Shown here piece after piece: positions 1 through 64,000 of a DNA stretch of 64,000 nt (positions are counted from its first letter, which is position 1; each line of letters begins with the position of its first letter). A program made the translations under genes and the position numbers. Below the pieces are notes generated by a model, which was not told the origin of the DNA, searched no databases, and saw only the letters and a list, made by a program, of their open reading frames with translations. This DNA is from Terriglobia bacterium. GTDB lineage: Bacteria > Acidobacteriota > Terriglobia > Terriglobales > Acidobacteriaceae. The stretch spans positions 62,001 to 126,000 of the forward strand of contig JAIQFP010000004.1 of the NCBI GenBank assembly GCA_020073165.1. The letters are read 5' to 3'.

Positions 1-1259
1 TCGGCAATCACCGTGGGCTGGACGAAGAATCCATCTCCGGCCTTGGTGTCGCGAGCACCCCCGGTAATCACGCGGCCGTCCTTCTTGCCTTGTTCGATGT
101 AGCCGAGGATGTCCTTCATGGAGCCTTCGTTAATCACTGCGCCCATGTTGGGGTTCTCCGTGGGATCGCCGACCGTGATCTTCTCCACGCGGGTCTTGAG
201 CTTCTCCAGGAACTTGTCGTAGATGCGCTCGTCAATGATGGCGCGGGAGCAGGCTGAGCACTTCTGGCCCTGGAAGCCGAAAGCCGCCGACGCTACACCC
301 TCGACCGCGGAGTCGATGTCGGCGTCGGCGTCCACAATGATGGCGTCCTTGCCGCCCATTTCGAGCACGGTGCGCTTGATCCAGATCTGGCCCTCGGGCT
401 TTTCGGCCGCGACCTTGTTGATGCGCAGGCCGACCTCGCGCGATCCGGTGAAGGCGATGTAACGTGTCTTGGGATGCGCCACCACGGAGTCGCCGAAGCT
501 GGCGCCGGCGCCGGGACAGAAGTTGACTACGCCCTCGGGCATGCCGGCTTCTTCCAGCAGCTCGAAGAACTTGGCCGCGATGGTGGGCGAGTCGCTGGAG
601 GGCTTCAGGATGACGGTGTTGCCCGCGACAATCGAGGCCAGCGTCATGCCGGCCATGATGGCGGAGGGGAAATTCCACGGTGGAATGACCGCGCCCACGC
701 CCAGCGGAATGTAGAAGAGGTGGTCGCGCTCGCCGGGGAGTTGCACCGGGGCCTCGACTTTGGACAGCCGTAGGGCTTCGCGGCTGTAGTACTCGCAGAA
801 GTCAATGGTCTCGGCGATATCGCCGTCGGCTTCCGCCCAGTTTTTGCTGACTTCAAACACCATCCACGCGGCGAACTCGAACTTGCGCTCGCGCAGCAGG
901 TCGCCGGTGCGGAACAGCAGGGCGGCGCGCTCCTCGACGGAAGTGTGTCTCCAGCTCTCAAACGCGCGGAGGGCGGCGCTCATTGCAGGCTCAACCTGCT
1001 CTTTTCCCGCTTTCTGGTGCAGGCCAACCAGTTGCGATGGCTTCGCGGGGTTGATGGACTTGATCTTGTCCGTAGTTTTGACGCGCTTGCCGCCGATGAC
1101 CAGGTCGTATTCGCGGCCCAGTTGGCCACGGACCTTCTCGATGGCGGCGCGCATCTGGCGCGCATTCTCTTCCTTGCTGAAATCGGTGAGGGGCTCGTTC
1201 ACAAACGGCCCTTCATGCAGGCGAACGCGGGGGCGGGTAGGGGCTTCGACGGTTGCCAT
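1..1259 (-). CDS. pruA: L-glutamate gamma-semialdehyde dehydrogenase (1-pyrroline-5-carboxylate dehydrogenase), 3' part missing
   Basis: Oxidises glutamate-5-semialdehyde to glutamate with NAD, the second step of proline breakdown. The frame starts at ATG 1257-1259 and stays open for 419 codons to the window edge, so the C-terminal part lies outside. The aldehyde dehydrogenase signatures are visible: the Rossmann entry PWNFP near residues 194-198, catalytic Glu300 in LEMGGKD, and nucleophile Cys334 in FQGQKCSACSR. The N-terminal stretch of about 50 residues before the ALDH core is usual for the RocA/PruA branch. No proline dehydrogenase domain is seen in the visible part, so this appears to be the monofunctional type. 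A tryptophanase lies upstream on the same strand. Confidence 0.93.
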   Translation of the reverse strand, partial: MATVEAPTRPRVRLHEGPFVNEPLTDFSKEENARQMRAAIEKVRGQLGREYDLVIGGKRVKTTDKIKSINPAKPSQLVGLHQKAGKEQVEPAMSAALRAFESWRHTSVEERAALLFRTGDLLRERKFEFAAWMVFEVSKNWAEADGDIAETIDFCEYYSREALRLSKVEAPVQLPGERDHLFYIPLGVGAVIPPWNFPSAIMAGMTLASIVAGNTVILKPSSDSPTIAAKFFELLEEAGMPEGVVNFCPGAGASFGDSVVAHPKTRYIAFTGSREVGLRINKVAAEKPEGQIWIKRTVLEMGGKDAIIVDADADIDSAVEGVASAAFGFQGQKCSACSRAIIDERIYDKFLEKLKTRVEKITVGDPTENPNMGAVINEGSMKDILGYIEQGKKDGRVITGGARDTKAGDGFFVQPTVIA

Positions 1260-1397
1260 AAGTGCACCTCAAAGAAATATCGATGCTGCCTGGGATGGGT
1301 ACGAAACACATAATTGTAGCACCGGGAAAGGCCGGAATCCGCGGGGTGGCAGCCTCACCACCGAATGTGATCTGTGTACTTGGCAACCCTCACGTAG

Positions 1398-1418
1398 GGA
1401 CGGCCGCCTCGGCCGTCC
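1398..1418. terminator. Perfect GC-rich hairpin between tnaA and pruA
   Basis: A 9-bp perfect stem (GGACGGCCG / CGGCCGTCC) with a CCT loop lies downstream of the tryptophanase on the minus strand and before pruA. No clear T-run follows on either strand, so termination is only a possibility. It could equally be a dispersed repeat hairpin. Confidence 0.4.
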
Positions 1419-1478
1419 AACCGAGCGAAGCGAGGCTCCAGCGGCAAATCTCTGTGCATTCGTGTTTTTGTGGTGCAC

Positions 1479-2846
1479 TCAGCGTCCGACTGCCACTTCC
1501 ACCGGCTCCAGCCTTGCCGTGAAGTGCCGCAAGAATGGCGCCTCGTACGACAGTCTCAACCCCTGGATCTGCTCGCGCTTCTTCCAGACTTCCAGAATCA
1601 CCTCGACGACATAATCAATGTGACTCTGCGTGTACACGCGCCGTGGGATCGCCAAGCGCACCAGGTCCATCTTGGCAGCGGCGCCGAACATGAGTGTGCC
1701 GATTTCGACCGAGCGAATTCCGCCTTCGAGGTAAAGCTCGGCTGCCAGGGCCACTCCGGGGAACTGTTCGGGCGGAATGTGCGGCAGGAAGGCTCGAGCG
1801 TCCAGGTAGATTGCATGCCCCCCGGGCGGTTGCACGATCGGCACACCCTGCTCGGCGATGTGATTGCCAAGGTACGCGGTGGAGTGGATACGATAGCGGA
1901 GGTAGTCCTCGTGCAGCGCCTCCTGCACGCCCACGGCAACGGCCTCCAGGTCGCGGCCAGCGAGGCCTCCGTAGGTCGGGTAGCCCTCGGTGAGAATCAG
2001 CAGATTCTTTTCCTGCTGGGCGAGCAGTTCGTCGTTGGTGCACAGGAAGCCGCCAATGTTGGCCATGCCGTCTTTCTTGGCCGACATGGTGCATCCGTCG
2101 CCGTAACTGAACATCTCCTGCGCAATCTGCTTGGGAGTTTTCGACTCGTATCCTTTTTCCCGCAGCTTGATGAAGTAGGCGTTTTCGGCGAAGCGGCAGG
2201 CATCGAAGTAGAGCGGGATGCGGTTCTTGCGGCACACGGCGCTGACCGCGCGCACGTTCTCCATTGAAACCGGCTGGCCGCCGCCGGAATTGTTGGTGAC
2301 GGTAAGCATGACCAGCGGAATGCGCTCGCGTCCTACGTGCTCGATCACGGTTTCGAGCGCCTCCACATCCATGTTGCCCTTGAAGGGATGCACCAAGCTG
2401 GGATGCTTACCTTCTTCGATGACCAGGTCCACGGCTTCGGCGCCGACGAATTCGACGTTGGCGCGGGTGGTGTCGAAATGCGTGTTGTTGGGGACAACAT
2501 CCCCCTTCTTGCACATCACGCTGAACAAGATGCGCTCGGCGGCCCGGCCCTGGTGCGTGGGAATGACATGACGATAGCCGAAGATGTCCTGGACAGAGTC
2601 GCGAAAGCGGTCGAAGCTCCGGCTGCCGGCGTAACTTTCGTCGCCTTCCATGATGGCGGCCCACTGGTGGGTAGACATGGCGCCGGTGCCGGAGTCGGTC
2701 AGCAGGTCAATCAGCACGTCGTCCGCCGGCAGCAGGAACAGGTTGTAGTGGGCGGCGCGCAGCAACTGTTCGCGCTCCTCGCGCGTTGTCCAGCGGATCG
2801 GCTCGACGCTCTTGATGCGGAACGGCTCAATGATGGTACGGGCCAT
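1479..2846 (-). CDS. tnaA: Tryptophanase (tryptophan indole-lyase)
   Basis: PLP enzyme of the beta-eliminating lyase family that splits tryptophan to indole, pyruvate and ammonia. The 455 residues cover the whole family length. The PLP lysine is in MSAKKDG (Lys258), with THQGR and GGQPVS also conserved. Tyrosine phenol-lyase is the close alternative. Three positions known to separate the two enzymes match tryptophanase here: Asp125 (FDTT), Ile382 (VEIG, where TPL has Arg) and His441 (RHFTAR, where TPL has Phe). A strong ribosome site (GGAGGAG) precedes ATG 2844-2846. No TnaC-like leader peptide was recognised upstream. Confidence 0.88.
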   Translation of the reverse strand: MARTIIEPFRIKSVEPIRWTTREEREQLLRAAHYNLFLLPADDVLIDLLTDSGTGAMSTHQWAAIMEGDESYAGSRSFDRFRDSVQDIFGYRHVIPTHQGRAAERILFSVMCKKGDVVPNNTHFDTTRANVEFVGAEAVDLVIEEGKHPSLVHPFKGNMDVEALETVIEHVGRERIPLVMLTVTNNSGGGQPVSMENVRAVSAVCRKNRIPLYFDACRFAENAYFIKLREKGYESKTPKQIAQEMFSYGDGCTMSAKKDGMANIGGFLCTNDELLAQQEKNLLILTEGYPTYGGLAGRDLEAVAVGVQEALHEDYLRYRIHSTAYLGNHIAEQGVPIVQPPGGHAIYLDARAFLPHIPPEQFPGVALAAELYLEGGIRSVEIGTLMFGAAAKMDLVRLAIPRRVYTQSHIDYVVEVILEVWKKREQIQGLRLSYEAPFLRHFTARLEPVEVAVGR

Positions 2847-2978
2847 GGCGCAATTCTCCTCCTACAGGACACACCGGAGGGCGCACAGGTGTCTGTGACG
2901 GAGGTCATAGGAGGGCGTGACGTTGGTCGGAGGCGGTAGCGGCACACGCGGGTCCTTCTGGGGCTGGAAACCCCCTCA

Positions 2979-3033
2979 GGATGACGCCGGGGTTGTGGAA
3001 GTGGGGTCGCGGAGCATTTGAAGGGCGTCATCC
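2979..3033. repeat. Inverted repeat GGATGACGCC / GGCGTCATCC
   Basis: Two perfect 10-bp arms (2979-2988 and 3024-3033) separated by 35 bases lie in the gap between the fusion glycosyltransferase and tnaA. The right arm sequence recurs at 54601-54610, next to another hairpin, which hints at a short dispersed element. Function is unknown. Confidence 0.4.
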
Positions 3034-3042
3034 CTGCGCGCA

Positions 3043-6000
3043 CTACGGCACGTTCACGGAGTCCCGGCTCTCCTCCGGCTGGTAACTCACCGCCGCGGTG
3101 CGCTCCAGCTTGTCCCAGGCGAACTTCCGGCCCTCGATGGCGCGTTTCAGCGTCTTGAACAGCACCACCGAAAACAATTGACGATACGCGAACCGCTGCA
3201 GCCACACCTGGCTGAGCAGCCAGGTGTCTTCGCGGGCTTCGGGCTGGCGGCGCTCCAGGGCGAACGCAATCGCGGAGGTGATGAAGTCGATGACCAGGAA
3301 CGCAACAAAGAACAACACCAGTCGCTGGAAGCTGGCCGGATCGGTGGACTCGGGGTGGTAGTACTTCTGCACGAAGTACCAGATCGTGCCCACCGCAAAC
3401 ATGAGGTCGATGAACGGCGAGACCAGTGGCAACAAAATCTGGAAGATCAGGATGTTCGGCAACGCGACGAAACCCAGCACACCTTTGCGGGCGAAGACGG
3501 CACTGTGTTTCCACACCGCTTGCAGGATGCCAAACGACCAGCGGAAGCGCTGGCGCATCAGGCCGTTGGCATTCACCGGGGCCTCGGTGTAGGCGAGCGC
3601 GAGGTCTTCGTACTCGACGCGATATCCGAGGCGCAGCAGCGCCATGGTGAGATCGGCATCCTCGGCGACGGTGTCGGTGTGGTAGCCGCCGGCTTCGCGC
3701 ACGGCCGAGGTGCGCCACGCGCCAATCGCTCCCGGCACCACGCTGACCGCGCCCAGGGTGTTGAGCGCGCGCCGTTCGAAATTCTGGCTGGTGATGTACT
3801 CCAGCGCCTGCCAGCGGGTCCACAGGTTGACGCGATTGCCGACCTTGGCGTTGCCGGCTACCGCAGCCACCTTGGGATTGACGAAGTGCGGCACCAGGCG
3901 GCTGATGGCATCGTGTGCGATCACCGTATCGGCGTCGATGCCGACGAAAACGTCCTCATCCTGCAGGTGCGCCAGGCCAAAGTTGAGGGCCTCCGCCTTG
4001 CCGGAGTTGGGCTTGGTCAGGATGAGCACCTCGCCAGAGGCTTCCTCCGCAGCGAAAGCTTCGCGGGCGACTTCCAGCGTCCGGTCACTCGATCCGTCGT
4101 CGATCACAATCACGCGCAGGTTGGGATAGTCCGAGCCCAGCGCAGCGCGGATGGTGCGCTTGATCACTTTCTCTTCGTTATACGCGGGGATCAGCACCGC
4201 GACTTGCGGCTGGTAGGACTCGGCCTCTCCCGGCTGGCCGTAGTGGCGCTGGCGCAGGCGGTCATAAATGGCGAAAGTGCCGATGAACAGCAGGCGTCCG
4301 GTCATCAGCAGGTCACCCAGGAAAAAGATCCAGGTGATGGCCTTGATGCCGAAATCGAAGAGCAAGAAGCCGACGAGGTTGAGCCCCGCAGCCCAGCGCT
4401 CGTTCGAGGGAATGGGAGGCATGACGTCGGCACGCGTCTTGCCGAGCAACTGGTAAAGAGGAACAACCTGGTAGCCCCGGGCGCGGATCCCCTCGATGAT
4501 CATGGGCAGGGCGCGAACGGTCTCGCGGCGGTCCCCGCCGCCGTCATGCAACAGGATGATATTGCCGCAGCGCAGGTCGTTTGCGACGCAGGGTGGCAAG
4601 TGGGCAAGGACGTCGGCGGTGATCTGCTCGGCGCTGCGATGCGGACTCTCGCGCCAGTCGTTGGGATCAATCTTGTCGCCGACCGTGGTATAGCCCATGT
4701 CCTGGGTAAGTTCCAGAGGACGCACCTGATCTTCGGTGTCCGGCTCCTGGTCAATGGAATAGGGCGGGCGGAACAGGATGGTGCGCATCCCCAGACGGCT
4801 GGCGAAGAACCGTTCTGTGAGATTGAGCTCCAGCTTCATGAAGGTGGACGAGATGTTGCTGATGTCGGGATGGGTAAAGGTATGGTTGCCGATCTCGTGT
4901 CCCTCGCGGTAAATGCGTGAGGTAACGTTGTCAAACTTGTCGGCCTGGATGCCAATCAGAAAAAATGTCGCGGTCGCGTTTTCGCGCTTGAGCACGTCGA
5001 GAATCTTGGGCGTCCATTCCGGATCAGGGCCGTCGTCAAAGGTGACGGCGACCTGGTTGGGGCTGGAACCATAGCGCGCCACGCGATAGGGCTCGGGCAG
5101 GGAGTCGAATATCTGGTCGGTGATAACGCCAGTTGTCGCATCCACGGTAAGAGTGCGGGTTCCATCGGCGGGACGGGCTTCGATGCGGAGAATCTCGCCG
5201 TTGCCTTCCATGTCGACGTCCTGGCCGGGAGGAACTTCCTTCAACTTGTCGGGAGCAGCGGCCTCACCGGGAACGTCCCACACCTTCCACAGCGAACGAT
5301 CTTCGGCGCCGAGCCGCCATAGGGCGAACGTCTTGATGCCCAGGCTCTGGGCGGCGCGCATCTGGTTCAGGGCGGTGACCGCGTCGAGAAACCAGATGTC
5401 ATGCCGCAGGTTGTGCTCATCCAGGTAGCTGAAGTGAGGATTCAGGCTGTCGGAGTCGAAATCAATATCTTCCTCGGAGTCACGCGCGCCCAGCCATGCC
5501 TCCTGCACGGAGACGGGAGCGGTGGGTTTGACATCAGGTGGCAGCTGGCCGTGTTTGGGCTTCTGCGCCCAGTCGTATCCGTAGTTGGCAATGGCGCAGA
5601 TCAGCTTGTTCTGCGGGATCGCCTTCTTGGCTGCGACCAGGTTGGCGACGAACCAGTCTTGTGACGCCACCGGACCGGCCGTCCCGGGAAAGGGGTAGTG
5701 CTCGTCGTAGTTCATGAGTACGACGCCATCGGTGCGGGCGGCAATGGCAGCGTAGTCGAAGTCTTCGTTGCGCACCTGCACACTGACGTACAGCTTCATG
5801 CCCTTGGCATGCAGGTCCTGGGAAAGTTCGCCGAGCAGTGCCAGATATCCGGGCTGCGCCTGGCTGGGAAAGGCTTCGAAGTCCACCATGAGCCCGCCGT
5901 ATTTGTCGCTGGCCAGAAAGGCAGTGATCTGCTGACGGAAACGGGCGCGGGCATCCGGGTCGTTGAGAAAGGCAGCGATATTGATCCAGTCGGTTCCGTC

Positions 6001-6555
6001 AAAGTTGTTGACCAGGGGAAAAACCTCCACCCCTGTGTCTTCCGACTTGAGAAATGGCATCACTTTCTCGTCAACCGGGCGGACGGTGGAACCTTTCACC
6101 ACATCGAAAAACTTGATGGTCTCCGGGTCTTCGCCCTGCAGGTGACCGTCGGGGGTCAAAACGTGGAGCCACTCGGGATAGAGCAGGTCAATCTGGCGGG
6201 CATATTCGCGCAAGGACGAAAAGCTGGCCGCATCCCAGGGAACATAGAAGGCAGCGCGGATACCTTCCTCGGCGTTCAACTGCACCTGAGACGGCGCCTT
6301 TCTTGACTTGCGGTGACCGCGGGATTCCGCCGCGCGCTTGCGTTTCTCCTTCGCCTTCTCCTTTTCTTTTTCCTTAAGTGCGTGATAGGGGCGCTTGAGT
6401 GTGGGCAGCAGCAAATCCGGCAATGGCTCGCTGCGCACGGCCGTGTAGACAAAGAAAATGACGAGCAGAGTGATGCTGAGGCCGACGATGTCAAACAGCC
6501 GACGAAGCCGCTTCCAGCGGGCGCGACGAGGATCGTAAAAGACGGGTTTGGCCAT
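3043..6555 (-). CDS. Trifunctional GH18-like / NodB polysaccharide deacetylase / GT2 processive glycosyltransferase
   Basis: A 1170-residue membrane protein with three enzyme modules. Residues 21-41 form a membrane segment, followed by a Lys-rich linker. About 100-420 is a GH18-like barrel with VDFEAF near residue 225 (acidic pair of the DxxDxDxE strand). About 500-700 is a NodB/CE4 deacetylase with TFDDGPD near 505, the HTFTHPD zinc motif, FRPPY and LLHDGGG near 669. Membrane segments follow near 715-755. About 785-1005 is a GT2 domain with IPAYNEE, IDDGSSD, the metal site DAD near 873, EDAD and QRFRW near 1001, then further membrane helices. This order puts hydrolase and deacetylase outside and the synthase inside. 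The probable substrate is an N-acetylhexosamine polymer of chitin or PNAG type; this is inference from the families. Confidence 0.85.
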   Translation of the reverse strand: MAKPVFYDPRRARWKRLRRLFDIVGLSITLLVIFFVYTAVRSEPLPDLLLPTLKRPYHALKEKEKEKAKEKRKRAAESRGHRKSRKAPSQVQLNAEEGIRAAFYVPWDAASFSSLREYARQIDLLYPEWLHVLTPDGHLQGEDPETIKFFDVVKGSTVRPVDEKVMPFLKSEDTGVEVFPLVNNFDGTDWINIAAFLNDPDARARFRQQITAFLASDKYGGLMVDFEAFPSQAQPGYLALLGELSQDLHAKGMKLYVSVQVRNEDFDYAAIAARTDGVVLMNYDEHYPFPGTAGPVASQDWFVANLVAAKKAIPQNKLICAIANYGYDWAQKPKHGQLPPDVKPTAPVSVQEAWLGARDSEEDIDFDSDSLNPHFSYLDEHNLRHDIWFLDAVTALNQMRAAQSLGIKTFALWRLGAEDRSLWKVWDVPGEAAAPDKLKEVPPGQDVDMEGNGEILRIEARPADGTRTLTVDATTGVITDQIFDSLPEPYRVARYGSSPNQVAVTFDDGPDPEWTPKILDVLKRENATATFFLIGIQADKFDNVTSRIYREGHEIGNHTFTHPDISNISSTFMKLELNLTERFFASRLGMRTILFRPPYSIDQEPDTEDQVRPLELTQDMGYTTVGDKIDPNDWRESPHRSAEQITADVLAHLPPCVANDLRCGNIILLHDGGGDRRETVRALPMIIEGIRARGYQVVPLYQLLGKTRADVMPPIPSNERWAAGLNLVGFLLFDFGIKAITWIFFLGDLLMTGRLLFIGTFAIYDRLRQRHYGQPGEAESYQPQVAVLIPAYNEEKVIKRTIRAALGSDYPNLRVIVIDDGSSDRTLEVAREAFAAEEASGEVLILTKPNSGKAEALNFGLAHLQDEDVFVGIDADTVIAHDAISRLVPHFVNPKVAAVAGNAKVGNRVNLWTRWQALEYITSQNFERRALNTLGAVSVVPGAIGAWRTSAVREAGGYHTDTVAEDADLTMALLRLGYRVEYEDLALAYTEAPVNANGLMRQRFRWSFGILQAVWKHSAVFARKGVLGFVALPNILIFQILLPLVSPFIDLMFAVGTIWYFVQKYYHPESTDPASFQRLVLFFVAFLVIDFITSAIAFALERRQPEAREDTWLLSQVWLQRFAYRQLFSVVLFKTLKRAIEGRKFAWDKLERTAAVSYQPEESRDSVNVP

Positions 6556-6686
6556 GTACGGAGAGTCGTTTCTATCCTAAGCCGCTGTCCAAGGAGGGTC
6601 AAACTTGCAGTTGAGTGATTCGAGGCAGGGTGCTCCCTCCGGAGTTGTGAAGTGGAGAATCCCTCCAAACGCGCTATATTCGCTGG

Positions 6687-8054
6687 GTGCGGGAGATGGT
6701 GCGCAAACATCCCCGATTCTTCCTGTGGGCGACGCTGGCGGCGCTGGCGCTGCGGCTGTTGTTCATTTTCCGTTTTCCCAGCGTTACCACCGATTCCTTC
6801 ATCTACGGCGACATTGCCAAGAACTGGCTGCAGCATGGTATTTACGGCCTAAGTGACTCCGGCGCGATCGTTCCGACCGATCTCCGGCTACCGGGGTATC
6901 CGGCGTTTCTGGCCGCGGTATTTGCCATCTTTGGGATGGAGCACTACCGGGCGGTGCTGCTGATCCAGATGTTCGTGGATGTCGGCACCTGCTTCGTGAT
7001 TGCCGATATGGCGCGCCGCGTGGTTTCTCCGCGCGCTGCCAGAGCCGCGTTCCTGCTGGCGGCGCTGTGCCCCTTTCTTGCCAATTACGTCGCCACCGCG
7101 CTTACAGAAACGCTGGAGGTCTTTTTCACGGCGCTGGCCCTGGATTTCGCTATCGTGGGAATAGAGCAGCTGAATTCCGGGCGAGTGCGGGCATGGATAG
7201 GGTGCGGGCTGGCGGTGGGAGCGGCCATCCTGTTGCGGCCGGATGGCGGGCTGCTGCTCGTCGCAATCGGGGCGTATCTGTTCCGGTTTCTGGTTCGACA
7301 GGTAAGAGCAGGACGCTCCTATCTCCGCGTCATCGGCGCTGGCATTACGGTTCTGCTGATCTCCCTCACGCCCCTCATCCCCTGGACCCTGCGCAACCTG
7401 CGCACCATGCATCGTTTCCAGCCGCTGGCGCCGCGGTACGCCAATGAAGAAAACGAATTCGTGCCCATGGGCTTCAATCGCTGGACCAAGACCTGGATTG
7501 CCGACTATGCCTCGGTCGAGGAAATCTACTGGCAGGTGCCGGGAAACCCCATGGATGCGGAGAAGCTCCCCTCCCGCGCCTTCGATTCCGATGCGCAGCG
7601 CGACCAGACTGTGCAACTGCTGGCGGATTACAACCAGGAACTGCACGTCGGCCCGGAGCTGGACGCCCGGTTTGCGGCGCTGGCGGCGGAGCGCATCCAG
7701 CAGGCGCCGTTGCGATATTACGTCTGGCTGCCGCTGGTTCGGATCACCGATATGTGGCTGCGCCCGCGCACCGAACTGCTGCCATCGGACACGCGCTGGT
7801 GGGAGTTCAACGATGACCCGGAGTGGTCGGTGTTGGCGGTGGCGCTGGGGGTGATCAATCTTCTTTATGTGGGCGCGGCGGTCGCCGGCTTGGTGCGCGG
7901 ACGCTTCGTGGCCCATCTCGGTCTGTTGCTTATATTCGTGATTCTGCGATCGGCGTTCCTCGGTACTCTGGAAAACCCTGAACCCCGCTACACGCTGGAA
8001 TGCTATCCGGTGGTGATTCTCCTGGCGGCAGCATGGCTTGGTTCGCCTAGATAA
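6687..8054 (+). CDS. GT39/ArnT-like membrane glycosyltransferase
   Basis: A 455-residue polytopic membrane protein of the dolichyl-phosphate-mannose protein mannosyltransferase (GT39/GT83) type. These enzymes use a polyprenyl-phosphate sugar to glycosylate proteins or lipids outside the membrane. The N-terminal helix is followed by the loop LRLPGYPAFLA, which is typical of the family, and then by repeated hydrophobic segments with a hydrophilic loop near residues 250-335. The chosen GTG start (6687) has an in-frame ATG three codons later. It is divergent from the large fusion glycosyltransferase, with about 130 bases between them. Acceptor and sugar cannot be read from the sequence. Confidence 0.7.
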   Translation: MREMVRKHPRFFLWATLAALALRLLFIFRFPSVTTDSFIYGDIAKNWLQHGIYGLSDSGAIVPTDLRLPGYPAFLAAVFAIFGMEHYRAVLLIQMFVDVGTCFVIADMARRVVSPRAARAAFLLAALCPFLANYVATALTETLEVFFTALALDFAIVGIEQLNSGRVRAWIGCGLAVGAAILLRPDGGLLLVAIGAYLFRFLVRQVRAGRSYLRVIGAGITVLLISLTPLIPWTLRNLRTMHRFQPLAPRYANEENEFVPMGFNRWTKTWIADYASVEEIYWQVPGNPMDAEKLPSRAFDSDAQRDQTVQLLADYNQELHVGPELDARFAALAAERIQQAPLRYYVWLPLVRITDMWLRPRTELLPSDTRWWEFNDDPEWSVLAVALGVINLLYVGAAVAGLVRGRFVAHLGLLLIFVILRSAFLGTLENPEPRYTLECYPVVILLAAAWLGSPR

Positions 8055-8246
8055 CAGTGACCTCTGGTCATATACAGGAATGTGTATTCCGGTTCTGCAT
8101 TCTTGTAGCCTGACACCTTCTTGATGTGTAAGTTATTGCCTTTTCGACCCGAGATCGTGGACGGCCGATTGCATTCTACCCTGTTACAAGTGTTTTTTTC
8201 TTCAGCAGCCCAAGTCCTGAGTTTGAATCGCACCCGCGAGGTTAGC

Positions 8247-11200
8247 ATGAAGAACTATCTGTTCTCCGCTCGATGCTCGTTGGTCATTCTTTTCGTAGCT
8301 GCGCTTTTCTTGTTTGGGATCATTGGCCAAGCTGCGGCGCAGCAAGCCACCGCCCAGCTCACCGGCACCGTGAGAGACCCCACTGCCGCCGTCGTGGCTG
8401 GCGCCAAGGTCACCTTGAAAAACTCCAATACCAATATAGCCCGTACGGTCGACACCAACAAAGAGGGCGATTATCTGTTCACGCTGGTGCCCATCGGAAC
8501 CTATGAGCTGACCGTGGAACAGCAAGGATTCAGCAAAGCTGTACAAAGAGGGATTACGCTGGACGTGAACCAGAATGCGCACCTGGACATCACGCTCCAG
8601 ATAGGGACCGAAACCCAGACCGTCGAGGTCAGCGGCGTGGTAAGCCAGGTGGACACGATCAGCGCCACTTTGGGCAAGGTGGAGACCACCCAGCGCATCC
8701 TGGACTTGCCGCTGGTGAACCGCAATACCCTGCAACTGGGTTTGTTGCAAGCCGGCGTCTTCGCCACCGACCCGGATGACGGCTCCGGCAACCCGTTTTC
8801 TGTGAGTGGCCAGCGCTCCGAATCATTGACCTTCCTGCTGGACGGCGCTGACAACAACGATTTTCTCGGTAACAACATTGTGGTCAGCCCCAATCCGGAC
8901 GCTGTCGCCGAGTTCAAGATTCTGACCAACAATTACAACGCCGAGTACGGGAGGACTTCGGGCGGTATCGTCAACCAGGTGATCAAGTCGGGGACCAACG
9001 CCTTTCACGGCAGCGCATTCGAATTCCTCCGCAACGACATTTTCAACGCGCGCGACTACTTCCTGACGGAACGGACCTCGTTCAAGCGCAACGTGTTCGG
9101 CGGAACCATCGGCGGCCCCATTATCAAAGACAAAACCTTCTTCTTCGTCTCCTACCAGGGAACCCGGCGGCGCGAGGGACAGGTGGCTCCTAAGCTGACC
9201 GTGCTCAGCCCGGCCGAACGCACCGGGGACTTCAGCGAAGACTTCACTGGGACGATCGATCCGGCCACCGGACTTGACACCGGCCAGCTCTACAACCCCG
9301 TCGACGGTACTCCATACACCGACAATCAGGTCCCGGTGAACCCTGTCATCGCGAATTACATTGCGAAATACATGCCCAAGCCCAACCTGCCCGGCAACCA
9401 GTTCATTTCCGGGCCGGTGGCCAGCATCCGCGACGATCAGATGATTGTGCGTGTGGACCACAACATTTCCAGCAAGGACATTCTCTCCGGCGTTTACCTG
9501 TTCGAAGACACACCGGACTTCTACCCCTTCCAGGTCGTGCATGGGGCCTCCACCGGAGGCGACGTCCCGGTAGGCTCCGGCTTCAGTGACAAGAATCGCT
9601 ATCAGAGCGGGTCTATCTCCTGGACCCACACTCTGTCGCCCAACATGCTGAACGAGTTTCGGTTTGCGGCAAACCGCACCGCCTTTTTCCAGGCGATCCC
9701 GCAGGACACGACTTCGCCGCAGCAGCTAGGTTTTACCAACGTCAATCCCGATGACACGGCCGGCACGGCTCCTCCGATCATGTTCATTGATCCTCTGGGC
9801 CTGAATCTTGGGCCGTCCCCGCAGGGTCCGACCAAGCTGCATGATGCCACCTTCCAATTTCAGGACACAGTGTCTTTCAATCATGGCAACCACAACCTAA
9901 AGTTTGGCGCCGACCTGCGTTGGATCCGTAACAATTTCGCCTTTGATTACTTTAACAATGGCAGTTTCTTTTTCGGAGATTTCGGCAATTTCACGGGAAG
10001 CACCGCCGATAACAACATCTCATTCGGCGATACCCTGGCCGATTTTGTCGGCGGTTTCTACGACAACTACTTCCAATTTTCCAGCGCCAAGTACGGCATC
10101 CGCACGCATTCCCTGTATTTCTTCGGGCAGGATTCCTGGAAGGTATTGCCGCGCCTGACCCTCGACCTCGGGCTGCGCTACGAATACAACTCACCGCAGA
10201 TTGATCCGCATGACAACATCATCGGTTTCTTCCCCGGAACTCAGTCCACCGTCTTTCCGGATGCGCCGCCCGACCTGCTCTACCCCGGCGATCCTGGCAC
10301 CCCCAACCACGCTTTGGTCAACCCGGACCGCAACAATTTCGCACCCCGGGTCGGCTTTTCCTGGGACATGTTGGGCAATGCCAAGCTGGTCATGCGCGGC
10401 GGCTATGGCATCTTCTATGATCTCGAAGATGGTGCTCTGAACCTGCAGTTCGGGGGCCAACCGCCCTTCGGCGCGGTGTCCAACACCTTCCCATTCTTCG
10501 ACGGGATTACAGGCGACCCCGTGGCCGATCCGTATACTCCCTTCGGCTTGGCCAATCCATTCCCCTTCGCCTCGGCCGGCAAGGTCGGGACCTTCGCCGA
10601 TCCCAAGATTCCATTTGCTTTCGTGGTGTCGCCGCACTTCCGCACCCCCTATGCTCAAAACTTCAACTTTGGCTTCCAGTACCAGGTCACCAAAGACACC
10701 ATGGTTGAGGCCGTCTATGTCGGAAGCTTGAGCCGGAAAGCGGTTGCGAGCAATGAGGTCAATTTTCCGCTGGTCAGTATCATGCAGCAGCAACTCGCAG
10801 CCAGCGGCGCCACTAATCCCGAGTGCGCCCGGCCGCTGGCCGCCTGCGACGATCCCCTGGACCCTTCCAGCGTCCCGCATGGCGCCCAGACCCTAGATAC
10901 CAATCAGAGCAACAGCAACTCCTCGAGTCACGAGTTCCAACTCACCGTGGACAAGCGGCTCAGTCATGGGCTTGCTGTGCGTGCCGCCTACACGCTGGCC
11001 AAGACCATTGACGTCAGCTCTGGCTTCCGTGCCCGCTCTTCCACATACACCGATCCCACCAATCCCGCATTCGATCGCGGCTTGGCCGACTTCGACGCCA
11101 CCCATCGCCTGGTGGTCAGCGCGAGCTGGGACATTCCCTGGGACAAGCCTTTCAAGAGCAGCAATGCATTCCTGCGCAAGTTGACTGAGGGCTGGCTTCT

Positions 11201-11735
11201 GAACACCATCACCACCTTCCAGTCGGGCAATCCGTTTACATTGTTCCAGAACAACAATTCCAGCCAAACCAACAACTTCCTGGACCGGCCCGACCAACTC
11301 GGCCCCATCCAGGTGTTCAGTAATCCGCGTCCGTCGCGGACCATCATTCTTCCCGATCCCAGTGTCGATGCGGTCCACGGTAGCTGCGTCATCCCCAACG
11401 GAGTTGATAACCAGACCGGCCTCCCAACGGTAACCGGCAATTTCTATTTCGATCCCACTAACCTCGACTGCCTCAATGTCCCGCTCTTCAGCCACGGCGA
11501 CATGGGACGCAACGTGCTGCGTGGTCCCGGGATCAACAACTGGGACATCTCGTTCCTGAAGAAGACCAAACTCACCGAAGCCGTCAGCCTGGAATTTCGC
11601 GCGGAAATGTTCAACGCTTTCAACCACGCGCAGTTCCTGAATCCCGATCTGAACGGTTTCAGCCCGACCTTTGGGCAGATCACTACTGCCAGGCCGCCGC
11701 GCCTGGTGCAGTTCGGCCTGAAGCTCTACTTCTAG
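8247..11735 (+). CDS. TonB-dependent receptor, Oar-like, with carboxypeptidase-regulatory domain
   Basis: Outer-membrane receptor of 1162 residues for energy-dependent uptake of large substrates. ATG 8247 is preferred over in-frame starts upstream because it opens directly into a signal peptide ending near AAAQQ. Residues about 35-120 form a CarboxypepD_reg beta-sandwich (LTGTVRDPTAAVVAGAKV). A plug region follows (FLLDGADNN; QVIKSGTNAFHGSAFEF), then a large beta barrel ending in a C-terminal aromatic residue (FGLKLYF). This architecture is greatly expanded in Acidobacteriota. The substrate is unknown. It converges on a sulfatase-fold gene, beyond which lies a second receptor of the same class. 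Confidence 0.9.
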   Translation: MKNYLFSARCSLVILFVAALFLFGIIGQAAAQQATAQLTGTVRDPTAAVVAGAKVTLKNSNTNIARTVDTNKEGDYLFTLVPIGTYELTVEQQGFSKAVQRGITLDVNQNAHLDITLQIGTETQTVEVSGVVSQVDTISATLGKVETTQRILDLPLVNRNTLQLGLLQAGVFATDPDDGSGNPFSVSGQRSESLTFLLDGADNNDFLGNNIVVSPNPDAVAEFKILTNNYNAEYGRTSGGIVNQVIKSGTNAFHGSAFEFLRNDIFNARDYFLTERTSFKRNVFGGTIGGPIIKDKTFFFVSYQGTRRREGQVAPKLTVLSPAERTGDFSEDFTGTIDPATGLDTGQLYNPVDGTPYTDNQVPVNPVIANYIAKYMPKPNLPGNQFISGPVASIRDDQMIVRVDHNISSKDILSGVYLFEDTPDFYPFQVVHGASTGGDVPVGSGFSDKNRYQSGSISWTHTLSPNMLNEFRFAANRTAFFQAIPQDTTSPQQLGFTNVNPDDTAGTAPPIMFIDPLGLNLGPSPQGPTKLHDATFQFQDTVSFNHGNHNLKFGADLRWIRNNFAFDYFNNGSFFFGDFGNFTGSTADNNISFGDTLADFVGGFYDNYFQFSSAKYGIRTHSLYFFGQDSWKVLPRLTLDLGLRYEYNSPQIDPHDNIIGFFPGTQSTVFPDAPPDLLYPGDPGTPNHALVNPDRNNFAPRVGFSWDMLGNAKLVMRGGYGIFYDLEDGALNLQFGGQPPFGAVSNTFPFFDGITGDPVADPYTPFGLANPFPFASAGKVGTFADPKIPFAFVVSPHFRTPYAQNFNFGFQYQVTKDTMVEAVYVGSLSRKAVASNEVNFPLVSIMQQQLAASGATNPECARPLAACDDPLDPSSVPHGAQTLDTNQSNSNSSSHEFQLTVDKRLSHGLAVRAAYTLAKTIDVSSGFRARSSTYTDPTNPAFDRGLADFDATHRLVVSASWDIPWDKPFKSSNAFLRKLTEGWLLNTITTFQSGNPFTLFQNNNSSQTNNFLDRPDQLGPIQVFSNPRPSRTIILPDPSVDAVHGSCVIPNGVDNQTGLPTVTGNFYFDPTNLDCLNVPLFSHGDMGRNVLRGPGINNWDISFLKKTKLTEAVSLEFRAEMFNAFNHAQFLNPDLNGFSPTFGQITTARPPRLVQFGLKLYF

Positions 11736-11756
11736 CCGGAATCCTGAGAGCGTTCT

Positions 11757-11776
11757 GGGGGCGGACTCCCGCCCCC
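11757..11776 (+). terminator. GC hairpin after the first TonB-dependent receptor
   Basis: Perfect 8-bp stem GGGGGCGG / CCGCCCCC with loop ACTC, 21 bases after the receptor stop codon. The following bases (AACTTCG) are only weakly T-rich, so terminator strength is uncertain. The two flanking genes converge here. Confidence 0.5.
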
Positions 11777-11850
11777 AACTTCGTCAGGGGCTCGCGGCGG
11801 GAGGCAATCCCTGCGTTTCCTGTGCTAACGATTTTGAGGCGAATCGATGA

Positions 11851-13854
11851 CTACGGCGTAGGTGAGCCACTGATCTGACGCGCGGCCGCGCGCTCACGTT
11901 GCGCGTCGGCTTCCCGTCCCAGTTGCGCATAGGCATCGGCCAGGAAGAGGTGCGCCTCGCGTGAGTCCGGCTGGACTTGAACAGCTTTTTGCAGATTGGC
12001 GAGCGCGGCAACGGGATTACCTTGCAAGAAGAGAATGCGCCCGCGTAACAGGTTGGCGCGGTAGTGGTCAGGACTCAGGTTGAGCGTGGTATCGAGCTCG
12101 GTCATCGCCTCGGGCACACGATCAATGCGGGCGTAGACCGCGGCCAGGGAGAAATGGGCGTCCGCCCAGCGCGGAGCGCGTTCGACAGCAGCTTCGAACT
12201 GCGGTGCCGCTCCCTTCCAGTCTCCGGTTTCAAACAGCGCCAGGCCCAGCTCGTAGTGGCCCATGCCGTTATCGGGAAGCAATTTCACCGCCTTCTCGAG
12301 CGGTGCCAGCGCCTTTTCGTAGTTCTTCAAGCGGGCCTGGGCCATGCCGTACTGCATGTTAGCCACCGGCATATCGGGCGCATCCGCCAGCACCCGGTCC
12401 AGCAGAGGAATCGCTTCCTGGTAGCGGGCATCCTCCACGTCGAACATGGCGTCGTGCAGCAGATTGGAGATTTCGATCTTGCTCTTGGGATCTACGCCAG
12501 TCAGGTTCTTACTGTCGCTCTCGGACGATGCGTCGGAAGCCACATACCCCAGCGCCTGCACCTTCTGCAATTGCTCAGGATCAGGCTTGGCCAATGCGAC
12601 CAGGCTCTGGGCGGTCTTGCGGCGAAAATCCTGGAGCTGCGAAGCCAGAGTATCGGCAACCGCCGTCGCCTTGGGAGCCAGGTTATGGGCCTCTGCCGGA
12701 TCGGCAGTCTGGTTGTAGAGTTCCCGCTCCGGCGCCTGGATGTAGAGATACTTCCCGGTGCGCAGCGCCCGCAGCGCGCTCCAGCCAAACGCCCGGTGCG
12801 GATAGTCGGTCTCGGCGTACGCTGGGCGGTCTTCGGGCGCGCCATTCTTGGACGGCTTCAGCGTATCCAGCAGCGATTCTCCCTGCATCTGTTCCGGAAC
12901 CGGGACTCCCGCCTCGCTCAAGATAGTCGGAGCGACATCCACCAGGCTGACGCGGGTTTCCACCCGCTTCCCCGCAGTGCGATTCAGCGGAAGCTTGACC
13001 AGCAGCGGCACGTGCAGAGTTTCGTCGTAGAGAAAGACCCCATGCGTGTTCTCGCCATGCGCACCCAGGGATTCGCCGTGGTCCGCCATGACCGCAATCA
13101 TGGTCTCATCAAAAATGCCATGCTTGCGAAGTTCGGCGAAAAGCTTGCCCAGCGCCGAGTCCACGTAGGCAATCTCTCCGTCGTAAGGCTGCGAGGCATA
13201 GCGCTCCTTGAACGGCGGCGGGGGATCGTAAGGATCGTGCGCATCGTACACATGCACCCACAGAAAGAACGGACCGTTGGGAAGCTGGCTCAGCCAGCCC
13301 AGGGCGTGATCCACCACGTCCCCGGCGCGACGCTCGACCGTCTTGTAACGGTCTGCGCCATGGCGCCGGAGGTGGAAGCCGGCATCGTACACATCGAATC
13401 CACGATCGAAGCCCGGCGCGGTGCCGTCCAGCGGATCCAGAATCAGCGAGCCGACAAACGCTCCGGTGTGATATCCGTGCTGATGCAGCAGATCGGGGAG
13501 GTACGGAAGGTTCTTTGCCAACGGGATGCCGAAATCGTTCACATGATTGAACTGAGGATAGGTTCCGGTGAGGATGGTGGTATGCGACGCCGTAGTGATG
13601 GGGACGTGCGAGTAAGCCCGGGAAAACACAATGCCTTGCTTGGCCACCGCGTCCAGATTCGGCGTCAACCCGCGGGTGGAGCCGAGAAAACCCATGCGGT
13701 CGGCGCGGGTGGTATCGAGCGTGATCAGGATGATATTGGGACGAGGTGGAGGCGGCGCAGCGGGGGCAGAAACGGCAATCTGGCCCAACAGGAAAAGCAA
13801 AGGGAGAAAACCAAGGCGCCGCACTGCCATAGGAATGAAAAAGGAGTCTAACAT
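11851..13854 (-). CDS. Exported sulfatase-fold (alkaline phosphatase superfamily) protein with C-terminal TPR repeats
   Basis: The 667 residues comprise a signal peptide (first 30), a sulfatase/alkaline-phosphatase-superfamily domain (about 38-430; ITLDTTRADRMG metal-binding start, ADHGESLG second metal site) and TPR-like helices (about 470-655). Sulfatases carry Cys or Ser in C/S-x-P-S-R for formylglycine. Here the aligned stretch is TTASHTTILTG, so position 87 is Thr and the motif is lost. A Thr nucleophile is typical of phospho-transfer members of the superfamily, so phosphodiesterase or phosphotransferase activity is more likely than sulfatase activity. An in-frame ATG at codon 9 is an alternative start. 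The gene lies between two TonB-dependent receptors. Confidence 0.78.
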   Translation of the reverse strand: MLDSFFIPMAVRRLGFLPLLFLLGQIAVSAPAAPPPPRPNIILITLDTTRADRMGFLGSTRGLTPNLDAVAKQGIVFSRAYSHVPITTASHTTILTGTYPQFNHVNDFGIPLAKNLPYLPDLLHQHGYHTGAFVGSLILDPLDGTAPGFDRGFDVYDAGFHLRRHGADRYKTVERRAGDVVDHALGWLSQLPNGPFFLWVHVYDAHDPYDPPPPFKERYASQPYDGEIAYVDSALGKLFAELRKHGIFDETMIAVMADHGESLGAHGENTHGVFLYDETLHVPLLVKLPLNRTAGKRVETRVSLVDVAPTILSEAGVPVPEQMQGESLLDTLKPSKNGAPEDRPAYAETDYPHRAFGWSALRALRTGKYLYIQAPERELYNQTADPAEAHNLAPKATAVADTLASQLQDFRRKTAQSLVALAKPDPEQLQKVQALGYVASDASSESDSKNLTGVDPKSKIEISNLLHDAMFDVEDARYQEAIPLLDRVLADAPDMPVANMQYGMAQARLKNYEKALAPLEKAVKLLPDNGMGHYELGLALFETGDWKGAAPQFEAAVERAPRWADAHFSLAAVYARIDRVPEAMTELDTTLNLSPDHYRANLLRGRILFLQGNPVAALANLQKAVQVQPDSREAHLFLADAYAQLGREADAQRERAAARQISGSPTP

Positions 13855-13881
13855 AGCCAGACTCCCCGGTTTTGCCGCCGG

Positions 13882-16800
13882 CTAGAACGTGAGCTTGATT
13901 TGGAAGTTCATATTTCTCGGCCCGCCTTGTGCGATGACGGGGTTACCAGCCGCGACATCCGGCGTTTCCGAAAGTGTTCCAAAGGTACTGCTCTGAATTC
14001 CGTTGTCCAGACTAAACCGCGAATAATTAGCGCGGTTCAGAATGTTGTACACCTCCCAACGCACTTGCACGGTCAGTTTTTCATTGATCGGGGTGTTCTT
14101 GATCAGAGACATGTCCCACTGGCTCAGCCCTGGCCCAATGAGAAAGTTGCGCGGAGTGTTGCCACTGTGCCGAGCGCCGGAATGTCGAAGCTGTTTGAGA
14201 CGTATGCGTTGGGATCCCGAGTCTTGATGATGACAGGAGCACCGGTGAAGCTTCCCCTTATACTCGAACCACTCAGTCCCTGCCCGGATGGGTCGCTGCT
14301 GCCGTTCTTAAAGACGCTAAAGGGATGGCCGCTGAGCGCCGTATAAACCGTGGCCAACTGCCAGCCTTTGCCGGCATATTTCCCGAGATGCGGAATGGTG
14401 GGAAGTTCGTATACACCGCCCACGTTAAAGTTAAGTCTCACGTCCTGGTCGCAGAGGCCGCGGTCTGCCTGAAAATCCGGATGAGCCAGCCGGTGACTGC
14501 CAACCGGATTGTCGTTGTTAATTTGCGGGTAATCCCCTTGTCCGCCGCGGTTTGACGAATTCAGGTCGAAACACTTGCTCCAGGTCAGGTTGTATTGCGT
14601 ATCCAGCCCGTGCCAGGCTCGCTGGTTGTACGACACCTGCAGGCTGTCATACTGCGAAGTACCGCGATTGGTGGCCGTGATCACGTGTCGTATATCCGGG
14701 AAGATACCAAACAGCGGTCGGAAAGGATCACAACTGGACTCCGAGGTACACGGGCTACCGAGCGGTGAAGCGTTCAGATCGTAGTAGATGATCAGGTCCC
14801 TCCCGCGCTGGCCAGAGTATGCGACCGTCAAGACATTGTTCTTGAACAGTTCGTCCTGGACGCTGACGTTGAAGTTGTGATAGCGGGGAGTCTTGAAATT
14901 GGGAACCACCCAGAACGCATTGAACGGCGGCACTCCGGTCGGCACCGCGCCAAACAGTGGCCCGTTCGTTGCCGAGTCGAAGCAAATGTAATCTCCGACT
15001 CTGGCCACGGGGTCATAGCAGGATGCACCCGGATCGGTTGGAGGAAGCAATGACCCCCCTCCACCGCCCACATCCGAAGCGTTAGATACGTTGAAGAACC
15101 CAAGGTTGGCCTGGGTAAATACCCCCGTCTGGGCGTGCGCGAAGGAATAGGGCGAAGCTAGAGCTGCGAAGTTCGCGACATCGAAGGAGAGGGAATATCC
15201 CGCGCGAACCGCGGTCTTGCCGTTTCCAAACACATCCCAGGCCAGGCCGGCGTGCGGCCCAAAATCCTTGTAGTCCACGTTGTGGATTCCGCCGATGTCT
15301 TTGCCCACTTTCAAGAAACCACGCACCGGATCGAAGATCGCTTCCTGGTTGTTGGTATCCCGCAGGGTGCCGTTGATCTCATAACGCAACCCGTAGCTCA
15401 GGGTCAGGCGCGGCTTGATCTTCCATTCGTCCTGCGCGTAAAAGCCAACGCTGTTCTGGGTTATGTGGCGATGGGTATCGCCGAAGCTACGGTCTGCAAG
15501 GTCGGCCTTCCCCAGCAACAACTCCTCAATGTCGTTCTGCACCGACGTGTAGCCGTAGGGAGCAATATTGGCGTAGTAACTGAAGTACCCCACTGCCAAC
15601 CCGGTCCGGGCGTCATTCCGTATGCTGTTGGTGGTGGCTCGTTGAAAATTTCCACCTAACTTGATCGTATGATTTCCCTTCACCCACGAAAGATGTTCCG
15701 ACCAATCGTAGGTAGTGTCCGGCCGCGTAGACAGGGGATACCCCTGCACCCCTCCGATGTATCCCCCGTATCCGAGGTGGTACATGTATACGTATGGGAT
15801 CCCGAGATCGGCGGCGCCAAGCGGGCCCGTGTCAATGCCCAGGCTCTTGGGATCGATCTTGTTGTTGACGTCAAGAAGGTTCGAGAAGCGCGTATAGCCG
15901 AGTCGGCTCTCCAGAATCTTGTTGTTACCCATGTTCCACGTCCAACTCACCCCCGCCATTTGTGCGCGGGTCGGTGAGAATGAGTTGAAGATGTCTTGCG
16001 GGAAAGCCGGACTTGGAGGAAGACCGGCAAATGGAGGCGCATTCTGGAAGCTGTCCCCGAAAATGTAGCGGACCGCCAGCGAATGGTTCTGGCTGAGCTT
16101 GTAATCAAACTTCACTCCAAATTCGTTATTGCTGGCGGTGCTTGGTGTGTGCTGCGTGAACACTCCAATGCCACTCGCTATCCCCTGATCGCTCGGATTC
16201 GTGTCAATCGGAAAATAGTTCAGCAGCGTCCGTCCTACCGGATCGATGGCTGGGCCAACGTCCGCCACGGCTGCGTCTACCGCGGCCTGCGTCGGGACCA
16301 GCCTGGTCTTCACCGCCTCCGAAATATTTCGCTGACCTTCGTAAAACAGGAAGAAGAAAGCCTTATCCTTGATAATAGGCCCGCCGATGTTCACATGGAA
16401 CTGATTGTTGTGGATAATCGTCGGTTTGCAATCGGCGGCTCCGCTGCAATCGCCGTGGGGATTCGCAAAGAAATTATCGGCATCGCCAAATCCGCTGTGG
16501 TTGACCCAAGTGGCTCCTCCATGCCAGGTATTGGTACCGCTCTTCATGTTGAGCAGGATCGGCGCGCCACCTTTGACCCCAAATTCTGCCGATGGCGTCT
16601 CTTGCACGCTCATTTCTTCAATGGCATCCGGCGGAAAGGTTACTGCCGGGATGCCGAGAACTCCGGTCTGGTTGATGGCCGAGTCACCGTAGTAGCGATC
16701 GTTGTTATACAGGCCATCAATGAAATAGTTATTCGACGTGGTCCGCGCACCGTTGATGCTGACGGCAAGGAATCCACCGCCGGGATCGCGCTGCACCCCG

Positions 16801-17285
16801 GGCGTGATGGCCAGCAGGGAGTTGAAATCCCGCCCGTTCAGCGGAACATTCTCGATCTTCAAGCTGTCAACATAATTGTTCTCGTTGGGAGACAGTTCGA
16901 CCAACGGCGCCTGACCTTCCACCTCCACCGTTTCCGAGCGCTCACCGACCTGCAGTTTGAAGTCCGCATGCATCAGGCCACCGGCGAGGACCTCCACCGT
17001 CTGCACGATCGTCTTGAAACCCGGCGCGGCGACCGTGATCTTGTAGGTGCCGATGGGGAGCTCAAGAATGCGATAGCTCCCGGCCCCGCTGGTAACCCCC
17101 GAACGGGACAATCCCGTGCCGGTGTTTTGCGCGGTCACGGTGACGTTGGGCATCACCGCACCTGTACTGTCAGTCACGTCGCCGGCAATATCGCCGGTGA
17201 TCCTCTGGGCGACGAGCGGCAGGCTGGCGAGCAAACCGGTAAGCAGCAAGAAAGACGCGCAGCGCAAAACCCGGTTCCGTAGCAT
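13882..17285 (-). pseudogene. TonB-dependent receptor, Oar-like, interrupted by a one-base frameshift near its 3' end
   Basis: Same architecture as the first receptor: ATG 17283-17285 after a GAGGGGG ribosome site, signal peptide, CarboxypepD_reg domain (ITGDIAGDVTDSTGA), plug and barrel. The main frame ends in a spurious stop at 14124-14126 after a non-homologous tail. The expected C-terminal strands continue in the next frame, from about 14160 to the stop at 13882-13884 (TPRNFLIGPG, NKANYSRF-like strands, final FQIKLTF). Restoring one base at the GCC of 14161-14163 would give one open frame of about 1134 residues. This may be a true lesion or an assembly error. The loss would remove the last barrel strands, which are needed for outer-membrane insertion. 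Confidence 0.8.
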
Positions 17286-17335
17286 GGTTCCCCCTCTTGA
17301 TGGCCTTGTCGCGCAAGATGTGGAATTAGTCGAGA

Positions 17336-17363
17336 AGTTTATTGGGGTTCGCGCACAAGTCAA
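17336..17363 (-). promoter_or_regulatory. Putative sigma70-type promoter for the second TonB-dependent receptor
   Basis: Read on the minus strand, TTGACT (17358-17363) and TAAACT (17336-17341) are separated by 16 bases. They would give a leader of about 44 nt before ATG 17285. The -10 match is moderate. Confidence 0.35.
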
Positions 17364-17467
17364 GAAAAAAACTCGGCGTTACCGCATGACCGCGGGTCAA
17401 TCCGGGACTGACAGAAGCTGACAGTGGTGAGAGACGAGAGAATGTGTAGGAACCGCCGGCTCACAGC

Positions 17468-17680
17468 CTAGCCCAGCGGGGAATCGCTCATGCGGAAACG
17501 CGTGCGTACGTGCTCGGAGATCAATTCGATGGCCGCACGATTGGCAACGGGATCGGCCTTCGCCAGGTATTTCATGGCCTCCACCAGCAGGCGCTGGCCG
17601 TCCACGTAGCGCGGGTCAGAGGTGCGCTCGCGCCGCTTCCGTAAATTGGGAGGAACCGGTATCGTGAAGACCTTGGCCAT
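17468..17680 (-). CDS. Small conserved-looking hypothetical protein
   Basis: A 70-residue, soluble, Arg/Lys-rich protein with a predicted helical C-terminal half (LLVEAMKYLAKADPVANRAA). ATG 17678-17680 is chosen; an in-frame ATG three codons upstream (17689) also exists. No known family recognised. It sits between the LolA-like gene and the second TonB receptor on the same strand, with gaps of more than 100 bases on both sides, so it is probably transcribed alone. Confidence 0.5.
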   Translation of the reverse strand: MAKVFTIPVPPNLRKRRERTSDPRYVDGQRLLVEAMKYLAKADPVANRAAIELISEHVRTRFRMSDSPLG

Positions 17681-17806
17681 GAAACCCACAATGCTGGCGC
17701 GGTGGAATCTTCGAGCTGTTTTCTCAGCGGGAGGTCGCGCGTCAGCAGTATAACAACCCCCCCTGGCTTTTTCAGCTTTTATCTTGGCGGCGGTTAGCGC
17801 CCTTGA

Positions 17807-18520
17807 TTACTCTCCCTGCGGCGCAACAAACTTGGTTTTGGCGGTGGTTTTCAGCTTGAACACAGCATCGGGAATCTTCTGATTCAATTCGATTTCGGTG
17901 TACTTTGCGAGACGGTAGTCGCCCGAGGGATCGAAAAACTGCTGCTGAATGGAGACGCCCCGCGCCGGGTCAATCCACAACACGATGTGCTGAAAGGTGT
18001 TGCGAACTTTCTGCGACTTGGGAACCAGGTCGAGCTTGGCGGTATCGAGGTCGTCCACCTTTTCCGTGCCCAGGTACTTCACATCGAACGATTTCAGCAT
18101 GTCGTGCCCGCCGCCGCCAAAACCCAGCACCAGGAAACTCTCAAAGTCCGCCCGGTTCTTGCCGGCGCTGTAGGAAGTGACTTGGTCGATCTTCGGCTGG
18201 TACAACTCGACCTTGCTGTCGGCGTAGAGAACGTATTTCTTGTCCGGCTCGGTGATGTCGGCGGCCATCTGGGTCTCATTTCCCACGCGGCGGAAATAGA
18301 CCTTGCCCTTCTGTATGTCGTGCTCGTCCACGACTTTCTGGTATTGGTCCGACACAAAGCTGGCTTGGGTGGTGCGGAAGTTGGCAGCCGCCTTGTCCAT
18401 TTGGCTAAGGACCGGCTCCAGTCCGGCATTATCCGACTGCGCCGCAGCCGGCAGGAACCAAGCCGTCACGACCAGGAGGGCCATCGCCAAGAAACCCGGA
18501 GTTGAACGGAGACGCTGCAT
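17807..18520 (-). CDS. LolA-like outer-membrane lipoprotein carrier protein
   Basis: A 237-residue exported protein with a signal peptide ending near AAAQS. It then has the LolA/LolB-like half-barrel pattern: QASFVSDQYQKV, KGKVYFRR, YVLYADSKVELYQP, then KLDLVPKS and a C-terminal FDPSGDYRLAKYTEIELN. LolA carries lipoproteins from the inner to the outer membrane; many acidobacterial paralogues of this fold have no proven role. ATG 18518-18520 is preferred to 18560-18562 because it has a GAAGGGAG ribosome site and begins the signal peptide. It follows a membrane protein gene by 34 bases and is probably co-transcribed with it. Confidence 0.75.
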   Translation of the reverse strand: MQRLRSTPGFLAMALLVVTAWFLPAAAQSDNAGLEPVLSQMDKAAANFRTTQASFVSDQYQKVVDEHDIQKGKVYFRRVGNETQMAADITEPDKKYVLYADSKVELYQPKIDQVTSYSAGKNRADFESFLVLGFGGGGHDMLKSFDVKYLGTEKVDDLDTAKLDLVPKSQKVRNTFQHIVLWIDPARGVSIQQQFFDPSGDYRLAKYTEIELNQKIPDAVFKLKTTAKTKFVAPQGE

Positions 18521-18554
18521 AGCTCCCTTCTCGGTACTCGGTACTCGCAACTGG

Positions 18555-18929
18555 CTACTCACGTTGCACCCAGACCTGGTAGGTCAGCACATGTCCGGCG
18601 CGATCTTTCACCGGCTCGATCTTGGTGATGCTCACCTCTCCGGAGATCGGTTCGATGATGCGCAGCAGTTCGGCCCGCCGCCCCTCGTCGTCCTTGCTGG
18701 AAATCGCCGAGGCCTCCACTTTGTAAATGAAGCCACCCTCCCCGTCGGGCATGACTACTACTTCCGTTCGATGCGGACTGTGCTCAACGGGTTTGTCCTT
18801 GAAGTTGATCCAGTAGGGCGAAAAAAACACAAAGACCAGAATTAGGGTGACCATCACGTCATATTGGATGGTGCCGCGCTCGTGCGACCAGAGGATGTAG
18901 TCGCGAATTGTGCGCCAGACGGCGTTCAT
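18555..18929 (-). CDS. Single-pass membrane protein of unknown function
   Basis: A 124-residue protein with one membrane helix near residues 23-40 (MVTLILVFVFFSPYWINF) and a charged outer domain after it. ATG 18927-18929 gives the usual short cytoplasmic tail; a longer frame begins at 18980. No family recognised. Its position directly before the LolA-like gene suggests a shared envelope function, but nothing in the sequence proves this. Confidence 0.6.
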   Translation of the reverse strand: MNAVWRTIRDYILWSHERGTIQYDVMVTLILVFVFFSPYWINFKDKPVEHSPHRTEVVVMPDGEGGFIYKVEASAISSKDDEGRRAELLRIIEPISGEVSITKIEPVKDRAGHVLTYQVWVQRE

Positions 18930-19025
18930 TGGCACCGGGGGAGCGCCCGAACCATGCGTAGTCCTCTCTGCCCTTTCCAAGTCTAGTTTTTGCTCCTTAT
19001 CTTGGCAAACGCTACAGCAGCGGAT

Positions 19026-20318
19026 TCAGAATTTTTTCGGCGTGATGCGGTCCGTTCCCATGTAGAGGCGCAGCGCCTCGGGAATCAATACCGAGCCGTC
19101 CGCCTGCTGGTAGTTCTCCACGATTGCCACCCAGGTGCGGCCGATGGCCAGACCGCTGCCGTTCAGGGTGTGCACAAACTCGGTTTTGTTTTTCCCCTCC
19201 GGACGGTAGCGAATGTTCGCCCGCCGCGCCTGGAACGACTCGAAATTCGAGCAGGACGAAATTTCCCGGAACAACTGCTGCCCCGGCAGCCAGACTTCTA
19301 TATCGTATGTCTTGGCGGCAGAGAAGCCGATGTCCGCAGTACACAGCGCCACCACCCGGTAGTGCAGGCCGAGCTTCTGCAGAACCTCTTCGGCATCATG
19401 TGTCAGTTTTTCCAACTGGTCGTAGGACTGCTCGGGAGCCGAAAACTTGACCAGTTCGACTTTCTGGAACTGATGCTGCCGGATAATCCCGCGCACATCT
19501 TTCCCGTATGACCCGGCTTCGCTGCGGAAACACGGAGTATAGGCGGTGAGCGACACCGGCAGGCGGGACGCATCCAGCGTTTCGTCCCGGTACAGGTTGG
19601 TGACCGGGACTTCCGCGGTCGGAATCAGCCAAAGCTCTTTCTCGCCATGGGGCACGCGGAAAAGATCGGCTGCGAACTTTGGCAGGTTTCCTGTGCCGTA
19701 CATGGAATCGGAGTTGACCATGTAGGGGGTAAGAACTTCGGTGTAGCCGTGCTCCCGGGTATGCAGGTCGAGCATGAAGTTGGCCAGTGCTCGCTCCAGA
19801 CGCGCTCCCAGGTCCCAGTACACGGCAAAACGCGCACCCGAAAGCTTGGCGGCGCGCTCCAGATCGAGCACACCGAGTTGCTCGCCCAGTTCCCAATGAG
19901 GCTTCGGTGTGAAGTCGAGCTTGGGCGGCGCACCCCAGCGGCGGACCTCGACATTGTCGTCGGCGCTCTTCCCGACGGGAACGCTGTCGTTGGGGATGTT
20001 GGGAAGGCCCGCCAGAATTTCCTGCAGGCGGGCCTCGTACTCCGCGACGGCCTTTTCCCGCTCCTGGATCTCCTCCCGAAGCTTCTTGGTCTCAGTGATC
20101 TGTGGCTCGGCGTTTTGCCCCGTCTTCTTGAGCTTCGCGATGTGCTCAGAGACTCGGTTGCGCTGGGCCTTCAAGGTTTCCGCGTCGGTGATGACCTGCC
20201 GCCGCCGGGTGTCCACCTCGCGGAAGTCCTTGAGCACGTCAGCCGGATCCATCCCGCGCTGGCGCAGTTTCTCCTCGACCACAGACAGGTTGTCACGGAC
20301 AAAGCCAAGATCAAGCAT
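19026..20318 (-). CDS. serS: Seryl-tRNA synthetase
   Basis: Cytoplasmic class II synthetase that charges tRNA-Ser with serine. The 430 residues match the family. The N-terminal long coiled-coil arm (about residues 28-105; [19 protein letters not shown]) is followed by the catalytic core with motif 2 ([14 protein letters not shown], then HQFQKVE) and motif 3 ([10 protein letters not shown]). ATG 20316-20318 begins the conserved [10 protein letters not shown] start; an upstream in-frame ATG at 20375 would add an unrelated tail. It is transcribed alone and divergent from the exported methyltransferase. Confidence 0.97.
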
Positions 20319-20437
20319 GGGAGCAATTAATGTACCGGAAAACCGGTGGGGATTGCACTTCCGCAGGCTCACCAAAGCAATGCGGTTCAGTCTAATTTGC
20401 CTGCATCCTCGGGAAGGGATGGGTACTCGAACCAGAT

Positions 20438-21106
20438 ATGCTCCGGCGCACCATTCTGCTGTGGATCCTGCTGCTGGCCGCCGCCGCTGGGCCGGCCGCA
20501 GCCCAGACTCCCCAGACCCCGCCGGCGGAGAGCCGGAAGACCAGCACGCCCTACACCGGCGATCTGTCTATCTTTGACTCCCCCGGCAGAGACGAAAGAC
20601 TTCAGATCAATCGAGTGATGGACATCCTGGGGATCACTCGGGGTAAGATTGTCGCCGACATTGGGGCTGGATCGGGGTGGTTTGCGGTTCGAGCCGCCAG
20701 GCGGGTAGGTGGCACTGGCATAGTGTATGCCGTGGACATTAATCCTGAAGCGATTCGCTACATCGAGCGTCGAACCAAGACAGAAGACTTTCGTAATGTG
20801 AAGACCATCCTGAGTAAGAGCGATAATCCACTTTTGCCCAAGGATGCCGTCGATTCGGTGCTACTGTTAAAGACCTATCACGAGGTGGAGAAGCCCATCG
20901 CTTTGTTGCAGAACCTGCGGGCCTCGCTCAAGCCCGGGGCGCGAATCGGAGTGATTGACCGCAACGGCAATGGGGAGGATCATGGCGTAGGGCAAGATGT
21001 GGTGATCCGCGAGGCAGCGGAAGCGGGGTATCGTCTGGCAGAGCAATATGACTTTGTGAAGGGCGATGGCATGGATTATTTTCTCGTCTTCACGGTGAAG
21101 GAGTAA
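20438..21106 (+). CDS. Exported SAM-dependent methyltransferase-like protein
   Basis: A 222-residue protein beginning with a clear signal peptide (about residues 1-23, ending AAAQ) followed by a class I methyltransferase fold. Motif I is [14 protein letters not shown], the acidic residue after beta2 is in YAVDINPEA, and a later strand region reads [12 protein letters not shown]. All SAM-site elements look intact. The export signal is odd because S-adenosylmethionine is cytoplasmic; the protein may be membrane-tethered, use another ligand or keep an uncleaved anchor. The substrate is unknown. A small hypothetical gene follows after 8 bases and may be in the same operon. Confidence 0.7.
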
Positions 21107-21114
21107 CGGCCTTT

Positions 21115-21510
21115 ATGTTCATGCCCCATCCCAATCTCGGCGATGAAGTGAACCACAACATCGTGCAGTCGGAGATTGAGGGTGGCGTATGCCTGGATGA
21201 CTGCACCCCCACCACGGTGCTGCAGATTCAGACCCAGCACCATTGCTACACCGCCGTGCTTCTAGGCGGCAGCCAGGCCCTACTGTCCGGCCACCCGGAA
21301 TTCTGCCCCCAGCCCGTCCTGGTCACTATTCACGGCTCCACCTGGGGCGGGTCCATGCTGAAGCAGCGCTTTGTGGGCCGAGGCATGCGCCTGGAGTTTC
21401 ACCATTCCGACTACCGGACTCCGATTGTCACCTCTTCGATCAGGGAAATCCACGAGTGCACGCGCACCAGCAATGAATCGGGGTCGCGACCTGCTCCTAG
21501 GTACGCTTGA
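21115..21510 (+). CDS. Hypothetical protein
   Basis: A 131-residue soluble protein with several His and Cys residues ([22 protein letters not shown]) and an OB/beta-rich middle. A second ATG at 21121 is also possible. It follows the exported methyltransferase by 8 bases and its 3' end overlaps the converging msrB by 14 bases. No family recognised. The middle part ([23 protein letters not shown]) looks conserved rather than random. Confidence 0.6.
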
Positions 21511-22102
21511 CGAACCGTAACGAAGCCGAATTCATGCAGTAGCGAAGACTGGTGGGCGGCGGCCCATCGTCGAATACGTGGCCCAGATGCGCGTCGCATA
21601 GGCTGCAGGAGACTGCGTCCCGAACCATCCCAAGAGTTGTGTCCTTTGCGGTGCGGACATTCTCTTTTGCAATCGGCGCCCAGAAGCTCGGCCAGCCGGT
21701 GCCGGAGTCGAACTTGGTCTCCGAACTGAACAGGGCGTTGTCACAGCAGATGCAGCGGTAAAGTCCTTTTTCGTGCAGGTCCCAATACTTCCCGGAGTAG
21801 GCAAATTCAGTGTCGGCGTGGCGCGTGATGTCGAACGCGTTGGGCGATAACTGCTTCCGCCATTCCTCTTCCGTCTTCACCACCTTGGGGAGGCGTACGG
21901 TTTTCAGCCGCTTGCCATCGTCGGAGAACTGCACGATGGTCACTTCCTGCGCCACGCCACCCGAGGTCTTCGCCTCGAGGATTCGCGGCTTGCGGACTGA
22001 CCACAGCACCATGCCCGCAAGCGCCGATGCCGAGGTGATCAGGAACGCGCGGCGCGTGCGCTTCACCGAAGCTCGGTCCTGATCGAGATTCGAGTCGAAC
22101 AT
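21497..22102 (-). CDS. msrB: Peptide-methionine (R)-S-oxide reductase, exported
   Basis: Reduces the R form of methionine sulfoxide in proteins. Residues 14-35 form a Tat-like signal (TRRAFLI with twin Arg17-Arg18, then a hydrophobic stretch), so the enzyme probably acts in the periplasm. The MsrB domain covers about 75-199, with two zinc CxxC pairs (Cys117/Cys120 and Cys166/Cys169), [10 protein letters not shown], and catalytic Cys189 in [10 protein letters not shown]. About 14 bases separate it from the upstream msrA, so the two are likely one operon repairing oxidised envelope proteins. Confidence 0.92.
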
Positions 22103-22116
22103 GGTTCCCCTCGCTC

Positions 22117-22836
22117 TTACTTCTTCGCCGCCTGCATTGCGGCGGATGACGGCGCTGCCGCCGCGGCCCAGTTACTGGTGTACAACTCGGGCACGAGGGC
22201 CTTCAGGTCATCGAGCTTGGGTGCGTCGTTGAAGGAGATGTAGGGATCATTGGGATGCCTCCTGGCGTAATTCTGGTGATGCTCCTCAGCCGCATAAAAC
22301 GCCTTCAGCGGCACCACCTGGGTCACGATCGGTTCGCGGTAAACTTTCGCGGCGTTGAGCTGCGCGATATAGGCCTCGGCAATCTTTTTCTGCTCGTCGC
22401 TGTTGTAGAAAACCACTGAGCGATACTGCGTGCCCTCGTCGGGTCCTTGACGGTTCAGTTCCGTGGGATCGTGCGCCACGTAGAAAAACACCCGCAGCAA
22501 CTGGCCGTAGGTGATCTGCGACGGATCGTAGGTGATCTTCACCGACTCCGCGTGCCCGGTGTTCCCGTCGCTTACCCGATCATAGTGCGCTGTGCCAGCC
22601 TGGCCCCCGGAGTATCCCGAGGTCGCGCTGATCACACCCTTCACGTGCTGGAAGACCGCTTGAACTCCCCAGAAGCAGCCGCCCCCGACCACGGCGGTCT
22701 GCTCGCCCTTGGTGGTGGCCAGGGAAGCATCCACAGCAGGGCCGGGAAACGTCGCCTTGTCGCGGGCATAGCCAGCTAGTGCAGCAACCAGGAGCAGTGA
22801 CAAAACTACGCTGGAACGAAAATAGGATCGGAACAT
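22117..22836 (-). CDS. msrA: Peptide-methionine (S)-S-oxide reductase, exported
   Basis: Reduces the S form of methionine sulfoxide. An N-terminal signal peptide (VVLSLLLVAALAGYA) precedes the MsrA domain, whose catalytic Cys lies in GGGCFWG, followed by the conserved GYSGG, GHAESV, FFYVAHDPT and GTQYRS blocks. ATG 22834-22836 has the better-spaced ribosome site (GGGGGA); the ATG two codons earlier is possible. The Ala-rich C-terminal tail beyond about residue 215 lacks the usual resolving-Cys arrangement. It leads the msrA-msrB pair. Confidence 0.93.
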   Translation of the reverse strand: MFRSYFRSSVVLSLLLVAALAGYARDKATFPGPAVDASLATTKGEQTAVVGGGCFWGVQAVFQHVKGVISATSGYSGGQAGTAHYDRVSDGNTGHAESVKITYDPSQITYGQLLRVFFYVAHDPTELNRQGPDEGTQYRSVVFYNSDEQKKIAEAYIAQLNAAKVYREPIVTQVVPLKAFYAAEEHHQNYARRHPNDPYISFNDAPKLDDLKALVPELYTSNWAAAAAPSSAAMQAAKK

Positions 22837-22920
22837 AGCCATCCCCCGATGACAGACATTCTAGTACGTGCCTGGTTAGATTTCGGTTTTGCAGAAAAGT
22901 TACGGCGAGGCTGAAAATCG

Positions 22921-23295
22921 TCAATTCCGCTGGGGATCGAAGCTCTGGTCCAGATAAATCCACAAAACCCGGGCCAGCAGGGTGAGGGTAGGCGCCAGCG
23001 GCAAGAACAACCCCACCGCCCAAATGGCGGCTTTCGTGATCGGCCAGCCCGTCCCCGCCCACAACCCCACCGCGATGAGCGCGATCGTGATCAGCGCCAG
23101 CCCGTAGCTGATGTACATCGCCCCCAGGAAGTATCCCGGTTCCCGCTCGAATTTCAGGCCGCACACCGCACAGCTCTCATACATCTTGGGCAACCCGCGG
23201 AAAATGGAATAGCGAAAGATGCTCCCCTCCCGGCATCGCGGACAGCGCTGGCGAAGAATGCTGGCCAAAGTGGACGATTTGGGGGCAGGTGGCAT
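22921..23295 (-). CDS. DUF983 membrane protein
   Basis: The 124 residues begin with a zinc-ribbon-like segment (RCPRCREGSIF, then SCAVCGLKFE), followed by two or three membrane helices. This is the DUF983 layout. Function is not established for the family. ATG 23293-23295 is the chosen start although no good ribosome site is seen; the frame remains open further upstream to 23361. It is separated from msrA by 84 bases. Confidence 0.7.
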   Translation of the reverse strand: MPPAPKSSTLASILRQRCPRCREGSIFRYSIFRGLPKMYESCAVCGLKFEREPGYFLGAMYISYGLALITIALIAVGLWAGTGWPITKAAIWAVGLFLPLAPTLTLLARVLWIYLDQSFDPQRN

Positions 23296-23466
23296 CGGCC
23301 GAGGATCAAGTTTGAGACGTGGGTAGGATAAATGAGGCCGGAGAAGTGGGATACCTGCCAACCCCAGTTAAACTCCGTGCGGCAAAATGGCAGGACAGGG
23401 CCGCATAACAAAAGCACAAGCTCCCTCAAATCCGCTGGCCACGCTTGGAGGTGACAGAGTGGTTCC

Positions 23467-23943
23467 TCAGGCTCCAATCACATCGGGTTGCGGGTGGCCA
23501 GCCTGGCGGCATTGGGCGAGATAGATTTCCAGCGCAGCGCCGGCATCGAGGACGGTCTCAACGTTGCCGTGGTCGTCGAGATTCAGGTTCGCCCCGCGTA
23601 TGGCGAACCAGGCGTCGGTGACTTCTTTGTTGCTCTCCAGTACGTGCAGGGTGTGCACCGATCCGGCGGGTTCGTAGAGATACGATCCGGCGGTATTGAC
23701 CTCGGGGTATTCGAGATACTTCCAGGCGCCGCGCAGGGTGAAGCCGAAGACTTCGCCGGTATGCTTGTGGCGCTGAATGGTCACGCCCGGCTGGAAACGG
23801 ACCCGAACGACCCACAGCCCGGCAGCAATGTCAGCCTGGAGCAACTGAAAGGTCACGCCCTCCTGGTAAGGGACGAAGGGCAATTCGTTCTCGCCGCGAT
23901 GCAAGGCGCTGGGGACGGGGAATGCGATTGCATTGGTGGTCAT
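23467..23943 (-). CDS. Cupin protein, 2,4'-dihydroxyacetophenone dioxygenase/ChrR-like family
   Basis: A 158-residue cytoplasmic cupin. Metal-binding residues are visible in QRHKHTGEVFGFTLRG (two His and a Glu) and in GSVHTLHV. The sequence resembles the cupin family that includes 2,4'-dihydroxyacetophenone dioxygenase and ChrR-like anti-sigma cupins. The actual reaction cannot be fixed from sequence. An excellent ribosome site (AGGAGG, 7 bases before ATG) supports the start. Confidence 0.75.
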   Translation of the reverse strand: MTTNAIAFPVPSALHRGENELPFVPYQEGVTFQLLQADIAAGLWVVRVRFQPGVTIQRHKHTGEVFGFTLRGAWKYLEYPEVNTAGSYLYEPAGSVHTLHVLESNKEVTDAWFAIRGANLNLDDHGNVETVLDAGAALEIYLAQCRQAGHPQPDVIGA

Positions 23944-24116
23944 GCGGGTGCCTCCTGGGGAAACGCCCGATTATGCACGGTCCCGGCCGGTAAGACAACC
24001 CTGGCTGTCGAATCGGCCGCCCCGGCTGGCGTCCTGGGGGGTATACTCTTCGGCTGAAACGTGGGCCGGGACTTAACCGACAAGGTAGACCACGGCGAAA
24101 GCGAGGTCGAACCAAC

Positions 24117-24287
24117 ATGAATTCGAAGAGCAAACTGCTGCTCGGCATACTCACGGCAATCGCCATGCTCCTGCTGACCTACCTGGTTCCCAGGGGCGGG
24201 GCGTTGCGCGACGCCCAGTTGGTGCAGTTCCCGGTAACGGTTGGGGTTTGGGCGATCTTCGTTTTGCTTTTCGTGAAGCTGAAATAG
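24117..24287 (+). CDS. Small two-helix membrane protein
   Basis: A 56-residue frame from ATG 24117 to TAG 24285-24287 with two hydrophobic stretches (LLLGILTAIAMLLLTYLV and VTVGVWAIFVLLFV) separated by a short charged loop. The Lys-rich start and end fit an inner-membrane hairpin with both ends inside. No family recognised. A second membrane protein gene follows after 47 bases. Confidence 0.55.
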   Translation: MNSKSKLLLGILTAIAMLLLTYLVPRGGALRDAQLVQFPVTVGVWAIFVLLFVKLK

Positions 24288-24334
24288 GCTACGAGGTTCG
24301 TGGGCCCTCGCCCCAGGGAAGATTTGTGTCTACA

Positions 24335-24742
24335 ATGGGCGGGTTGCGTCCTGAGGACAATCCGACTTTGAGTGCCAAGCCTCGCCGCTGGACCGTGATT
24401 GCTTCCGGACTGCTCTGCGGCGTACTGGCGCTGGTGGTGATCTACACCAATCGGAGAGCGTTCTTCAGCCCGCTGGCGGTGGTTGTGGTGGCGGCCATTG
24501 GATTGGCTGCCGTGCTGCTGCAAGTGCGCTTCTACAATCGAGAGCAAACCCCGGCCGTACACCCGCCGCTATGGCTGAACGCGCTGGGCATTGTGTTCGC
24601 AATGATCGCGCTGTTCGCCGGCGAGCTGAGGCTTGGCCCGGAGATGAGTCAGATGATGGCCCTGGGCGCAGTGGGATGTTTCGCCGTCAGCAGCGCCATC
24701 GTGCTCCACGCTTTCCGCAAGCACCGCCTCTCCTCGAAGTAG
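24335..24742 (+). CDS. Four-helix membrane protein of unknown function
   Basis: A 135-residue protein from ATG 24335 with about four membrane helices (WTVIASGLLCGVLALVVIY; LAVVVVAAIGLAAVLL; LNALGIVFAMIALFAG; MALGAVGCFAVSSAIVL). An upstream in-frame start at 24248 would overlap the preceding gene and add a non-hydrophobic tail, so it is not used. No family recognised. It converges with the PilZ-TonB gene, leaving only 13 bases between stop codons. Confidence 0.6.
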   Translation: MGGLRPEDNPTLSAKPRRWTVIASGLLCGVLALVVIYTNRRAFFSPLAVVVVAAIGLAAVLLQVRFYNREQTPAVHPPLWLNALGIVFAMIALFAGELRLGPEMSQMMALGAVGCFAVSSAIVLHAFRKHRLSSK

Positions 24743-24755
24743 TCGTGGGCCCGAT

Positions 24756-25607
24756 CTAGGGACGGAACTCAACCGCGAGTGTGGTCCTCACTTCGATGGG
24801 GGCGCCATTCACGCGGTAGGGCTGGAAGCGCCACCATTTCACGGCCTCAAGCGCGGCCGGCGTGAGAGCGTCGGGGCCGCTGACCGGCCGAAGACGCACA
24901 ACGGTGCCATCGCGCCCGATCACGGCATCAAGCACCACCGTGCCTTGGACATTGGCGCGGCGCGCGGCTTCGGGATACACCGGGTCAACTTTGTGGGTAA
25001 TGAGTTGCTCCATGAGTCCGGATGGGACCGTGATTTCCGGCGATTCCGTAACTCCGGCCTTACCTGGCAGTTTCGATTCCAGTTCGTTCCACGCGCGGTA
25101 CCACTGCCACCAGCCCAAGGCTCCCAGTACCGTCAGCAGCAAGAGTGCGGCCCAGGCGAGCCGTCGCAGCCCTCGGCTGCGCCGAAGTTGAGCCGTGTCC
25201 GAGGTCACCGGCTGGCTGATGCTGGCTTCCGGTTCCGCACCAGACGACAACTCGATCTGCGGCTGCTCCTCCGCCATGCGCCGTTCCCAGTAGCGGATCA
25301 TGGCCTGCTGCTCCAGGGACAATCCCAGGAACTCGATACCGCAGCGCAATTGTGCCTGGTGGCGCACCGCGGCCTTGGCCCGGATAGGCACATTCACATG
25401 CGGCAGCCGGAATTCGACGCCAACGGTGTCTCCGGGGCGAAGTTCACCGGCGAGAATCGCGCACAGCCCACCCTCGCCAACGTTCAGCGATCGCCCGGGA
25501 ATGCAGTCTGGCATGCCCGCGCGCAAAACGGTCAGGTCAACCGGAATAGCAATCGCGTGCCGGGGAACACGGCGCCGGATCTCGGCTGCCTGCGCGGCTG
25601 CATTCAT
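24756..25607 (-). CDS. PilZ domain - membrane helix - TonB C-terminal domain fusion
   Basis: A 283-residue protein. Residues about 10-110 form a PilZ-like domain with the Arg-rich start RRRVPRH. The second c-di-GMP motif (D/N-x-S-x-x-G) reads NVGEGG, so Ser is replaced by Gly. Residues about 148-167 form a membrane helix. Residues about 200-283 form a TonB C-terminal domain (VYPEAARRANVQGTVVLDAVI, then WWRFQPYRVNG). The layout would place PilZ in the cytoplasm and TonB_C in the periplasm, a possible link between second messenger and outer-membrane energisation. A good ribosome site (AAGGG) precedes the ATG. No exbB/exbD is nearby. Confidence 0.82.
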   Translation of the reverse strand: MNAAAQAAEIRRRVPRHAIAIPVDLTVLRAGMPDCIPGRSLNVGEGGLCAILAGELRPGDTVGVEFRLPHVNVPIRAKAAVRHQAQLRCGIEFLGLSLEQQAMIRYWERRMAEEQPQIELSSGAEPEASISQPVTSDTAQLRRSRGLRRLAWAALLLLTVLGALGWWQWYRAWNELESKLPGKAGVTESPEITVPSGLMEQLITHKVDPVYPEAARRANVQGTVVLDAVIGRDGTVVRLRPVSGPDALTPAALEAVKWWRFQPYRVNGAPIEVRTTLAVEFRP

Positions 25608-25812
25608 AGCGTGCCCTTCGCATGCATAGCGAACACATCAGCCTCGTCTTCAGCAGGAGACAGAAGGAAGTGGCAGCCTGGTAAGGATTGGCGGGAGTAT
25701 ATCACTCCGCTTATGCCGCCGCGCCGGGTATTTCCACAGAAACCCGGGAGTGGTTCCGGGTCCTGGCGGGTTTGATTATCGAAGATACAATCAGAGCAAG
25801 GAATTGGGCTCC

Positions 25813-26307
25813 ATGCGTCACGAAAGTCCAAAGGAGAATGAGGTCTGGTTGCGGGTCGCGCACCCGGAAGATGCGGACGCGATCGCGCGGCTGGTGAACC
25901 AGGCTTTCCAGGTTGAGCGGTTCTTTATCGAGGGAGACCGCACCAACCCGGGAGCGGTGCGCGAGTTGCTGGGGAAGGGCAAGTTTCTGGTGGCGGAGCA
26001 GGCGGGCGCGCTGGCCGGTTGCGTATATCTGGAGCCACGCGGCGATCGCTGCTATCTCGGACTGCTGTCGGTGGATCCGGAACGGCAACGTTCGGGGTTG
26101 GGCCGGCTCCTGATGGGCGCCGCGGAAGAAGATTGCCGCGCGGCCGGGGCTCGTGGCATTGATCTGCAGATCGTGAGCCTGCGCGCGGAACTGCCCGGAT
26201 ACTACCGGCAGTTGGGATACGAGATCATCGGCACCGCGCCGTTTCCCGAGCATGCTCAGCCCAAGCAGCCGTGCTACTTCATCAAGATGTCGAAGGAATT
26301 GGGGTGA
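25813..26307 (+). CDS. GNAT-family N-acetyltransferase
   Basis: A 164-residue soluble enzyme transferring an acetyl group from acetyl-CoA to an amine. The acetyl-CoA motif is visible as LLSVDPERQRSGLGRLLM (Q/R-x-x-G-x-G/A pattern), with a later PGYYRQLGYE segment typical of GNAT beta5-alpha4. ATG 25813 follows an AAGGA site and begins the family-like start (LRVAHPEDADAIARLV). The substrate is unknown. It stands alone between the divergent PilZ-TonB gene and a convergent small gene. Confidence 0.82.
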   Translation: MRHESPKENEVWLRVAHPEDADAIARLVNQAFQVERFFIEGDRTNPGAVRELLGKGKFLVAEQAGALAGCVYLEPRGDRCYLGLLSVDPERQRSGLGRLLMGAAEEDCRAAGARGIDLQIVSLRAELPGYYRQLGYEIIGTAPFPEHAQPKQPCYFIKMSKELG

Positions 26308-26417
26308 GAAGCACAACCCAGGGGATGCGGGGATTCCAGGTACCGGTTGGTTGCGCCCGCCGGAGCGGGTTCTGCATTCTGACCCTTGACCGTTGAAAGG
26401 CAATCTCTAAAACACAT

Positions 26418-26441
26418 CGGCCCGGGTTTGGCCCCGGGCCG
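26418..26441. terminator. Bidirectional hairpin between convergent genes
   Basis: A perfect 9-bp stem (CGGCCCGGG / CCCGGGCCG) with loop TTTGGC is flanked by AAAACACAT on the left and AACAAAAT on the right. It lies between the GNAT gene and the small coiled-coil gene, which converge here. On the minus strand a TGTTTT tract follows the stem. Confidence 0.65.
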
Positions 26442-26504
26442 AACAAAATCGATCGCCGCCCTTCGCAACGGCGGGGCAGGCGAGGCGCTCTCCTGGTGCC
26501 TATC

Positions 26505-26768
26505 TCACGGCCAGCGCTTGGCGGTGTCTTCCCATCCAGCAGCACGGGCCGGTTGCGGAGCCGTGTTTACGGCCGGCTGCGGGATGCGAATCGGTTGCTG
26601 TACTGGAGTGGCAGCGGTCAGGGCGGGCTTGTTGTTGGTGGCTTCGATGGCGACCGGCTCCTGGCCGTCCGACAGCAGGGGCGCGGCCACCCGCAGCGCC
26701 TCGACTTCCTTTTCCAGCCGGGCCAGTTCGAGCTCTTTCTGCCTCAGAACTTCATAGACATTCTTCAT
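26505..26768 (-). CDS. Small coiled-coil protein of unknown function
   Basis: An 87-residue soluble protein from ATG 26766-26768. The first 35 residues form a heptad-like helix (LRQKELELARLEKEVEALR); the rest is Pro/Ala-rich and probably disordered. No known function; the helix suggests oligomerisation. A well-formed sigma70-type promoter lies just upstream, so the gene should be expressed alone and possibly at a high level. Confidence 0.65.
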   Translation of the reverse strand: MKNVYEVLRQKELELARLEKEVEALRVAAPLLSDGQEPVAIEATNNKPALTAATPVQQPIRIPQPAVNTAPQPARAAGWEDTAKRWP

Positions 26769-26815
26769 GCTTGGGCACCTGTGCAAAACACCATTGAATT
26801 GAAGCGGTTGTCCGC

Positions 26816-26844
26816 ACTTTATGCAGGTGGAAAGTTTTTGTCAA
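26816..26844 (-). promoter_or_regulatory. Sigma70-type promoter of the small coiled-coil gene
   Basis: On the minus strand, consensus TTGACA (26839-26844) is followed after exactly 17 bases by TAAAGT (26816-26821). Transcription would begin near 26809, giving a leader of about 40 nt. The roughly 300-base gap between this gene and the divergent beta-propeller gene (26769-27070) holds this promoter and no recognised gene. Confidence 0.7.
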
Positions 26845-27070
26845 GAAGGAAGAAGGCAAGGGCAAGCAGTGCAGTTCTGGAGAGGCTGCAGCGGGCGTGA
26901 AATGTGGCCGGTCGCTGTCCTTCTGCTTGTTCTCTTACTTCTTCTATTACGCGAGCCGGGAAAGTGACCGCAACGGCGTGCCGGTTCCGTTTTGGGAAAC
27001 CGGCGTCTCGCCTTTTCACTGATTCGCGGAATAGACTGGTGCCGAAATTTCCTGCGTAGGGGGAAACGGC

Positions 27071-28891
27071 ATGAACATCGCAGCGGCATTGGCGCAGCGG
27101 GCCCGCTCGCTCATCTCGCCGGGGGCAACACTATTGTTCTTGATGGCTTGGCTCTCGGCGATCCCCGCCTTCAGCTTCGCGACACTACGCGCACAAACTG
27201 CCAGCCAGGGTCCGCCGCCGGCGGCCGCATCCGCTGGCGGCGTGGACGAGAAACTTCTGTTCGAAGGTAACGCCGACACCGAGACCTCGGAAGAGTTGCT
27301 AAGCGCGGATCGGCGGCGGTTTGCCTATCTCGTCCGGCGGAAGGGCAGCTCGTCCGTCGTGGTCGACGGGAAAGAAGGGCCGTCGTTTGACCAGGTGCGG
27401 TCGCTGGCATTCAGCCCCGACAGCCAGCACTTCGTTTACGTAGGCATAACCACGGCTAAGAAGTGGGTCGCTGTTCTCGACCACCAGCCCGGGCCCGCGT
27501 TCGAGCGGGTAGGAAACTTTGGGTGGTTTGTAGGGGGAGCATACGGGTTGTTGCTACCATACGAACGTCCGCCACATTTCAGCCCCGACAGCCGACGCCT
27601 CGCCTACCCCGCGCGGACCGCCGACAGGAAATGGGTCATGGTGATAGATGGCGAGGCCGGGCCACCCTTTGAGGACTTGAATTACCCCGACTTCAGTCCC
27701 GACAGCCGCCACGTGGCCTACGCCGCCAAGCGCGGCAAGAAATGGCGGATGGTTCTGGATGGACAGGAGATCGGCCCTGAATTCGACCGGAAAGATGGCG
27801 AGGACAATTTTGCCGTCTTCAGTCCCGACAGCCGCCACGTGGCCTACGCCGCCAAGCGCGGCAAGAAATGGCGGATGGTTCTGGATGGACAGGAGATCGG
27901 CCCTGAATTCGACCGGGAGGTGCGGCAGGTACGTTTCAGTCCGGACAGTCAGCGGATAGCGTACACGGGCATGCGATACGAGGACCGTGGCCCAATGGCG
28001 CTCATACTGGACGGGAAGCAAGTGGGGTTAGTTCCAGACCTCGGCTCGACGTGGGGCTTCACGCCGGATGGCCAATTTAGCTACGTGGCCTGCCGGCGGG
28101 AGCAATGCCAGCTGGTGCTGGACGACAAAGAGCAAGGACCGCCGTCCCGCTGCGAGGCGAACCGCGAGATCTTATCCAGCCCGGACCGCCGCCACTTTGC
28201 CTGCGCTGGGAAGCGAGGACATGAACGGGTGATCGTCCGCGATGGCCAGGAAAGCCACCCATGGGCCGCCATCATCACCAAGCCAGAGTTCAGTCCCGAT
28301 AGCAAGCACCTCGCCTATCTGGCGACAGGTTCGGCGGAACTGGCACCGCAGATATCCTCACTCGTCGTGGCAAGCGACCCGGCAAAGCTCCTGCTGACCC
28401 TGCGCCTGCTGGATGACAAGGTGATTTACCCGCTGGCCAACATCACGCTCACGGAACGGAACAACAAGATGGAGTTGCTCAACCCGGACTTTTCCGTACC
28501 GCCCGTCCGGAGTTCGCTGAGTTTCACCCCTGACAGCCAAGGCCTGACGTACAGATTGCGGTATGAGTATGACCGGTTAGGGAAGTTCTGGGCAAGCAGC
28601 GGGTCCAGTGATTACACCATCGTAGAGCGGCCGGGACAGCCGGTCCTACTCATTCCGAACGAGGCAAAGGGTTTGTTGTTCAGCCCCGACGGCCGCCATA
28701 TGGTGACCGAGGAGGGAGACTGCCTGGCCGGTTGGTTGTCGGAGAGATGCTCCGCGCAAGTGGTGATAGACGGCCGAAAGGGGAAAGTCTACGAACATGT
28801 GAAGAACGTGTCCTTCTCCCCGCAGGGCTCCCTGATCTACCTCGCACGCTCGGGGCGCAAGCTGTACCTGGTAACGCAGACGCTCCCCTGA
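27071..28891 (+). CDS. Exported TolB/WD40-like beta-propeller protein
   Basis: A 606-residue protein with an N-terminal hydrophobic export signal (about residues 18-42). It then has at least eight propeller-type repeats of about 42 residues, each with the TolB/PD40 signature FSPDSxxxAY followed by a W-x-x-V-x-DG strand. Two neighbouring blades share an identical 100-base stretch (27691-27790 and 27817-27916), showing a recent internal duplication. TolB-like propellers bind proteins or ligands in the periplasm; no catalytic motif is seen. It stands alone. Confidence 0.78.
   Translation: MNIAAALAQRARSLISPGATLLFLMAWLSAIPAFSFATLRAQTASQGPPPAAASAGGVDEKLLFEGNADTETSEELLSADRRRFAYLVRRKGSSSVVVDGKEGPSFDQVRSLAFSPDSQHFVYVGITTAKKWVAVLDHQPGPAFERVGNFGWFVGGAYGLLLPYERPPHFSPDSRRLAYPARTADRKWVMVIDGEAGPPFEDLNYPDFSPDSRHVAYAAKRGKKWRMVLDGQEIGPEFDRKDGEDNFAVFSPDSRHVAYAAKRGKKWRMVLDGQEIGPEFDREVRQVRFSPDSQRIAYTGMRYEDRGPMALILDGKQVGLVPDLGSTWGFTPDGQFSYVACRREQCQLVLDDKEQGPPSRCEANREILSSPDRRHFACAGKRGHERVIVRDGQESHPWAAIITKPEFSPDSKHLAYLATGSAELAPQISSLVVASDPAKLLLTLRLLDDKVIYPLANITLTERNNKMELLNPDFSVPPVRSSLSFTPDSQGLTYRLRYEYDRLGKFWASSGSSDYTIVERPGQPVLLIPNEAKGLLFSPDGRHMVTEEGDCLAGWLSERCSAQVVIDGRKGKVYEHVKNVSFSPQGSLIYLARSGRKLYLVTQTLP
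27691..27916 (+). repeat. Exact 100-base direct repeat inside the propeller gene (126-base period)
   Basis: Bases 27691-27790 and 27817-27916 are identical. The 126-base offset equals 42 codons, so frame and fold are kept. Flanking blades are clearly diverged, which marks this duplication as recent or under gene conversion. Confidence 0.95.
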
Positions 28892-29428
28892 TACAGCTCC
28901 GCTTTTGCCGCTTCCGCGAAGAGGCGATAGCGCAGAGCAGCTCTTACTAGAATGGGGCGCATGAATCTTCACACCCCTGCTGTCTGTGCACCCGCCAAGA
29001 AAGGACCTTCGACTTCTTCTTCCCCTACGTGCAGGACCCCGCTCGACCGCGCTCGCGGATTCCTTCCCCATCACTGTTGCCGTCCGGCGATCTCCCAGTT
29101 GTGTTCTGCATCAAGCAGTGTTGCGGGATGCAACGAATTTCCCCTGGACATCTAAGGCATTGATTTGGAAGCCGGTTCCTACTTGATTCTCCGAGGGGGC
29201 CTGAAAACACGGCCAGAGCGCCGTTGCGATTCTCATCAATTCTGCGTTGCGTTTTTCCGCAAAATTTCTTCGCTGACGCACTCGGCACCACTGCATCCTG
29301 ATGATTCTATGAAGGATCTGGGCGTGAGAGGGGAAGCTACGCGGGCGCATCGGGTTTCGGCATGGCGATTGCCTTTAGCAAGGGTGGCGAGCGGCCTTAC
29401 GCGAGACGGCCCTCCAGCGAGGTGGTTT
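28892..29428. other. Gap without recognised gene
   Basis: No frame on either strand resembles a protein family, and codon patterns look random. The in-frame extension upstream of the GcvH-like gene (from 29165) lacks protein-like character and is not used. No palindrome or terminator of note was seen. Confidence 0.5.
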
Positions 29429-30097
29429 ATGACAGTCATACTGGTCCTCTTAACCTTCGTAACTTTCTTACTGATCGATCACTTTCACAGCCGCAAACAG
29501 GTTGTCGTGCAGCCCGCGCTGCAGGTTGCCGGGCGGAAAGGCACGGCGCGAGTGGCGCCGAGTCTGGTGGGCGGATTCCAGGTTCCCGAAAAACTGCGCT
29601 ATCACCCCGGCCACACCTGGGCCTTGAGCGAAAGCCCCAGCCTGGTGCGGGTGGGCATGGACGATTTTGCTTCCAAGCTGGCGGGCAAAGTGGAAAGCAT
29701 CACGCTGCCGCAGCGCGGGCAATGGATTCGCCAGGGGCAGAAGGTGTGCACGATTCATCGCGATGGGGCGGCGGTGGACATGGTGTCGCCGATCGAAGGC
29801 AGCGTGGCGGACATCAACGAAGCCATCGGGCGCAATCCTGAGCTGGCCAACAAGGATCCGTACGGCGAAGGCTGGCTGATCACCGTGCAGTCGCCGGATG
29901 CCAAGACCAACTTCCGCAACCTGTTGAGCGGCGCGCTGGCGCGGTGGTGGACCGAAGAGTCAGCCAGCCGCCTGCAGAGGAAGATGCCGATGCTGGGCGC
30001 ACTGGCGCAGGACGGCGGAGTGGCGATGGATAACGTGACCGCTCACATCCCGGACCAGGATTGGGCGGCGCTGGCGAAGGAATTCTTTCTGTCATAG
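29429..30097 (+). CDS. Membrane-anchored GcvH-like protein lacking the lipoyl lysine
   Basis: The 222 residues start at ATG 29429 (ribosome site GAGGTGG). Residues 2-17 are a membrane helix. Residues about 52-155 align without gaps to glycine cleavage H protein (YHPGHTWAL, VGMDDFASKLAGKV, then PYGEGWLITV). In H protein the lipoylated Lys sits eight residues before the conserved Pro of the A-P-V-S-G loop; here that position is Gly113 (RDGAAVDMVSPIEG). The protein therefore cannot carry lipoate at the normal site. A C-terminal extension of about 65 residues follows. No other glycine cleavage genes are nearby, so a structural or repurposed role is likely. Confidence 0.75.
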   Translation: MTVILVLLTFVTFLLIDHFHSRKQVVVQPALQVAGRKGTARVAPSLVGGFQVPEKLRYHPGHTWALSESPSLVRVGMDDFASKLAGKVESITLPQRGQWIRQGQKVCTIHRDGAAVDMVSPIEGSVADINEAIGRNPELANKDPYGEGWLITVQSPDAKTNFRNLLSGALARWWTEESASRLQRKMPMLGALAQDGGVAMDNVTAHIPDQDWAALAKEFFLS

Positions 30098-30132
30098 GTT
30101 CTTGGGCTGGTAAGGCCACTCGCCAAGTGGGC

Positions 30133-30168
30133 CCCCGGCAGGCCGCTAGACCTGCCGGGGTTTCATTT
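30133..30168 (+). terminator. Rho-independent terminator after the GcvH-like gene
   Basis: A perfect 10-bp stem CCCCGGCAGG / CCTGCCGGGG (30133-30142, 30151-30160) with an 8-base loop is followed by TTTCATTT. It begins 36 bases after the stop codon. Confidence 0.85.
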
Positions 30169-30361
30169 GTTGCATCCCGCATAGTGTGGTGGCCGGCGGA
30201 GTATGTCTGCGCGCTGGCTTGGCAGTTTGCTCAGGAGTTCCCCGAATGTGCATCAAGTTGCAGCGTGGCGGCGGAAATCATCCCGATAAGTGCTTGTAAG
30301 TGGGGCGGAGTGCTGGCAGCGAACGTGCGTCCAGCAAAGTGCATAGCGCGGGTGTGTTGCG

Positions 30362-30379
30362 TGGTTACTTTTGTAACCA
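30362..30379. promoter_or_regulatory. 18-bp perfect palindrome upstream of the double-PilZ gene
   Basis: TGGTTAC-TTTT-GTAACCA lies about 90 bases before ATG 30469. Symmetry and position suggest an operator, but no regulator is known. The rest of the 30169-30468 gap has no recognised gene. Confidence 0.4.
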
Positions 30380-30468
30380 GGTCATGCAAGTCCTCCGGGT
30401 GGCCAAACGCCCGTGCCAGATGAGTCGATATGAGCAGCGGTGCAGTCCATGGGGGAATCTAGCCGAGT

Positions 30469-31278
30469 ATGGGATGCCGACGCCAATCACGCACAGCAAT
30501 GAATCTTCCCGTCAACCTCTGCGGGACAGACGCCAGGGGCCGCGCTTTCATTGAGCGGGTTCGCTCCAGCAACATCAGCCGAGACGGCGCGTTGCTGGAA
30601 GGGGTGCAGTGCCACCTGAACCCCGGGGATGTAGCGGTGTTAAGGTGCGAAGAGAATACAGGCCGGTTCCGCGTGGTCTGGAAGCAGGACGCGGAGAACG
30701 GAGAAGGGAAATGGCTGGGGCTGGCGCGGCTGGTTTCGCTCGCCCATACGGAAGATAGCGAGATCCCCATCGGTGAGCCTGATACCTACCAGCGTCCGCG
30801 GGTGCAGGTGCGCCGGGAGCACCCACGCTACAAGTGCGAGATTGCGTCCGAGCTTCGGCTGAAGGGCGAGCAGATCTCCATGTGGGTGACCGGCCTGAAC
30901 TTGAGTGAAGGGGGCTGCACGGTGGAGACCGTGGTGGCGGTGCCGAGCATGAGCGAAGTGAAGATCGTCATGTGGCTGGATGACGTGAAGCTCTGGGCAC
31001 AAGGCGTGGTAGTGACCAGCCAGTACGGTTTGGGCACAGGAATCAAGTTCACCAGCATGTCTCGACAGGATCGCGACCAATTGAAGGAGTACCTGGCGCG
31101 GACCGCAGGGGAAACCTCGGACCGGCGTGCGGAGGCCGGTGCGCGCTCGAACGGCGAGGCAGGGAAAGAGGTGCACTTCCGGCCGGGACTGGACAACGTG
31201 GGCCAACCGGAAACCCATGCAGAGTTCACCGTCTGCTCACCCATTATGCTGCCTGAGGGGGAGAAGATTCTCGGTTAG
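30469..31278 (+). CDS. Protein with two PilZ domains
   Basis: A 269-residue soluble protein, probably a c-di-GMP effector. Domain 1 (about 3-95) has RRQSR followed after about 30 residues by NISRDG. Domain 2 (about 113-215) has RREHPR and NLSEGG. Both carry the RxxxR and D/N-x-S-x-x-G elements used for c-di-GMP binding, unlike the PilZ-TonB protein upstream. A TAG at 30460-30462 blocks upstream extension, so ATG 30469 is the first start and keeps the arginine motif. The C-terminal 50 residues are low-complexity. The gene stands alone. Confidence 0.78.
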   Translation: MGCRRQSRTAMNLPVNLCGTDARGRAFIERVRSSNISRDGALLEGVQCHLNPGDVAVLRCEENTGRFRVVWKQDAENGEGKWLGLARLVSLAHTEDSEIPIGEPDTYQRPRVQVRREHPRYKCEIASELRLKGEQISMWVTGLNLSEGGCTVETVVAVPSMSEVKIVMWLDDVKLWAQGVVVTSQYGLGTGIKFTSMSRQDRDQLKEYLARTAGETSDRRAEAGARSNGEAGKEVHFRPGLDNVGQPETHAEFTVCSPIMLPEGEKILG

Positions 31279-31579
31279 AATTCGAATCGACCTGCAGTTA
31301 CAACCACCTTCCTGTGCGCTGCACCAGCTTCGGTTCTTCTGCTTAGTTCCAGCAATCGACTTCACCCCTTTGCCCCGCACACTGACCCAGCACGGCGGTC
31401 CCATCCTGGAGATGGGTGCTGTTGGGGACCCGATATTGGCGTTGCTTCAACACTCCGTAAACAAACTTTCACCAGTGCCTCCCGTAGATAGTGTGGTGAG
31501 CTGAGCGGGACGCCCGCCAGCTTGAGAAACGGACCGTGCCGATCGCCCATTTCCAACGAAGCCATCCGCGCAAGCGACT

Positions 31580-31592
31580 GTCCCATTGGGAC
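31580..31592. promoter_or_regulatory. 13-bp palindrome GTCCC-ATT-GGGAC
   Basis: Perfect 5-bp arms around a 3-base centre, 8 bases upstream of the CRP-like site. It could be a second operator or chance. Confidence 0.3.
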
Positions 31593-31599
31593 TTATCTC

Positions 31600-31615
31600 T
31601 GTGACCGCTATCACA
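31600..31615. promoter_or_regulatory. CRP/FNR-type operator TGTGA-N6-TCACA
   Basis: Both half-sites match the CRP consensus exactly with the correct 6-base spacer. The site is centred about 87 bases before ATG 31695 of the first operon gene. This position suits class I activation, or a site near the promoter depending on the transcription start. The regulator encoded elsewhere is unknown; the cyclic-nucleotide-binding protein in this window has no DNA-binding domain. Confidence 0.5.
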
Positions 31616-31694
31616 CCTGCTTGTGCCACTGGTCACGGCTGGAAAACGCCCAGGGGCGGAGACTGGCACTAGAGGAAAACTGAGAGGTGCGGTC

Positions 31695-32168
31695 ATGATG
31701 ATGGCATACCGACTCGTCCGCCTGATCGAAACCCACTCCGACGATCTGGCCGCGGGTCTGCTGCAGCGCGTGCAGAATTCCGAGCTCACCCAGGGCTACC
31801 GCAGTGTGCCTCCCGAGGAACTGAAGCAGAGGGTTTACGAAATCTATCGCCACCTGGGAGACTGGCTGCTGGGCAAGACCGAATTCGACATCGAGGCGCG
31901 CTACCGGGAGATCGGTGTGCGGCGCGCGCAGCAGCGGGTACCGCTCAGCCAGCTCACCATGACGATCATCCTGACCAAAGAGAATCTGTGGGAGTTCCTC
32001 AAGAGGGAGTCGGTGCTGGATCGTCCGGTGGAGGTTTTCGGCGAGCTCGAACTGCTGCAATTGTTGGAACAGTTTTTTGACCATGCTATCTATTACGCAG
32101 CCGTGGGTTACGAGCGGGCGGTAGCCGCACGGGAAACGCCCGAGTTGATATCCAGGTCAGGTAAGTAA
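31695..32168 (+). CDS. Stand-alone RsbRD N-terminal domain protein
   Basis: A 157-residue helical protein matching the RsbRD_N sensor domain: LIETHSDDLAAGLLQRV, LTQGYRSVPPEELKQRV, then GVRRAQQRVPLSQL. In RsbR-type proteins this domain precedes STAS and senses signals for the stressosome; here no STAS follows. ATG 31695 opens after GAGAGGTG. It precedes the CoA-transferase by 12 bases and is thus first in the metabolic operon, suggesting a regulatory or sensory role for it. The partner is unknown. Confidence 0.75.
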   Translation: MMMAYRLVRLIETHSDDLAAGLLQRVQNSELTQGYRSVPPEELKQRVYEIYRHLGDWLLGKTEFDIEARYREIGVRRAQQRVPLSQLTMTIILTKENLWEFLKRESVLDRPVEVFGELELLQLLEQFFDHAIYYAAVGYERAVAARETPELISRSGK

Positions 32169-32180
32169 GGAGAGCAAGAG

Positions 32181-33512
32181 ATGTCTTGGGAGATCGAATA
32201 CAAGAAGAAGCTGAGGACGCCGGAGGAGGCGTTGCGCTGTGTGCGGTCAGGCATGCGGGTGTACATCCACCCGGGGTGCGCCGAACCGGAAGTGCTGGTC
32301 AAGGCGCTGATCCAGCGTGGGTCCGAGCTGGAAGACGTGGAAATCGTGCACCTGATGACCATGGGGGATGCGGGCTACATTGCGCCGGAGTTGGAAGACC
32401 ACTTCCGCCACAACGCCATGTTCATTGGGGGCAACGTACGCAAGGCGGTGAACGACGGCCGCGCCGACTACACCCCGGTGTACCTGAGCGAAATCGAGCA
32501 ATTATTTGAGAGCGGAGCCATGCCCCTGGATGTGGCTCTGATCCAGGTGTCGCCGCCGGATGCGCATGGGTTTTGCAGCTTCGGCGTGGGAGTGGACACA
32601 ACCCTGACGGCCGCCAAGTGCGCGCACTACGTGGTGGCGCAGGTCAACGACCAGATGCCACGTACGTATGGCGACAGCTTCATTCACGTGAACAACATTC
32701 ACGCTGTGGTCGAAACGTCGCGGCCGCTGTGCGAGTTGCCGAAGCCCGAGATCACCGACCTGCACGTGGCCATTGCGCGCAATGTGGCCGGGCTGATCGA
32801 TGATGGTGCAGTGCTGCAGACAGGCATCGGCGGCATCCCTGACGCGGTGCTGCCTTTCCTGATGGACCGCAAAGACCTGGGCGTGCACACGGAGTTGATT
32901 TCCGACAGTGTGATTCCGCTGATCGAAGCTGGGGTGGTCAACGGTGCGCGCAAGAACTTCAAGCCGCGCAAGGTGATCGTGGGGTTTGTGCTGGGGTCGA
33001 AGCGCTTGTTTGACTTCGTGGATAACAACCCCATCTTCGAATTCCATCCTAACGCCTACACCAATGATCCCCTGCTGATTGCCCGCAATGACAACATGGT
33101 GGCGATTAATTCGGCGTTGCAGATCGACCTCACCGGCCAAGTTTGCTCCGACTCGATCGGCACGTATTTTTACAGCGGCATTGGTGGGCAGGTGGATTTC
33201 CTGCGTGGGTCTTCGCGCGCGAAGGGCGGCAAGCCGATCATTGCCCTGCCATCGACGGCCAAGAACGGCACCATCTCGCGCATTTCGCCCATGCTTGATC
33301 CTGGTGCCGGGGTGGTGACTTCCCGTGGGCTGATCCGCTACGTGGTGACCGAATACGGTGTGGCGTATCTGCACGGCAAGTGCATCCGGGAGCGGGCGAA
33401 GGCGCTGATCGAGATTGCGCATCCCAAGTTCCGCGAAGAGCTTTACGCATATTGTGAAAAGACCAAGTGGCTGCAGCGTCCGCACGCTGCAAAAACAGCG
33501 GTAGTGAGGTGA
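32181..33512 (+). CDS. Acyl-CoA:acetate CoA-transferase (4-hydroxybutyrate CoA-transferase/acetyl-CoA hydrolase family)
   Basis: Moves CoA between an acyl group and acetate or a similar acid through a glutamyl-CoA intermediate. The 443 residues cover both family domains: [14 protein letters not shown] and FIHVNN, then [13 protein letters not shown]. The catalytic Glu is in GVHTELISD at residue 238, the same number as in clostridial AbfT. The C-terminal half has [14 protein letters not shown], typical of this group. It lies between the RsbRD-N protein and a ferredoxin gene (2-base gap), so its likely partner substrate is the acyl-CoA made by the downstream oxidoreductase. The exact acid is not known. 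Confidence 0.85.
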
Positions 33513-33514
33513 AC

Positions 33515-33793
33515 ATGGCAGGCCAAGCGCGCGGTAGGGTCACGATCGATGTAGAAGAGTGCAAAGGATGCGGGCTGTGCGTCGAGTCGTGCCCGCCCAA
33601 GTGCCTGGAACTGGCGCCAGAACTGAGCGCCTACGGTGTGCACCCGGCGCGTTACTCGGGACACGACTGCACGGGCTGCGGGATTTGCTTCTACTGCTGC
33701 CCGGAGCCGGGAGCCATCACCGTATACCGGGTGGCTCGGCCCCTGAAGCTGGTGACCAAGGCAGAAGGAGGCGACCATGCGACAGCTGTGTAA
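33515..33793 (+). CDS. 2x[4Fe-4S] ferredoxin-like subunit of 2-oxoacid:ferredoxin oxidoreductase
   Basis: A 92-residue electron-transfer subunit with two [4Fe-4S] cluster motifs: Cys16, 19, 22 and 26 in [12 protein letters not shown], and Cys52, 55, 58 and 62 in [12 protein letters not shown]. It matches the delta (KorD/VorD-like) subunit. ATG 33515 is two bases after the CoA-transferase stop, and its 3' end overlaps the next gene by 17 bases, so translation is coupled. It passes electrons from the TPP subunit to free ferredoxin. Confidence 0.9.
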
Positions 33794-34826
33794 AGGCAAC
33801 GTGGCTGTGATCAAGGGCGCCATCCTGGCCGGCTGTCGCGCCTATTACGGATATCCCATTACTCCCGCCAGCGAGATCGCCGAAGCTGCGGCCCTGTACA
33901 TTCCGCAGGTCGGCGGAACCTTTCTGCAGGCGGAGAGCGAAGTCGCCGCCATCAACATGGTGTACGGCGCAGCTGCGGCCGGGGTCCGCGTCATGACCGC
34001 TTCCTCTGGCCCCGGCCTCAGCTTGATGCAAGAAGGAATCTCCTACCTGGCCGGTTCGGAGTTGCCCTGCGTGATTGTGGACGTGGTGCGGGGCGGGCCG
34101 GGACTGGGCAACATCGCACCCGAGCAGAGCGACTACTTCGCCATGGTGAAAGGCGGCGGGCACGGAAATTATCGCAACATCGTGCTGGCGCCGGCCTCGG
34201 TGCAGGAGATGGCCGATCTTACGGTGCTGGCGTTCGAGCTGTCCGACAAGTACCGCAACCCGGCGATTGTCATGGCCGATGGTTTCACCGGACAGATGAT
34301 GGAGCCGCTGGACCTGGAGTATCGCGAGCCCACGCTCCCCGATAAACCCTGGGCGGTAAAAGGAACGCCGGAGACGCGTGCGAACCTGATCAATTCCATC
34401 TACCTGGAGCCGGACGAACTGGAAGAGCATCAGCGCGAGATGGAAGCCAAGTACATGCGGGCGCGGGTCGAGGTCCGGCACGAGCTGTATCAGACCGAAG
34501 ATGCCGAGGTGCTGCTGGTGGGATTCGGCATCGTCTCCCGCGTGCTGCGTTCGGCGGTGGAAACTCTGCGCCAGGACGGCCTGAAGGCCGGCCTGTTCCG
34601 TCCCATCACCCTGTGGCCGTTCCCCTCGGAAGCCCTGAGGGAAGCGGCGGCGAAGGTGCAAAAGGTCATCGTGGTCGAGTTGAGCAACGGACAGATGGTG
34701 GAAGATGTCCGCCTGGCGCTGGATGGCAAGGTGCCGGTGGAATTCTACGGACGTGTGGGCGGCAACGTGCCGTCGGTCGAGGAACTGCATGCCCAGGTGA
34801 TGGAGCGCATCGCCGCGCTGGTCTAG
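33777..34826 (+). CDS. 2-oxoacid:ferredoxin oxidoreductase alpha subunit (VorB/KorA type)
   Basis: The 349 residues comprise the pyrimidine-binding and transketolase C-terminal domains of the enzyme that oxidatively decarboxylates a 2-oxoacid to acyl-CoA. Family blocks seen: [32 protein letters not shown] and [12 protein letters not shown], then RPITLWPFP in the C-terminal domain. The sequence is closest in style to the branched-chain (2-oxoisovalerate, Vor) and 2-oxoglutarate (Kor) types; sequence alone does not decide between them. It overlaps the ferredoxin gene by 17 bases and precedes the fused beta-gamma gene by 14 bases. Confidence 0.9.
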
Positions 34827-34840
34827 AGAGGGAAACGACA

Positions 34841-36349
34841 ATGGCAGACGAGAGCAAGAACGCGGTGGTCGAGCCGGTGGTCAGCAACAACGGCTACGAA
34901 CTGATTCATTCCAAGTCGCCGCTGTTTTATGACTTGTACGACCGCAAGTCGGAACTGAAGCACCAGACCCACTACTGTCCGGGCTGCGGACACGGCGTGG
35001 CCCACAAGCTGATTGCCGAGGCGCTGCAGGAACTGGGCGTGCAGGACAAGACCATCTTCGTGAGCCCGGTGGGCTGCTCGGTGTTTGCTTACTACTACTT
35101 CGATGTGGGCAACGTGCAGGTGCCGCACGGGCGCGCTCCGGCGTCCGCCACCGCTATCAAGCGCGCCTGTCCGGACAAGATTGTCATCTCCTACCAGGGG
35201 GACGGGGACTTGGCAGCGATTGGCACGGCGGAGATCATCCATGCCGCCAATCGCGGGGAAAAGATCACCGTCTTCTTTGTGAACAACGCCATCTACGGGA
35301 TGACCGGCGGGCAAATGGCGCCAACGACGCTGGTGGGGCAGAAGAGCACGACTTCGCCCTGGGGACGCCGCCCAGTGAACGAGGGCTTCCCGTTGCACAT
35401 GGCGGAGCTGATCTCGACGCTGGAAGCGCCGGTGTACGTCGAGCGGGTCGCGCTCTCGGACAACAAGAACATCATGAAAGCGCGGCGCGCGATCAAGAAG
35501 GCCCTGGAAAATCAGTGCAACGGAGCAGGCTTCTCGTTCGTAGAAATTCTCTCTCCCTGTCCGACCATCTGGGGCAAGGATCCGGTGGAGGCGCGGCGAT
35601 GGGTGCTCGAGGCGATGGTGCCAATCTTCCCCTTGAATGTTTTCCGCGACCACAAGCCGGAGATGCCGGTGAACAATGCGCCGCCGCAACGTCCAGTGCC
35701 CGATGTGCTCGAGATCACGCCGGTCGAAGGGGCGCACGGCGCTGCTACAGGGATGCACGCGCATCACTTCAAGAATTTCACCATCAAGGTAGCGGGCTTC
35801 GGAGGTCAGGGAGTGCTGCTGCTCGGGCAACTCCTCACCGAGATGGGCATGCGCGAAGGCCTGGAGGTGAGCTGGCTGCCTTCGTACGGCCCGGAGATGC
35901 GCTCCGGGAGCGCACATTGCCATGTTTGCCTGTCCCAGGAGCGCATTGGCTCGCCGCTGATCTCGCATCCCGACGCGCTGATTGCCATGAACGAGATCTC
36001 CCTGCGCAAGTTTGCGCCCCAGGTGGCCCAGGGCGGGTTGATCCTCTATAACCGGGACACTCTACCCGATGATTTCGCTTTGCCGCCGGGCGTGCGTGCT
36101 ATTTGTATCCCGGCTTCAGAGATGGCCGACAAACTGGGGTCCATGAAGACCACCAATATCGTGATGATGGGGGCGCTGCTGGAGGAGACAGAGTGCCTGT
36201 CTCCCGGGACCGCGATGGGCGTGATTGAAGACAAGGTCAAGAAGGTCGCCCTGCTCGAGACTAACCGCAAGGCGCTCGCCGCCGGGCGGGAGTTCATCGA
36301 TCACCAGGTACGGATTGCGGTGACCCAGCCCGACGGCTTCGCGGAGTAG
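34841..36349 (+). CDS. Fused beta (TPP-binding) and gamma subunits of 2-oxoacid:ferredoxin oxidoreductase
   Basis: A 502-residue fusion. Residues about 35-290 are the TPP-binding beta subunit: HYCPGCGHG, SPVGCS, and the TPP motif GDGD followed by FVNN. Residues about 308-490 are the gamma subunit: VAGFGGQGVLLLGQLL, SYGPEMRSGSAHCHV, and SMKTTNIVMMGAL. The two are usually separate genes in four-subunit enzymes. A Pro-rich linker of about 20 residues joins them here. ATG 34841 has a GAGAGGG site; the longer frame upstream overlaps the alpha gene and is not real. This is the last gene of the operon. Confidence 0.9.
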   Translation: MADESKNAVVEPVVSNNGYELIHSKSPLFYDLYDRKSELKHQTHYCPGCGHGVAHKLIAEALQELGVQDKTIFVSPVGCSVFAYYYFDVGNVQVPHGRAPASATAIKRACPDKIVISYQGDGDLAAIGTAEIIHAANRGEKITVFFVNNAIYGMTGGQMAPTTLVGQKSTTSPWGRRPVNEGFPLHMAELISTLEAPVYVERVALSDNKNIMKARRAIKKALENQCNGAGFSFVEILSPCPTIWGKDPVEARRWVLEAMVPIFPLNVFRDHKPEMPVNNAPPQRPVPDVLEITPVEGAHGAATGMHAHHFKNFTIKVAGFGGQGVLLLGQLLTEMGMREGLEVSWLPSYGPEMRSGSAHCHVCLSQERIGSPLISHPDALIAMNEISLRKFAPQVAQGGLILYNRDTLPDDFALPPGVRAICIPASEMADKLGSMKTTNIVMMGALLEETECLSPGTAMGVIEDKVKKVALLETNRKALAAGREFIDHQVRIAVTQPDGFAE

Positions 36350-36363
36350 GGAAGGGGCTCACG

Positions 36364-36380
36364 CGAGGGGCACACCCTCG
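36364..36380. terminator. Weak hairpin between convergent operons
   Basis: A 6-bp stem CGAGGG / CCCTCG with a 5-base loop lies 15 bases after the fused oxidoreductase gene and 11 bases before the arsM stop. No T-run follows, so the call is tentative. Confidence 0.3.
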
Positions 36381-36390
36381 GGGATCGTTC

Positions 36391-37206
36391 CTATGCCCGC
36401 CCTCCGTGCAGTTTGACGGACGCGACCGCTGACGCCGCCTCGTACATCCAATGACCGTCTGCACCTCCGCCACAGCAGCTGGTCGCGGCTTTCCGCTGCT
36501 CCAGTCCATAAGCCACTAGCAGCTTGCCAGCGGGCACGATCTGGGGAATCGTCAGGTCCGCCAAGCCTGCTTCCAGTGCCATGCGGACGTAGTCGGTGAG
36601 CAAGCTGGCGCCGGCCACGCAGCCCACATAGGCGCTCACGTCTTGGGCGACCTTCTCGGGAAGTTCCTTCAGCAAGACCAGGTCGCTGATGGCGAACTGG
36701 CCACCCGGCTTCAGCACGCGTGCGATCTCACGGAACACCGCCGGCTTGTCCGGGCTGAGGTTGATGACGCAATTGCTGATCACCAGATCGATGGACCCGT
36801 CCTCCACCGGCAAGTTTTCAATCCGCCCTTTGCGGAATTCGACGCTGCTCGCCCCCAGGTCCTGCGCATTCTTGCGGGCTTGCGCCAGCATGTCATCGGT
36901 CATGTCCACGCCAATGACGCGGCCGTTTGGACCAACCTGCCGCCAGGCGAGAAACGCATCAAAGCCGGCGCCACTGCCGAGGTCAAGCACAGTCATGCCG
37001 GGTTGAATGGCAGCCAAGGCCAACGGATTGCCGCACCCCAGGCCAAGGTTGGCCTGCTGCGCGAGCGCGAGGTCTTCCTCGGAGTAGCCGATGGCCTTGG
37101 CCACTTCGCCGGGCGCGGTGCAGCCACAGCCAGACTGTTCGCCGCGCGCGATGGCTCCGTAGCGCTCCTTTACTACTTCTACGATGTCCGTTTCATGTGT
37201 GGGCAT
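36391..37206 (-). CDS. arsM: Arsenite S-adenosylmethionine methyltransferase
   Basis: Methylates As(III) with SAM, a detoxification step producing methylarsenicals. The 271 residues have the SAM motif VLDLGSGAGFDAFLA and the Cys residues expected for As(III) binding: Cys58 (GLGCGNP), Cys146 (ISNCVINLSPDK) and Cys196 (YVGCVAG). A further Cys pair lies near the C-terminus (TSCCGGG). The start ATG 37204-37206 overlaps the stop of the MarR gene by one base (TAATG), so translation is coupled. The two form an operon. Confidence 0.93.
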   Translation of the reverse strand: MPTHETDIVEVVKERYGAIARGEQSGCGCTAPGEVAKAIGYSEEDLALAQQANLGLGCGNPLALAAIQPGMTVLDLGSGAGFDAFLAWRQVGPNGRVIGVDMTDDMLAQARKNAQDLGASSVEFRKGRIENLPVEDGSIDLVISNCVINLSPDKPAVFREIARVLKPGGQFAISDLVLLKELPEKVAQDVSAYVGCVAGASLLTDYVRMALEAGLADLTIPQIVPAGKLLVAYGLEQRKAATSCCGGGADGHWMYEAASAVASVKLHGGRA

Positions 37207-37733
37207 TAGGTTTTTCTCCTTGAGGCAAGTCGGTTTTTCGGTGCTACACGGCAGCTCACGCCCACGTCCGGCCATTCACCACCGAAGTCACAGCAGCCCT
37301 CCGGCCCGAGCGCATGGTTCAGCATGCGGATACCGGCCAACAGTTGCGGGCGAAAGCCGGCGGGAATTCCTTTGAGAATGGTTCGCGTGCGGTCGAGCAT
37401 GAGTTGGTCGATACGGCCACGCACGGCGCGGCCGCGTTCGGTAATGGCCACCATGGCGGCGCGGCCGTCTTCGCCAGCGCCCCGCACCCGCTGAATCAGG
37501 CCGTGGGCCTCAAGCTTCTCCAGCACGCGGGTCATGGCACTTGGGGTGAGGCAACTTTCGCCGGCAAGCTCGGAAAGGCGAGCGCCTTGCTTGTCCACCA
37601 GAGTGCGCAGGATGCCGCACTGCCGCGGCGTCAGCCCTTCGCAGCAGACTTCGTCCGGGCCCACCCGGTTGAGGACGCGAGCCAAGCGCTCCAGCTCGAC
37701 GGACCAAGTGGCAATCTGGGCGGCCTTTACCAT
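37206..37733 (-). CDS. MarR-family regulator with vicinal cysteine pairs, coupled to arsM
   Basis: A 175-residue winged-helix protein: LTPRQCGILRTL, LSELAGESCLTPSAMTRVLEKLEAHGLIQR, and the wing region GEDGRAAMVAITERGR. It has seven Cys, including pairs at 30-31 (DEVCCEG) and 147-148 (EGCCDFG) plus Cys39, Cys61 and Cys161. Thiol clusters of this kind are used by arsenic and metal sensors of other families. With arsM overlapping its stop codon, an As(III)-responsive repressor is a reasonable inference. The start at ATG 37731-37733 fits a leaderless transcript from the promoter listed next; in-frame starts further upstream exist. Confidence 0.8.
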   Translation of the reverse strand: MVKAAQIATWSVELERLARVLNRVGPDEVCCEGLTPRQCGILRTLVDKQGARLSELAGESCLTPSAMTRVLEKLEAHGLIQRVRGAGEDGRAAMVAITERGRAVRGRIDQLMLDRTRTILKGIPAGFRPQLLAGIRMLNHALGPEGCCDFGGEWPDVGVSCRVAPKNRLASRRKT

Positions 37734-37739
37734 ACGCAT

Positions 37740-37773
37740 AGGATAGGCAAATATAGTTGCATGTGTCAAGCAA
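37740..37773 (-). promoter_or_regulatory. Promoter and candidate operator of the marR-arsM operon
   Basis: On the minus strand TTGACA (37764-37769) and TATCCT (37740-37745) have an 18-base spacer. Transcription would begin at about 37733, that is at or next to the ATG. The inverted repeat TTGC-N9-GCAA (37757-37773) overlaps the -35 box, a good place for autorepression by the MarR protein. Confidence 0.45.
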
Positions 37774-38326
37774 ATAAACTGGAAGCAACATTTCATCCCA
37801 GAGACGCAGAGCATGATTCTCACCCTCTGTTCAAAATCGGACAGTGACCGCGCGACCTTCCCCGGACAACGAACAGCAGGATCAGCTGCCGCGAACCATG
37901 AGGAGGCAGCGTGACCGCGCTCTTGGTGGGGAAAAGCGTCCGATTTCGGGCAGGCCGGGAAGTAGATTCGAACTTTGGAAGTTCAACCTTGCGCCAGGAT
38001 ATGAAAAGCTGGACTCGGCGGTCTCACTCGCCAGAGATAACCACGCGGACTGCCGGCTCACTGCGAATAAGAATGTGCAGAAAATTTACAAACGTTTCTC
38101 ACCTTTCGTGAATCTTAACGTCTAAGTGAGCAAGAGTTTTCCGGCACAGGCCGGGTTGCCCCTCGCGCTTGGAACAGACGGACCGCGACTCGCGATTTCA
38201 GGTCCAGATCTGAGGGAACGAATCGGCGGAGCTTTACGTATTCCAGCGCAGGATGGGTTGTTTTCAGGGCGGGGTGGAGCAGCGGACACAGGCGCCGGCA
38301 AAGCTGCAAGGCTCCGGAGGATGGTC
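37774..38326. other. Gap between marR and the winged-helix gene
   Basis: No recognised gene in about 550 bases. One short frame, GTG 37911 to stop 38109-38111 (66 codons), follows a strong GAGGAGG ribosome site, but the translated sequence is Arg/Ser-rich and looks like nothing known. In-frame extensions of the next gene back to 38126 have no protein-like character. Confidence 0.4.
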
Positions 38327-38860
38327 ATGGAAAACGGGCGGAACGGTAACAATGGGAACGGGAACCTCAAGAACCTTCCGGGCAGTGGGGATCCACATGT
38401 CCAGGAGGTAGTGCGGGCTGCGCACGAAGAACTGCGGCAGCTCATGCGGCAACGGGCCGAGATCATGAAGCGCATCGGTACCGTCAAACAGACAATCGTG
38501 GGACTGGCCAACTTGTTCGGCGACGACGTGCTGACCGAGGAGTTGCTGGAGTTGGTGGATCGCAAGAGCGGTGGACGCCAGCCGGGATTTACCAAAGCGT
38601 GCCGGATGGTGCTGATGGAAGCCGACCGGCCGCTGGGGGCCCGCGAGGTTTGCGAGCAGATCCAGCAGAAGGTTCCGCCGGTACTGCTTCGGCACAAGGA
38701 TCCGCTGGCCTCGGTGACGACGGTGCTCAACCGGTTAGTGGAGTATGGTGAGGCGCGCACCGTGCCGCGCGAGAACGGGCGCAGGGCGTGGCAGTGGGTG
38801 TCGGACCCGGCGAACACAGGGTTGGGCGCTACCCGAAGCGAGAACTTCACCGAGGCTTAA
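38327..38860 (+). CDS. Probable winged-helix DNA-binding protein of unknown function
   Basis: A 177-residue protein with an Asn/Gly-rich start, a helical region (about 25-65; HEELRQLMRQRAEIMKRI) and a C-terminal winged-helix-like domain (about 85-160; ADRPLGAREVCEQIQQK, then SVTTVLNRLVEYGEARTV). ATG 38327 has a CGGAGG site at 6-base spacing. The ATG two codons earlier is too close to it. No named family recognised; the C-terminal pattern resembles small acidobacterial HTH proteins. It stands alone. Confidence 0.6.
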   Translation: MENGRNGNNGNGNLKNLPGSGDPHVQEVVRAAHEELRQLMRQRAEIMKRIGTVKQTIVGLANLFGDDVLTEELLELVDRKSGGRQPGFTKACRMVLMEADRPLGAREVCEQIQQKVPPVLLRHKDPLASVTTVLNRLVEYGEARTVPRENGRRAWQWVSDPANTGLGATRSENFTEA

Positions 38861-39033
38861 CCAGGCAAGAGGACGAACGTCGGCCGCAGGCGGGATTTCG
38901 CTTGCGGCCACTTGGACTGCGCACGGTTTGCGGCTGCAGGTCAGGAGTGAGTGTGGAAGATGCCGGGTCAACCATGACCCGGCATTTCCGTTTGCAGAGA
39001 ATCTCGGTTTGATCCCCCACGAGGCCAGGGGTG

Positions 39034-39747
39034 TTACGCCGGCGGCAGGAGCATTCCCTTCTCCAGATGACGCGTGACGTGAGCGTAGGAGGCTGCATGC
39101 GGGTCATGGGTCACCATCACCACCGTCTTGTGAGAATCCTCGTTTAGGCGCTTCAGGATGTCGAGCACCTCCGTCGCGGAATGACTGTCGAGGTCGCCGG
39201 TCGGCTCGTCAGCGAGCAGCAGAGTGGGATCGCTGACAATAGCGCGGGCGATGGCGACGCGCTGTTCCTGTCCGCCGGAGAGTTGCTTGGGCAGATGGTT
39301 GACGCGGTCCTCGAGGCCAACGAGTTTGAGGGCGGTCATGACGTGGTCGCGGCGCTGCTGCGCACTGAGCTTGGTCAACAGCAGTGGCAACTCCACATTC
39401 TCAAAGGCGGTGAGCACGGGAATCAGGTTGAATGTCTGGAAGACGTAGCCGATGTGCTCGTTGCGCCAGCGCGCCGACTGGCCATCGCTGAAGCGGAAGA
39501 TGTTCTCGCCCAGCACCAGCAGGTCCCCCGAGGTCGGCCGGTCAATGGCGGCAATCATGTTGAGCAAGGTGGTCTTGCCCGAACCCGACGGACCCATCAG
39601 CGCGAGGAATTCCCCGGCGGCGATCTCGAGGGAAACTTCGTCGAGCGCTTTGACCTCAAAAGCATCGCGCTTGAAAACCTTGCTGACGTTGCGGGCCTGG
39701 ACGACTTTAGTCTGGGTAGCCGTATGTGGAACGGTAGCAGTGCTCAT
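39034..39747 (-). CDS. MacB/LolD-like ABC transporter ATP-binding protein
   Basis: A 237-residue ATPase of the MacB/LolD group that drives FtsX-type permeases. Walker [10 protein letters not shown] (52-60), signature LSGGQ (156-160), Walker B LLLADEP (176-182) and the H-loop in VMVTHDPH are all present, so it should be active. Its ATG overlaps the stop of the adaptor gene (ATGA), and it is the last gene of a four-gene exporter operon. Confidence 0.93.
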
Positions 39748-41117
39748 GACTGTCCTTTGATCTTGATTTTGTCTCCATCTTTCAAATTGGGCGGACCGGA
39801 AATAATGACGTCCTCGCCGCCGGTCAGCCCCTCGACTAGATAGCCGTTACTACGGGTCGCATGAATTCGGACCTCCCGCATGATTGCCTTGCTGTCGTAC
39901 ACGATGAACACGACCTTCTTTCCCTCGTGGTCGCGCACCGCCGCGGTGGGCACCAGCACCCCCGAAGGCTGCGCAGTCGTGGCTTTGCTCCCCGCTTCGT
40001 TCGGCAGGAAATTCACCGTGGCGTTCATATCCGGACGCAAGTAGGAATCCGGGTTGAGGATTTGCACCTTGATCTGCACTGTCGCCTTCTGGCGGTCGGC
40101 CTCGGGCGAGATCTCTGCGATTTGACCGTCGTACTTGCGGTCGGGATAGGCGTCCGTGCTGACGATGCCCTTCTGGTGCGGGCTGAGCTTGCTGAAATCA
40201 TCCTGCGCAATATCCAATTCCACCTGCAAGTCATTGAGATCGGCAAGCGCCACCACCGAACCCTGCGGGCCGCCCTCCGCCGAACTGGCAAATTGCGCGG
40301 TGATCAGCTCTCCCTTTTCCGCAGTGCGTTCCAGGATGGTGCCGCTCACCGGCGCCCGAATCACCGTGGCATCGAGTTGCGACTGCGCATAGGCCAACTG
40401 GCCCTCCGCCTGGAGCAGTGCGCCTTTGGCCCGCGCAATCTCTTCCGCACGGGGTCCGATCTTCATCAATTGATACGCCTGGGTCAGCGAGTTCACCCGC
40501 TGCTGGTCGGCATCAAACTTGGCGGTAGCATCGTCCAGCGATTGCTGCGATAAGACACCTTGCCGCACCAGGTCGCGGGTACGATCTAACGTGATCTTGT
40601 CATTGGCAAGAGTGGCACGAGCTTCGTCGAGGTTGTGTTGGGCCTGCTGAATTTCCTGAGGCCGCGAGCCGTTCTCCAGTTCCTGCAAATAGGCCTTGGC
40701 GTTTTCCGCCGCTCCCCTGGACTGCATGACTTGGGCGCGGAATTCGTCGTCTTCGAGACGCACCAGCACCTGGCCCTGCTTGACCTTGTCGCCCTTCTCC
40801 ACCCCGATCCAGGCGACGCGCCCGGTGACCTTGGAGTTCACGTTGATCTTGTGATGCGCGACGATGTAACCACTGGCGGTGAGCACCGTGCCGGGCGTAT
40901 CGGCGCTTTCCGCGGTGGCTCGCGCCACGGTCACTTCCGGCGCATCCGCTGCAAGCAGGCGGTAGGCAACAGCAATCACGCCCAGAAGCACCACCAGAGC
41001 GATGCCGCCGACAATGTATCGGCGGGCCCAGAGCGGCGGCTCCCCCTCGCCGTTGCCGCGTTGCGAGCGGTCGATGCGCAGGCTCTGCAGGTCTTGATGT
41101 TTGGTATCAATCGCCAT
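39744..41117 (-). CDS. Periplasmic adaptor (HlyD/MacA-like) of the ABC exporter
   Basis: A 457-residue membrane-fusion protein. One N-terminal membrane helix (about 33-50), a split lipoyl domain ([22 protein letters not shown] and later RAPVSGTIL), a long helical hairpin (about 120-235), and a beta-barrel/membrane-proximal part ([15 protein letters not shown]). It bridges the inner-membrane permeases to an outer-membrane channel; no TolC gene is in this window. It lies 29 bases after the second permease and overlaps the ATPase gene by 4 bases. Confidence 0.9.
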
Positions 41118-41146
41118 GGTTCGTCTTCAGTCGTCCACAAACCGAA

Positions 41147-42310
41147 TCAGTCGCGCAACGCTCCCACAATGTTCTGGCGGGCGGCGTGCCAGGCCGGCGC
41201 CAGGCCTCCGAACAGGCCCATGATCATGGCAAAAATGACCGCGGCCGTGACCACTCCCGGGGTCATGCGCAGGCTGAACACCGCTTCGCTGAAGGTGACC
41301 GGGTTCGATGTGCCCGTGGTCATACCGTTGAAGGGCAGCATCAGCACAATGCCGGCCAGCGCTCCCAGCAGCGACAGCAATAAGGATTCGAAGACAAATG
41401 AAGTCAGGATGCTGGGGCGCGAGAACCCGATAATACGCAGCGTGGCAATTTCGCGCGCCCGGTAGGCCACCGCCGCGTACATGGTGTTCATGGCGGCAAA
41501 GCAGGAACCGATCGCCATAATGATGGCCACCACCGTGCCCACAAACTTTATGGGGTTCCCCGACTTGGTCTGTTCCGCGTAGTAATCCGATTCCAGCATT
41601 CCGTTCAGCTTCAGCCTCTGGTCGTCACTGACGCGGTTCTTCAGGGCCACGGCGGTGGCCGGGTCGGTGGCCTGTATCAGCACGGAGGAATACTGGCTGC
41701 GATCGAGATCGGAAGCGATCTGGTTGATGTCGCCCCAGATCTCGGATTCATGCGCCGAACTGCCGCTGTCGAAGATGCCAACCACCGTCCAATTGCCTTT
41801 GCCGAAAAACACGGTATCGCCCAGATTCGTGTGGGCGAAGCGCTCGTGAATCGATTTGCTCACCACCACTTCGCGTTGTCCGGGAGTAAACCAGCGCCCG
41901 GAGATCAGCTTCACCTTAGGACGCATTTCCAGACCCACCGGCGCCAGGAACCGGATGGTGACGTTCACGTCGCCTGTCCCGTCTTTGCGCGGCAGCACGA
42001 TGACCAGGATGTTTTCTCCGGAGATAAGAGGTTCGCCTTGACTGTTTTTGGCAATTCCAGGCAGGTCCTTGAGCACCTGCATGGCGTCGCGCGACACTCC
42101 TCCCGCGGCTAGTTCGGAGGTGGAACCTTTGCGCAGGACCAGGACAGTGCGGGCATCGCCTGTCGTCGCGAAGGCGTCGCGCAGTCCCGCCAGCAAAGCC
42201 ATGATGAAGATGGCGATGGTGACGGTCAGCGCGATGCCCAATGCGGTCATCACGGTGGCGCCTTTGCGCAGTCGCAGGTTCCGGATGTTGTAGCTGATCG
42301 GTATCGCCAT
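41147..42310 (-). CDS. FtsX/MacB-like ABC permease (second of two)
   Basis: A 387-residue permease. The first membrane helix (about 20-45) is followed by a periplasmic MacB_PCD-like domain, then three helices carrying the FtsX signature (AYRAREIATLRIIGFSRPSI, and at the end HAARQNIVGALRD). An AGGAGAG ribosome site precedes the ATG; the upstream permease stop is 12 bases away. It differs clearly from the first permease, so the exporter is probably a heterodimer. Confidence 0.9.
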   Translation of the reverse strand: MAIPISYNIRNLRLRKGATVMTALGIALTVTIAIFIMALLAGLRDAFATTGDARTVLVLRKGSTSELAAGGVSRDAMQVLKDLPGIAKNSQGEPLISGENILVIVLPRKDGTGDVNVTIRFLAPVGLEMRPKVKLISGRWFTPGQREVVVSKSIHERFAHTNLGDTVFFGKGNWTVVGIFDSGSSAHESEIWGDINQIASDLDRSQYSSVLIQATDPATAVALKNRVSDDQRLKLNGMLESDYYAEQTKSGNPIKFVGTVVAIIMAIGSCFAAMNTMYAAVAYRAREIATLRIIGFSRPSILTSFVFESLLLSLLGALAGIVLMLPFNGMTTGTSNPVTFSEAVFSLRMTPGVVTAAVIFAMIMGLFGGLAPAWHAARQNIVGALRD

Positions 42311-42322
42311 CGCACTCTCCTG

Positions 42323-43474
42323 CTAGCCGATGTGCCGCAATCCTTCCACGATATTCTGCCGTGAGGCGTGGTAGGCGGGCACGAACGAACTCACCAACCC
42401 CACCACCGCCGCCACCACCACCGCCACCAGCATAGTAGGCACGGTCACTCTCATGCCGTTCAGAAACAGGCCGGTCTGGGGCGAACGTGCCACGGCAGCA
42501 ATCAAACCGGCCGCTGCCAGCGTCCCCAACAATCCTCCCACCAGTGCCACGGTCACCGACTCACCCACGAAGAGCCCGAGTATCTTGGCCTTGGTGAAGC
42601 CCAGCGTCTTGAGCACGGCCACCTCGCGGGTCCGCTCGCGGATGGACATGGCCATGGTGTTGGCCGACACCAGCAAGGTCGCAAACACCACCGCCAGGCA
42701 GATACTGAGGATGAAGGCCTTTACATTCCCCAGGGTCGCGATCCAGCTCAGCTGAAATGCGTGCTCGCTCTCTGTCTTCGTCGGACGCGGGGCGTTACGG
42801 AATTCCTCATCAATTTCCCTGGCGACTTTGGGCACGTCCTGTGGCGAATCGGCCAGCACCCCGTAGAACCCCACGAGGCCCTTGATCTGCGGATAGCCTT
42901 CGTCAATGTAGGTGTTGTTAAAGTACAGCGATTGGGTAGGCTGCGGCGCCGTGTACATTCCCCGGATGGTGAGTTCCAGGTTCACCGGGAAAATGGTTCC
43001 CTTGATGAACAAACGATCGCCGATCTTCCATCCATGTTGTTTGGCCAGATCGGCATCCACTACACACCCGGCGCGGTCATGCTGCCAGGCTCGCAGTTGG
43101 TCTGGCGGGATCTTGAATTCTGGGTACACCTCGAACAATTCCTCCGGATCGGTGCCGAACTGCGCGAAGAAATTCTCCGGTTTCGCGTCCTTGTACTGCC
43201 CGCCAAACCAGGTCTGATTGACCACATGCGTGACTCCCGGAAGCGAACGAATTTTCTCCCGGTAGGAATAGGGAAGGAAAAAGACCAGTGATACTTTGTG
43301 CCGCGTGATCAACCGTTGCGCCGATTCGGCGCTGCCCTCGGTCAGGTAGAACGCCCGCCAGATGGTCATCATCAGAGTCAGCAGCAGCAGGGAAAACGCG
43401 ATGCTCAGCACTGTCAGGGTCGTGCGCCGCTTGTTACGGAAGGCGTTCTTGCTCATGAAGCGAGTCAGGGTCAT
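42323..43474 (-). CDS. FtsX/MacB-like ABC permease (first of two)
   Basis: A 383-residue permease starting the exporter operon. N-terminal helix (TLTVLSIAFSLLLLTLMMTIW), a periplasmic domain of about 200 residues, then three helices with the FtsX signature (RTREVAVLKTLGFTKAKIL; end HASRQNIVEGLRHIG). The order permease-permease-adaptor-ATPase suggests export of a small amphiphile or peptide, or lipoprotein-type extraction; the substrate cannot be read from the sequence. Confidence 0.9.
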   Translation of the reverse strand: MTLTRFMSKNAFRNKRRTTLTVLSIAFSLLLLTLMMTIWRAFYLTEGSAESAQRLITRHKVSLVFFLPYSYREKIRSLPGVTHVVNQTWFGGQYKDAKPENFFAQFGTDPEELFEVYPEFKIPPDQLRAWQHDRAGCVVDADLAKQHGWKIGDRLFIKGTIFPVNLELTIRGMYTAPQPTQSLYFNNTYIDEGYPQIKGLVGFYGVLADSPQDVPKVAREIDEEFRNAPRPTKTESEHAFQLSWIATLGNVKAFILSICLAVVFATLLVSANTMAMSIRERTREVAVLKTLGFTKAKILGLFVGESVTVALVGGLLGTLAAAGLIAAVARSPQTGLFLNGMRVTVPTMLVAVVVAAVVGLVSSFVPAYHASRQNIVEGLRHIG

Positions 43475-43995
43475 GTTCAGAACTCCGGGAAGAAAACGAA
43501 TACTGGCCGACTTGCCCCAAAATTAGTATCAGGATAGACGATGGCCAACCACTCCACAACTGGCTTGCAAGGCTTGACAATTTGTTTACGTCTTGTCCGC
43601 GACCAGCTTCTTCATCGGCTGCCGACACTATCTCGCGCCCGTGCCGTCTCGCACCAGTGGAGATCGTCAACCGGCCTGGATGACAAATGTCACCTTCGCC
43701 GAAGAAAGCTTCCCATAGCTAGAAACGGATGGCGGCCCCGAAAAGTCACGGCTGATGGCCGGACTCCGGGTTTCGCGAGGCTCGACGGAGGAGGAGGGAC
43801 GGAAAGGAGGCACCGCAAACTGCTGTGGCAAGACCCTTTGCGGGTTTTGCCCAATCGATGATCCGGGTACTTTCGTAATTCACGATGGTAGAACGGATCG
43901 GGCTATCCTACCTCTATCCCTTCCCCACAGGTCCAAGCCTGACGTCTTCCACAAGGGGACGTCCCCGTTCTTCGCCTGTGCGAGGGTAGGAAGAA
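43475..43995. other. Divergent intergenic region between exporter operon and pseudokinase gene
   Basis: 521 bases without a recognised gene. Both flanking transcripts start here. A TTGACA at 43574-43579 on the + strand has no convincing -10 at 16-18 bases, so no promoter is called. The AGGAAG site before ATG 43996 supports the kinase-like start. Confidence 0.5.
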
Positions 43996-46569
43996 ATGCC
44001 TAACAGAATCGGCCGTTTCGACATACTCAGTGAAATCACCAATTCGTCGACCGGGTCGGTCTACAAAGCCTCCGATCCGGAAAGCGGACAAACGGTGGCG
44101 CTCAAGACCCTCAAGTTGGAGGCGTTCGGAGACCAGGCGGCGGCCCTGTTGCAGAGCGTGCTGGAGGAAGCCGAGACCACCAAGTCCCTGAACAGTCATA
44201 ACATCGCCCTGGTGTACGGAGCCGGGGAGCTGGAGGGCTTGTTCTGCGCCGCGCTGGAGTACGTGCAGGGCAACAGCATCGCGACCATGCTGGCGCGGAA
44301 AGAAGGCTTCTCCATCTGGGACTTGCAGGACATCGCGCGCCAGACCTGCCAGGGTCTGGACCACGCCCATGCCAAAGCTGTATTCCATTACAGCCTGGAG
44401 CCGGCCAAGATCATGGTCCAGTGGGATGGCACGGTCAAGATGCTGGGTTTCGGAGTTTCCCTGATGAGCGCGCATGCGCAGCATGCTTCCGGCCAGCCGA
44501 CCGAAGTTCTGCACTACATGTCTCCCGAGCAGTTGCGCGGGGAATCGCTGGATGCGCGCTCCAACCTGTTCAGCCTGGGTGCCGTCCTTTATGAGATGGT
44601 GACCGAGCGCAAGGCCTTCGAGGGCGCAGATGCGGACCAGGTGCGGCAGCAGATTCTGGAGCAGATGCCGACCGCTCCCATCCAGATCAACCGCAAGATC
44701 CATCCTGCCCTCAGTGAAGTGATCATGAAGGCGCTGGCCAAGGCGCCGCAAGAGCGGCATCAGTCGGGCCAGGAGTTGGTCAACGATCTGGAGCGGTGCA
44801 AGGAAAGCCCGACCAAGACCGCGGCCAAAGCCGCCCAACCGACGCAGGGGTTAAATCTGCCGCCGAAGCAAAAGCCGGCAGCCAGCGCTCCTCAGCCGGT
44901 AAAGCAGGCCCCAGTGGCTGCCGCACCTCCGAAGCCGGTTGCGGCCAGGCCGGAAGCGAAGAGTCTCTCCAAGCCGCCGGCCGCAGCGGCCAGAGCAACG
45001 CAGCCAGCACCACCCGCTGTCCAGCAAGCCCCGGCCGAGTTCCAGGTTGGAAATGAAACCGACACCCAGCCGACCGTTCCGGAGTGGAAGGCAGCCGCGG
45101 CTGCCGCCGGTTGGAGCGGTGCGGGCACCGGCCCATCACCCGAAACGCCAAGGCGGACACCCAAGCTCGACCCCACGGAACAATTCATCAGTTCCTGCGT
45201 GAAGGCCTCCGTGGATGCACTGGCCGGCGAGCAAAGCAAGATGTCGGCGGCGACGGCGGAGCCGGAAGTGGAGACTCCCAGCATCAAAGTCGATCCCATG
45301 ATGGCTGAGCCCAACGAAGATGCCGGGTCCCATTCCCGCAGCTTCTCGGAAATTGACGAATTGCCGCCCCTAAAAGAGATCTACATCGCACCCCCATCGC
45401 CGCCTGCACCCGAGGTGTCGGCTGCGGTGCACGAGCCGGCCGTAACCATGTTCAGGGAGCCCGCTCCGGAGAAGCCCAGGATTCAGCCCAAGGAAGTGGC
45501 CAAGAAGGCGGTAGCGGAGATCAAGAAAACGCCGCCCAAACTTTTCGTGTACTCCGTGGCGGGGGCGATTGGATTTATTCTGCTCCTGATCGTCGCGATT
45601 GCCTTCCATATTCACAATGAGAATGCCGATGAGGACAGCGACCTAACCCAGTCTTCTCCGGCAGCGGTAGCAGCGACGACTCAGCCCAGTGGGCGCCGGT
45701 CAGCAGCTCCGGTGCAGGCGCCAGCAGCGCAGACTCCACCCCAGGGGCAGGCAGTAGAGCCAGAACCGGTCATGGAGCAGCCGGCTGAAGTTTCGGTCAA
45801 GCCCAAATACAACAACCGAAGGAAGCCAGCAAGAACGCCCGCGCCGGCGCCGGTGGCGGTTCCGGGACAGCTGACCGTGAACTCGACACCAGAAGGAGCG
45901 CAGTTTCACTTCGACGGCCACAACGACGCCAGTTGGGTCACACCGTACAATCTGACAGGATTGACGCCTGGCCAACACACGGTGACGGTGACCAAGCCGG
46001 GATACGCGTCGGAGACCCGCAATATCGAGGTGGCCTCGGGCAGCAAGTCTTTCCTGGTAGTGCAATTGGCGCCCCTGACGGCCTCGGTCTCCGTCGCCAG
46101 CGAACCTGCGGGGGCGGCCATCTTCCTGGATGGCAAAGACACCGGCCACGTGACCCCGGCCCAGATCTCAGTGAACAGGCCCGGCGAACACACCGTGCTT
46201 CTGAAGAAGATGGGTTATTTGGAGGAAACCGCCACTGCCAACCTGCAAGCAGGACAGGTTTTTCACTTCGCGCCGGCGTTGCGGGCATTGGGCTCCACGG
46301 ACGATATCAAGACCGTGAGCAAGTTCAAGAAAGTGTTTGGGGGCGGCGACCCGGCAGGCATGGGCACGGTCAGCATCAAGACGCAGCCCAAGGGAGCCCA
46401 GATTGCCGTCAACCAGAGGATCATCGACAAGGTTTCGCCGGTGCAGTTTTACCTGAATCCCGGGACCTATGTGATCGATGTGACGATGTCGGGATTCAAG
46501 CCGCTGCGTCGCGTCATTAATGTCGACAAAGGCGGTAAGGTCGCATTGGACGAGACCCTGGAACGCTAG
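43996..46569 (+). CDS. Pseudokinase-fold membrane protein with three PEGA repeats
   Basis: The 857 residues begin with a Ser/Thr-kinase fold (about 7-275). Lys37 (VALK) is kept, but the active site is lost: the Gly loop is TNSSTGSVY, HRD is His131-Tyr132-Ser133, the following Lys is Glu135, the metal Asn is Lys138, DFG is Gly151-Phe-Gly, and the helix-F Asp is Asn190. Phosphotransfer is therefore very unlikely. A long Pro/Ala-rich linker leads to a membrane helix (about 515-538). Outside it are a second linker and three PEGA domains (about 625-690, 694-760, 789-857), which typically bind S-layer or wall-like surfaces. It probably acts as a scaffold or allosteric signal protein. Confidence 0.88.
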   Translation: MPNRIGRFDILSEITNSSTGSVYKASDPESGQTVALKTLKLEAFGDQAAALLQSVLEEAETTKSLNSHNIALVYGAGELEGLFCAALEYVQGNSIATMLARKEGFSIWDLQDIARQTCQGLDHAHAKAVFHYSLEPAKIMVQWDGTVKMLGFGVSLMSAHAQHASGQPTEVLHYMSPEQLRGESLDARSNLFSLGAVLYEMVTERKAFEGADADQVRQQILEQMPTAPIQINRKIHPALSEVIMKALAKAPQERHQSGQELVNDLERCKESPTKTAAKAAQPTQGLNLPPKQKPAASAPQPVKQAPVAAAPPKPVAARPEAKSLSKPPAAAARATQPAPPAVQQAPAEFQVGNETDTQPTVPEWKAAAAAAGWSGAGTGPSPETPRRTPKLDPTEQFISSCVKASVDALAGEQSKMSAATAEPEVETPSIKVDPMMAEPNEDAGSHSRSFSEIDELPPLKEIYIAPPSPPAPEVSAAVHEPAVTMFREPAPEKPRIQPKEVAKKAVAEIKKTPPKLFVYSVAGAIGFILLLIVAIAFHIHNENADEDSDLTQSSPAAVAATTQPSGRRSAAPVQAPAAQTPPQGQAVEPEPVMEQPAEVSVKPKYNNRRKPARTPAPAPVAVPGQLTVNSTPEGAQFHFDGHNDASWVTPYNLTGLTPGQHTVTVTKPGYASETRNIEVASGSKSFLVVQLAPLTASVSVASEPAGAAIFLDGKDTGHVTPAQISVNRPGEHTVLLKKMGYLEETATANLQAGQVFHFAPALRALGSTDDIKTVSKFKKVFGGGDPAGMGTVSIKTQPKGAQIAVNQRIIDKVSPVQFYLNPGTYVIDVTMSGFKPLRRVINVDKGGKVALDETLER

Positions 46570-46595
46570 CCACGCCGGTTCGCACGGCCAGCCGA

Positions 46596-46632
46596 GGCCC
46601 GCTTCCGAGTTGGGAGCGGGCCATCTTCTTTC
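46596..46632 (+). terminator. Rho-independent terminator after the pseudokinase gene
   Basis: An 11-bp stem (GGCCCGCTTCC / GGGAGCGGGCC, one wobble pair) with a 5-base loop, followed by ATCTTCTTTC, 27 bases after the stop codon. Confidence 0.75.
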
Positions 46633-46835
46633 GCGAGTATTCGTTCCGTGATTTCCACACTGGTAAGGCTGAATTTACCGATGTTTAATCAAGCAGAAAT
46701 AATTCCGCAATGTCGCTCCCTTATTGTTCTCTGAAACCGATTCTCCAGCGCTGAAGTCAACCCCGTACCTCGCCCATCTTTCCGGGTGTGCCACCCGCCC
46801 GGTGCAACTGGGACTTCCGTCATGGAGGATAGATG

Positions 46836-48392
46836 ATGCTACGCAATCCACTCTCTGCAATGAATTCCAGACAAGCGATGGCCGCGCTGATGGTCCTGAC
46901 CACAGCCCTGGCAACGACGGTTACGCCTGCCTATGCCGGCACGAGCGCTGCGCCTACAACTACGCCGATCAAGCACGTAGTGGTGATCTTCCAGGAGAAC
47001 GTCTCCTTCGACCACTATTTCGGAACTTACCCAAATGCCGCCAATACTGCCGGCGAACCGAAATTTGTGGCGCATCCGGGCACACCCGGAGTGAATGGCT
47101 TCAGCACTGCCGTTGCGAACTACAATCTGAACCTGACCAATCCCTTCCGCCTGGACCGCTCGCAAAATTACACCTGCGATCAGGACCACGATTACATGCC
47201 AGAACAGCAGGGATACGATGCCGGCCTCCTCGACAAGTTTGTGCAATTTCTGGGAGTAGGCTCCGACGGCAGTTGCAACGACTATGGCCACGGTCCGTCG
47301 CTGGTGATGGGTTATTACGATGGCAACACCGTCACCGCGTTGTGGAACTACGCACAGTTTTTCGCGATGAGCGACAACTCCTACAACACGACCTATGGTC
47401 CGTCGACGCCGGGCGCGCTTAACTTGGTCTCGGGCAATACGTCGCCGTACGATCCTGCGCATACCATCGGCGATATTTCCAACGACGTCGCCGACACCAG
47501 CGTGATTGGCGACCCCGACCCGTACTATGACGATTGCGGCAGTCCCGAACAGCTGGCGGTCACCGGCACCAACATCGGCGATCTGCTCAACAATAAGGGC
47601 GTGACCTGGGGCTGGTTCGAAGGCGGATTCAAACCCACCACGCCCTGGAACGGCACCAACCCGGCCGTATGCGGCGCCACTACCAACAACCTCGGGGGCG
47701 TTCCTCAGAAGGACTACAGCGCCCACCATGAACCGTTCCAGTATTACGCGCAATCGGCGAACCCGCACCACCTGCCCCCGACCTCGACCAGCATGATCGG
47801 TCTCACCGACCAGGCCAACCATCAGTACGATCTGACCGACTTCTGGAACGCGGTGTACTCCGGGAATTTCCCCGCCGTCAGCTTCCTCAAGGCCAAGCGG
47901 TCGCAGGACGGTCACTCCGGATACTCTTCGCCGCTGGATGAGCAGATCTTCATGGTGAGCACCATCAACCAGTTGCAGACTTTGCCGGAGTGGAGCAGCA
48001 CCCTCGTCGTGATTTCCTACGACGACTCCGACGGCTGGTACGACCACCAGATGGGGCCGATCGTGAAGCAGTCCATTACCAGCCAGGATGCGCTGACCGG
48101 TCCGGGGATGTGCGGAAGCATCAATAGCGATGGTATCGGCGGGCGTTGCGGTTACGGTCCGCGGCTGCCGCTGCTGGTGATCTCGCCCTACGCCAAGAAG
48201 AACCACGTGGACAGCACGCTGACGGACCAGAGCTCGATCCTGAGCTTTATCGAGAGCAACTGGTCCACGGGACAGATCGGCGGCGCTTCTTTCGACGCTC
48301 TAGCCGGACCCTTGACCAACATGCTCGACTTCACCACCAAGCGTACCGACAAACTGATTCTGGATCCGGTAACCGGAGAGCGGACGAAATAG
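46836..48392 (+). CDS. Exported phosphoesterase (phospholipase C/acid phosphatase AcpA family)
   Basis: A 518-residue enzyme with a signal peptide (about 15-34). The PF04185 core begins with IKHVVVIFQENVSFDHYFGTYP, whose Glu-Asn pair and following residues bind metal; later blocks include SYDDSDGWYDHQ and PRLPLLVISPYAKKN. The family includes bacterial phospholipases C and AcpA-type acid phosphatases, which release phosphate from lipids or other esters. ATG 46836 has the better spacing from GGAGG than the ATG just before it. It is transcribed alone with a strong hairpin downstream. Confidence 0.85.
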   Translation: MLRNPLSAMNSRQAMAALMVLTTALATTVTPAYAGTSAAPTTTPIKHVVVIFQENVSFDHYFGTYPNAANTAGEPKFVAHPGTPGVNGFSTAVANYNLNLTNPFRLDRSQNYTCDQDHDYMPEQQGYDAGLLDKFVQFLGVGSDGSCNDYGHGPSLVMGYYDGNTVTALWNYAQFFAMSDNSYNTTYGPSTPGALNLVSGNTSPYDPAHTIGDISNDVADTSVIGDPDPYYDDCGSPEQLAVTGTNIGDLLNNKGVTWGWFEGGFKPTTPWNGTNPAVCGATTNNLGGVPQKDYSAHHEPFQYYAQSANPHHLPPTSTSMIGLTDQANHQYDLTDFWNAVYSGNFPAVSFLKAKRSQDGHSGYSSPLDEQIFMVSTINQLQTLPEWSSTLVVISYDDSDGWYDHQMGPIVKQSITSQDALTGPGMCGSINSDGIGGRCGYGPRLPLLVISPYAKKNHVDSTLTDQSSILSFIESNWSTGQIGGASFDALAGPLTNMLDFTTKRTDKLILDPVTGERTK

Positions 48393-48419
48393 TCCACGCT
48401 CCGGCTCTGGTTTTGGGAC

Positions 48420-48466
48420 AAAGGCCGCGTGAGTCTGCCCGTCGTGGTAGAACTCAAGCGGCCTTT
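48420..48466 (+). terminator. Hairpin after the phosphoesterase gene
   Basis: Arms AAAGGCCGC (48420-48428) and GCGGCCTTT (48458-48466) are perfectly complementary; inside them GAGT/ACTC can extend the stem. The 3' arm ends in TTT. Confidence 0.55.
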
Positions 48467-48593
48467 CCTGGTAGGGGAATTGTCCGGGGAAACCATGCGC
48501 GGCCGGCGCGAAATCACGTCACCACTATGGGTGACCGTCGTCACAGAAGGCTGATTTCAACTGGGATAAAAAAAGGCCACGGAGTGAGGACCT

Positions 48594-49052
48594 GTGGCCA
48601 AAAGCATTCTCAATCCATCGTATCCCGAGCTATGGCAAGCGCTGGACGGGCTGAAGTCGGTCCGCACATACGCCGAGGGAACTCCCGTGTTTCAGGTAGG
48701 AAGGCCCGCCGACGGCATCTATCTGGTTGAAAAGGGGGAGGTTCGGCTTACGATGCCGTCATCGCAGAAGGTCGAGCGCACGTTTGAAATCGCCGGCCCC
48801 GGAACCGTCCTAGGTTTGAGCGAGACCATGACCGGTGAGGCCCACAAGCTAAGCGCAGAGGCCGCCAGCCAAGCCCAGCTCGCCTACGTAGAGCGCGGGT
48901 CGTTGCTGGAATTCCTGCGGGAGCACCACCAGGTCTGCCTGCAGATCGTGCGCCTCTTGAGCGAGGACTTGCACGGGCTGTATCAGCGCTTTCAATGCAT
49001 GAGTTCGGAAGAGAAGGCCCGCCGGAAAGCCAGCCCGGCCAGTGTGAATTGA
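48594..49052 (+). CDS. Cyclic-nucleotide-binding domain protein without DNA-binding domain
   Basis: A 152-residue protein consisting of one cNMP-binding (CAP_ED) domain (about 15-130; EGTPVFQVGRPADGIYLVEKGEVRL and GPGTVLGLSETMTGE). The usual C-terminal helix-turn-helix of CRP/FNR is absent; the protein ends in a short charged helix. The phosphate-binding cassette lacks the classic R-[ST]-A, so cAMP binding is doubtful. A GTG start at 48594 follows GAGGACCT. It may act by protein-protein contact. Alone in its transcription unit. Confidence 0.75.
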   Translation: MAKSILNPSYPELWQALDGLKSVRTYAEGTPVFQVGRPADGIYLVEKGEVRLTMPSSQKVERTFEIAGPGTVLGLSETMTGEAHKLSAEAASQAQLAYVERGSLLEFLREHHQVCLQIVRLLSEDLHGLYQRFQCMSSEEKARRKASPASVN

Positions 49053-49077
49053 CCGGAGTCCGGCAGGGCACCAGAAG

Positions 49078-49106
49078 AAGAGCCGCCGAGATTGCCGGCG
49101 GCTCTT
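49078..49106. terminator. Bidirectional terminator between convergent genes
   Basis: A perfect 11-bp stem AAGAGCCGCCG / CGGCGGCTCTT with a 7-base loop, A-rich on the left and T-rich on the right, sits between the cNMP-domain gene and the Gly/Tyr-rich protein gene. Confidence 0.85.
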
Positions 49107-49141
49107 TACTTTGCCCAAAAGTGGAGCCTGATGCGGGCTGT

Positions 49142-49774
49142 TTAGTAGCGACGGAACGCAGACTGGTAACCGGTGCGATAGCCGTTGGCATACTGGGCCC
49201 GGTAGGCATCCTTGCTGCCGTATTCGCTGCGGTACCCATGGTCCTCGTCGTCATACTTGCCGCGGGGATTGGGGTTGTACGGCTTGTTTGTCGCCGTGTC
49301 CTCGCGCGCCACGGACGCTCCATCCTGGTAGCCGATGTTGTACCCGACATTACCGCGGCCCCACGAGCCGTACGGGTAGTGCCCGTCGTTGATGGGGCGG
49401 ATGTCGTCACGGTCGCCATCGCCGTCACCCCACCCGCCACGGTTCACCGAGCGGTAGCCGGCCTGGAAGCCATTGCGGTAGCCGTCCCGATACGAGTTTT
49501 GAAACACCTGCACCGGTCCCATCCAGGATTGGTAGCCGCGTGTGGCCTGGCGCCAATCCGGAGTTTGATAGTCGTTGGGGTCCCGTTCCCGGCCTTCGTG
49601 CTGGCCTTGGCTGTAGCCGTCGCGATAACCATTCTGATATCCGTACTGTTCCGCCTGACCGTAGCCCCGTGAGTAATAGCGGCCATCATCGTCGGCGTCG
49701 CGCTGGGCGAGAGCCAAGCCGCTCAGCACCACTGTCACCGCCACTGCGAATGCTGCCATTCTCAATTGCCGCAT
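49142..49774 (-). CDS. Exported Gly/Tyr-rich repeat protein
   Basis: A 210-residue protein with a signal peptide ending in LALAQ. The mature part has many imperfect NGYRDGY/AGYRS-type repeats, rich in Tyr, Gly, Asp and Arg, in two blocks (about 35-65 and 95-115) and again at the C-terminus. No enzyme motif. Such repeats suggest a disordered or surface-associated structural protein. The GGGAGGAG site is better spaced for ATG 49774 than for the ATG before it. Confidence 0.65.
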   Translation of the reverse strand: MRQLRMAAFAVAVTVVLSGLALAQRDADDDGRYYSRGYGQAEQYGYQNGYRDGYSQGQHEGRERDPNDYQTPDWRQATRGYQSWMGPVQVFQNSYRDGYRNGFQAGYRSVNRGGWGDGDGDRDDIRPINDGHYPYGSWGRGNVGYNIGYQDGASVAREDTATNKPYNPNPRGKYDDEDHGYRSEYGSKDAYRAQYANGYRTGYQSAFRRY

Positions 49775-50053
49775 CATGGTCTCCTCCCACCGGGTCCCTC
49801 CGATCCTCGCTGGAAGCCGGCCTTCGTTTCTGCTCGGCCTGTCTTCCGACGGTGTCCCGGTATCTGTATCGATGGGATGCGGCGGGATCGGGATTTTGCT
49901 GCTTGCAGCGAACGTAAAGAAATGTTGTTTAACCTGAAGCGAACCTTAAGCCTGGGAGCGGGCCATCTGCATTGTTTCCAGCACCGCCGGCGCACCGCCA
50001 ATTTCCACGCGAGGTGTTAGACTTTCAGGTTTTCTTCATTGGGAGAGGCCCTC

Positions 50054-50902
50054 ATGGAAATTCAAGGGGTAGGAATAGTGGGCGCAGGCACCATGGGTAA
50101 CGGAATCGCCCACTTGTTTGCCCGCAGCGGATACCGGGTCGTGCTGTGCGATGTGGAGCAGCGCTTTCTGGATCGGGCACTGGACACCATCGGCAAGAAC
50201 CTGGATCGTGAAGTTGCCAAGAACAAGATCACCGTGGACGACAAGACCGGAGCGTTGAAACGCATTGAGCCGGTGCTCGACCGCTCGAAACTTGCGGCTT
50301 GCGATTTCGTGGTGGAAGCAGCCACCGAGAAATTCGAGATCAAGGCGGAGATCTTGCGTGACCTCGACCGCCTCTGCCGGCCGGAGATTATCTTGGCGTC
50401 GAACACCTCATCGATCTCCATTACCAGGCTGGCAGCATTGACCAAGCGGCCTGACAAAGTGATTGGGATGCACTTCTTCAACCCGGTGCCGGTGATGAAG
50501 CTGGTGGAAGTGATCCGCGGGCTCGCGACCACCAACGAAACCTATCAGGCAGTGCGCGACCTGGCCGCCAAGCTGGACAAGACTCCGGTGGAGGTAAACG
50601 ATGCCCCGGGCTTTGTCTCCAACCGGGTGCTCATGCCGCTGCTGAATGAAGCCATGTACGCGGTGATGGAAGGGGTGGCGACCGCCGAGGCGGTGGATGA
50701 AGTTTTCAAGCTGGGCATGGCGCATCCCATGGGGCCGCTGACCCTGGCGGATTTCATCGGCCTCGATGTCTGCCTCGATATTATGAGAGTGCTACAGGAC
50801 GGGTTCGGCGATCCCAAATACCGGCCGTGCCCGCTGCTCATCAAGATGGTGGATGCGGGCTGGCTGGGACGCAAAAGCGGGAGAGGTTTCTACAAATACT
50901 AG
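50054..50902 (+). CDS. hbd: 3-hydroxyacyl-CoA (3-hydroxybutyryl-CoA) dehydrogenase
   Basis: The 282 residues match the short monofunctional family. The NAD-binding motif is VGIVGAGTMGNGIA; later blocks are the conserved SNTSSISIT, IGMHFFNPVPVMKLVEVI (catalytic His), and the C-terminal domain APGFVSNRVLMPLLNEA. It interconverts 3-hydroxyacyl-CoA and 3-oxoacyl-CoA in fatty-acid or butanoate metabolism. ATG 50054 begins the conserved start after GAGAGG. It is a single gene with no other beta-oxidation gene next to it. Confidence 0.93.
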   Translation: MEIQGVGIVGAGTMGNGIAHLFARSGYRVVLCDVEQRFLDRALDTIGKNLDREVAKNKITVDDKTGALKRIEPVLDRSKLAACDFVVEAATEKFEIKAEILRDLDRLCRPEIILASNTSSISITRLAALTKRPDKVIGMHFFNPVPVMKLVEVIRGLATTNETYQAVRDLAAKLDKTPVEVNDAPGFVSNRVLMPLLNEAMYAVMEGVATAEAVDEVFKLGMAHPMGPLTLADFIGLDVCLDIMRVLQDGFGDPKYRPCPLLIKMVDAGWLGRKSGRGFYKY

Positions 50903-50978
50903 GGATTGCGATCGCTGATTTTCGACAGACGCTTGAGAGGAACAACCCTGGGCCCTTGGTCCTCGCGAGAAACACCCG

Positions 50979-51335
50979 ATGGCAGATACGCAGCAGAGCA
51001 AACGTGACGTTCTGATTTACCTTCTCGGTGCTCTGTTGGGCTTGGTTGCCGGATGCCTCGACGTGCAGATCGGCGACCTGCTGCTTACGGCGCTGTTCGT
51101 ACTCGCATCTACCATGCTGCTGGGGGCGCTGCGGCCGCACAAGCCCTGGCGATGGATGCTTGTGGTCGCAGCCTTCGTTCCCATTCTGCAAATGCTTGCC
51201 TATCTCTTGCTGACAGAGAAGCCGTATCGGGCGCAGATTTACGAATCGTTCCTCGGGTTCCTCACGGGCACTGCGGGTGCTTATGCCGGGTCTGCGGGCA
51301 GACGGGCATTCGATGTAATTTTCGGGGGGAAGTGA
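50979..51335 (+). CDS. Small integral membrane protein of unknown function
   Basis: A 118-residue protein with about three membrane helices (LLGALLGLVAGCLDVQIG; LLTALFVLASTMLLGAL; WMLVVAAFVPILQMLAYLLL) and a Gly/Ala-rich C-terminal stretch. No family recognised. It follows hbd by 76 bases on the same strand. Confidence 0.6.
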   Translation: MADTQQSKRDVLIYLLGALLGLVAGCLDVQIGDLLLTALFVLASTMLLGALRPHKPWRWMLVVAAFVPILQMLAYLLLTEKPYRAQIYESFLGFLTGTAGAYAGSAGRRAFDVIFGGK

Positions 51336-51392
51336 CGCTCAAAGGTCTCGCTTAACCAGATAGTTACTCCCGTTTCCACAGCGGTAAAAGGT

Positions 51393-52208
51393 ATGCTGAC
51401 GCGCATGGGTGTCTGTCTCTCGGTGCTGGCCAGCGGCAGCCGAGGCAATTGCGCGATCGTTCGCAGCTCAAAGACGCGGATTCTGGTGGATGCCGGAATC
51501 TCGTGCCGGGAAACCTTCAAACGCATGAAGGCTGCGGGCGATGATCCGCGCTCGATTTCTGCCATCCTCATTACTCACGAGCATTCCGACCATGTCTGTG
51601 GGCTGGCGGTGCTGGCTCGAAGGCTGAATGTACCGATCTTCATGACCGGGGCCACCCACCAGGCGTGGGCCAGGGCGATGCGTGATGCCGACGGCGAGCG
51701 TCCCCATCTGGACAAGCTGGAAGTGTTTTCTCCCGGGTCCAGGTTCCAGATCGGCGACATTGCGGTCACACCCTTCACTATTCCGCACGATGCCGCCGAC
51801 CCGGTAGGCTTCACCTTTCGTGCGGAAGGCGTCAAGATTGGCTTTGCCACCGATCTCGGTTACCTTCCACCGAACGTGTGCGATCACCTGAGCGGCTGCG
51901 ACGTGCTGGTGATCGAATCGAACCATGATCTGGAGATGCTGCGCGGAGGGCCTTATCCCTGGTCGGTCAAGCAACGGGTGATGAGCCGGGTGGGGCACCT
52001 TTCCAACGAGGCGCTCGCGGAATTCTTTGCCAAAGACTATGATGGAGGGGCAACATACGTGGTGCTGGCACACCTCTCCGAGCAGAACAACCATCCTGAA
52101 CTGGCCCGGGGAGCGGCGGAGAAAGCCCTGGGTTCCCGCCAGACCTTGCTGCGCAACCGCGTGTTGCTGGCGGCGCAGTCTGAGCCGCTGCAAGCGATTC
52201 AACTCTAG
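51393..52208 (+). CDS. Metallo-beta-lactamase-fold hydrolase (YycJ/WalJ-like)
   Basis: A 271-residue soluble enzyme with the MBL fold. LASGSRGNCAIVRS opens the domain, the metal motif is ITHEHSDHVCGL, and further metal ligands lie in IPHDAADPVGF, ATDLGYLP and LAHLSEQNN. The layout matches the YycJ/WalJ group of single-domain MBL phosphodiesterases or exonucleases, whose substrate is nucleic acid in studied members. A second ATG four codons downstream is possible. It precedes a small membrane protein gene by 6 bases. Confidence 0.85.
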   Translation: MLTRMGVCLSVLASGSRGNCAIVRSSKTRILVDAGISCRETFKRMKAAGDDPRSISAILITHEHSDHVCGLAVLARRLNVPIFMTGATHQAWARAMRDADGERPHLDKLEVFSPGSRFQIGDIAVTPFTIPHDAADPVGFTFRAEGVKIGFATDLGYLPPNVCDHLSGCDVLVIESNHDLEMLRGGPYPWSVKQRVMSRVGHLSNEALAEFFAKDYDGGATYVVLAHLSEQNNHPELARGAAEKALGSRQTLLRNRVLLAAQSEPLQAIQL

Positions 52209-52214
52209 TGCAGT

Positions 52215-52655
52215 ATGAGTCAGTGCGTTGATCCGATCGTTGGTAAGATCCTGGCCGGCTGGCGCTACGACATTTCCGGCATCGCGCCCGAGATGCGTGG
52301 TGACTACGAAGATCACTTCACGGCCTGCGAGCACTGCCGCGCGCGGCAGCGGTTGCATCGCACCATTGACGTCTCCCTGATTGCTCTGGCCTCGGTTTCC
52401 GCAGGTGTGTTTCTGCTGGCGTTCGGTGTGATCCGCCATTTTGGCCCGCGCCATGCCTTCTGGCTTGAACTGGCCGCGCTGGCTGGCTTTGCGCTATCTG
52501 CCCTGATCTGGCTGATTGTGGCGGTGGCTACTCCTGCGCCCATGGCGGTGGTCGACGTCGCCAAACTGGGGGCACGCCACGTGCATGACCGGCTGCCGGC
52601 GGAAATCCGGGAGCGCCTGCCCGAGGAGTTGCGCCTGAAAATCACCGGGTCATAG
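52215..52655 (+). CDS. Membrane protein with an N-terminal His/Cys motif
   Basis: A 146-residue protein. The first 45 residues contain DHFTACEHCRARQ, similar to zinc-finger-like anti-sigma starts (H-x3-C-x2-C). Two membrane helices follow (about 50-70 and 82-105), then an amphipathic tail. It may be a small anti-sigma-like or unknown membrane protein; no sigma gene is adjacent. It starts 6 bases after the MBL hydrolase and is probably co-transcribed. Confidence 0.6.
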   Translation: MSQCVDPIVGKILAGWRYDISGIAPEMRGDYEDHFTACEHCRARQRLHRTIDVSLIALASVSAGVFLLAFGVIRHFGPRHAFWLELAALAGFALSALIWLIVAVATPAPMAVVDVAKLGARHVHDRLPAEIRERLPEELRLKITGS

Positions 52656-52771
52656 CCCAATTGACCTGTCCGCCACTTCCCCAAAGTTTCAGGCGGTCGA
52701 TTGTACCTGCGCTAAAATATCCCGAGCTTGACCGAATCGAGACGGTTCGGGAGCGCATCCTACTGACAAGC

Positions 52772-53122
52772 ATGGGACGACTGCCCAAAGCGTTGGCGAT
52801 GCTTCTGCTGGTCACGGTGGCGGCTGCCACGGTGCCCGTGCAAGCGTGGGCCACACCTGCGCTGCCGCACCAGGGGTTCGGTGGCTGTCACGAACAGGCT
52901 CCGCCAGCCCCCGCGCCGGTCCCCGCAGATTACAAGTGCTGCATGGCGGGACACGGTTCGGCCATTGTGCAGGAATCCGCTGCACCGCGCCCTGTGCAAC
53001 TCCATGTCGCGTCGGCGTCTCACTTCTCACCGGCTTCGGCTCCTGTGGTGCGAGCAAACAGCTCGTGCACGCCACTGCCGCTTTCCGGTGGACCACCGGG
53101 CGGCACGCCTCTCCGCGTCTAG
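52772..53122 (+). CDS. Small exported Cys/His-containing protein, possibly copper-related
   Basis: A 116-residue protein with a signal peptide ending near AWATP. The mature start has GGCHEQ and DYKCCMAGHGSA, with Cys and His that could bind soft metals, followed by a Pro/Ser-rich tail. No family recognised with confidence. It precedes a Met/His-rich outer-membrane protein gene by about 100 bases on the same strand; a shared role in copper handling is an inference from composition. Confidence 0.55.
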   Translation: MGRLPKALAMLLLVTVAAATVPVQAWATPALPHQGFGGCHEQAPPAPAPVPADYKCCMAGHGSAIVQESAAPRPVQLHVASASHFSPASAPVVRANSSCTPLPLSGGPPGGTPLRV

Positions 53123-53220
53123 CTTCGATTCCTTCCCGCATAGCGTCCACTCCAGAGCCGGCCTTCGCCTGCTCGCGGAGTTCGTCGCATTTGGTTTCGT
53201 CATCGCGGTCGAGGTGAGGC

Positions 53221-54534
53221 TTGCATAAAGCAATCTTGTGTTTTCTCGTGGTCACTGTTCTGGCGCTTTCATCCCTGGCCCAGGACGGCGCCCACAACAT
53301 GGACATGTCCGGTCAAAGCCAGTCTGGCTCAACCATGCCAGACATGGAGGATGCCGGCGCGAGCCACGCGCTCGCCGAGATTCTGCCTTCTCCCCATGCC
53401 GGCTCGGGCACCGGTTGGCAACCGGCGTCGGTGCCGGCGCGCCTGTGGATGACTTCGCGCGGTGGCTGGGACCTGATGGCTCACTGTGCCCTCTTCCTCA
53501 CCTACAACCAGCAGGGTGGGCCGCGGGGCGAGGGCAAGGCTGAATCGGTGAACTACTTGATGCTGATGGAGCAGCACCGGCTGGGGACAGGGACGATTCT
53601 CTTTCGCGAGATGCTTTCCGCTGAGTCGCTGACCTCGCCGCATCCTGGCTTCCCGCTGCTATTCCAGACGGGAGAGACCTATCACAACCAGCCGCTCGTC
53701 GACCACCAGCATCCGCACAACGTGTTCGCGGAGCTGTCCATGCTCTACACCGTGCCAGTCAGCGAAAAAGTTTCCTGGCTGTTCTATGGCGGGCCGGCGG
53801 CCGAGCCGGCATTAGGGCCTGTGACCTATATTCATCGCGAATCCGCCGCGGAAGATCCCGCTGCCCCACTCAGTCACCACTTGCAGGATTCCACCCATAC
53901 CAGTTTCGGCGTGGTGACGACCGGGTTCATCATTGATCGTTTCAAGATCGAGGCTTCGGCGTTCAACGGCCGGGAACCGGGCGAGCAGCGCTGGAAGATC
54001 CAGCTCGCCGCGCTCGATTCCTGGTCTTTCCGCGTCAGCGCTGCGCCCACGCGCAACTTGACGGCACAATACAGCTACGGGCGCCTGGAGCATCCCGAGG
54101 CGCTGGAGCCGGGCAGCGAACTTCGGCAGACGGCCTCGCTCGAGTACAACCGGCCGTTTGCGGAGGGGAACTGGGCTACTTCTGCCATCTGGGGACGCAA
54201 GCGCAAGCTGGCGAATGACAGCGTACAGAACAGCTATCTGCTGGAGTCCACGGTGAATTTCCGCCGCCGCAACTATGGCTACACGCGCCTGGAATTGGTG
54301 GACAAAGACGAACTGTTTCCGGACGCGATGACCCATCCTTCCTACCGCATTGGCGAGTACACCTTTGGCGGTGTGCGGGACCTGGTGCACAACCAGCACT
54401 GGCAGCTCGGCCTGGGCGCGGATGTGACGTTCTACTCCAAACCGGCGGTGCTCGATCCAATTTATGGCGACAGCCCGGTGTCGTTCCATGTGTTCCTGCG
54501 GGTGCGCCCGGGGCTAAGCGGGCACGGGCATTAA
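53221..54534 (+). CDS. Predicted outer-membrane beta-barrel protein with Met/His-rich N-terminus
   Basis: A 437-residue protein beginning at TTG 53221 after a GAGGTGAGG site; no ATG is available before the signal peptide (KAILCFLVVTVLALSSLAQ). The mature N-terminus is Met/His-rich (HNMDMSGQSQSGSTMPDM), typical of copper-binding segments. Alternating strands of a barrel follow, with His clusters (DHQHPHNVF; LSHHLQDSTHTSF) and a C-terminal FLRVRPG. Metal binding or transport is likely, copper the best guess; no cognate ATPase or oxidase gene is nearby. Confidence 0.65.
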   Translation: MHKAILCFLVVTVLALSSLAQDGAHNMDMSGQSQSGSTMPDMEDAGASHALAEILPSPHAGSGTGWQPASVPARLWMTSRGGWDLMAHCALFLTYNQQGGPRGEGKAESVNYLMLMEQHRLGTGTILFREMLSAESLTSPHPGFPLLFQTGETYHNQPLVDHQHPHNVFAELSMLYTVPVSEKVSWLFYGGPAAEPALGPVTYIHRESAAEDPAAPLSHHLQDSTHTSFGVVTTGFIIDRFKIEASAFNGREPGEQRWKIQLAALDSWSFRVSAAPTRNLTAQYSYGRLEHPEALEPGSELRQTASLEYNRPFAEGNWATSAIWGRKRKLANDSVQNSYLLESTVNFRRRNYGYTRLELVDKDELFPDAMTHPSYRIGEYTFGGVRDLVHNQHWQLGLGADVTFYSKPAVLDPIYGDSPVSFHVFLRVRPGLSGHGH

Positions 54535-54606
54535 CCGGGTTGACCCCGCGTCCCGAGGGATGGCGTCAGCCGCTATGGACATCCATGGAAATCTCGCGAT
54601 GGCGTC

Positions 54607-54632
54607 ATCCTTCGCGCGGGAGCGCGAAGGAT
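54607..54632. repeat. Perfect hairpin after the outer-membrane protein gene
   Basis: Arms ATCCTTCGCG / CGCGAAGGAT with a 6-base loop, preceded by GGCGTCATCC (54601-54610), which also occurs at 3024-3033. No T-run follows. It could be a terminator or a short dispersed repeat. Confidence 0.45.
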
Positions 54633-54749
54633 CGGGCGCGCGCACCGTCCACACTCTCAAAGCCGCGACCACTGCTGCCCTGTTGCCGATCCCAACACCT
54701 CCGCAGATTCCCAGGCCATGAGCTATGCCTCTAGGGCACAATCTGCTCA

Positions 54750-55166
54750 ATGGAAGCCTCTTTGAAGATGTTGCGCACGGTTCGCGTGGCAATGCTGGCT
54801 GCTCTTGTGTTCTACGTGTTCGTTGGGGAGCGCACGCCACATTCTGCGAAGTCCACTAACGTGGTTTTCTATTACCTGATCGCTTTTACGGCTGCGGCGA
54901 TTATCGTCGGTACCGTCGTTATTCGTCGCACTGCGGTCTTGCGTGCCGAGCAAGCACTGTCCCAGAATCCACAGGATTTCGCATCACTCCGTCGCTGGCG
55001 GGCTGGTTATATCGTCATCTACGCGCTCTGTGAGGCGGTCGCCCTCTACGGATTTGTCCTGCGATTCATCGGCTTCTCCCTGTCCCAAGTGGCGCCGTTC
55101 TATGTCGCCGGGTTTGTCCTGCTCTTGTTCTTCAGCCCCCGTCCGCCATCAAACACGATAGGCTAA
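54750..55166 (+). CDS. Integral membrane protein of unknown function
   Basis: A 138-residue protein with about four membrane helices (VAMLAALVFYVFVG; VVFYYLIAFTAAAIIVGTVV; GYIVIYALCEAVALYGFVL; VAPFYVAGFVLLLFF) and a short loop rich in Arg. No family recognised. It lies directly before the methionine aminopeptidase gene (21 bases to its GTG) and may be co-transcribed. Confidence 0.6.
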   Translation: MEASLKMLRTVRVAMLAALVFYVFVGERTPHSAKSTNVVFYYLIAFTAAAIIVGTVVIRRTAVLRAEQALSQNPQDFASLRRWRAGYIVIYALCEAVALYGFVLRFIGFSLSQVAPFYVAGFVLLLFFSPRPPSNTIG

Positions 55167-55187
55167 ACTGATTTGAGCGGAGGCCTC

Positions 55188-55931
55188 GTGTCCATCAACG
55201 GCCCGGAAGAACTCGCCAGCATGCGCGCGGCCGGTGCGATCGTGCGCCGCGTCATCGAAGCCATGAAGCAGCAGGTGCGGCCCGGCGTAACTACCGCCGA
55301 GCTGGACGAAGTGGGAGCGCGGGTGATGCGGGAGCACGGCGCCCAGTCCGCTCCTGCTCTGGTCTATGGCTTTCCCGGCGCCAACTGCATCAGCCTCAAT
55401 GACGAAGCCGTCCACGGGGTCCCGGGCAATCGCCAGGTTCACGAAGGCGATCTGGTCAAACTCGATGTCACGCTGGAGAAAGACGGTTTCATGGCCGACG
55501 CTGCGGAGACGGTCGCGGTGGGCGATGTCTCAGAGGAGAGCCAGCGGTTGCTTGCCTGTGCCGAGCAGGCTTTCCGCAAGGCCATGCTGGTGGCGCGCGC
55601 CGGCTTTCGCGTCTGCGAGATTGGCCGGGTGGTTGAGCGGGAGGTCCGGCGCAACGGCTTTTCCGTGATCCGCGATCTCGGCGGCCACGGCATTGGACGA
55701 ACCATCCACGAAGAGCCGCGCGTCCCCAATTATGCCGATCCGGAGGCCAGCCAGATTCTGACCGAAGGCTTGGTCATCACGGTGGAGCCGATCATTGCTG
55801 CGGGGTCGGGGCGAGCGGTAGTGGCACGCGATGGCTGGACGGTGTGCACTGCCGACCACCGGCCTTCTGCTCATTACGAACACACCCTGGTGATTACCAA
55901 GGGCGAGCCGATTCTGCTTACGGCGGCATAA
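55188..55931 (+). CDS. map: Type I methionine aminopeptidase
   Basis: Removes the starting Met from new proteins. The 247 residues form a pita-bread fold with the metal-binding Asp, Asp, His, Glu, Glu visible in LVKLDVTLEKDGFMADAAETV, GGHGIGRTIHEEP and ITVEPIIA, and the last Glu in HYEHTLVIT. GTG 55188 is preferred to TTG 55173 because GGAGG lies at the right distance and SINGPEELASMRAAG is the usual family start. It has no SecY or adk gene next to it here, unlike many bacteria. Confidence 0.9.
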   Translation: MSINGPEELASMRAAGAIVRRVIEAMKQQVRPGVTTAELDEVGARVMREHGAQSAPALVYGFPGANCISLNDEAVHGVPGNRQVHEGDLVKLDVTLEKDGFMADAAETVAVGDVSEESQRLLACAEQAFRKAMLVARAGFRVCEIGRVVEREVRRNGFSVIRDLGGHGIGRTIHEEPRVPNYADPEASQILTEGLVITVEPIIAAGSGRAVVARDGWTVCTADHRPSAHYEHTLVITKGEPILLTAA

Positions 55932-55950
55932 GACGGTCGGGAGAGTAGTC

Positions 55951-56021
55951 AGCAGTCGGTAGTCAGGAGTCAGGTCTCCTGCTGCAATCCTGACCCCTGA
56001 CTTCCGATTCCTGACTCCCCA
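55951..56021. repeat. Intergenic GTCAGG-rich inverted repeat
   Basis: GTCAGGAGTCAGG (55962-55974) is mirrored by CCTGACCCCTGAC (55989-56001, one mismatch), with further CTGACT copies to 56021. It lies between map and the BNR-repeat gene. Such short repeats can form a hairpin and occur in many intergenic regions of related genomes; a terminator role is possible. Confidence 0.5.
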
Positions 56022-56095
56022 TTATCCCGTTGACCCGCCGGTAGTTTCCGGGTAGATTTCTGGGGCAGCGGTTTCCCCCGCCCGCCAGAGGTCTC

Positions 56096-57385
56096 TTGCG
56101 CTCCAACCCTTCAAGGTGCGGCCATATCCATCGGCTCGTCGTGGCCCTGGTATTGAGCGCCCTACTGGCGCCGGCCGCGGCCGCCGCCGGCTCGGGTTTT
56201 GGACCACAGGCGCGCGTAGGCTTCACCGTGGGAGACCAGTGGGAGCCCACCATCGCCGCCGATGGCTACGGGCACGTGTACATTCTCTATCCGCAGTACG
56301 GCACTTTGCCCGGCTGTTCGTCCTGTCCGCTGCCCACCATGGTTCTGGTCACCAGCAGCGACAATGGGGTGACTTTTGAAGCGCCGCACCCCATCGCGCC
56401 CCCCAGTTCCGGCCAGTTCGATCCCCAGATCACGGTCGATCCGGTGGACCACCGCACGCTGTACGCGGCCTGGCTCGAGAACAACAAGCGCGACACGGTG
56501 GTAGCCAAGTCCGCCGACTTCGGGCAAAGCTGGTCGCTGGTGATCGCGGCGCGCAACGACGATACTGACAAACCTGTACTGGCGGTGCGGGGCGCCGACG
56601 TTTACGTCGCTTTCAGCAACGAACTGGAAATGCGGGTCGCAGCTTCGCACGATGGCGGAATCACCTTCACTTCTTATCAGATTGCCCGGCCGCTTCCCAG
56701 TTCGTCGCTGGCGGGGGGCGGCGCGGTCGACCCAGCCGGAAACGTTTACTTCGCCTGGTCGGCCTACCTGCGGTCCCGTCGCAAAGTCACGGTGCACCTC
56801 TATACCAGCCGGTCGACGGACGGGGGCAAGACGTGGAGCCCCACGCTGATGGACACATCTGCCGTTCCTCCCGATTGCACGGCGTACCGCTGCGGCTGGG
56901 CCTACCTGGGAGCCCAGATCTCGATGGCGTCGGATGCGGCTGGGACGTTGTATGCACTGTGGAACTCCGGGGAAGTGGACAGAGGGCCGGAGCGAATCTA
57001 CTTCGCATCTTCGACCACGGCGGGTGCGACTTGGTCTCCGAAGGTGGATGTTTCGGCGGCGGCCTCCAGCGTGGAACATGCCTTCCCGGCGATTGCCGCC
57101 GGTGCCGCGGGTGACGTGCGTATTGCGTGGATGGACTCCCGCAACAGCCCGCACTGGAACACCTACTACCGCAGCTCCACCAACGGCGGTGCGACCTGGT
57201 CGGCAGAGTCGCGCATCTCCAGCCATGTGTCGGGCTACAACTACATTTACCGCGACGGCTTCGGTTTCCCCTTCGGCGACTACTTCGAGATGGACATCGA
57301 CAGCCGCGGCCAGACGCAGACGGTTTGGGGTGAAGGGCTGAACTTCAAGAGTCCCGGCTCGATCTGGTACAGCAGCGGGCGATAG
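56096..57385 (+). CDS. Exported BNR-repeat (sialidase-like propeller) protein
   Basis: A 429-residue protein from TTG 56096 with a signal peptide (about 13-32). It has several Asp-box-like motifs of sialidase-type propellers: VTSSDNGVTFE, SADFGQSW, ASHDGGITF, STDGGKTW and SSTNGGATW. No sialidase catalytic Arg triad is evident, so it may be a binding protein or another hydrolase rather than a sialidase. The gene is alone between repeats and an exported DinB gene. Confidence 0.75.
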   Translation: MRSNPSRCGHIHRLVVALVLSALLAPAAAAAGSGFGPQARVGFTVGDQWEPTIAADGYGHVYILYPQYGTLPGCSSCPLPTMVLVTSSDNGVTFEAPHPIAPPSSGQFDPQITVDPVDHRTLYAAWLENNKRDTVVAKSADFGQSWSLVIAARNDDTDKPVLAVRGADVYVAFSNELEMRVAASHDGGITFTSYQIARPLPSSSLAGGGAVDPAGNVYFAWSAYLRSRRKVTVHLYTSRSTDGGKTWSPTLMDTSAVPPDCTAYRCGWAYLGAQISMASDAAGTLYALWNSGEVDRGPERIYFASSTTAGATWSPKVDVSAAASSVEHAFPAIAAGAAGDVRIAWMDSRNSPHWNTYYRSSTNGGATWSAESRISSHVSGYNYIYRDGFGFPFGDYFEMDIDSRGQTQTVWGEGLNFKSPGSIWYSSGR

Positions 57386-57589
57386 ACAACCACTCAGCTA
57401 TCGACATTCCGCCACACCGGGTTTCGTACCCTCCGAACCTTCCTGGCGAAATCCTGCTAACCAGCTCGGTCAAGATTCGTCCAAAGTCGCCAGTGCCGGG
57501 GTTTACCTGCGTTTCAAGGGCATGCTCCCTCTGGCGAGAAGGCCTCGATCGCGGATATTCCCCTGAACAACATTCACCACGGAGGTCAT

Positions 57590-58108
57590 ATGTTATCTCG
57601 TACTGTTACTGTCCTCGCTGTTCTACTTCCGCTTTTGCTCTTACCTGCGAATGCTGGCGGGGCGTCCGCCAGTGCCGCCGGGGAGTATTCCAACCACTTT
57701 GGCGCTCTGGGTGAACTGTCGGTCGCGGTGGCACAGGCCATGCCTCCTGACCAGTATGCGTTTCGCCCTCACCCCGAGTCTATGGACTTTGGCCAATTGA
57801 TGTCGCACATCGCGACAACCAACTACCAATTCTGTGCTGGCCTGAAGGACTCTGATCCCCCTGCATTGCCTTCACCGACCGACAAAGACGGTGTGGTCAA
57901 GTTCCTGAGCGATTCCTTCGCCTATTGCTCCGCTGTGATCCCAAGCCTAACTGCCGAGCAACTCAACAAGACGCACAACTCTCCCGACGGACGGCTCCTC
58001 GGGCGAGAAATCCTGCTCGCCATGTACATTCACGTGGCGCACCACCGCGGTCAGGCTGAGATCTATCTCCGGGACAAGGGCATCAGGCCGCCGTCCTACA
58101 GGATTTGA
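57590..58108 (+). CDS. Exported DinB-family protein
   Basis: A 172-residue protein with a signal peptide (VTVLAVLLPLLLLPANAGG) and a DinB four-helix bundle. The metal-binding His triad fits FGQLMSHIATTN near residue 70 and HVAHHRGQAE near residue 147. DinB proteins are often metal-dependent thiol-related transferases in the cytosol, so an export signal is unusual. A GGAGG site lies 4 bases before the ATG. The substrate is unknown. Confidence 0.78.
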   Translation: MLSRTVTVLAVLLPLLLLPANAGGASASAAGEYSNHFGALGELSVAVAQAMPPDQYAFRPHPESMDFGQLMSHIATTNYQFCAGLKDSDPPALPSPTDKDGVVKFLSDSFAYCSAVIPSLTAEQLNKTHNSPDGRLLGREILLAMYIHVAHHRGQAEIYLRDKGIRPPSYRI

Positions 58109-58220
58109 GTCTTTTCCAAGAGGGCTGAATTCCGAACGAGGGCTGATTCCCGCCCCTTCCGAATTGCTCGATTTCGGCGTAGCATGGCCTTCCTCGCTTT
58201 CAGCCAAATGGAGGCGCCTG

Positions 58221-58649
58221 ATGGAACTCATGGGGATCAACCTGTGGTCCGTACTGGTGGCCGCGGTCGCTACCATGGTCGTGGGCTTTGTGTGGTACTC
58301 ACCGTTGCTGTTTGCTCGGCCCTGGACAGTTTTGATGGGCTACGACCCCAATGACAAGGCTAAGATGGACGAGATGCGCAAGGGCGCGGGCAAGAACTAT
58401 GCCCTCGTGCTTGTCGCTAGCCTGGTGTCGGCTTTCGTCCTGGCGAAAGTCATCGACATCACGACCGTCAACTCAGCCGTGTACGGCATGAAGGTCGGGT
58501 TCGCCATGTGGCTGGGGTTCGTGACCACCGTGCAGTTGACAGGAGTGCTCTTTGCCAAGCAGCCGGCGAAGCTGTACCTGATCAACACCGGCTACCAGTT
58601 GGTGTGCTATCTGGCGATGGGAGCGATTCTCGCGGTGTGGCCACGATAG
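58221..58649 (+). CDS. DUF1761 membrane protein
   Basis: A 142-residue protein with about four membrane helices and the family-typical GFVWYSPLLFARPW near the start. The role of DUF1761 proteins is unknown. ATG 58221 has a well-placed GGAGG site; a longer in-frame start at 58164 lacks one. Its stop is 15 bases from the converging pyrD stop. Confidence 0.75.
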   Translation: MELMGINLWSVLVAAVATMVVGFVWYSPLLFARPWTVLMGYDPNDKAKMDEMRKGAGKNYALVLVASLVSAFVLAKVIDITTVNSAVYGMKVGFAMWLGFVTTVQLTGVLFAKQPAKLYLINTGYQLVCYLAMGAILAVWPR

Positions 58650-58664
58650 GGGCAGGACCGCAAC

Positions 58665-59612
58665 CTACTCCATCAGCAGTCCGCCGGTCAGTTCCGCCAG
58701 CCGCTCGATGCGGTGCTCCACGCACCAGCGCTCCAGTTCGCCTACGATCTTCTCTGTCGCCACCGGGTCCCAGTAGCTGGCGGTGCCGATCTGTACCGCA
58801 GTCGCGCCAGCCAGCATGAACTCGATGATGTCCGACGCGGTTGAAATCCCTCCCATTCCGATAATCGGCACTTTCACCGCCTTGGCCGCGTCGTAGACCA
58901 TGCGCAGCGCAATGGGCTTGATCGCCGGGCCCGACAGTCCTGCGGTGACGTTCGCAATCCGAGGTTTGCGGGTCTCGGGATCAATGGCCATCGCCACGAA
59001 GGTGTTCACCAGCGAGATAGCGTCGGCACCAGCCTCTTCGGCTACGCGCGCCATCTGGGCGATGCTGGTCACGTTGGGTGAGAGTTTCACGATCAGCGGC
59101 CGCTGCGAGGTACGCCGGGCGGTGGCGACCACTTCGTCGAGCAGCCGCGGATCAGAGCCAAACTGGATTCCACCTTGCGCCGTGTTCGGGCAGGAGACAT
59201 TGAGTTCGTATCCCGCGATGCCCTCGCCTTCGTTGAGGATCTGGATAGTGCGCTCGTAATCCTCGCGGGTGTAGCCGTACACGTTGGCGAAAACGACGAT
59301 GTTCTTCAGCTCCCGCAGTTTGGGCAGCTTTTCGTCGAGGAAGGCGCGGGCGCCGATGTTCTGCAGCCCGATGGCGTTGAGCATCCCGGCGGCAGTCTCA
59401 TACAAGCGTGGCGGCGGATTGCCCGCCATCGGTTCTTTCGAGAGTCCCTTGACCACGAAGCCGCCCAGCCGGTCGAGGTGGACAACATCTTCGAACTCGA
59501 CTCCGTAGCCGAAGGTGCCGCTGGCGGCGATCACCGGATTCTTGAGCTGAATGCCGGCAAAGCTGACGCTGAGGTCTGGACCGCGCGCGCCCGTGGACGG
59601 AGAGGCCGTCAT
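58665..59612 (-). CDS. pyrD: Dihydroorotate dehydrogenase, class 1B type
   Basis: Oxidises dihydroorotate to orotate in pyrimidine synthesis. The 315 residues carry the FMN-binding (beta/alpha)8 fold. The catalytic base is Cys141 in ELNVSCPN, which marks class 1 rather than class 2 (Ser). IIGMGGIST and the phosphate-binding GATAVQIGTASY are present. Class 1B needs a PyrK electron-transfer partner, not seen here. The start overlaps the stop of the upstream phosphatase gene by four bases (ATGA). Confidence 0.93.
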   Translation of the reverse strand: MTASPSTGARGPDLSVSFAGIQLKNPVIAASGTFGYGVEFEDVVHLDRLGGFVVKGLSKEPMAGNPPPRLYETAAGMLNAIGLQNIGARAFLDEKLPKLRELKNIVVFANVYGYTREDYERTIQILNEGEGIAGYELNVSCPNTAQGGIQFGSDPRLLDEVVATARRTSQRPLIVKLSPNVTSIAQMARVAEEAGADAISLVNTFVAMAIDPETRKPRIANVTAGLSGPAIKPIALRMVYDAAKAVKVPIIGMGGISTASDIIEFMLAGATAVQIGTASYWDPVATEKIVGELERWCVEHRIERLAELTGGLLME

Positions 59613-61312
59613 TGCGAGCCTCCGTGCATCCCGGCCAGCGACACGGGCTTGATTTCGTCCGAGGGCGGAGGGCTGGGAGCCTTCCCATCCGGCGGACGCA
59701 AGGAATTTTCCGCGTGATGCACGGGGGTGAGAGCTTCGGTGAGGACCCTGCCGATGGCATGTGTGGGAGCGTTGATGCCCAGCAGAGATGCCAGAGTGAC
59801 CGCCAGGTCCACCGGTTCCGCATGCGTTCGGTAGGCGCCGGGCTGGAAGGCAAGACCGTAGAAGGCCAGCGGCACGTGGGTATCGTAGGTGTAGGGGGAA
59901 GCGTGATCAGTGCCACTCGCGACTCCGACCGTAAACGGTGCGGGAACGCCCATCACGTACCAGCCTCCCAGCGGCGAGTAGCTGTGCTCGTACTTTCGTC
60001 CCTCTTCGGTATTGGGGACTTCTCCTTCCGCCAGATCGAAGCGGGTGTAGTAACCGCGCAATCCGATCTGCTTGAGCGCTTCGCCGACGGCGCGCTCAGC
60101 ATCGGCTTCTTTCATCTTGATCGCGGCAAAGGCGTCCTGGCCGAGCCACACCAGCGGGTAGTCGAAGTCTTTCACGTATTCGGCGGGGTGGCCGGGAGAG
60201 AACTTGGCCGACAGCTGATTGTTCAATTGCCCGCGCATTTTGTCGGAAGAAAGGCCCGCTGCCGGGATGCGCAGCTTGGCCGCGGCGGAGGGCAGCGGTG
60301 CGATCCCATGGTCGGCTGACAAGGCGATCCAAACGTTGGCCAGCCCGACCTGACGGCCCAGGAAGTTGAAGAAGTCGGCCAGTTGCCGGTCGGTGGCCAG
60401 CGTCATGGACTGGACCTCGGACGAGTCGGGGCCGGCCTGGTGGCCGATGATATCGTTCGCCGACAGACCGACGACCAAAAGGTCCGTCACCGGGCCGTTT
60501 CCTAAGCGCTCGTAAGTGACCAGTTCGCGCGCAAACTCGAACGTGTAATCATTGGCGAAGGGCGTGGCCGCCACCAGTTCGTAGAATCCGGCCGGGGAGC
60601 CGTATTTAGAGTTCCGCGGCGTGGTGGTGCGCAACGCGTTTCCGTTGGCGTCCTTCCACTCCTTATTCAGATACTTCTCGGTGCGGTTGCTGTCGTTGAA
60701 ATCCTGCGCCCACTTGGGAAGTTCACTGCGGTAGTAGGTGGAAGTCACCCACTTCCCGGTTTTGTAGTCCATCCAGTAAGCGCTGTCGCCCGCGAAGCCT
60801 GCGGGGAGAATCGCAGCCCGGTCCTTCAGGGCAACGCCAAATACCCGCGCCTTGCCTTGCGTGGCCAGCTTGAGTTCGTCACCGAGGGTGTCCGCAAGAA
60901 GGTTGTGAGGCGAGGCGCCGGGAGCATTGCTCGCCAAGCCGACCAGTTTGGTGCCATCGTCCTCGACCGACGTGACCATGCGCTTCCTGGTCGGATCCCA
61001 CCATTCGTTGGCCAGGATGCCGTGTCCGTTGGAATACGCACCGGCGAACAGAGTCGCGTGGCCCGGCGCGGTGCGGGTATTGGCGTAGTCATAATTGCAG
61101 TCGGTAAAGTACGCGCCGTGATCGAGAAGCAGGCGGAACCCGCCCTCCCCAAACTGGTCGCGGTAGCGTTCCAGGTAGTCGCCACGGAGCTGGTCAATCA
61201 CGATGACTACAATCAGCTTGGGATGCGCATTGTAGGCGGAGCCGAAGCTCAAAGTGGAAAGGCAGACGCCGACGAGCAATGCAATGGCCGCAGGGCGAAG
61301 GGGGGATCTCAT
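59609..61312 (-). CDS. Exported PafA-like alkaline phosphatase family protein
   Basis: A 567-residue protein with a signal peptide (first 26 residues). The alkaline phosphatase superfamily metal site is VVIVIDQLRGDYL, and the nucleophile Thr81 is in RTAPGHATLFAG, as in PafA-type phosphatases. LSADHGIAPLP and GTDHASPYTYDTHVP supply further metal ligands. It should hydrolyse phosphate monoesters in the periplasm, possibly on proteins or sugars. It overlaps pyrD by four bases, an odd pairing of exported phosphatase and pyrimidine enzyme. Confidence 0.85.
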   Translation of the reverse strand: MRSPLRPAAIALLVGVCLSTLSFGSAYNAHPKLIVVIVIDQLRGDYLERYRDQFGEGGFRLLLDHGAYFTDCNYDYANTRTAPGHATLFAGAYSNGHGILANEWWDPTRKRMVTSVEDDGTKLVGLASNAPGASPHNLLADTLGDELKLATQGKARVFGVALKDRAAILPAGFAGDSAYWMDYKTGKWVTSTYYRSELPKWAQDFNDSNRTEKYLNKEWKDANGNALRTTTPRNSKYGSPAGFYELVAATPFANDYTFEFARELVTYERLGNGPVTDLLVVGLSANDIIGHQAGPDSSEVQSMTLATDRQLADFFNFLGRQVGLANVWIALSADHGIAPLPSAAAKLRIPAAGLSSDKMRGQLNNQLSAKFSPGHPAEYVKDFDYPLVWLGQDAFAAIKMKEADAERAVGEALKQIGLRGYYTRFDLAEGEVPNTEEGRKYEHSYSPLGGWYVMGVPAPFTVGVASGTDHASPYTYDTHVPLAFYGLAFQPGAYRTHAEPVDLAVTLASLLGINAPTHAIGRVLTEALTPVHHAENSLRPPDGKAPSPPPSDEIKPVSLAGMHGGSQ

Positions 61313-61447
61313 CGCGAGGTTAGTTTACAGCCTACGATGTTTTGCGCCAACGCTGGACGCGCCACAATCCGCCGTTGTCATGCCCGGCTGGGAATCTAGA
61401 ATGGGAGCAACCAGAACCACGCGGGGCGATGGGCCTCCGGAGGCAGC

Positions 61448-62413
61448 TTGAAGAATACCCGTACAACCTGGGCCCTGGCGTCGTATGCAGCCATTGTGTT
61501 GGCCTTCCGAGTAGGGCTGTCGCGCTCAACCATGGGTTTGAGCCTTGGTGCGAATTTGACTCCGGCGTTTGCCAGTTTCCTGCTGTTGCTGGCGCCGCTC
61601 TGGTTCTTCGGTTTCGGCATGGGGGCCCAGTTGCGGGATGCCCTGCGCTCCCACTGGCTGCGGATCTTCCTGCCGGCGCTGCTTGGGTTTCCGTACGTGG
61701 TCTTTGCCTTGCCTACCGGTAACTTTCATTGGCAGTTGGCCGTGACCATGTTCATGCTGCCGCCGGCGCTGGCGGCGTTTCTGGCACTTTCTGCTCTTCC
61801 GCCAAGGCTCTGCTGGCAGGATGGGGTAGTCCTGGCGGCATTGATAGCTACCTACATGTTACGAGTGCTTGCGAACGCCTGGCCGTACACGGGGCTGTCC
61901 AGTCTGCCCAAGCTGTACGTCGCCGATCTGGCGTTGTATCTCTACGTCGTGGTGCGCAGGCTGGAAGGTATCGGCTATTCGTTCATTCCGACTCGCGCAG
62001 CGCTTCTCGGCGGTCTGCGTGAATGGGTCTACTTTCTGCCGTTCGGCCTCGGCTTGGGAGCCGTGCTGAGTTTCATCCACTTCCATCCCCACATTCCCCC
62101 GGCCAAAGGTGTTGCCGCCGGCATGCTCATTACTTTCTTGCTGGTCGCGATTCCCGAGGAGATGTTCTTTCGCGGAATTCTGCAGAACCTGCTGGAAACC
62201 CGCTCCAGGCCGTGGATCGCACTGGTCATAGCCGCCGTGCTGTTTGGCCTGAGTCATTTCAACAAGGGTGCCAGCTTCAACTGGCGCTATGTGCTGTTGG
62301 CGGCGATTGCCGGAGTCTTCTACGGGCGGGCGTGGCGGGAGCAGCGGGAGTTGCTGGCCTCCATCATCACCCACACTGCCGTCGATGTGGTCTGGTCATT
62401 GTGGTTTCGATGA
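61448..62413 (+). CDS. CPBP-family intramembrane metalloprotease
   Basis: A 321-residue polytopic protein with the CPBP (CAAX-protease-like) motifs: IPEEMFFRGIL (Glu-Glu and Arg, about residue 237), LFGLSHFNKG and the C-terminal HTAVDV. These His and Glu residues form the metal site in the membrane. Proteins of this group cleave membrane or prenylated substrates; the substrate here is unknown. TTG 61448 is the start, supported by CCGGAGG at 5-base spacing. Confidence 0.85.
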   Translation: MKNTRTTWALASYAAIVLAFRVGLSRSTMGLSLGANLTPAFASFLLLLAPLWFFGFGMGAQLRDALRSHWLRIFLPALLGFPYVVFALPTGNFHWQLAVTMFMLPPALAAFLALSALPPRLCWQDGVVLAALIATYMLRVLANAWPYTGLSSLPKLYVADLALYLYVVVRRLEGIGYSFIPTRAALLGGLREWVYFLPFGLGLGAVLSFIHFHPHIPPAKGVAAGMLITFLLVAIPEEMFFRGILQNLLETRSRPWIALVIAAVLFGLSHFNKGASFNWRYVLLAAIAGVFYGRAWREQRELLASIITHTAVDVVWSLWFR

Positions 62414-62526
62414 TTAGGACAGATGACGGTAAACCAGCGTCGACCCCGGCTGCTGTTTCCCTGTTCAAGTCGGCATTTCCCCATTACAATGCAGGCGCAA
62501 CTCCCAGTGTGGAGTGGCGTAGCCCT

Positions 62527-63228
62527 ATGCGTCTCAAGCTCACAAGCCGGGCCCTCGGCGACGTGCTGGTGGTGCAGTGCGCAGGGCGCATTGTGGCTGG
62601 CTCCGAGACCGAGACGCTGCAACAGCGCCTGAAGCAAGCCATCCCGGAAACCCCCGACATCGTGTTAAGCCTTGACCAATTGGAGTTCATCGACAGCAGC
62701 GGTCTGGGCGCGCTGGTGCGCTTGGCCTGCAATGCGCGGGCCGTGGGTGGAGACATCAAGCTGTGCGCACTGCCGGCTCCGATCCTGAAGGTTCTGCGCA
62801 TCACCAATCTGCATCGGGTGTTTGAGACCCACGACAGCGAATCGGATGCAGTGGCGGCATCCTACCAGCGGAACTCACATGCGGGAACAGCGGCGGCGGC
62901 GCGTAGTGCGAAGACGGTTCTGTGCGTAGAGGAATCTCCCGATCTGCTCGCTTATTTGTCGGAAGTCCTGCGGGGCGTGGGTTTGTGCCCGCTGACCGGG
63001 CGCAACCTGCCCGACGCCATCGTGCTGTGCAAGGCCACCAAGCCTGCGGCGGTGATCATCGGTCCCGGCGTGCCGACGTGCAGTGGCAAACCTGCCCGGG
63101 AGCGCCTGGCAGAAATCAATCCTGCGATTCCGATCCTTGCCCTGGATGAAGGTTTCTCGTCGATTGACGCCGGCGAAGCTGGAATGCACCTTTTGGAAAA
63201 GCTGCGCGGCGTGATATCAGAGGCCTAG
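62527..63228 (+). CDS. STAS domain fused to a degenerate receiver domain
   Basis: A 233-residue protein. Residues 1-110 form an STAS anti-sigma-factor-antagonist domain with FIDSSGLGAL; Ser58 is at the position phosphorylated in SpoIIAA. Residues about 128-233 resemble a response-regulator receiver (KTVLCVEESPDLLAYLSEVL), but the phospho-accepting Asp is Gly179 (AAVIIGPGVP), so this half cannot be phosphorylated. An ATG at 62410 in the same frame overlaps the protease stop and is an alternative start with a 39-residue tail. It lies between a CPBP protease and a Ser/Thr kinase gene. Confidence 0.78.
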   Translation: MRLKLTSRALGDVLVVQCAGRIVAGSETETLQQRLKQAIPETPDIVLSLDQLEFIDSSGLGALVRLACNARAVGGDIKLCALPAPILKVLRITNLHRVFETHDSESDAVAASYQRNSHAGTAAAARSAKTVLCVEESPDLLAYLSEVLRGVGLCPLTGRNLPDAIVLCKATKPAAVIIGPGVPTCSGKPARERLAEINPAIPILALDEGFSSIDAGEAGMHLLEKLRGVISEA

Positions 63229-63284
63229 GTGCCCCGGCGGCGATTGGGCCAGGGGCGTCAACTGCAGTAGAATTTCCACCCGCC

Positions 63285-64000
63285 ATGTCTTTGGCGCCCG
63301 GCACCAAACTCGGCCCCTACGAAATCCAGTCGCCGCTGGGAGCCGGTGGTATGGGCGAGGTGTACCGGGCGCGTGACACGCGCCTGGAACGCACCGTTGC
63401 CATCAAGATTCTCCCTGCTCATCTCTCGGACAGCCCTGAAGCCAGACAGCGCTTCGAGCGCGAGGCGCGGGCCATTTCGTCCCTTAGCCATCCCAATATC
63501 TGCACCTTGTTCGACGTCGGCCAGCAGGAGGGCACGAGCTATCTGGTGATGGAGTGCCTGGAAGGGGAGACGCTGGCAGACCGGCTGCGCAAGGGGCCTC
63601 TGCCCCTTGGGCAGGTTCTGAAATACGGAATCGAAATCTGCGAAGGCCTGGAGAAGGCACATCGCAGCGGCGTGGTGCATCGCGACCTGAAGCCCGGCAA
63701 CATCATGCTGACCAAGACCGGCGCGAAATTGATGGACTTCGGCCTGGCTAAGTCTGCATCCGCTGTCAATCCGCTTTCTTCGGGCCTGTCCGCCACCATG
63801 GCTGGCGATGCGGGACCGCTCACAGCGCGAGGAATGATCGTGGGGACATTTCAGTACATGTCTCCAGAGCAGGTGGAGGGTCGAGACGCGGATGCGCGGA
63901 GCGACATTTTCTCGCTCGGCGCCGTCCTCTACGAGATGATCGCGGGCAAACGGGCCTTTGAGGGGAAGACCGCTGCCAGCACGATTGCCGCAATCCTCGC
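63285..64000 (+). CDS. Ser/Thr protein kinase (N-terminal part; continues past the window)
   Basis: An intact Hanks-type kinase start of 238 visible residues. Gly loop GAGGMGEVY, Lys41 (VAIK), catalytic HRDLKPGN (Asp134), DFG (Asp151) and the P+1 region GTFQYMSPEQ are all canonical, with RSDIFSLG in helix F. It contrasts with the pseudokinase at 43996. The C-terminal part, often holding a membrane helix and a TPR or propeller sensor in these bacteria, is outside. ATG 63285 begins the common MSLAPGTKLGPYEI start. Confidence 0.93.
   Translation, partial: MSLAPGTKLGPYEIQSPLGAGGMGEVYRARDTRLERTVAIKILPAHLSDSPEARQRFEREARAISSLSHPNICTLFDVGQQEGTSYLVMECLEGETLADRLRKGPLPLGQVLKYGIEICEGLEKAHRSGVVHRDLKPGNIMLTKTGAKLMDFGLAKSASAVNPLSSGLSATMAGDAGPLTARGMIVGTFQYMSPEQVEGRDADARSDIFSLGAVLYEMIAGKRAFEGKTAASTIAAIL

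Follow-up and report, generated by a model that had tools for sequence, protein, structure and literature searches.

The question raised by this locus is what a bacterial membrane protein with a kinase fold could be doing when its catalytic residues have been replaced. It might be a decayed copy of an active kinase, or it might have a function that does not need catalysis. The initial annotation of the window (the whole stretch of DNA analysed, 64,000 nucleotides of a Terriglobia bacterium) favoured the second view, and described a pseudokinase linked through a membrane helix to three external PEGA domains. Bacterial pseudokinases are largely unexplored experimentally. A 2025 review recognises seven families, and its text names neither Acidobacteria nor PEGA (PMC12599244).

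Architecture and orientation

The gene occupies 43996–46569 on the forward strand and encodes 857 residues from an ATG start. Only two in-frame codons separate the preceding stop from the ATG (the frame is 859 codons long, stop to stop), and the sequence AGGAAG lies 5′ of it. A PknB-like kinase fold is followed by an Ala/Pro linker, a single transmembrane helix and three PEGA domains:

43996–44808, + strand: pseudokinase domain, residues 1–271 (Pfam Pkinase, AlphaFold2)
44809–45531, + strand: Ala/Pro-rich cytosolic linker, residues 272–512 (dN/dS compared with the kinase part)
45556–45612, + strand: transmembrane helix, residues about 521–539 (hydropathy maximum 2.69)
45865–46068, + strand: PEGA domain 1, residues about 624–691 (Pfam, AlphaFold2)
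46069–46278, + strand: PEGA domain 2, residues about 692–761 (Pfam stretch 696–760, AlphaFold2)
46357–46566, + strand: PEGA domain 3, residues about 788–857 (Pfam, AlphaFold2)
46596–46622, + strand: terminator-like hairpin just 3′ of the stop codon (12-pair stem, 9 of them GC)

Pfam identifies Pkinase at residues 13–256 (E 1.5e-35) and three PEGA stretches (E 1.2e-35, 121.7 bits against a cut-off of 20.8), and only kinase and PEGA-type domains in the protein. The AlphaFold2 model of the pseudokinase domain is confident (pLDDT 92, pTM 0.90) and matches Stk1, PknA and PknB with a VIA Z of about 30. Pfam, AlphaFold2 and the structure matches thus agree on a Hanks-type (PknB-like) bilobal kinase fold. 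The PEGA array is also predicted with confidence (pLDDT 91.4), and its first domain matches the transthyretin-like domain of carboxypeptidase D (5aq0, VIA Z 9.1). The folds matched by the PEGA part are common β-sandwich folds, and a search of solved structures with its sequence gave no match. PEGA domain 3 was matched to chain B of the RtkS-PpkA complex (9k1u) with a Z of 7.2, which is under the trust level of the tool.

The charge on the N-terminal side of the helix exceeds that on the C-terminal side in 89 of 91 family members. By the positive-inside rule, the kinase is therefore cytosolic and the PEGA domains are outside, in agreement with the topology originally described. The best solved-structure matches, by fold and by sequence, are the PASTA kinases PknB and Stk1, which likewise have the kinase inside and a sensor array outside. 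These are active and carry PASTA domains, where the present protein has PEGA; its score against NCBIfam PknB_PASTA (NF033483) is 196.9, below the cut-off of 450, and Pfam detects no PASTA domain.

The gene looks monocistronic. There are five terminator-like sites in the region, which is within a shuffled control (mean 3.4, sd 2.0), and Rfam found no match over the window.

The kinase site and its relatives

The residues of the site were read by alignment with intact kinases. The main positions are as follows:

44104–44106, + strand: retained ATP-site lysine K37 (VALK) of β3 (Lys in 95 and Arg in 5 of 100 rows without the HRD Asp)
44167–44169, + strand: retained αC glutamate E58 (Glu in 96 of the same 100 rows)
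44386–44409, + strand: degenerate catalytic loop HYSLEPAK in place of HRDxKPxN, residues 131–138
44446–44454, + strand: GFG in place of DFG, residues 151–153
44563–44565, + strand: N190 in place of the helix-F Asp, RSN for RSD (Asn in 93 of the 100 rows)

Every catalytic aspartate had been described as replaced, and the alignment bears this out: HRD has become H131-Y-S133, DFG has become G151-F-G153, and the helix-F Asp is Asn. The catalytic loop differs at two more positions that had not been listed, with E135 for the Lys and K138 for the Mg-binding Asn, so that all five of these positions are replaced. The Gly loop is altered and the ATP lysine kept, also as described: T15 and S17 take the place of the first two glycines, and the third (G20) remains, as do E178 of the SPE motif and R254. 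At the HRD Asp, Mg-binding Asn and DFG Asp of active Ser/Thr kinases the protein has S133, K138 and G151. This makes it a candidate for a non-catalytic protein, with a putative role in signalling.

The other kinases of the genome that were read are nearly all of the usual kind. There are 50 Pkinase matches in total, a subset of which (36 loci, giving 32 distinct domains) was read; 31 of the 32 have the K, E, HRD, K, N and DFG residues, and one has HCD for HRD. The kinase at the end of the window (from 63285) has HRDLKPGN and DFG. It had been offered as an intact contrast, and is a fair one, but it is not the nearest intact relative.

The protein falls outside each of the pseudokinase families compared here. 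ActPs1 has all three canonical residues replaced, whereas the β3 Lys is kept here. ActPs2 and DYD have Arg at this position, in contrast to K37, GLW pseudokinases have GLW where HYS is found here, and CP1 pseudokinases have no transmembrane helix and a linked COG3899 domain, in contrast to the helix and the kinase and PEGA domains of the present protein. In the DLHK pseudokinases, as described by the review, the HRD Asp is retained, the β3 Lys is lost and there is no transmembrane helix (PMC12599244); the review's Pseudomonas example shares GFG for DFG, but S133 and the helix set our protein apart. The MviN pseudokinase domain (ActPs3) is similarly membrane-tethered and linked to the envelope. 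It has no β3 Lys (VALT), no HRD His (the HRD region being Lsidh) and a shortened activation loop (PMC12599244), and by this printed definition VALK, His131, HYSLEPAK and an unshortened loop place our protein outside it.

Relatives were counted from loci that protein or profile searches had identified, because a sample gathered with short patterns containing K138 and W143 is biased at those positions. In the set that gave the 100 rows without the HRD Asp, hits below 140 bits were dropped, rows identical over the first 200 residues were merged, and one half-degenerate gene is counted twice (L155 and L228). Out of 398 genomes from this bacterial family, the profile found a match in 110, and in at least five of these the match is a half-degenerate copy. 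A search for orthologues keeping the same substitutions had been proposed, and it found them: E135 and K138 occur jointly in 92 of the 100 rows without the HRD Asp, and neither ever occurs alone. We define the main clade as these rows plus L152, its earliest-branching member. The DFG Asp is absent from 90 of the 92, and retained in two main-clade members. In trees, all the rows without HRD fall to one side (100/100; 96/93 with two further long rows).

The dN/dS of the kinase part is well below 1 in all 17 pairs compared, being at most 0.106 in 15 of them and 0.032–0.062 in 11. Between the window gene and L063 it is 0.062, compared to 0.177 for the linker, and lies below eight of nine neighbouring genes; in the pair with L065, the HlyD, 3HCDH and MBL neighbours (0.073–0.089) evolve no faster than the kinase part (0.106). 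As judged from these rates, the clade is under purifying selection and not in decay. Because it keeps its replacements under such selection, a one-off decayed copy can be ruled out.

Ten genomes contain relatives with an intact kinase and the same order of kinase domain, linker and PEGA array (L020, L021, L023, L024, L025, L032 and L280–L283). All have HRD and DFG; the first six also have the Gly loop, and their kinase domains are 39–42% identical to the pseudokinase. A further group, the half-degenerate PEGA pseudokinases (L149–L151, L153–L155, L303 and L304), resembles our protein in lacking the HRD Asp and carrying a PEGA array. Unlike the main clade, they keep a DFG-type Asp and, in seven of eight, the Mg-binding Asn. 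The β3 Lys is replaced by Arg in five half-degenerate rows, and also in L303 and L304.

It had been argued that orthologues with intact HRD and DFG could mark this copy as merely decayed. A main-clade copy is absent from all ten genomes that contain an intact relative (all first-look candidates were scored there; some genome scans scored only the two best candidates per genome), and decay is not supported. Conversely, no full-length intact PEGA kinase is present among the matches listed for 28 main-clade genomes (28/28). A half-degenerate copy and an intact kinase occur together in three of the ten (G027, G074 and G099), which rules out the idea that intact and dead copies never meet. Since the main clade is absent from the intact-bearing genomes, and a half-degenerate copy is present in three, the pseudokinase lineage looks like an old paralogue. 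The replaced residues and the conserved clade together support a candidate non-catalytic envelope signalling protein, as far as sequence can do so.

A clade-specific patch and a linker motif

Three further features were mapped, the first and third of them specific to the main clade:

44308–44322, + strand: FSIWD, residues 105–109, at the start of helix αE (fixed in the main clade)
44422–44424, + strand: W143, in the β7–β8 turn between strands 139–141 and 147–149 (AlphaFold2)
45343–45375, + strand: linear motif FSEIDELPPLK, residues 450–460 (conserved in the main clade)

F105, W108 and D109 are found in all 93 main-clade rows and in none of the eight rows with HRD. The αE helix is predicted to span residues 107–126. 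In six half-degenerate genes, W108 is never present, F105 is present in one and D109 in two; nor do L303 and L304 have W108. W143 is more widely shared, being present in all 100 rows without the HRD Asp (among them L149–L151 and L153–L155) and in none of the eight with it. W143 does not always accompany loss of the HRD Asp, because L303 and L304 have neither. The first six intact PEGA kinases lack all four of these residues.

Of the 92 full-length main-clade proteins, 91 have the linker motif FS[ED]xx[EQ][LM]PP[LM]; it is absent from all seven full-length half-degenerate proteins and all ten intact PEGA kinases. It lies 54–69 residues N-terminal of the transmembrane helix. Ser451 is invariant, with no Thr in any row that has the motif, and is followed by Glu or Asp. 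W108 and the motif became fixed on the same branch, so the association of patch and motif is a single event and not independent co-evolution. A stricter pattern matches 74 of the 91, the other 17 having Q, E or M variants. Possible partner proteins carrying the motif were also sought in the genome. No partner emerged: there were three matches, two of which are the pseudokinases and the third an ELPPFK, and the control gave one.

Possible mechanism and alternatives

A soil-bacterium protein that shares nearly the same replacements and a docking-like motif with about ninety relatives suggests a function through binding and not catalysis. We hypothesise, with a probability of roughly 0.6, that it is a non-catalytic transmembrane relay, in which the PEGA array would be the periplasmic input and the pseudokinase with its motif a docking module. 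The PEGA array would bind an envelope ligand or partner and so set the protein's spacing or dimer state. The change would cross the transmembrane helix and alter the pseudokinase, which would act as a docking and allosteric module. The likeliest contact surface would be F105, W108 and D109 together with W143. The motif FS[ED]xxE[LM]PP[LM] could be a peptide that docks on this patch, within or between molecules, or a bait for a cytosolic partner. Nucleotide may still bind, because the K37/E58 pair and the hinge are kept; it would do so metal-free, with K138 at the position of the Mg. Phosphotransfer is probably not the output.

The proposed role resembles that of EssB/YukC, a transmembrane non-catalytic scaffold of type VIIb secretion, which has LDMR at β3 and no HRD His (PMC12599244, table); EssB/YukC is part of that secretion machine. 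A relay of this kind would assign a job to kinase-attached PEGA arrays. The clade makes the role of bacterial pseudokinases testable. Its relatives include active kinases with this architecture and half-degenerate ones, its replacements stay fixed, and the newly acquired surface and linear motif point to the likely site of the new function. It is also conceivable, though we consider it unlikely, that the site has been rebuilt as a metal-free nucleotide switch, with Lys138 in the place of Mg and Glu135 balancing it. Whether nucleotide is bound would then decide if the motif latches onto the Trp108/Trp143 patch, either in its own subunit or in an adjacent one, and engagement of the PEGA array outside would pull the latch. 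If true, this would be a bacterial transmembrane receptor working with a kinase fold, a nucleotide and a linear motif, and no phosphotransfer at all.

Binding could instead depend on phosphorylation. An active Hanks kinase might phosphorylate the linker or domain tail and so recruit a cytosolic reader, as for MviN, which has the same membrane-tethered arrangement, is phosphorylated by PknB and binds FhaA (PMC12599244, section 8). The invariant Ser451 with its acidic neighbour, and the many kinases of the genome, are consistent with such a scaffold. FHA domains, however, prefer phospho-Thr, whereas the motif residue is always Ser, and none of the neighbours examined has a recognisable reader domain, so that we regard this only as a tentative alternative. 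An unconventional enzyme is improbable. A rebuilt site (S133, E135, K138) could use ATP in another way, like SelO or SidJ, and the strict pairing of E135 and K138, with K37, E58 and the hinge kept, is in its favour, since a site with no job would drift; but both usual metal ligands are gone in 90 of the 92 rows, and SelO and SidJ keep a metal-binding residue (PMC12599244, table and text). Just as doubtful is an old duplicate that pairs or competes with an active PEGA kinase. The three genomes holding both half-degenerate and intact copies are consistent with an ancestral pairing of kinase and pseudokinase, while the mutual absence of main-clade and intact copies described above disfavours it for the main clade. 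Decay, or neutral persistence as the remnant of a PEGA kinase, is very improbable: half-degenerate relatives are indeed partially degraded, one of them with an in-frame stop, but purifying selection, an intact predicted fold, fixed replacements and a gained motif all argue against it here.

The non-catalytic relay that we prefer leaves the neighbourhood of the gene to be considered. The adjacent operon is divergent:

39034–43474, − strand: MacAB-like exporter operon, with two FtsX/MacB permeases, an HlyD fusion protein and an ABC ATPase (Pfam)

The pseudokinase might be a dedicated regulator of this exporter, gating or tethering it according to the state of the envelope. Among the 49 loci with 7 kb or more of upstream sequence, 37 have the first permease upstream in divergent orientation, whereas the most frequent gene on the downstream side is found in 28 of 51. 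L131 has the operon in a different place, though still within about 8 kb, and L152 has it too. Against this, it is missing upstream in 12 of the 49, the two are not one operon, and neighbours may be simply co-inherited. We regard this as possible, with a probability as low as that of the phospho-dependent scaffold. The exporter operon was not found beside the first six intact PEGA kinases (L024 having only 0.7 kb upstream), and the conserved neighbourhood is absent at the five with readable upstream DNA. A second kinase gene lies beside the pseudokinase in one of 80 loci, within the DNA covered, and is thus not a fixed pair. The receiver/TonB gene is not an obligate partner, being downstream in just 28 of the 51 loci with at least 6 kb; in this genome, a relative is found on another contig.

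Architecture and catalytic residues

The protein is encoded by the following gene, in a genome of 4.6 Mb:

43996-46569, + strand: pseudokinase gene, an ORF of 857 aa

Pfam identifies a Pkinase domain at residues 13-256 and three PEGA stretches, and a single transmembrane helix is found at approximately 521-539. The closest solved structure to the kinase domain by sequence is PknB (3.3e-32), and by fold the domain is nearest to PknA, PknB and Stk1. The kinase domain was modelled with a pLDDT of 92 and a pTM of 0.90. The model of the PEGA region (pLDDT 91.4, pTM 0.67) consists of three all-β units, the first of which aligns with carboxypeptidase β domains (Z 9.1-9.7 in the structure comparison); the linker joining units 2 and 3 is predicted with low confidence.

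When aligned with intact relatives, the catalytic positions are occupied by T15, S17, H131-Y132-S133, E135, K138, G151-F152-G153 and N190, with K37, E58, E178 and R254 kept. The same alignment bears out the replacements claimed in the initial annotation (the HRD, DFG and helix F Asp residues and the Gly loop), although that list was incomplete, since two further catalytic-loop residues are replaced. Judged from its sequence, the protein would most likely function as a non-catalytic relay or scaffold, a reading to which we assign a probability of about 0.6.

The listed titles and abstract openings on PEGA domains and bacterial pseudokinases gave no description of this pseudokinase family, and neither 'acidobacteri' nor 'PEGA' occurs in the text of a review of bacterial pseudokinases (PMC12599244). 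As far as these sources go, the clade containing the protein appears to be a new, well conserved, family-level variant of bacterial transmembrane pseudokinase, although the kinase atlas cited by PMC12599244 may already assign it.

Conserved replacements and the linker motif

Protein and profile searches gave loci with 108 distinct kinase rows, 100 of them without the HRD Asp. E135 and K138 are present together in 92 of these 100, and one alone in none. The other eight are locus L152 and seven rows covering six half-degenerate genes, that is, PEGA proteins without the HRD Asp that keep a DFG-type Asp. Across the 100 rows, D151 is replaced in 91 (by Gly in 66 and Ser in 25), S133 is found in 87, N190 in 93, K37 in 95, E58 in 96, and W143 and D144 in all. 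The DFG Asp is kept by two of the 92 E135-K138 rows.

These 92 rows and L152 make up the main clade (n=93), in which F105, W108, D109 and W143 are invariant. No HRD row (0/8) has any of the four; in the six half-degenerate genes W108 is absent, F105 occurs once and D109 twice. In the model αE covers residues 107-126 and the β7-β8 turn 142-146. This region is in MAP kinases the docking groove for linear motifs.

The window protein has the sequence FSEIDELPPLK at residues 450-460 of its linker. Of the 92 full-length main-clade rows, 91 carry the corresponding motif, FS[ED]xx[EQ][LM]PP[LM], 54-69 residues N-terminal of the transmembrane helix; the sole exception, L235, is apparently the same gene as L125, which has FSAVTELPPLK. 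The motif was found in none of the ten intact PEGA kinases (same architecture, with HRD and DFG) and none of the five full-length half-degenerate rows.

Distribution, origin and selection

Genomes were surveyed at family, order and phylum level, with two candidates scored per genome. On this basis a nine-member profile matches 110 of 398 Acidobacteriaceae genomes at E 1e-90, in 30 of 79 genera, with at least five of these genomes (G004, G027, G102, G104 and G115) matched through half-degenerate copies. All 89 matches among the 397 genomes of the order-level sample lie in the same family. A broader profile matches 24 of 396 genomes across the phylum at 1e-100, six inside the family and 18 outside; HRD and DFG are present in all of the latter, and a partial hit to a profile of the window's PEGA array is seen in just one.

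A 101-row tree separates 84 E135-K138 rows from 14 HRD rows with support of 100/100 (L030, L031 and L034 being assigned to neither group), and a 32-row tree that includes the six half-degenerate genes puts the 19 rows without HRD on one side, again with 100/100. Because the rows without HRD group together, and half-degenerate copies share genomes with intact PEGA kinases, the lineage appears to be an ancient paralogue of those kinases and not the product of local decay. The sharing of genomes might suggest that the pseudokinase is an old duplicate that pairs or competes with an active PEGA kinase. Such sharing is seen for half-degenerate copies: of ten genomes found to carry an intact PEGA kinase, three (G027, G074 and G099) also encode another PEGA protein that lacks the HRD Asp. 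With all candidates scored, however, none of the ten has a main-clade copy, and we regard this explanation as very improbable.

Two of these additional proteins, whose kinase domains are degenerate in a different way, are L304 (G074:C3:160400-163000; HHF for HRD, LDFG) and L303 (G099:C6:55700-58100; HGN for HRD, MDFG). Both have Arg for K37 and lack W143 and the linker motif, and each has an intact PEGA kinase in the same genome. In a 28-row tree including them the rows without HRD are still on one side (96/93); the branch of L304 is very long and its placement unsure.

Within the paralogous lineage the HRD Asp may have been lost several separate times. A plausible order is that this Asp was lost first, followed in the main clade by loss of the metal site and gain of E135, K138, W108 and the linker motif. 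The first branch within the main clade in the 32-row tree is L152, which has HKR, H135, N138 and GFG, with the conserved patch and linker motif present and the exporter adjoining. The half-degenerate gene L151 / L022 (G004:C114:24290-26383) contains an in-frame TAA, which may mark a pseudogene or reflect a mistake in the assembly. At L143 (G019:C20:313915-317169) the PEGA-kinase subfamily is represented by two HRD kinases, adjacent on one strand.

Values of dN/dS for the kinase part are 0.032-0.062 in 11 of 17 pairs and 0.074-0.106 in four; the remaining two pairs give 0.146 and 0.352, at a dS of only 0.17 and 0.06. Between the window protein and L063 the values are 0.062 for the kinase, 0.177 for the linker, 0.053 for the transmembrane part, 0.376 for the periplasmic linker, 0.084 for PEGA and 0.124 for the whole protein, and nine neighbouring genes give 0.018-0.140. 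Against L065 the kinase value of 0.106 is not below those of the HlyD, 3HCDH and MBL neighbours (0.073-0.089).

Gene neighbourhood and other kinases of the genome

A MacAB-like operon lies upstream of the pseudokinase gene and is divergent from it. Where 7 kb or more of upstream DNA is available (49 loci), the exporter genes within that stretch, all on the opposite strand, are permease 1 in 37, permease 2 in 36, HlyD in 35 and the ABC ATPase in 29. No exporter operon was found beside any of the six intact PEGA kinases or the six half-degenerate genes compared, but two of these twelve, L146 (0.7 kb of upstream DNA) and L149 (about 2 kb), have too short an upstream stretch to count. From these raw synteny counts a functional tie between pseudokinase and exporter is plausible.

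Where 6 kb or more of downstream DNA is available (51 loci), a receiver-like/TonB_C gene lies there in 28; it has a relative in the window's own genome (L158, G000:C4:127099-128889). The example at one such locus is:

L068:5519-7429, - strand: receiver-like/TonB_C protein, with a weak receiver-domain match, a long linker, a probable transmembrane helix and a TonB C-terminal domain

The 152-aa product of window positions 48594-49052 has a cyclic-nucleotide-binding match in Pfam and no other, in particular none to a DNA-binding domain; its gene is downstream in 14 of the same 51 loci. A 242-aa ORF at 38122-38850 (-) has no Pfam match; relatives of it occur at 38 of 80 loci. The protein encoded at 49142-49777 (-) looks secreted and has many GYRDGY/GYQNGY-like units; its only match, to Yae1_N, is sub-threshold.

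The nearest named relative of the pseudokinase is on a Terriglobia MAG contig (JAIQET010000003.1), with residues 1-857 matched and 83% identity in the best segment. The window's own genome also contains a full-length paralogue, L002, which is 60% identical and shares the catalytic-loop and helix F replacements, with Ser for the DFG Asp. It lies at a contig end (L156:77-2539, +), and its upstream neighbours fall outside the assembled contig. There are 50 Pkinase matches genome-wide, and the 36 loci with other kinases yielded 32 distinct domains. These domains differ from the two PEGA pseudokinases: the set K, E, HRD, K, N, DFG is complete in 31 of them, and the other has HCD for HRD. Three intact kinase genes lie in a row on one strand at G000:C8:125306-131523, beginning at the end of the window.
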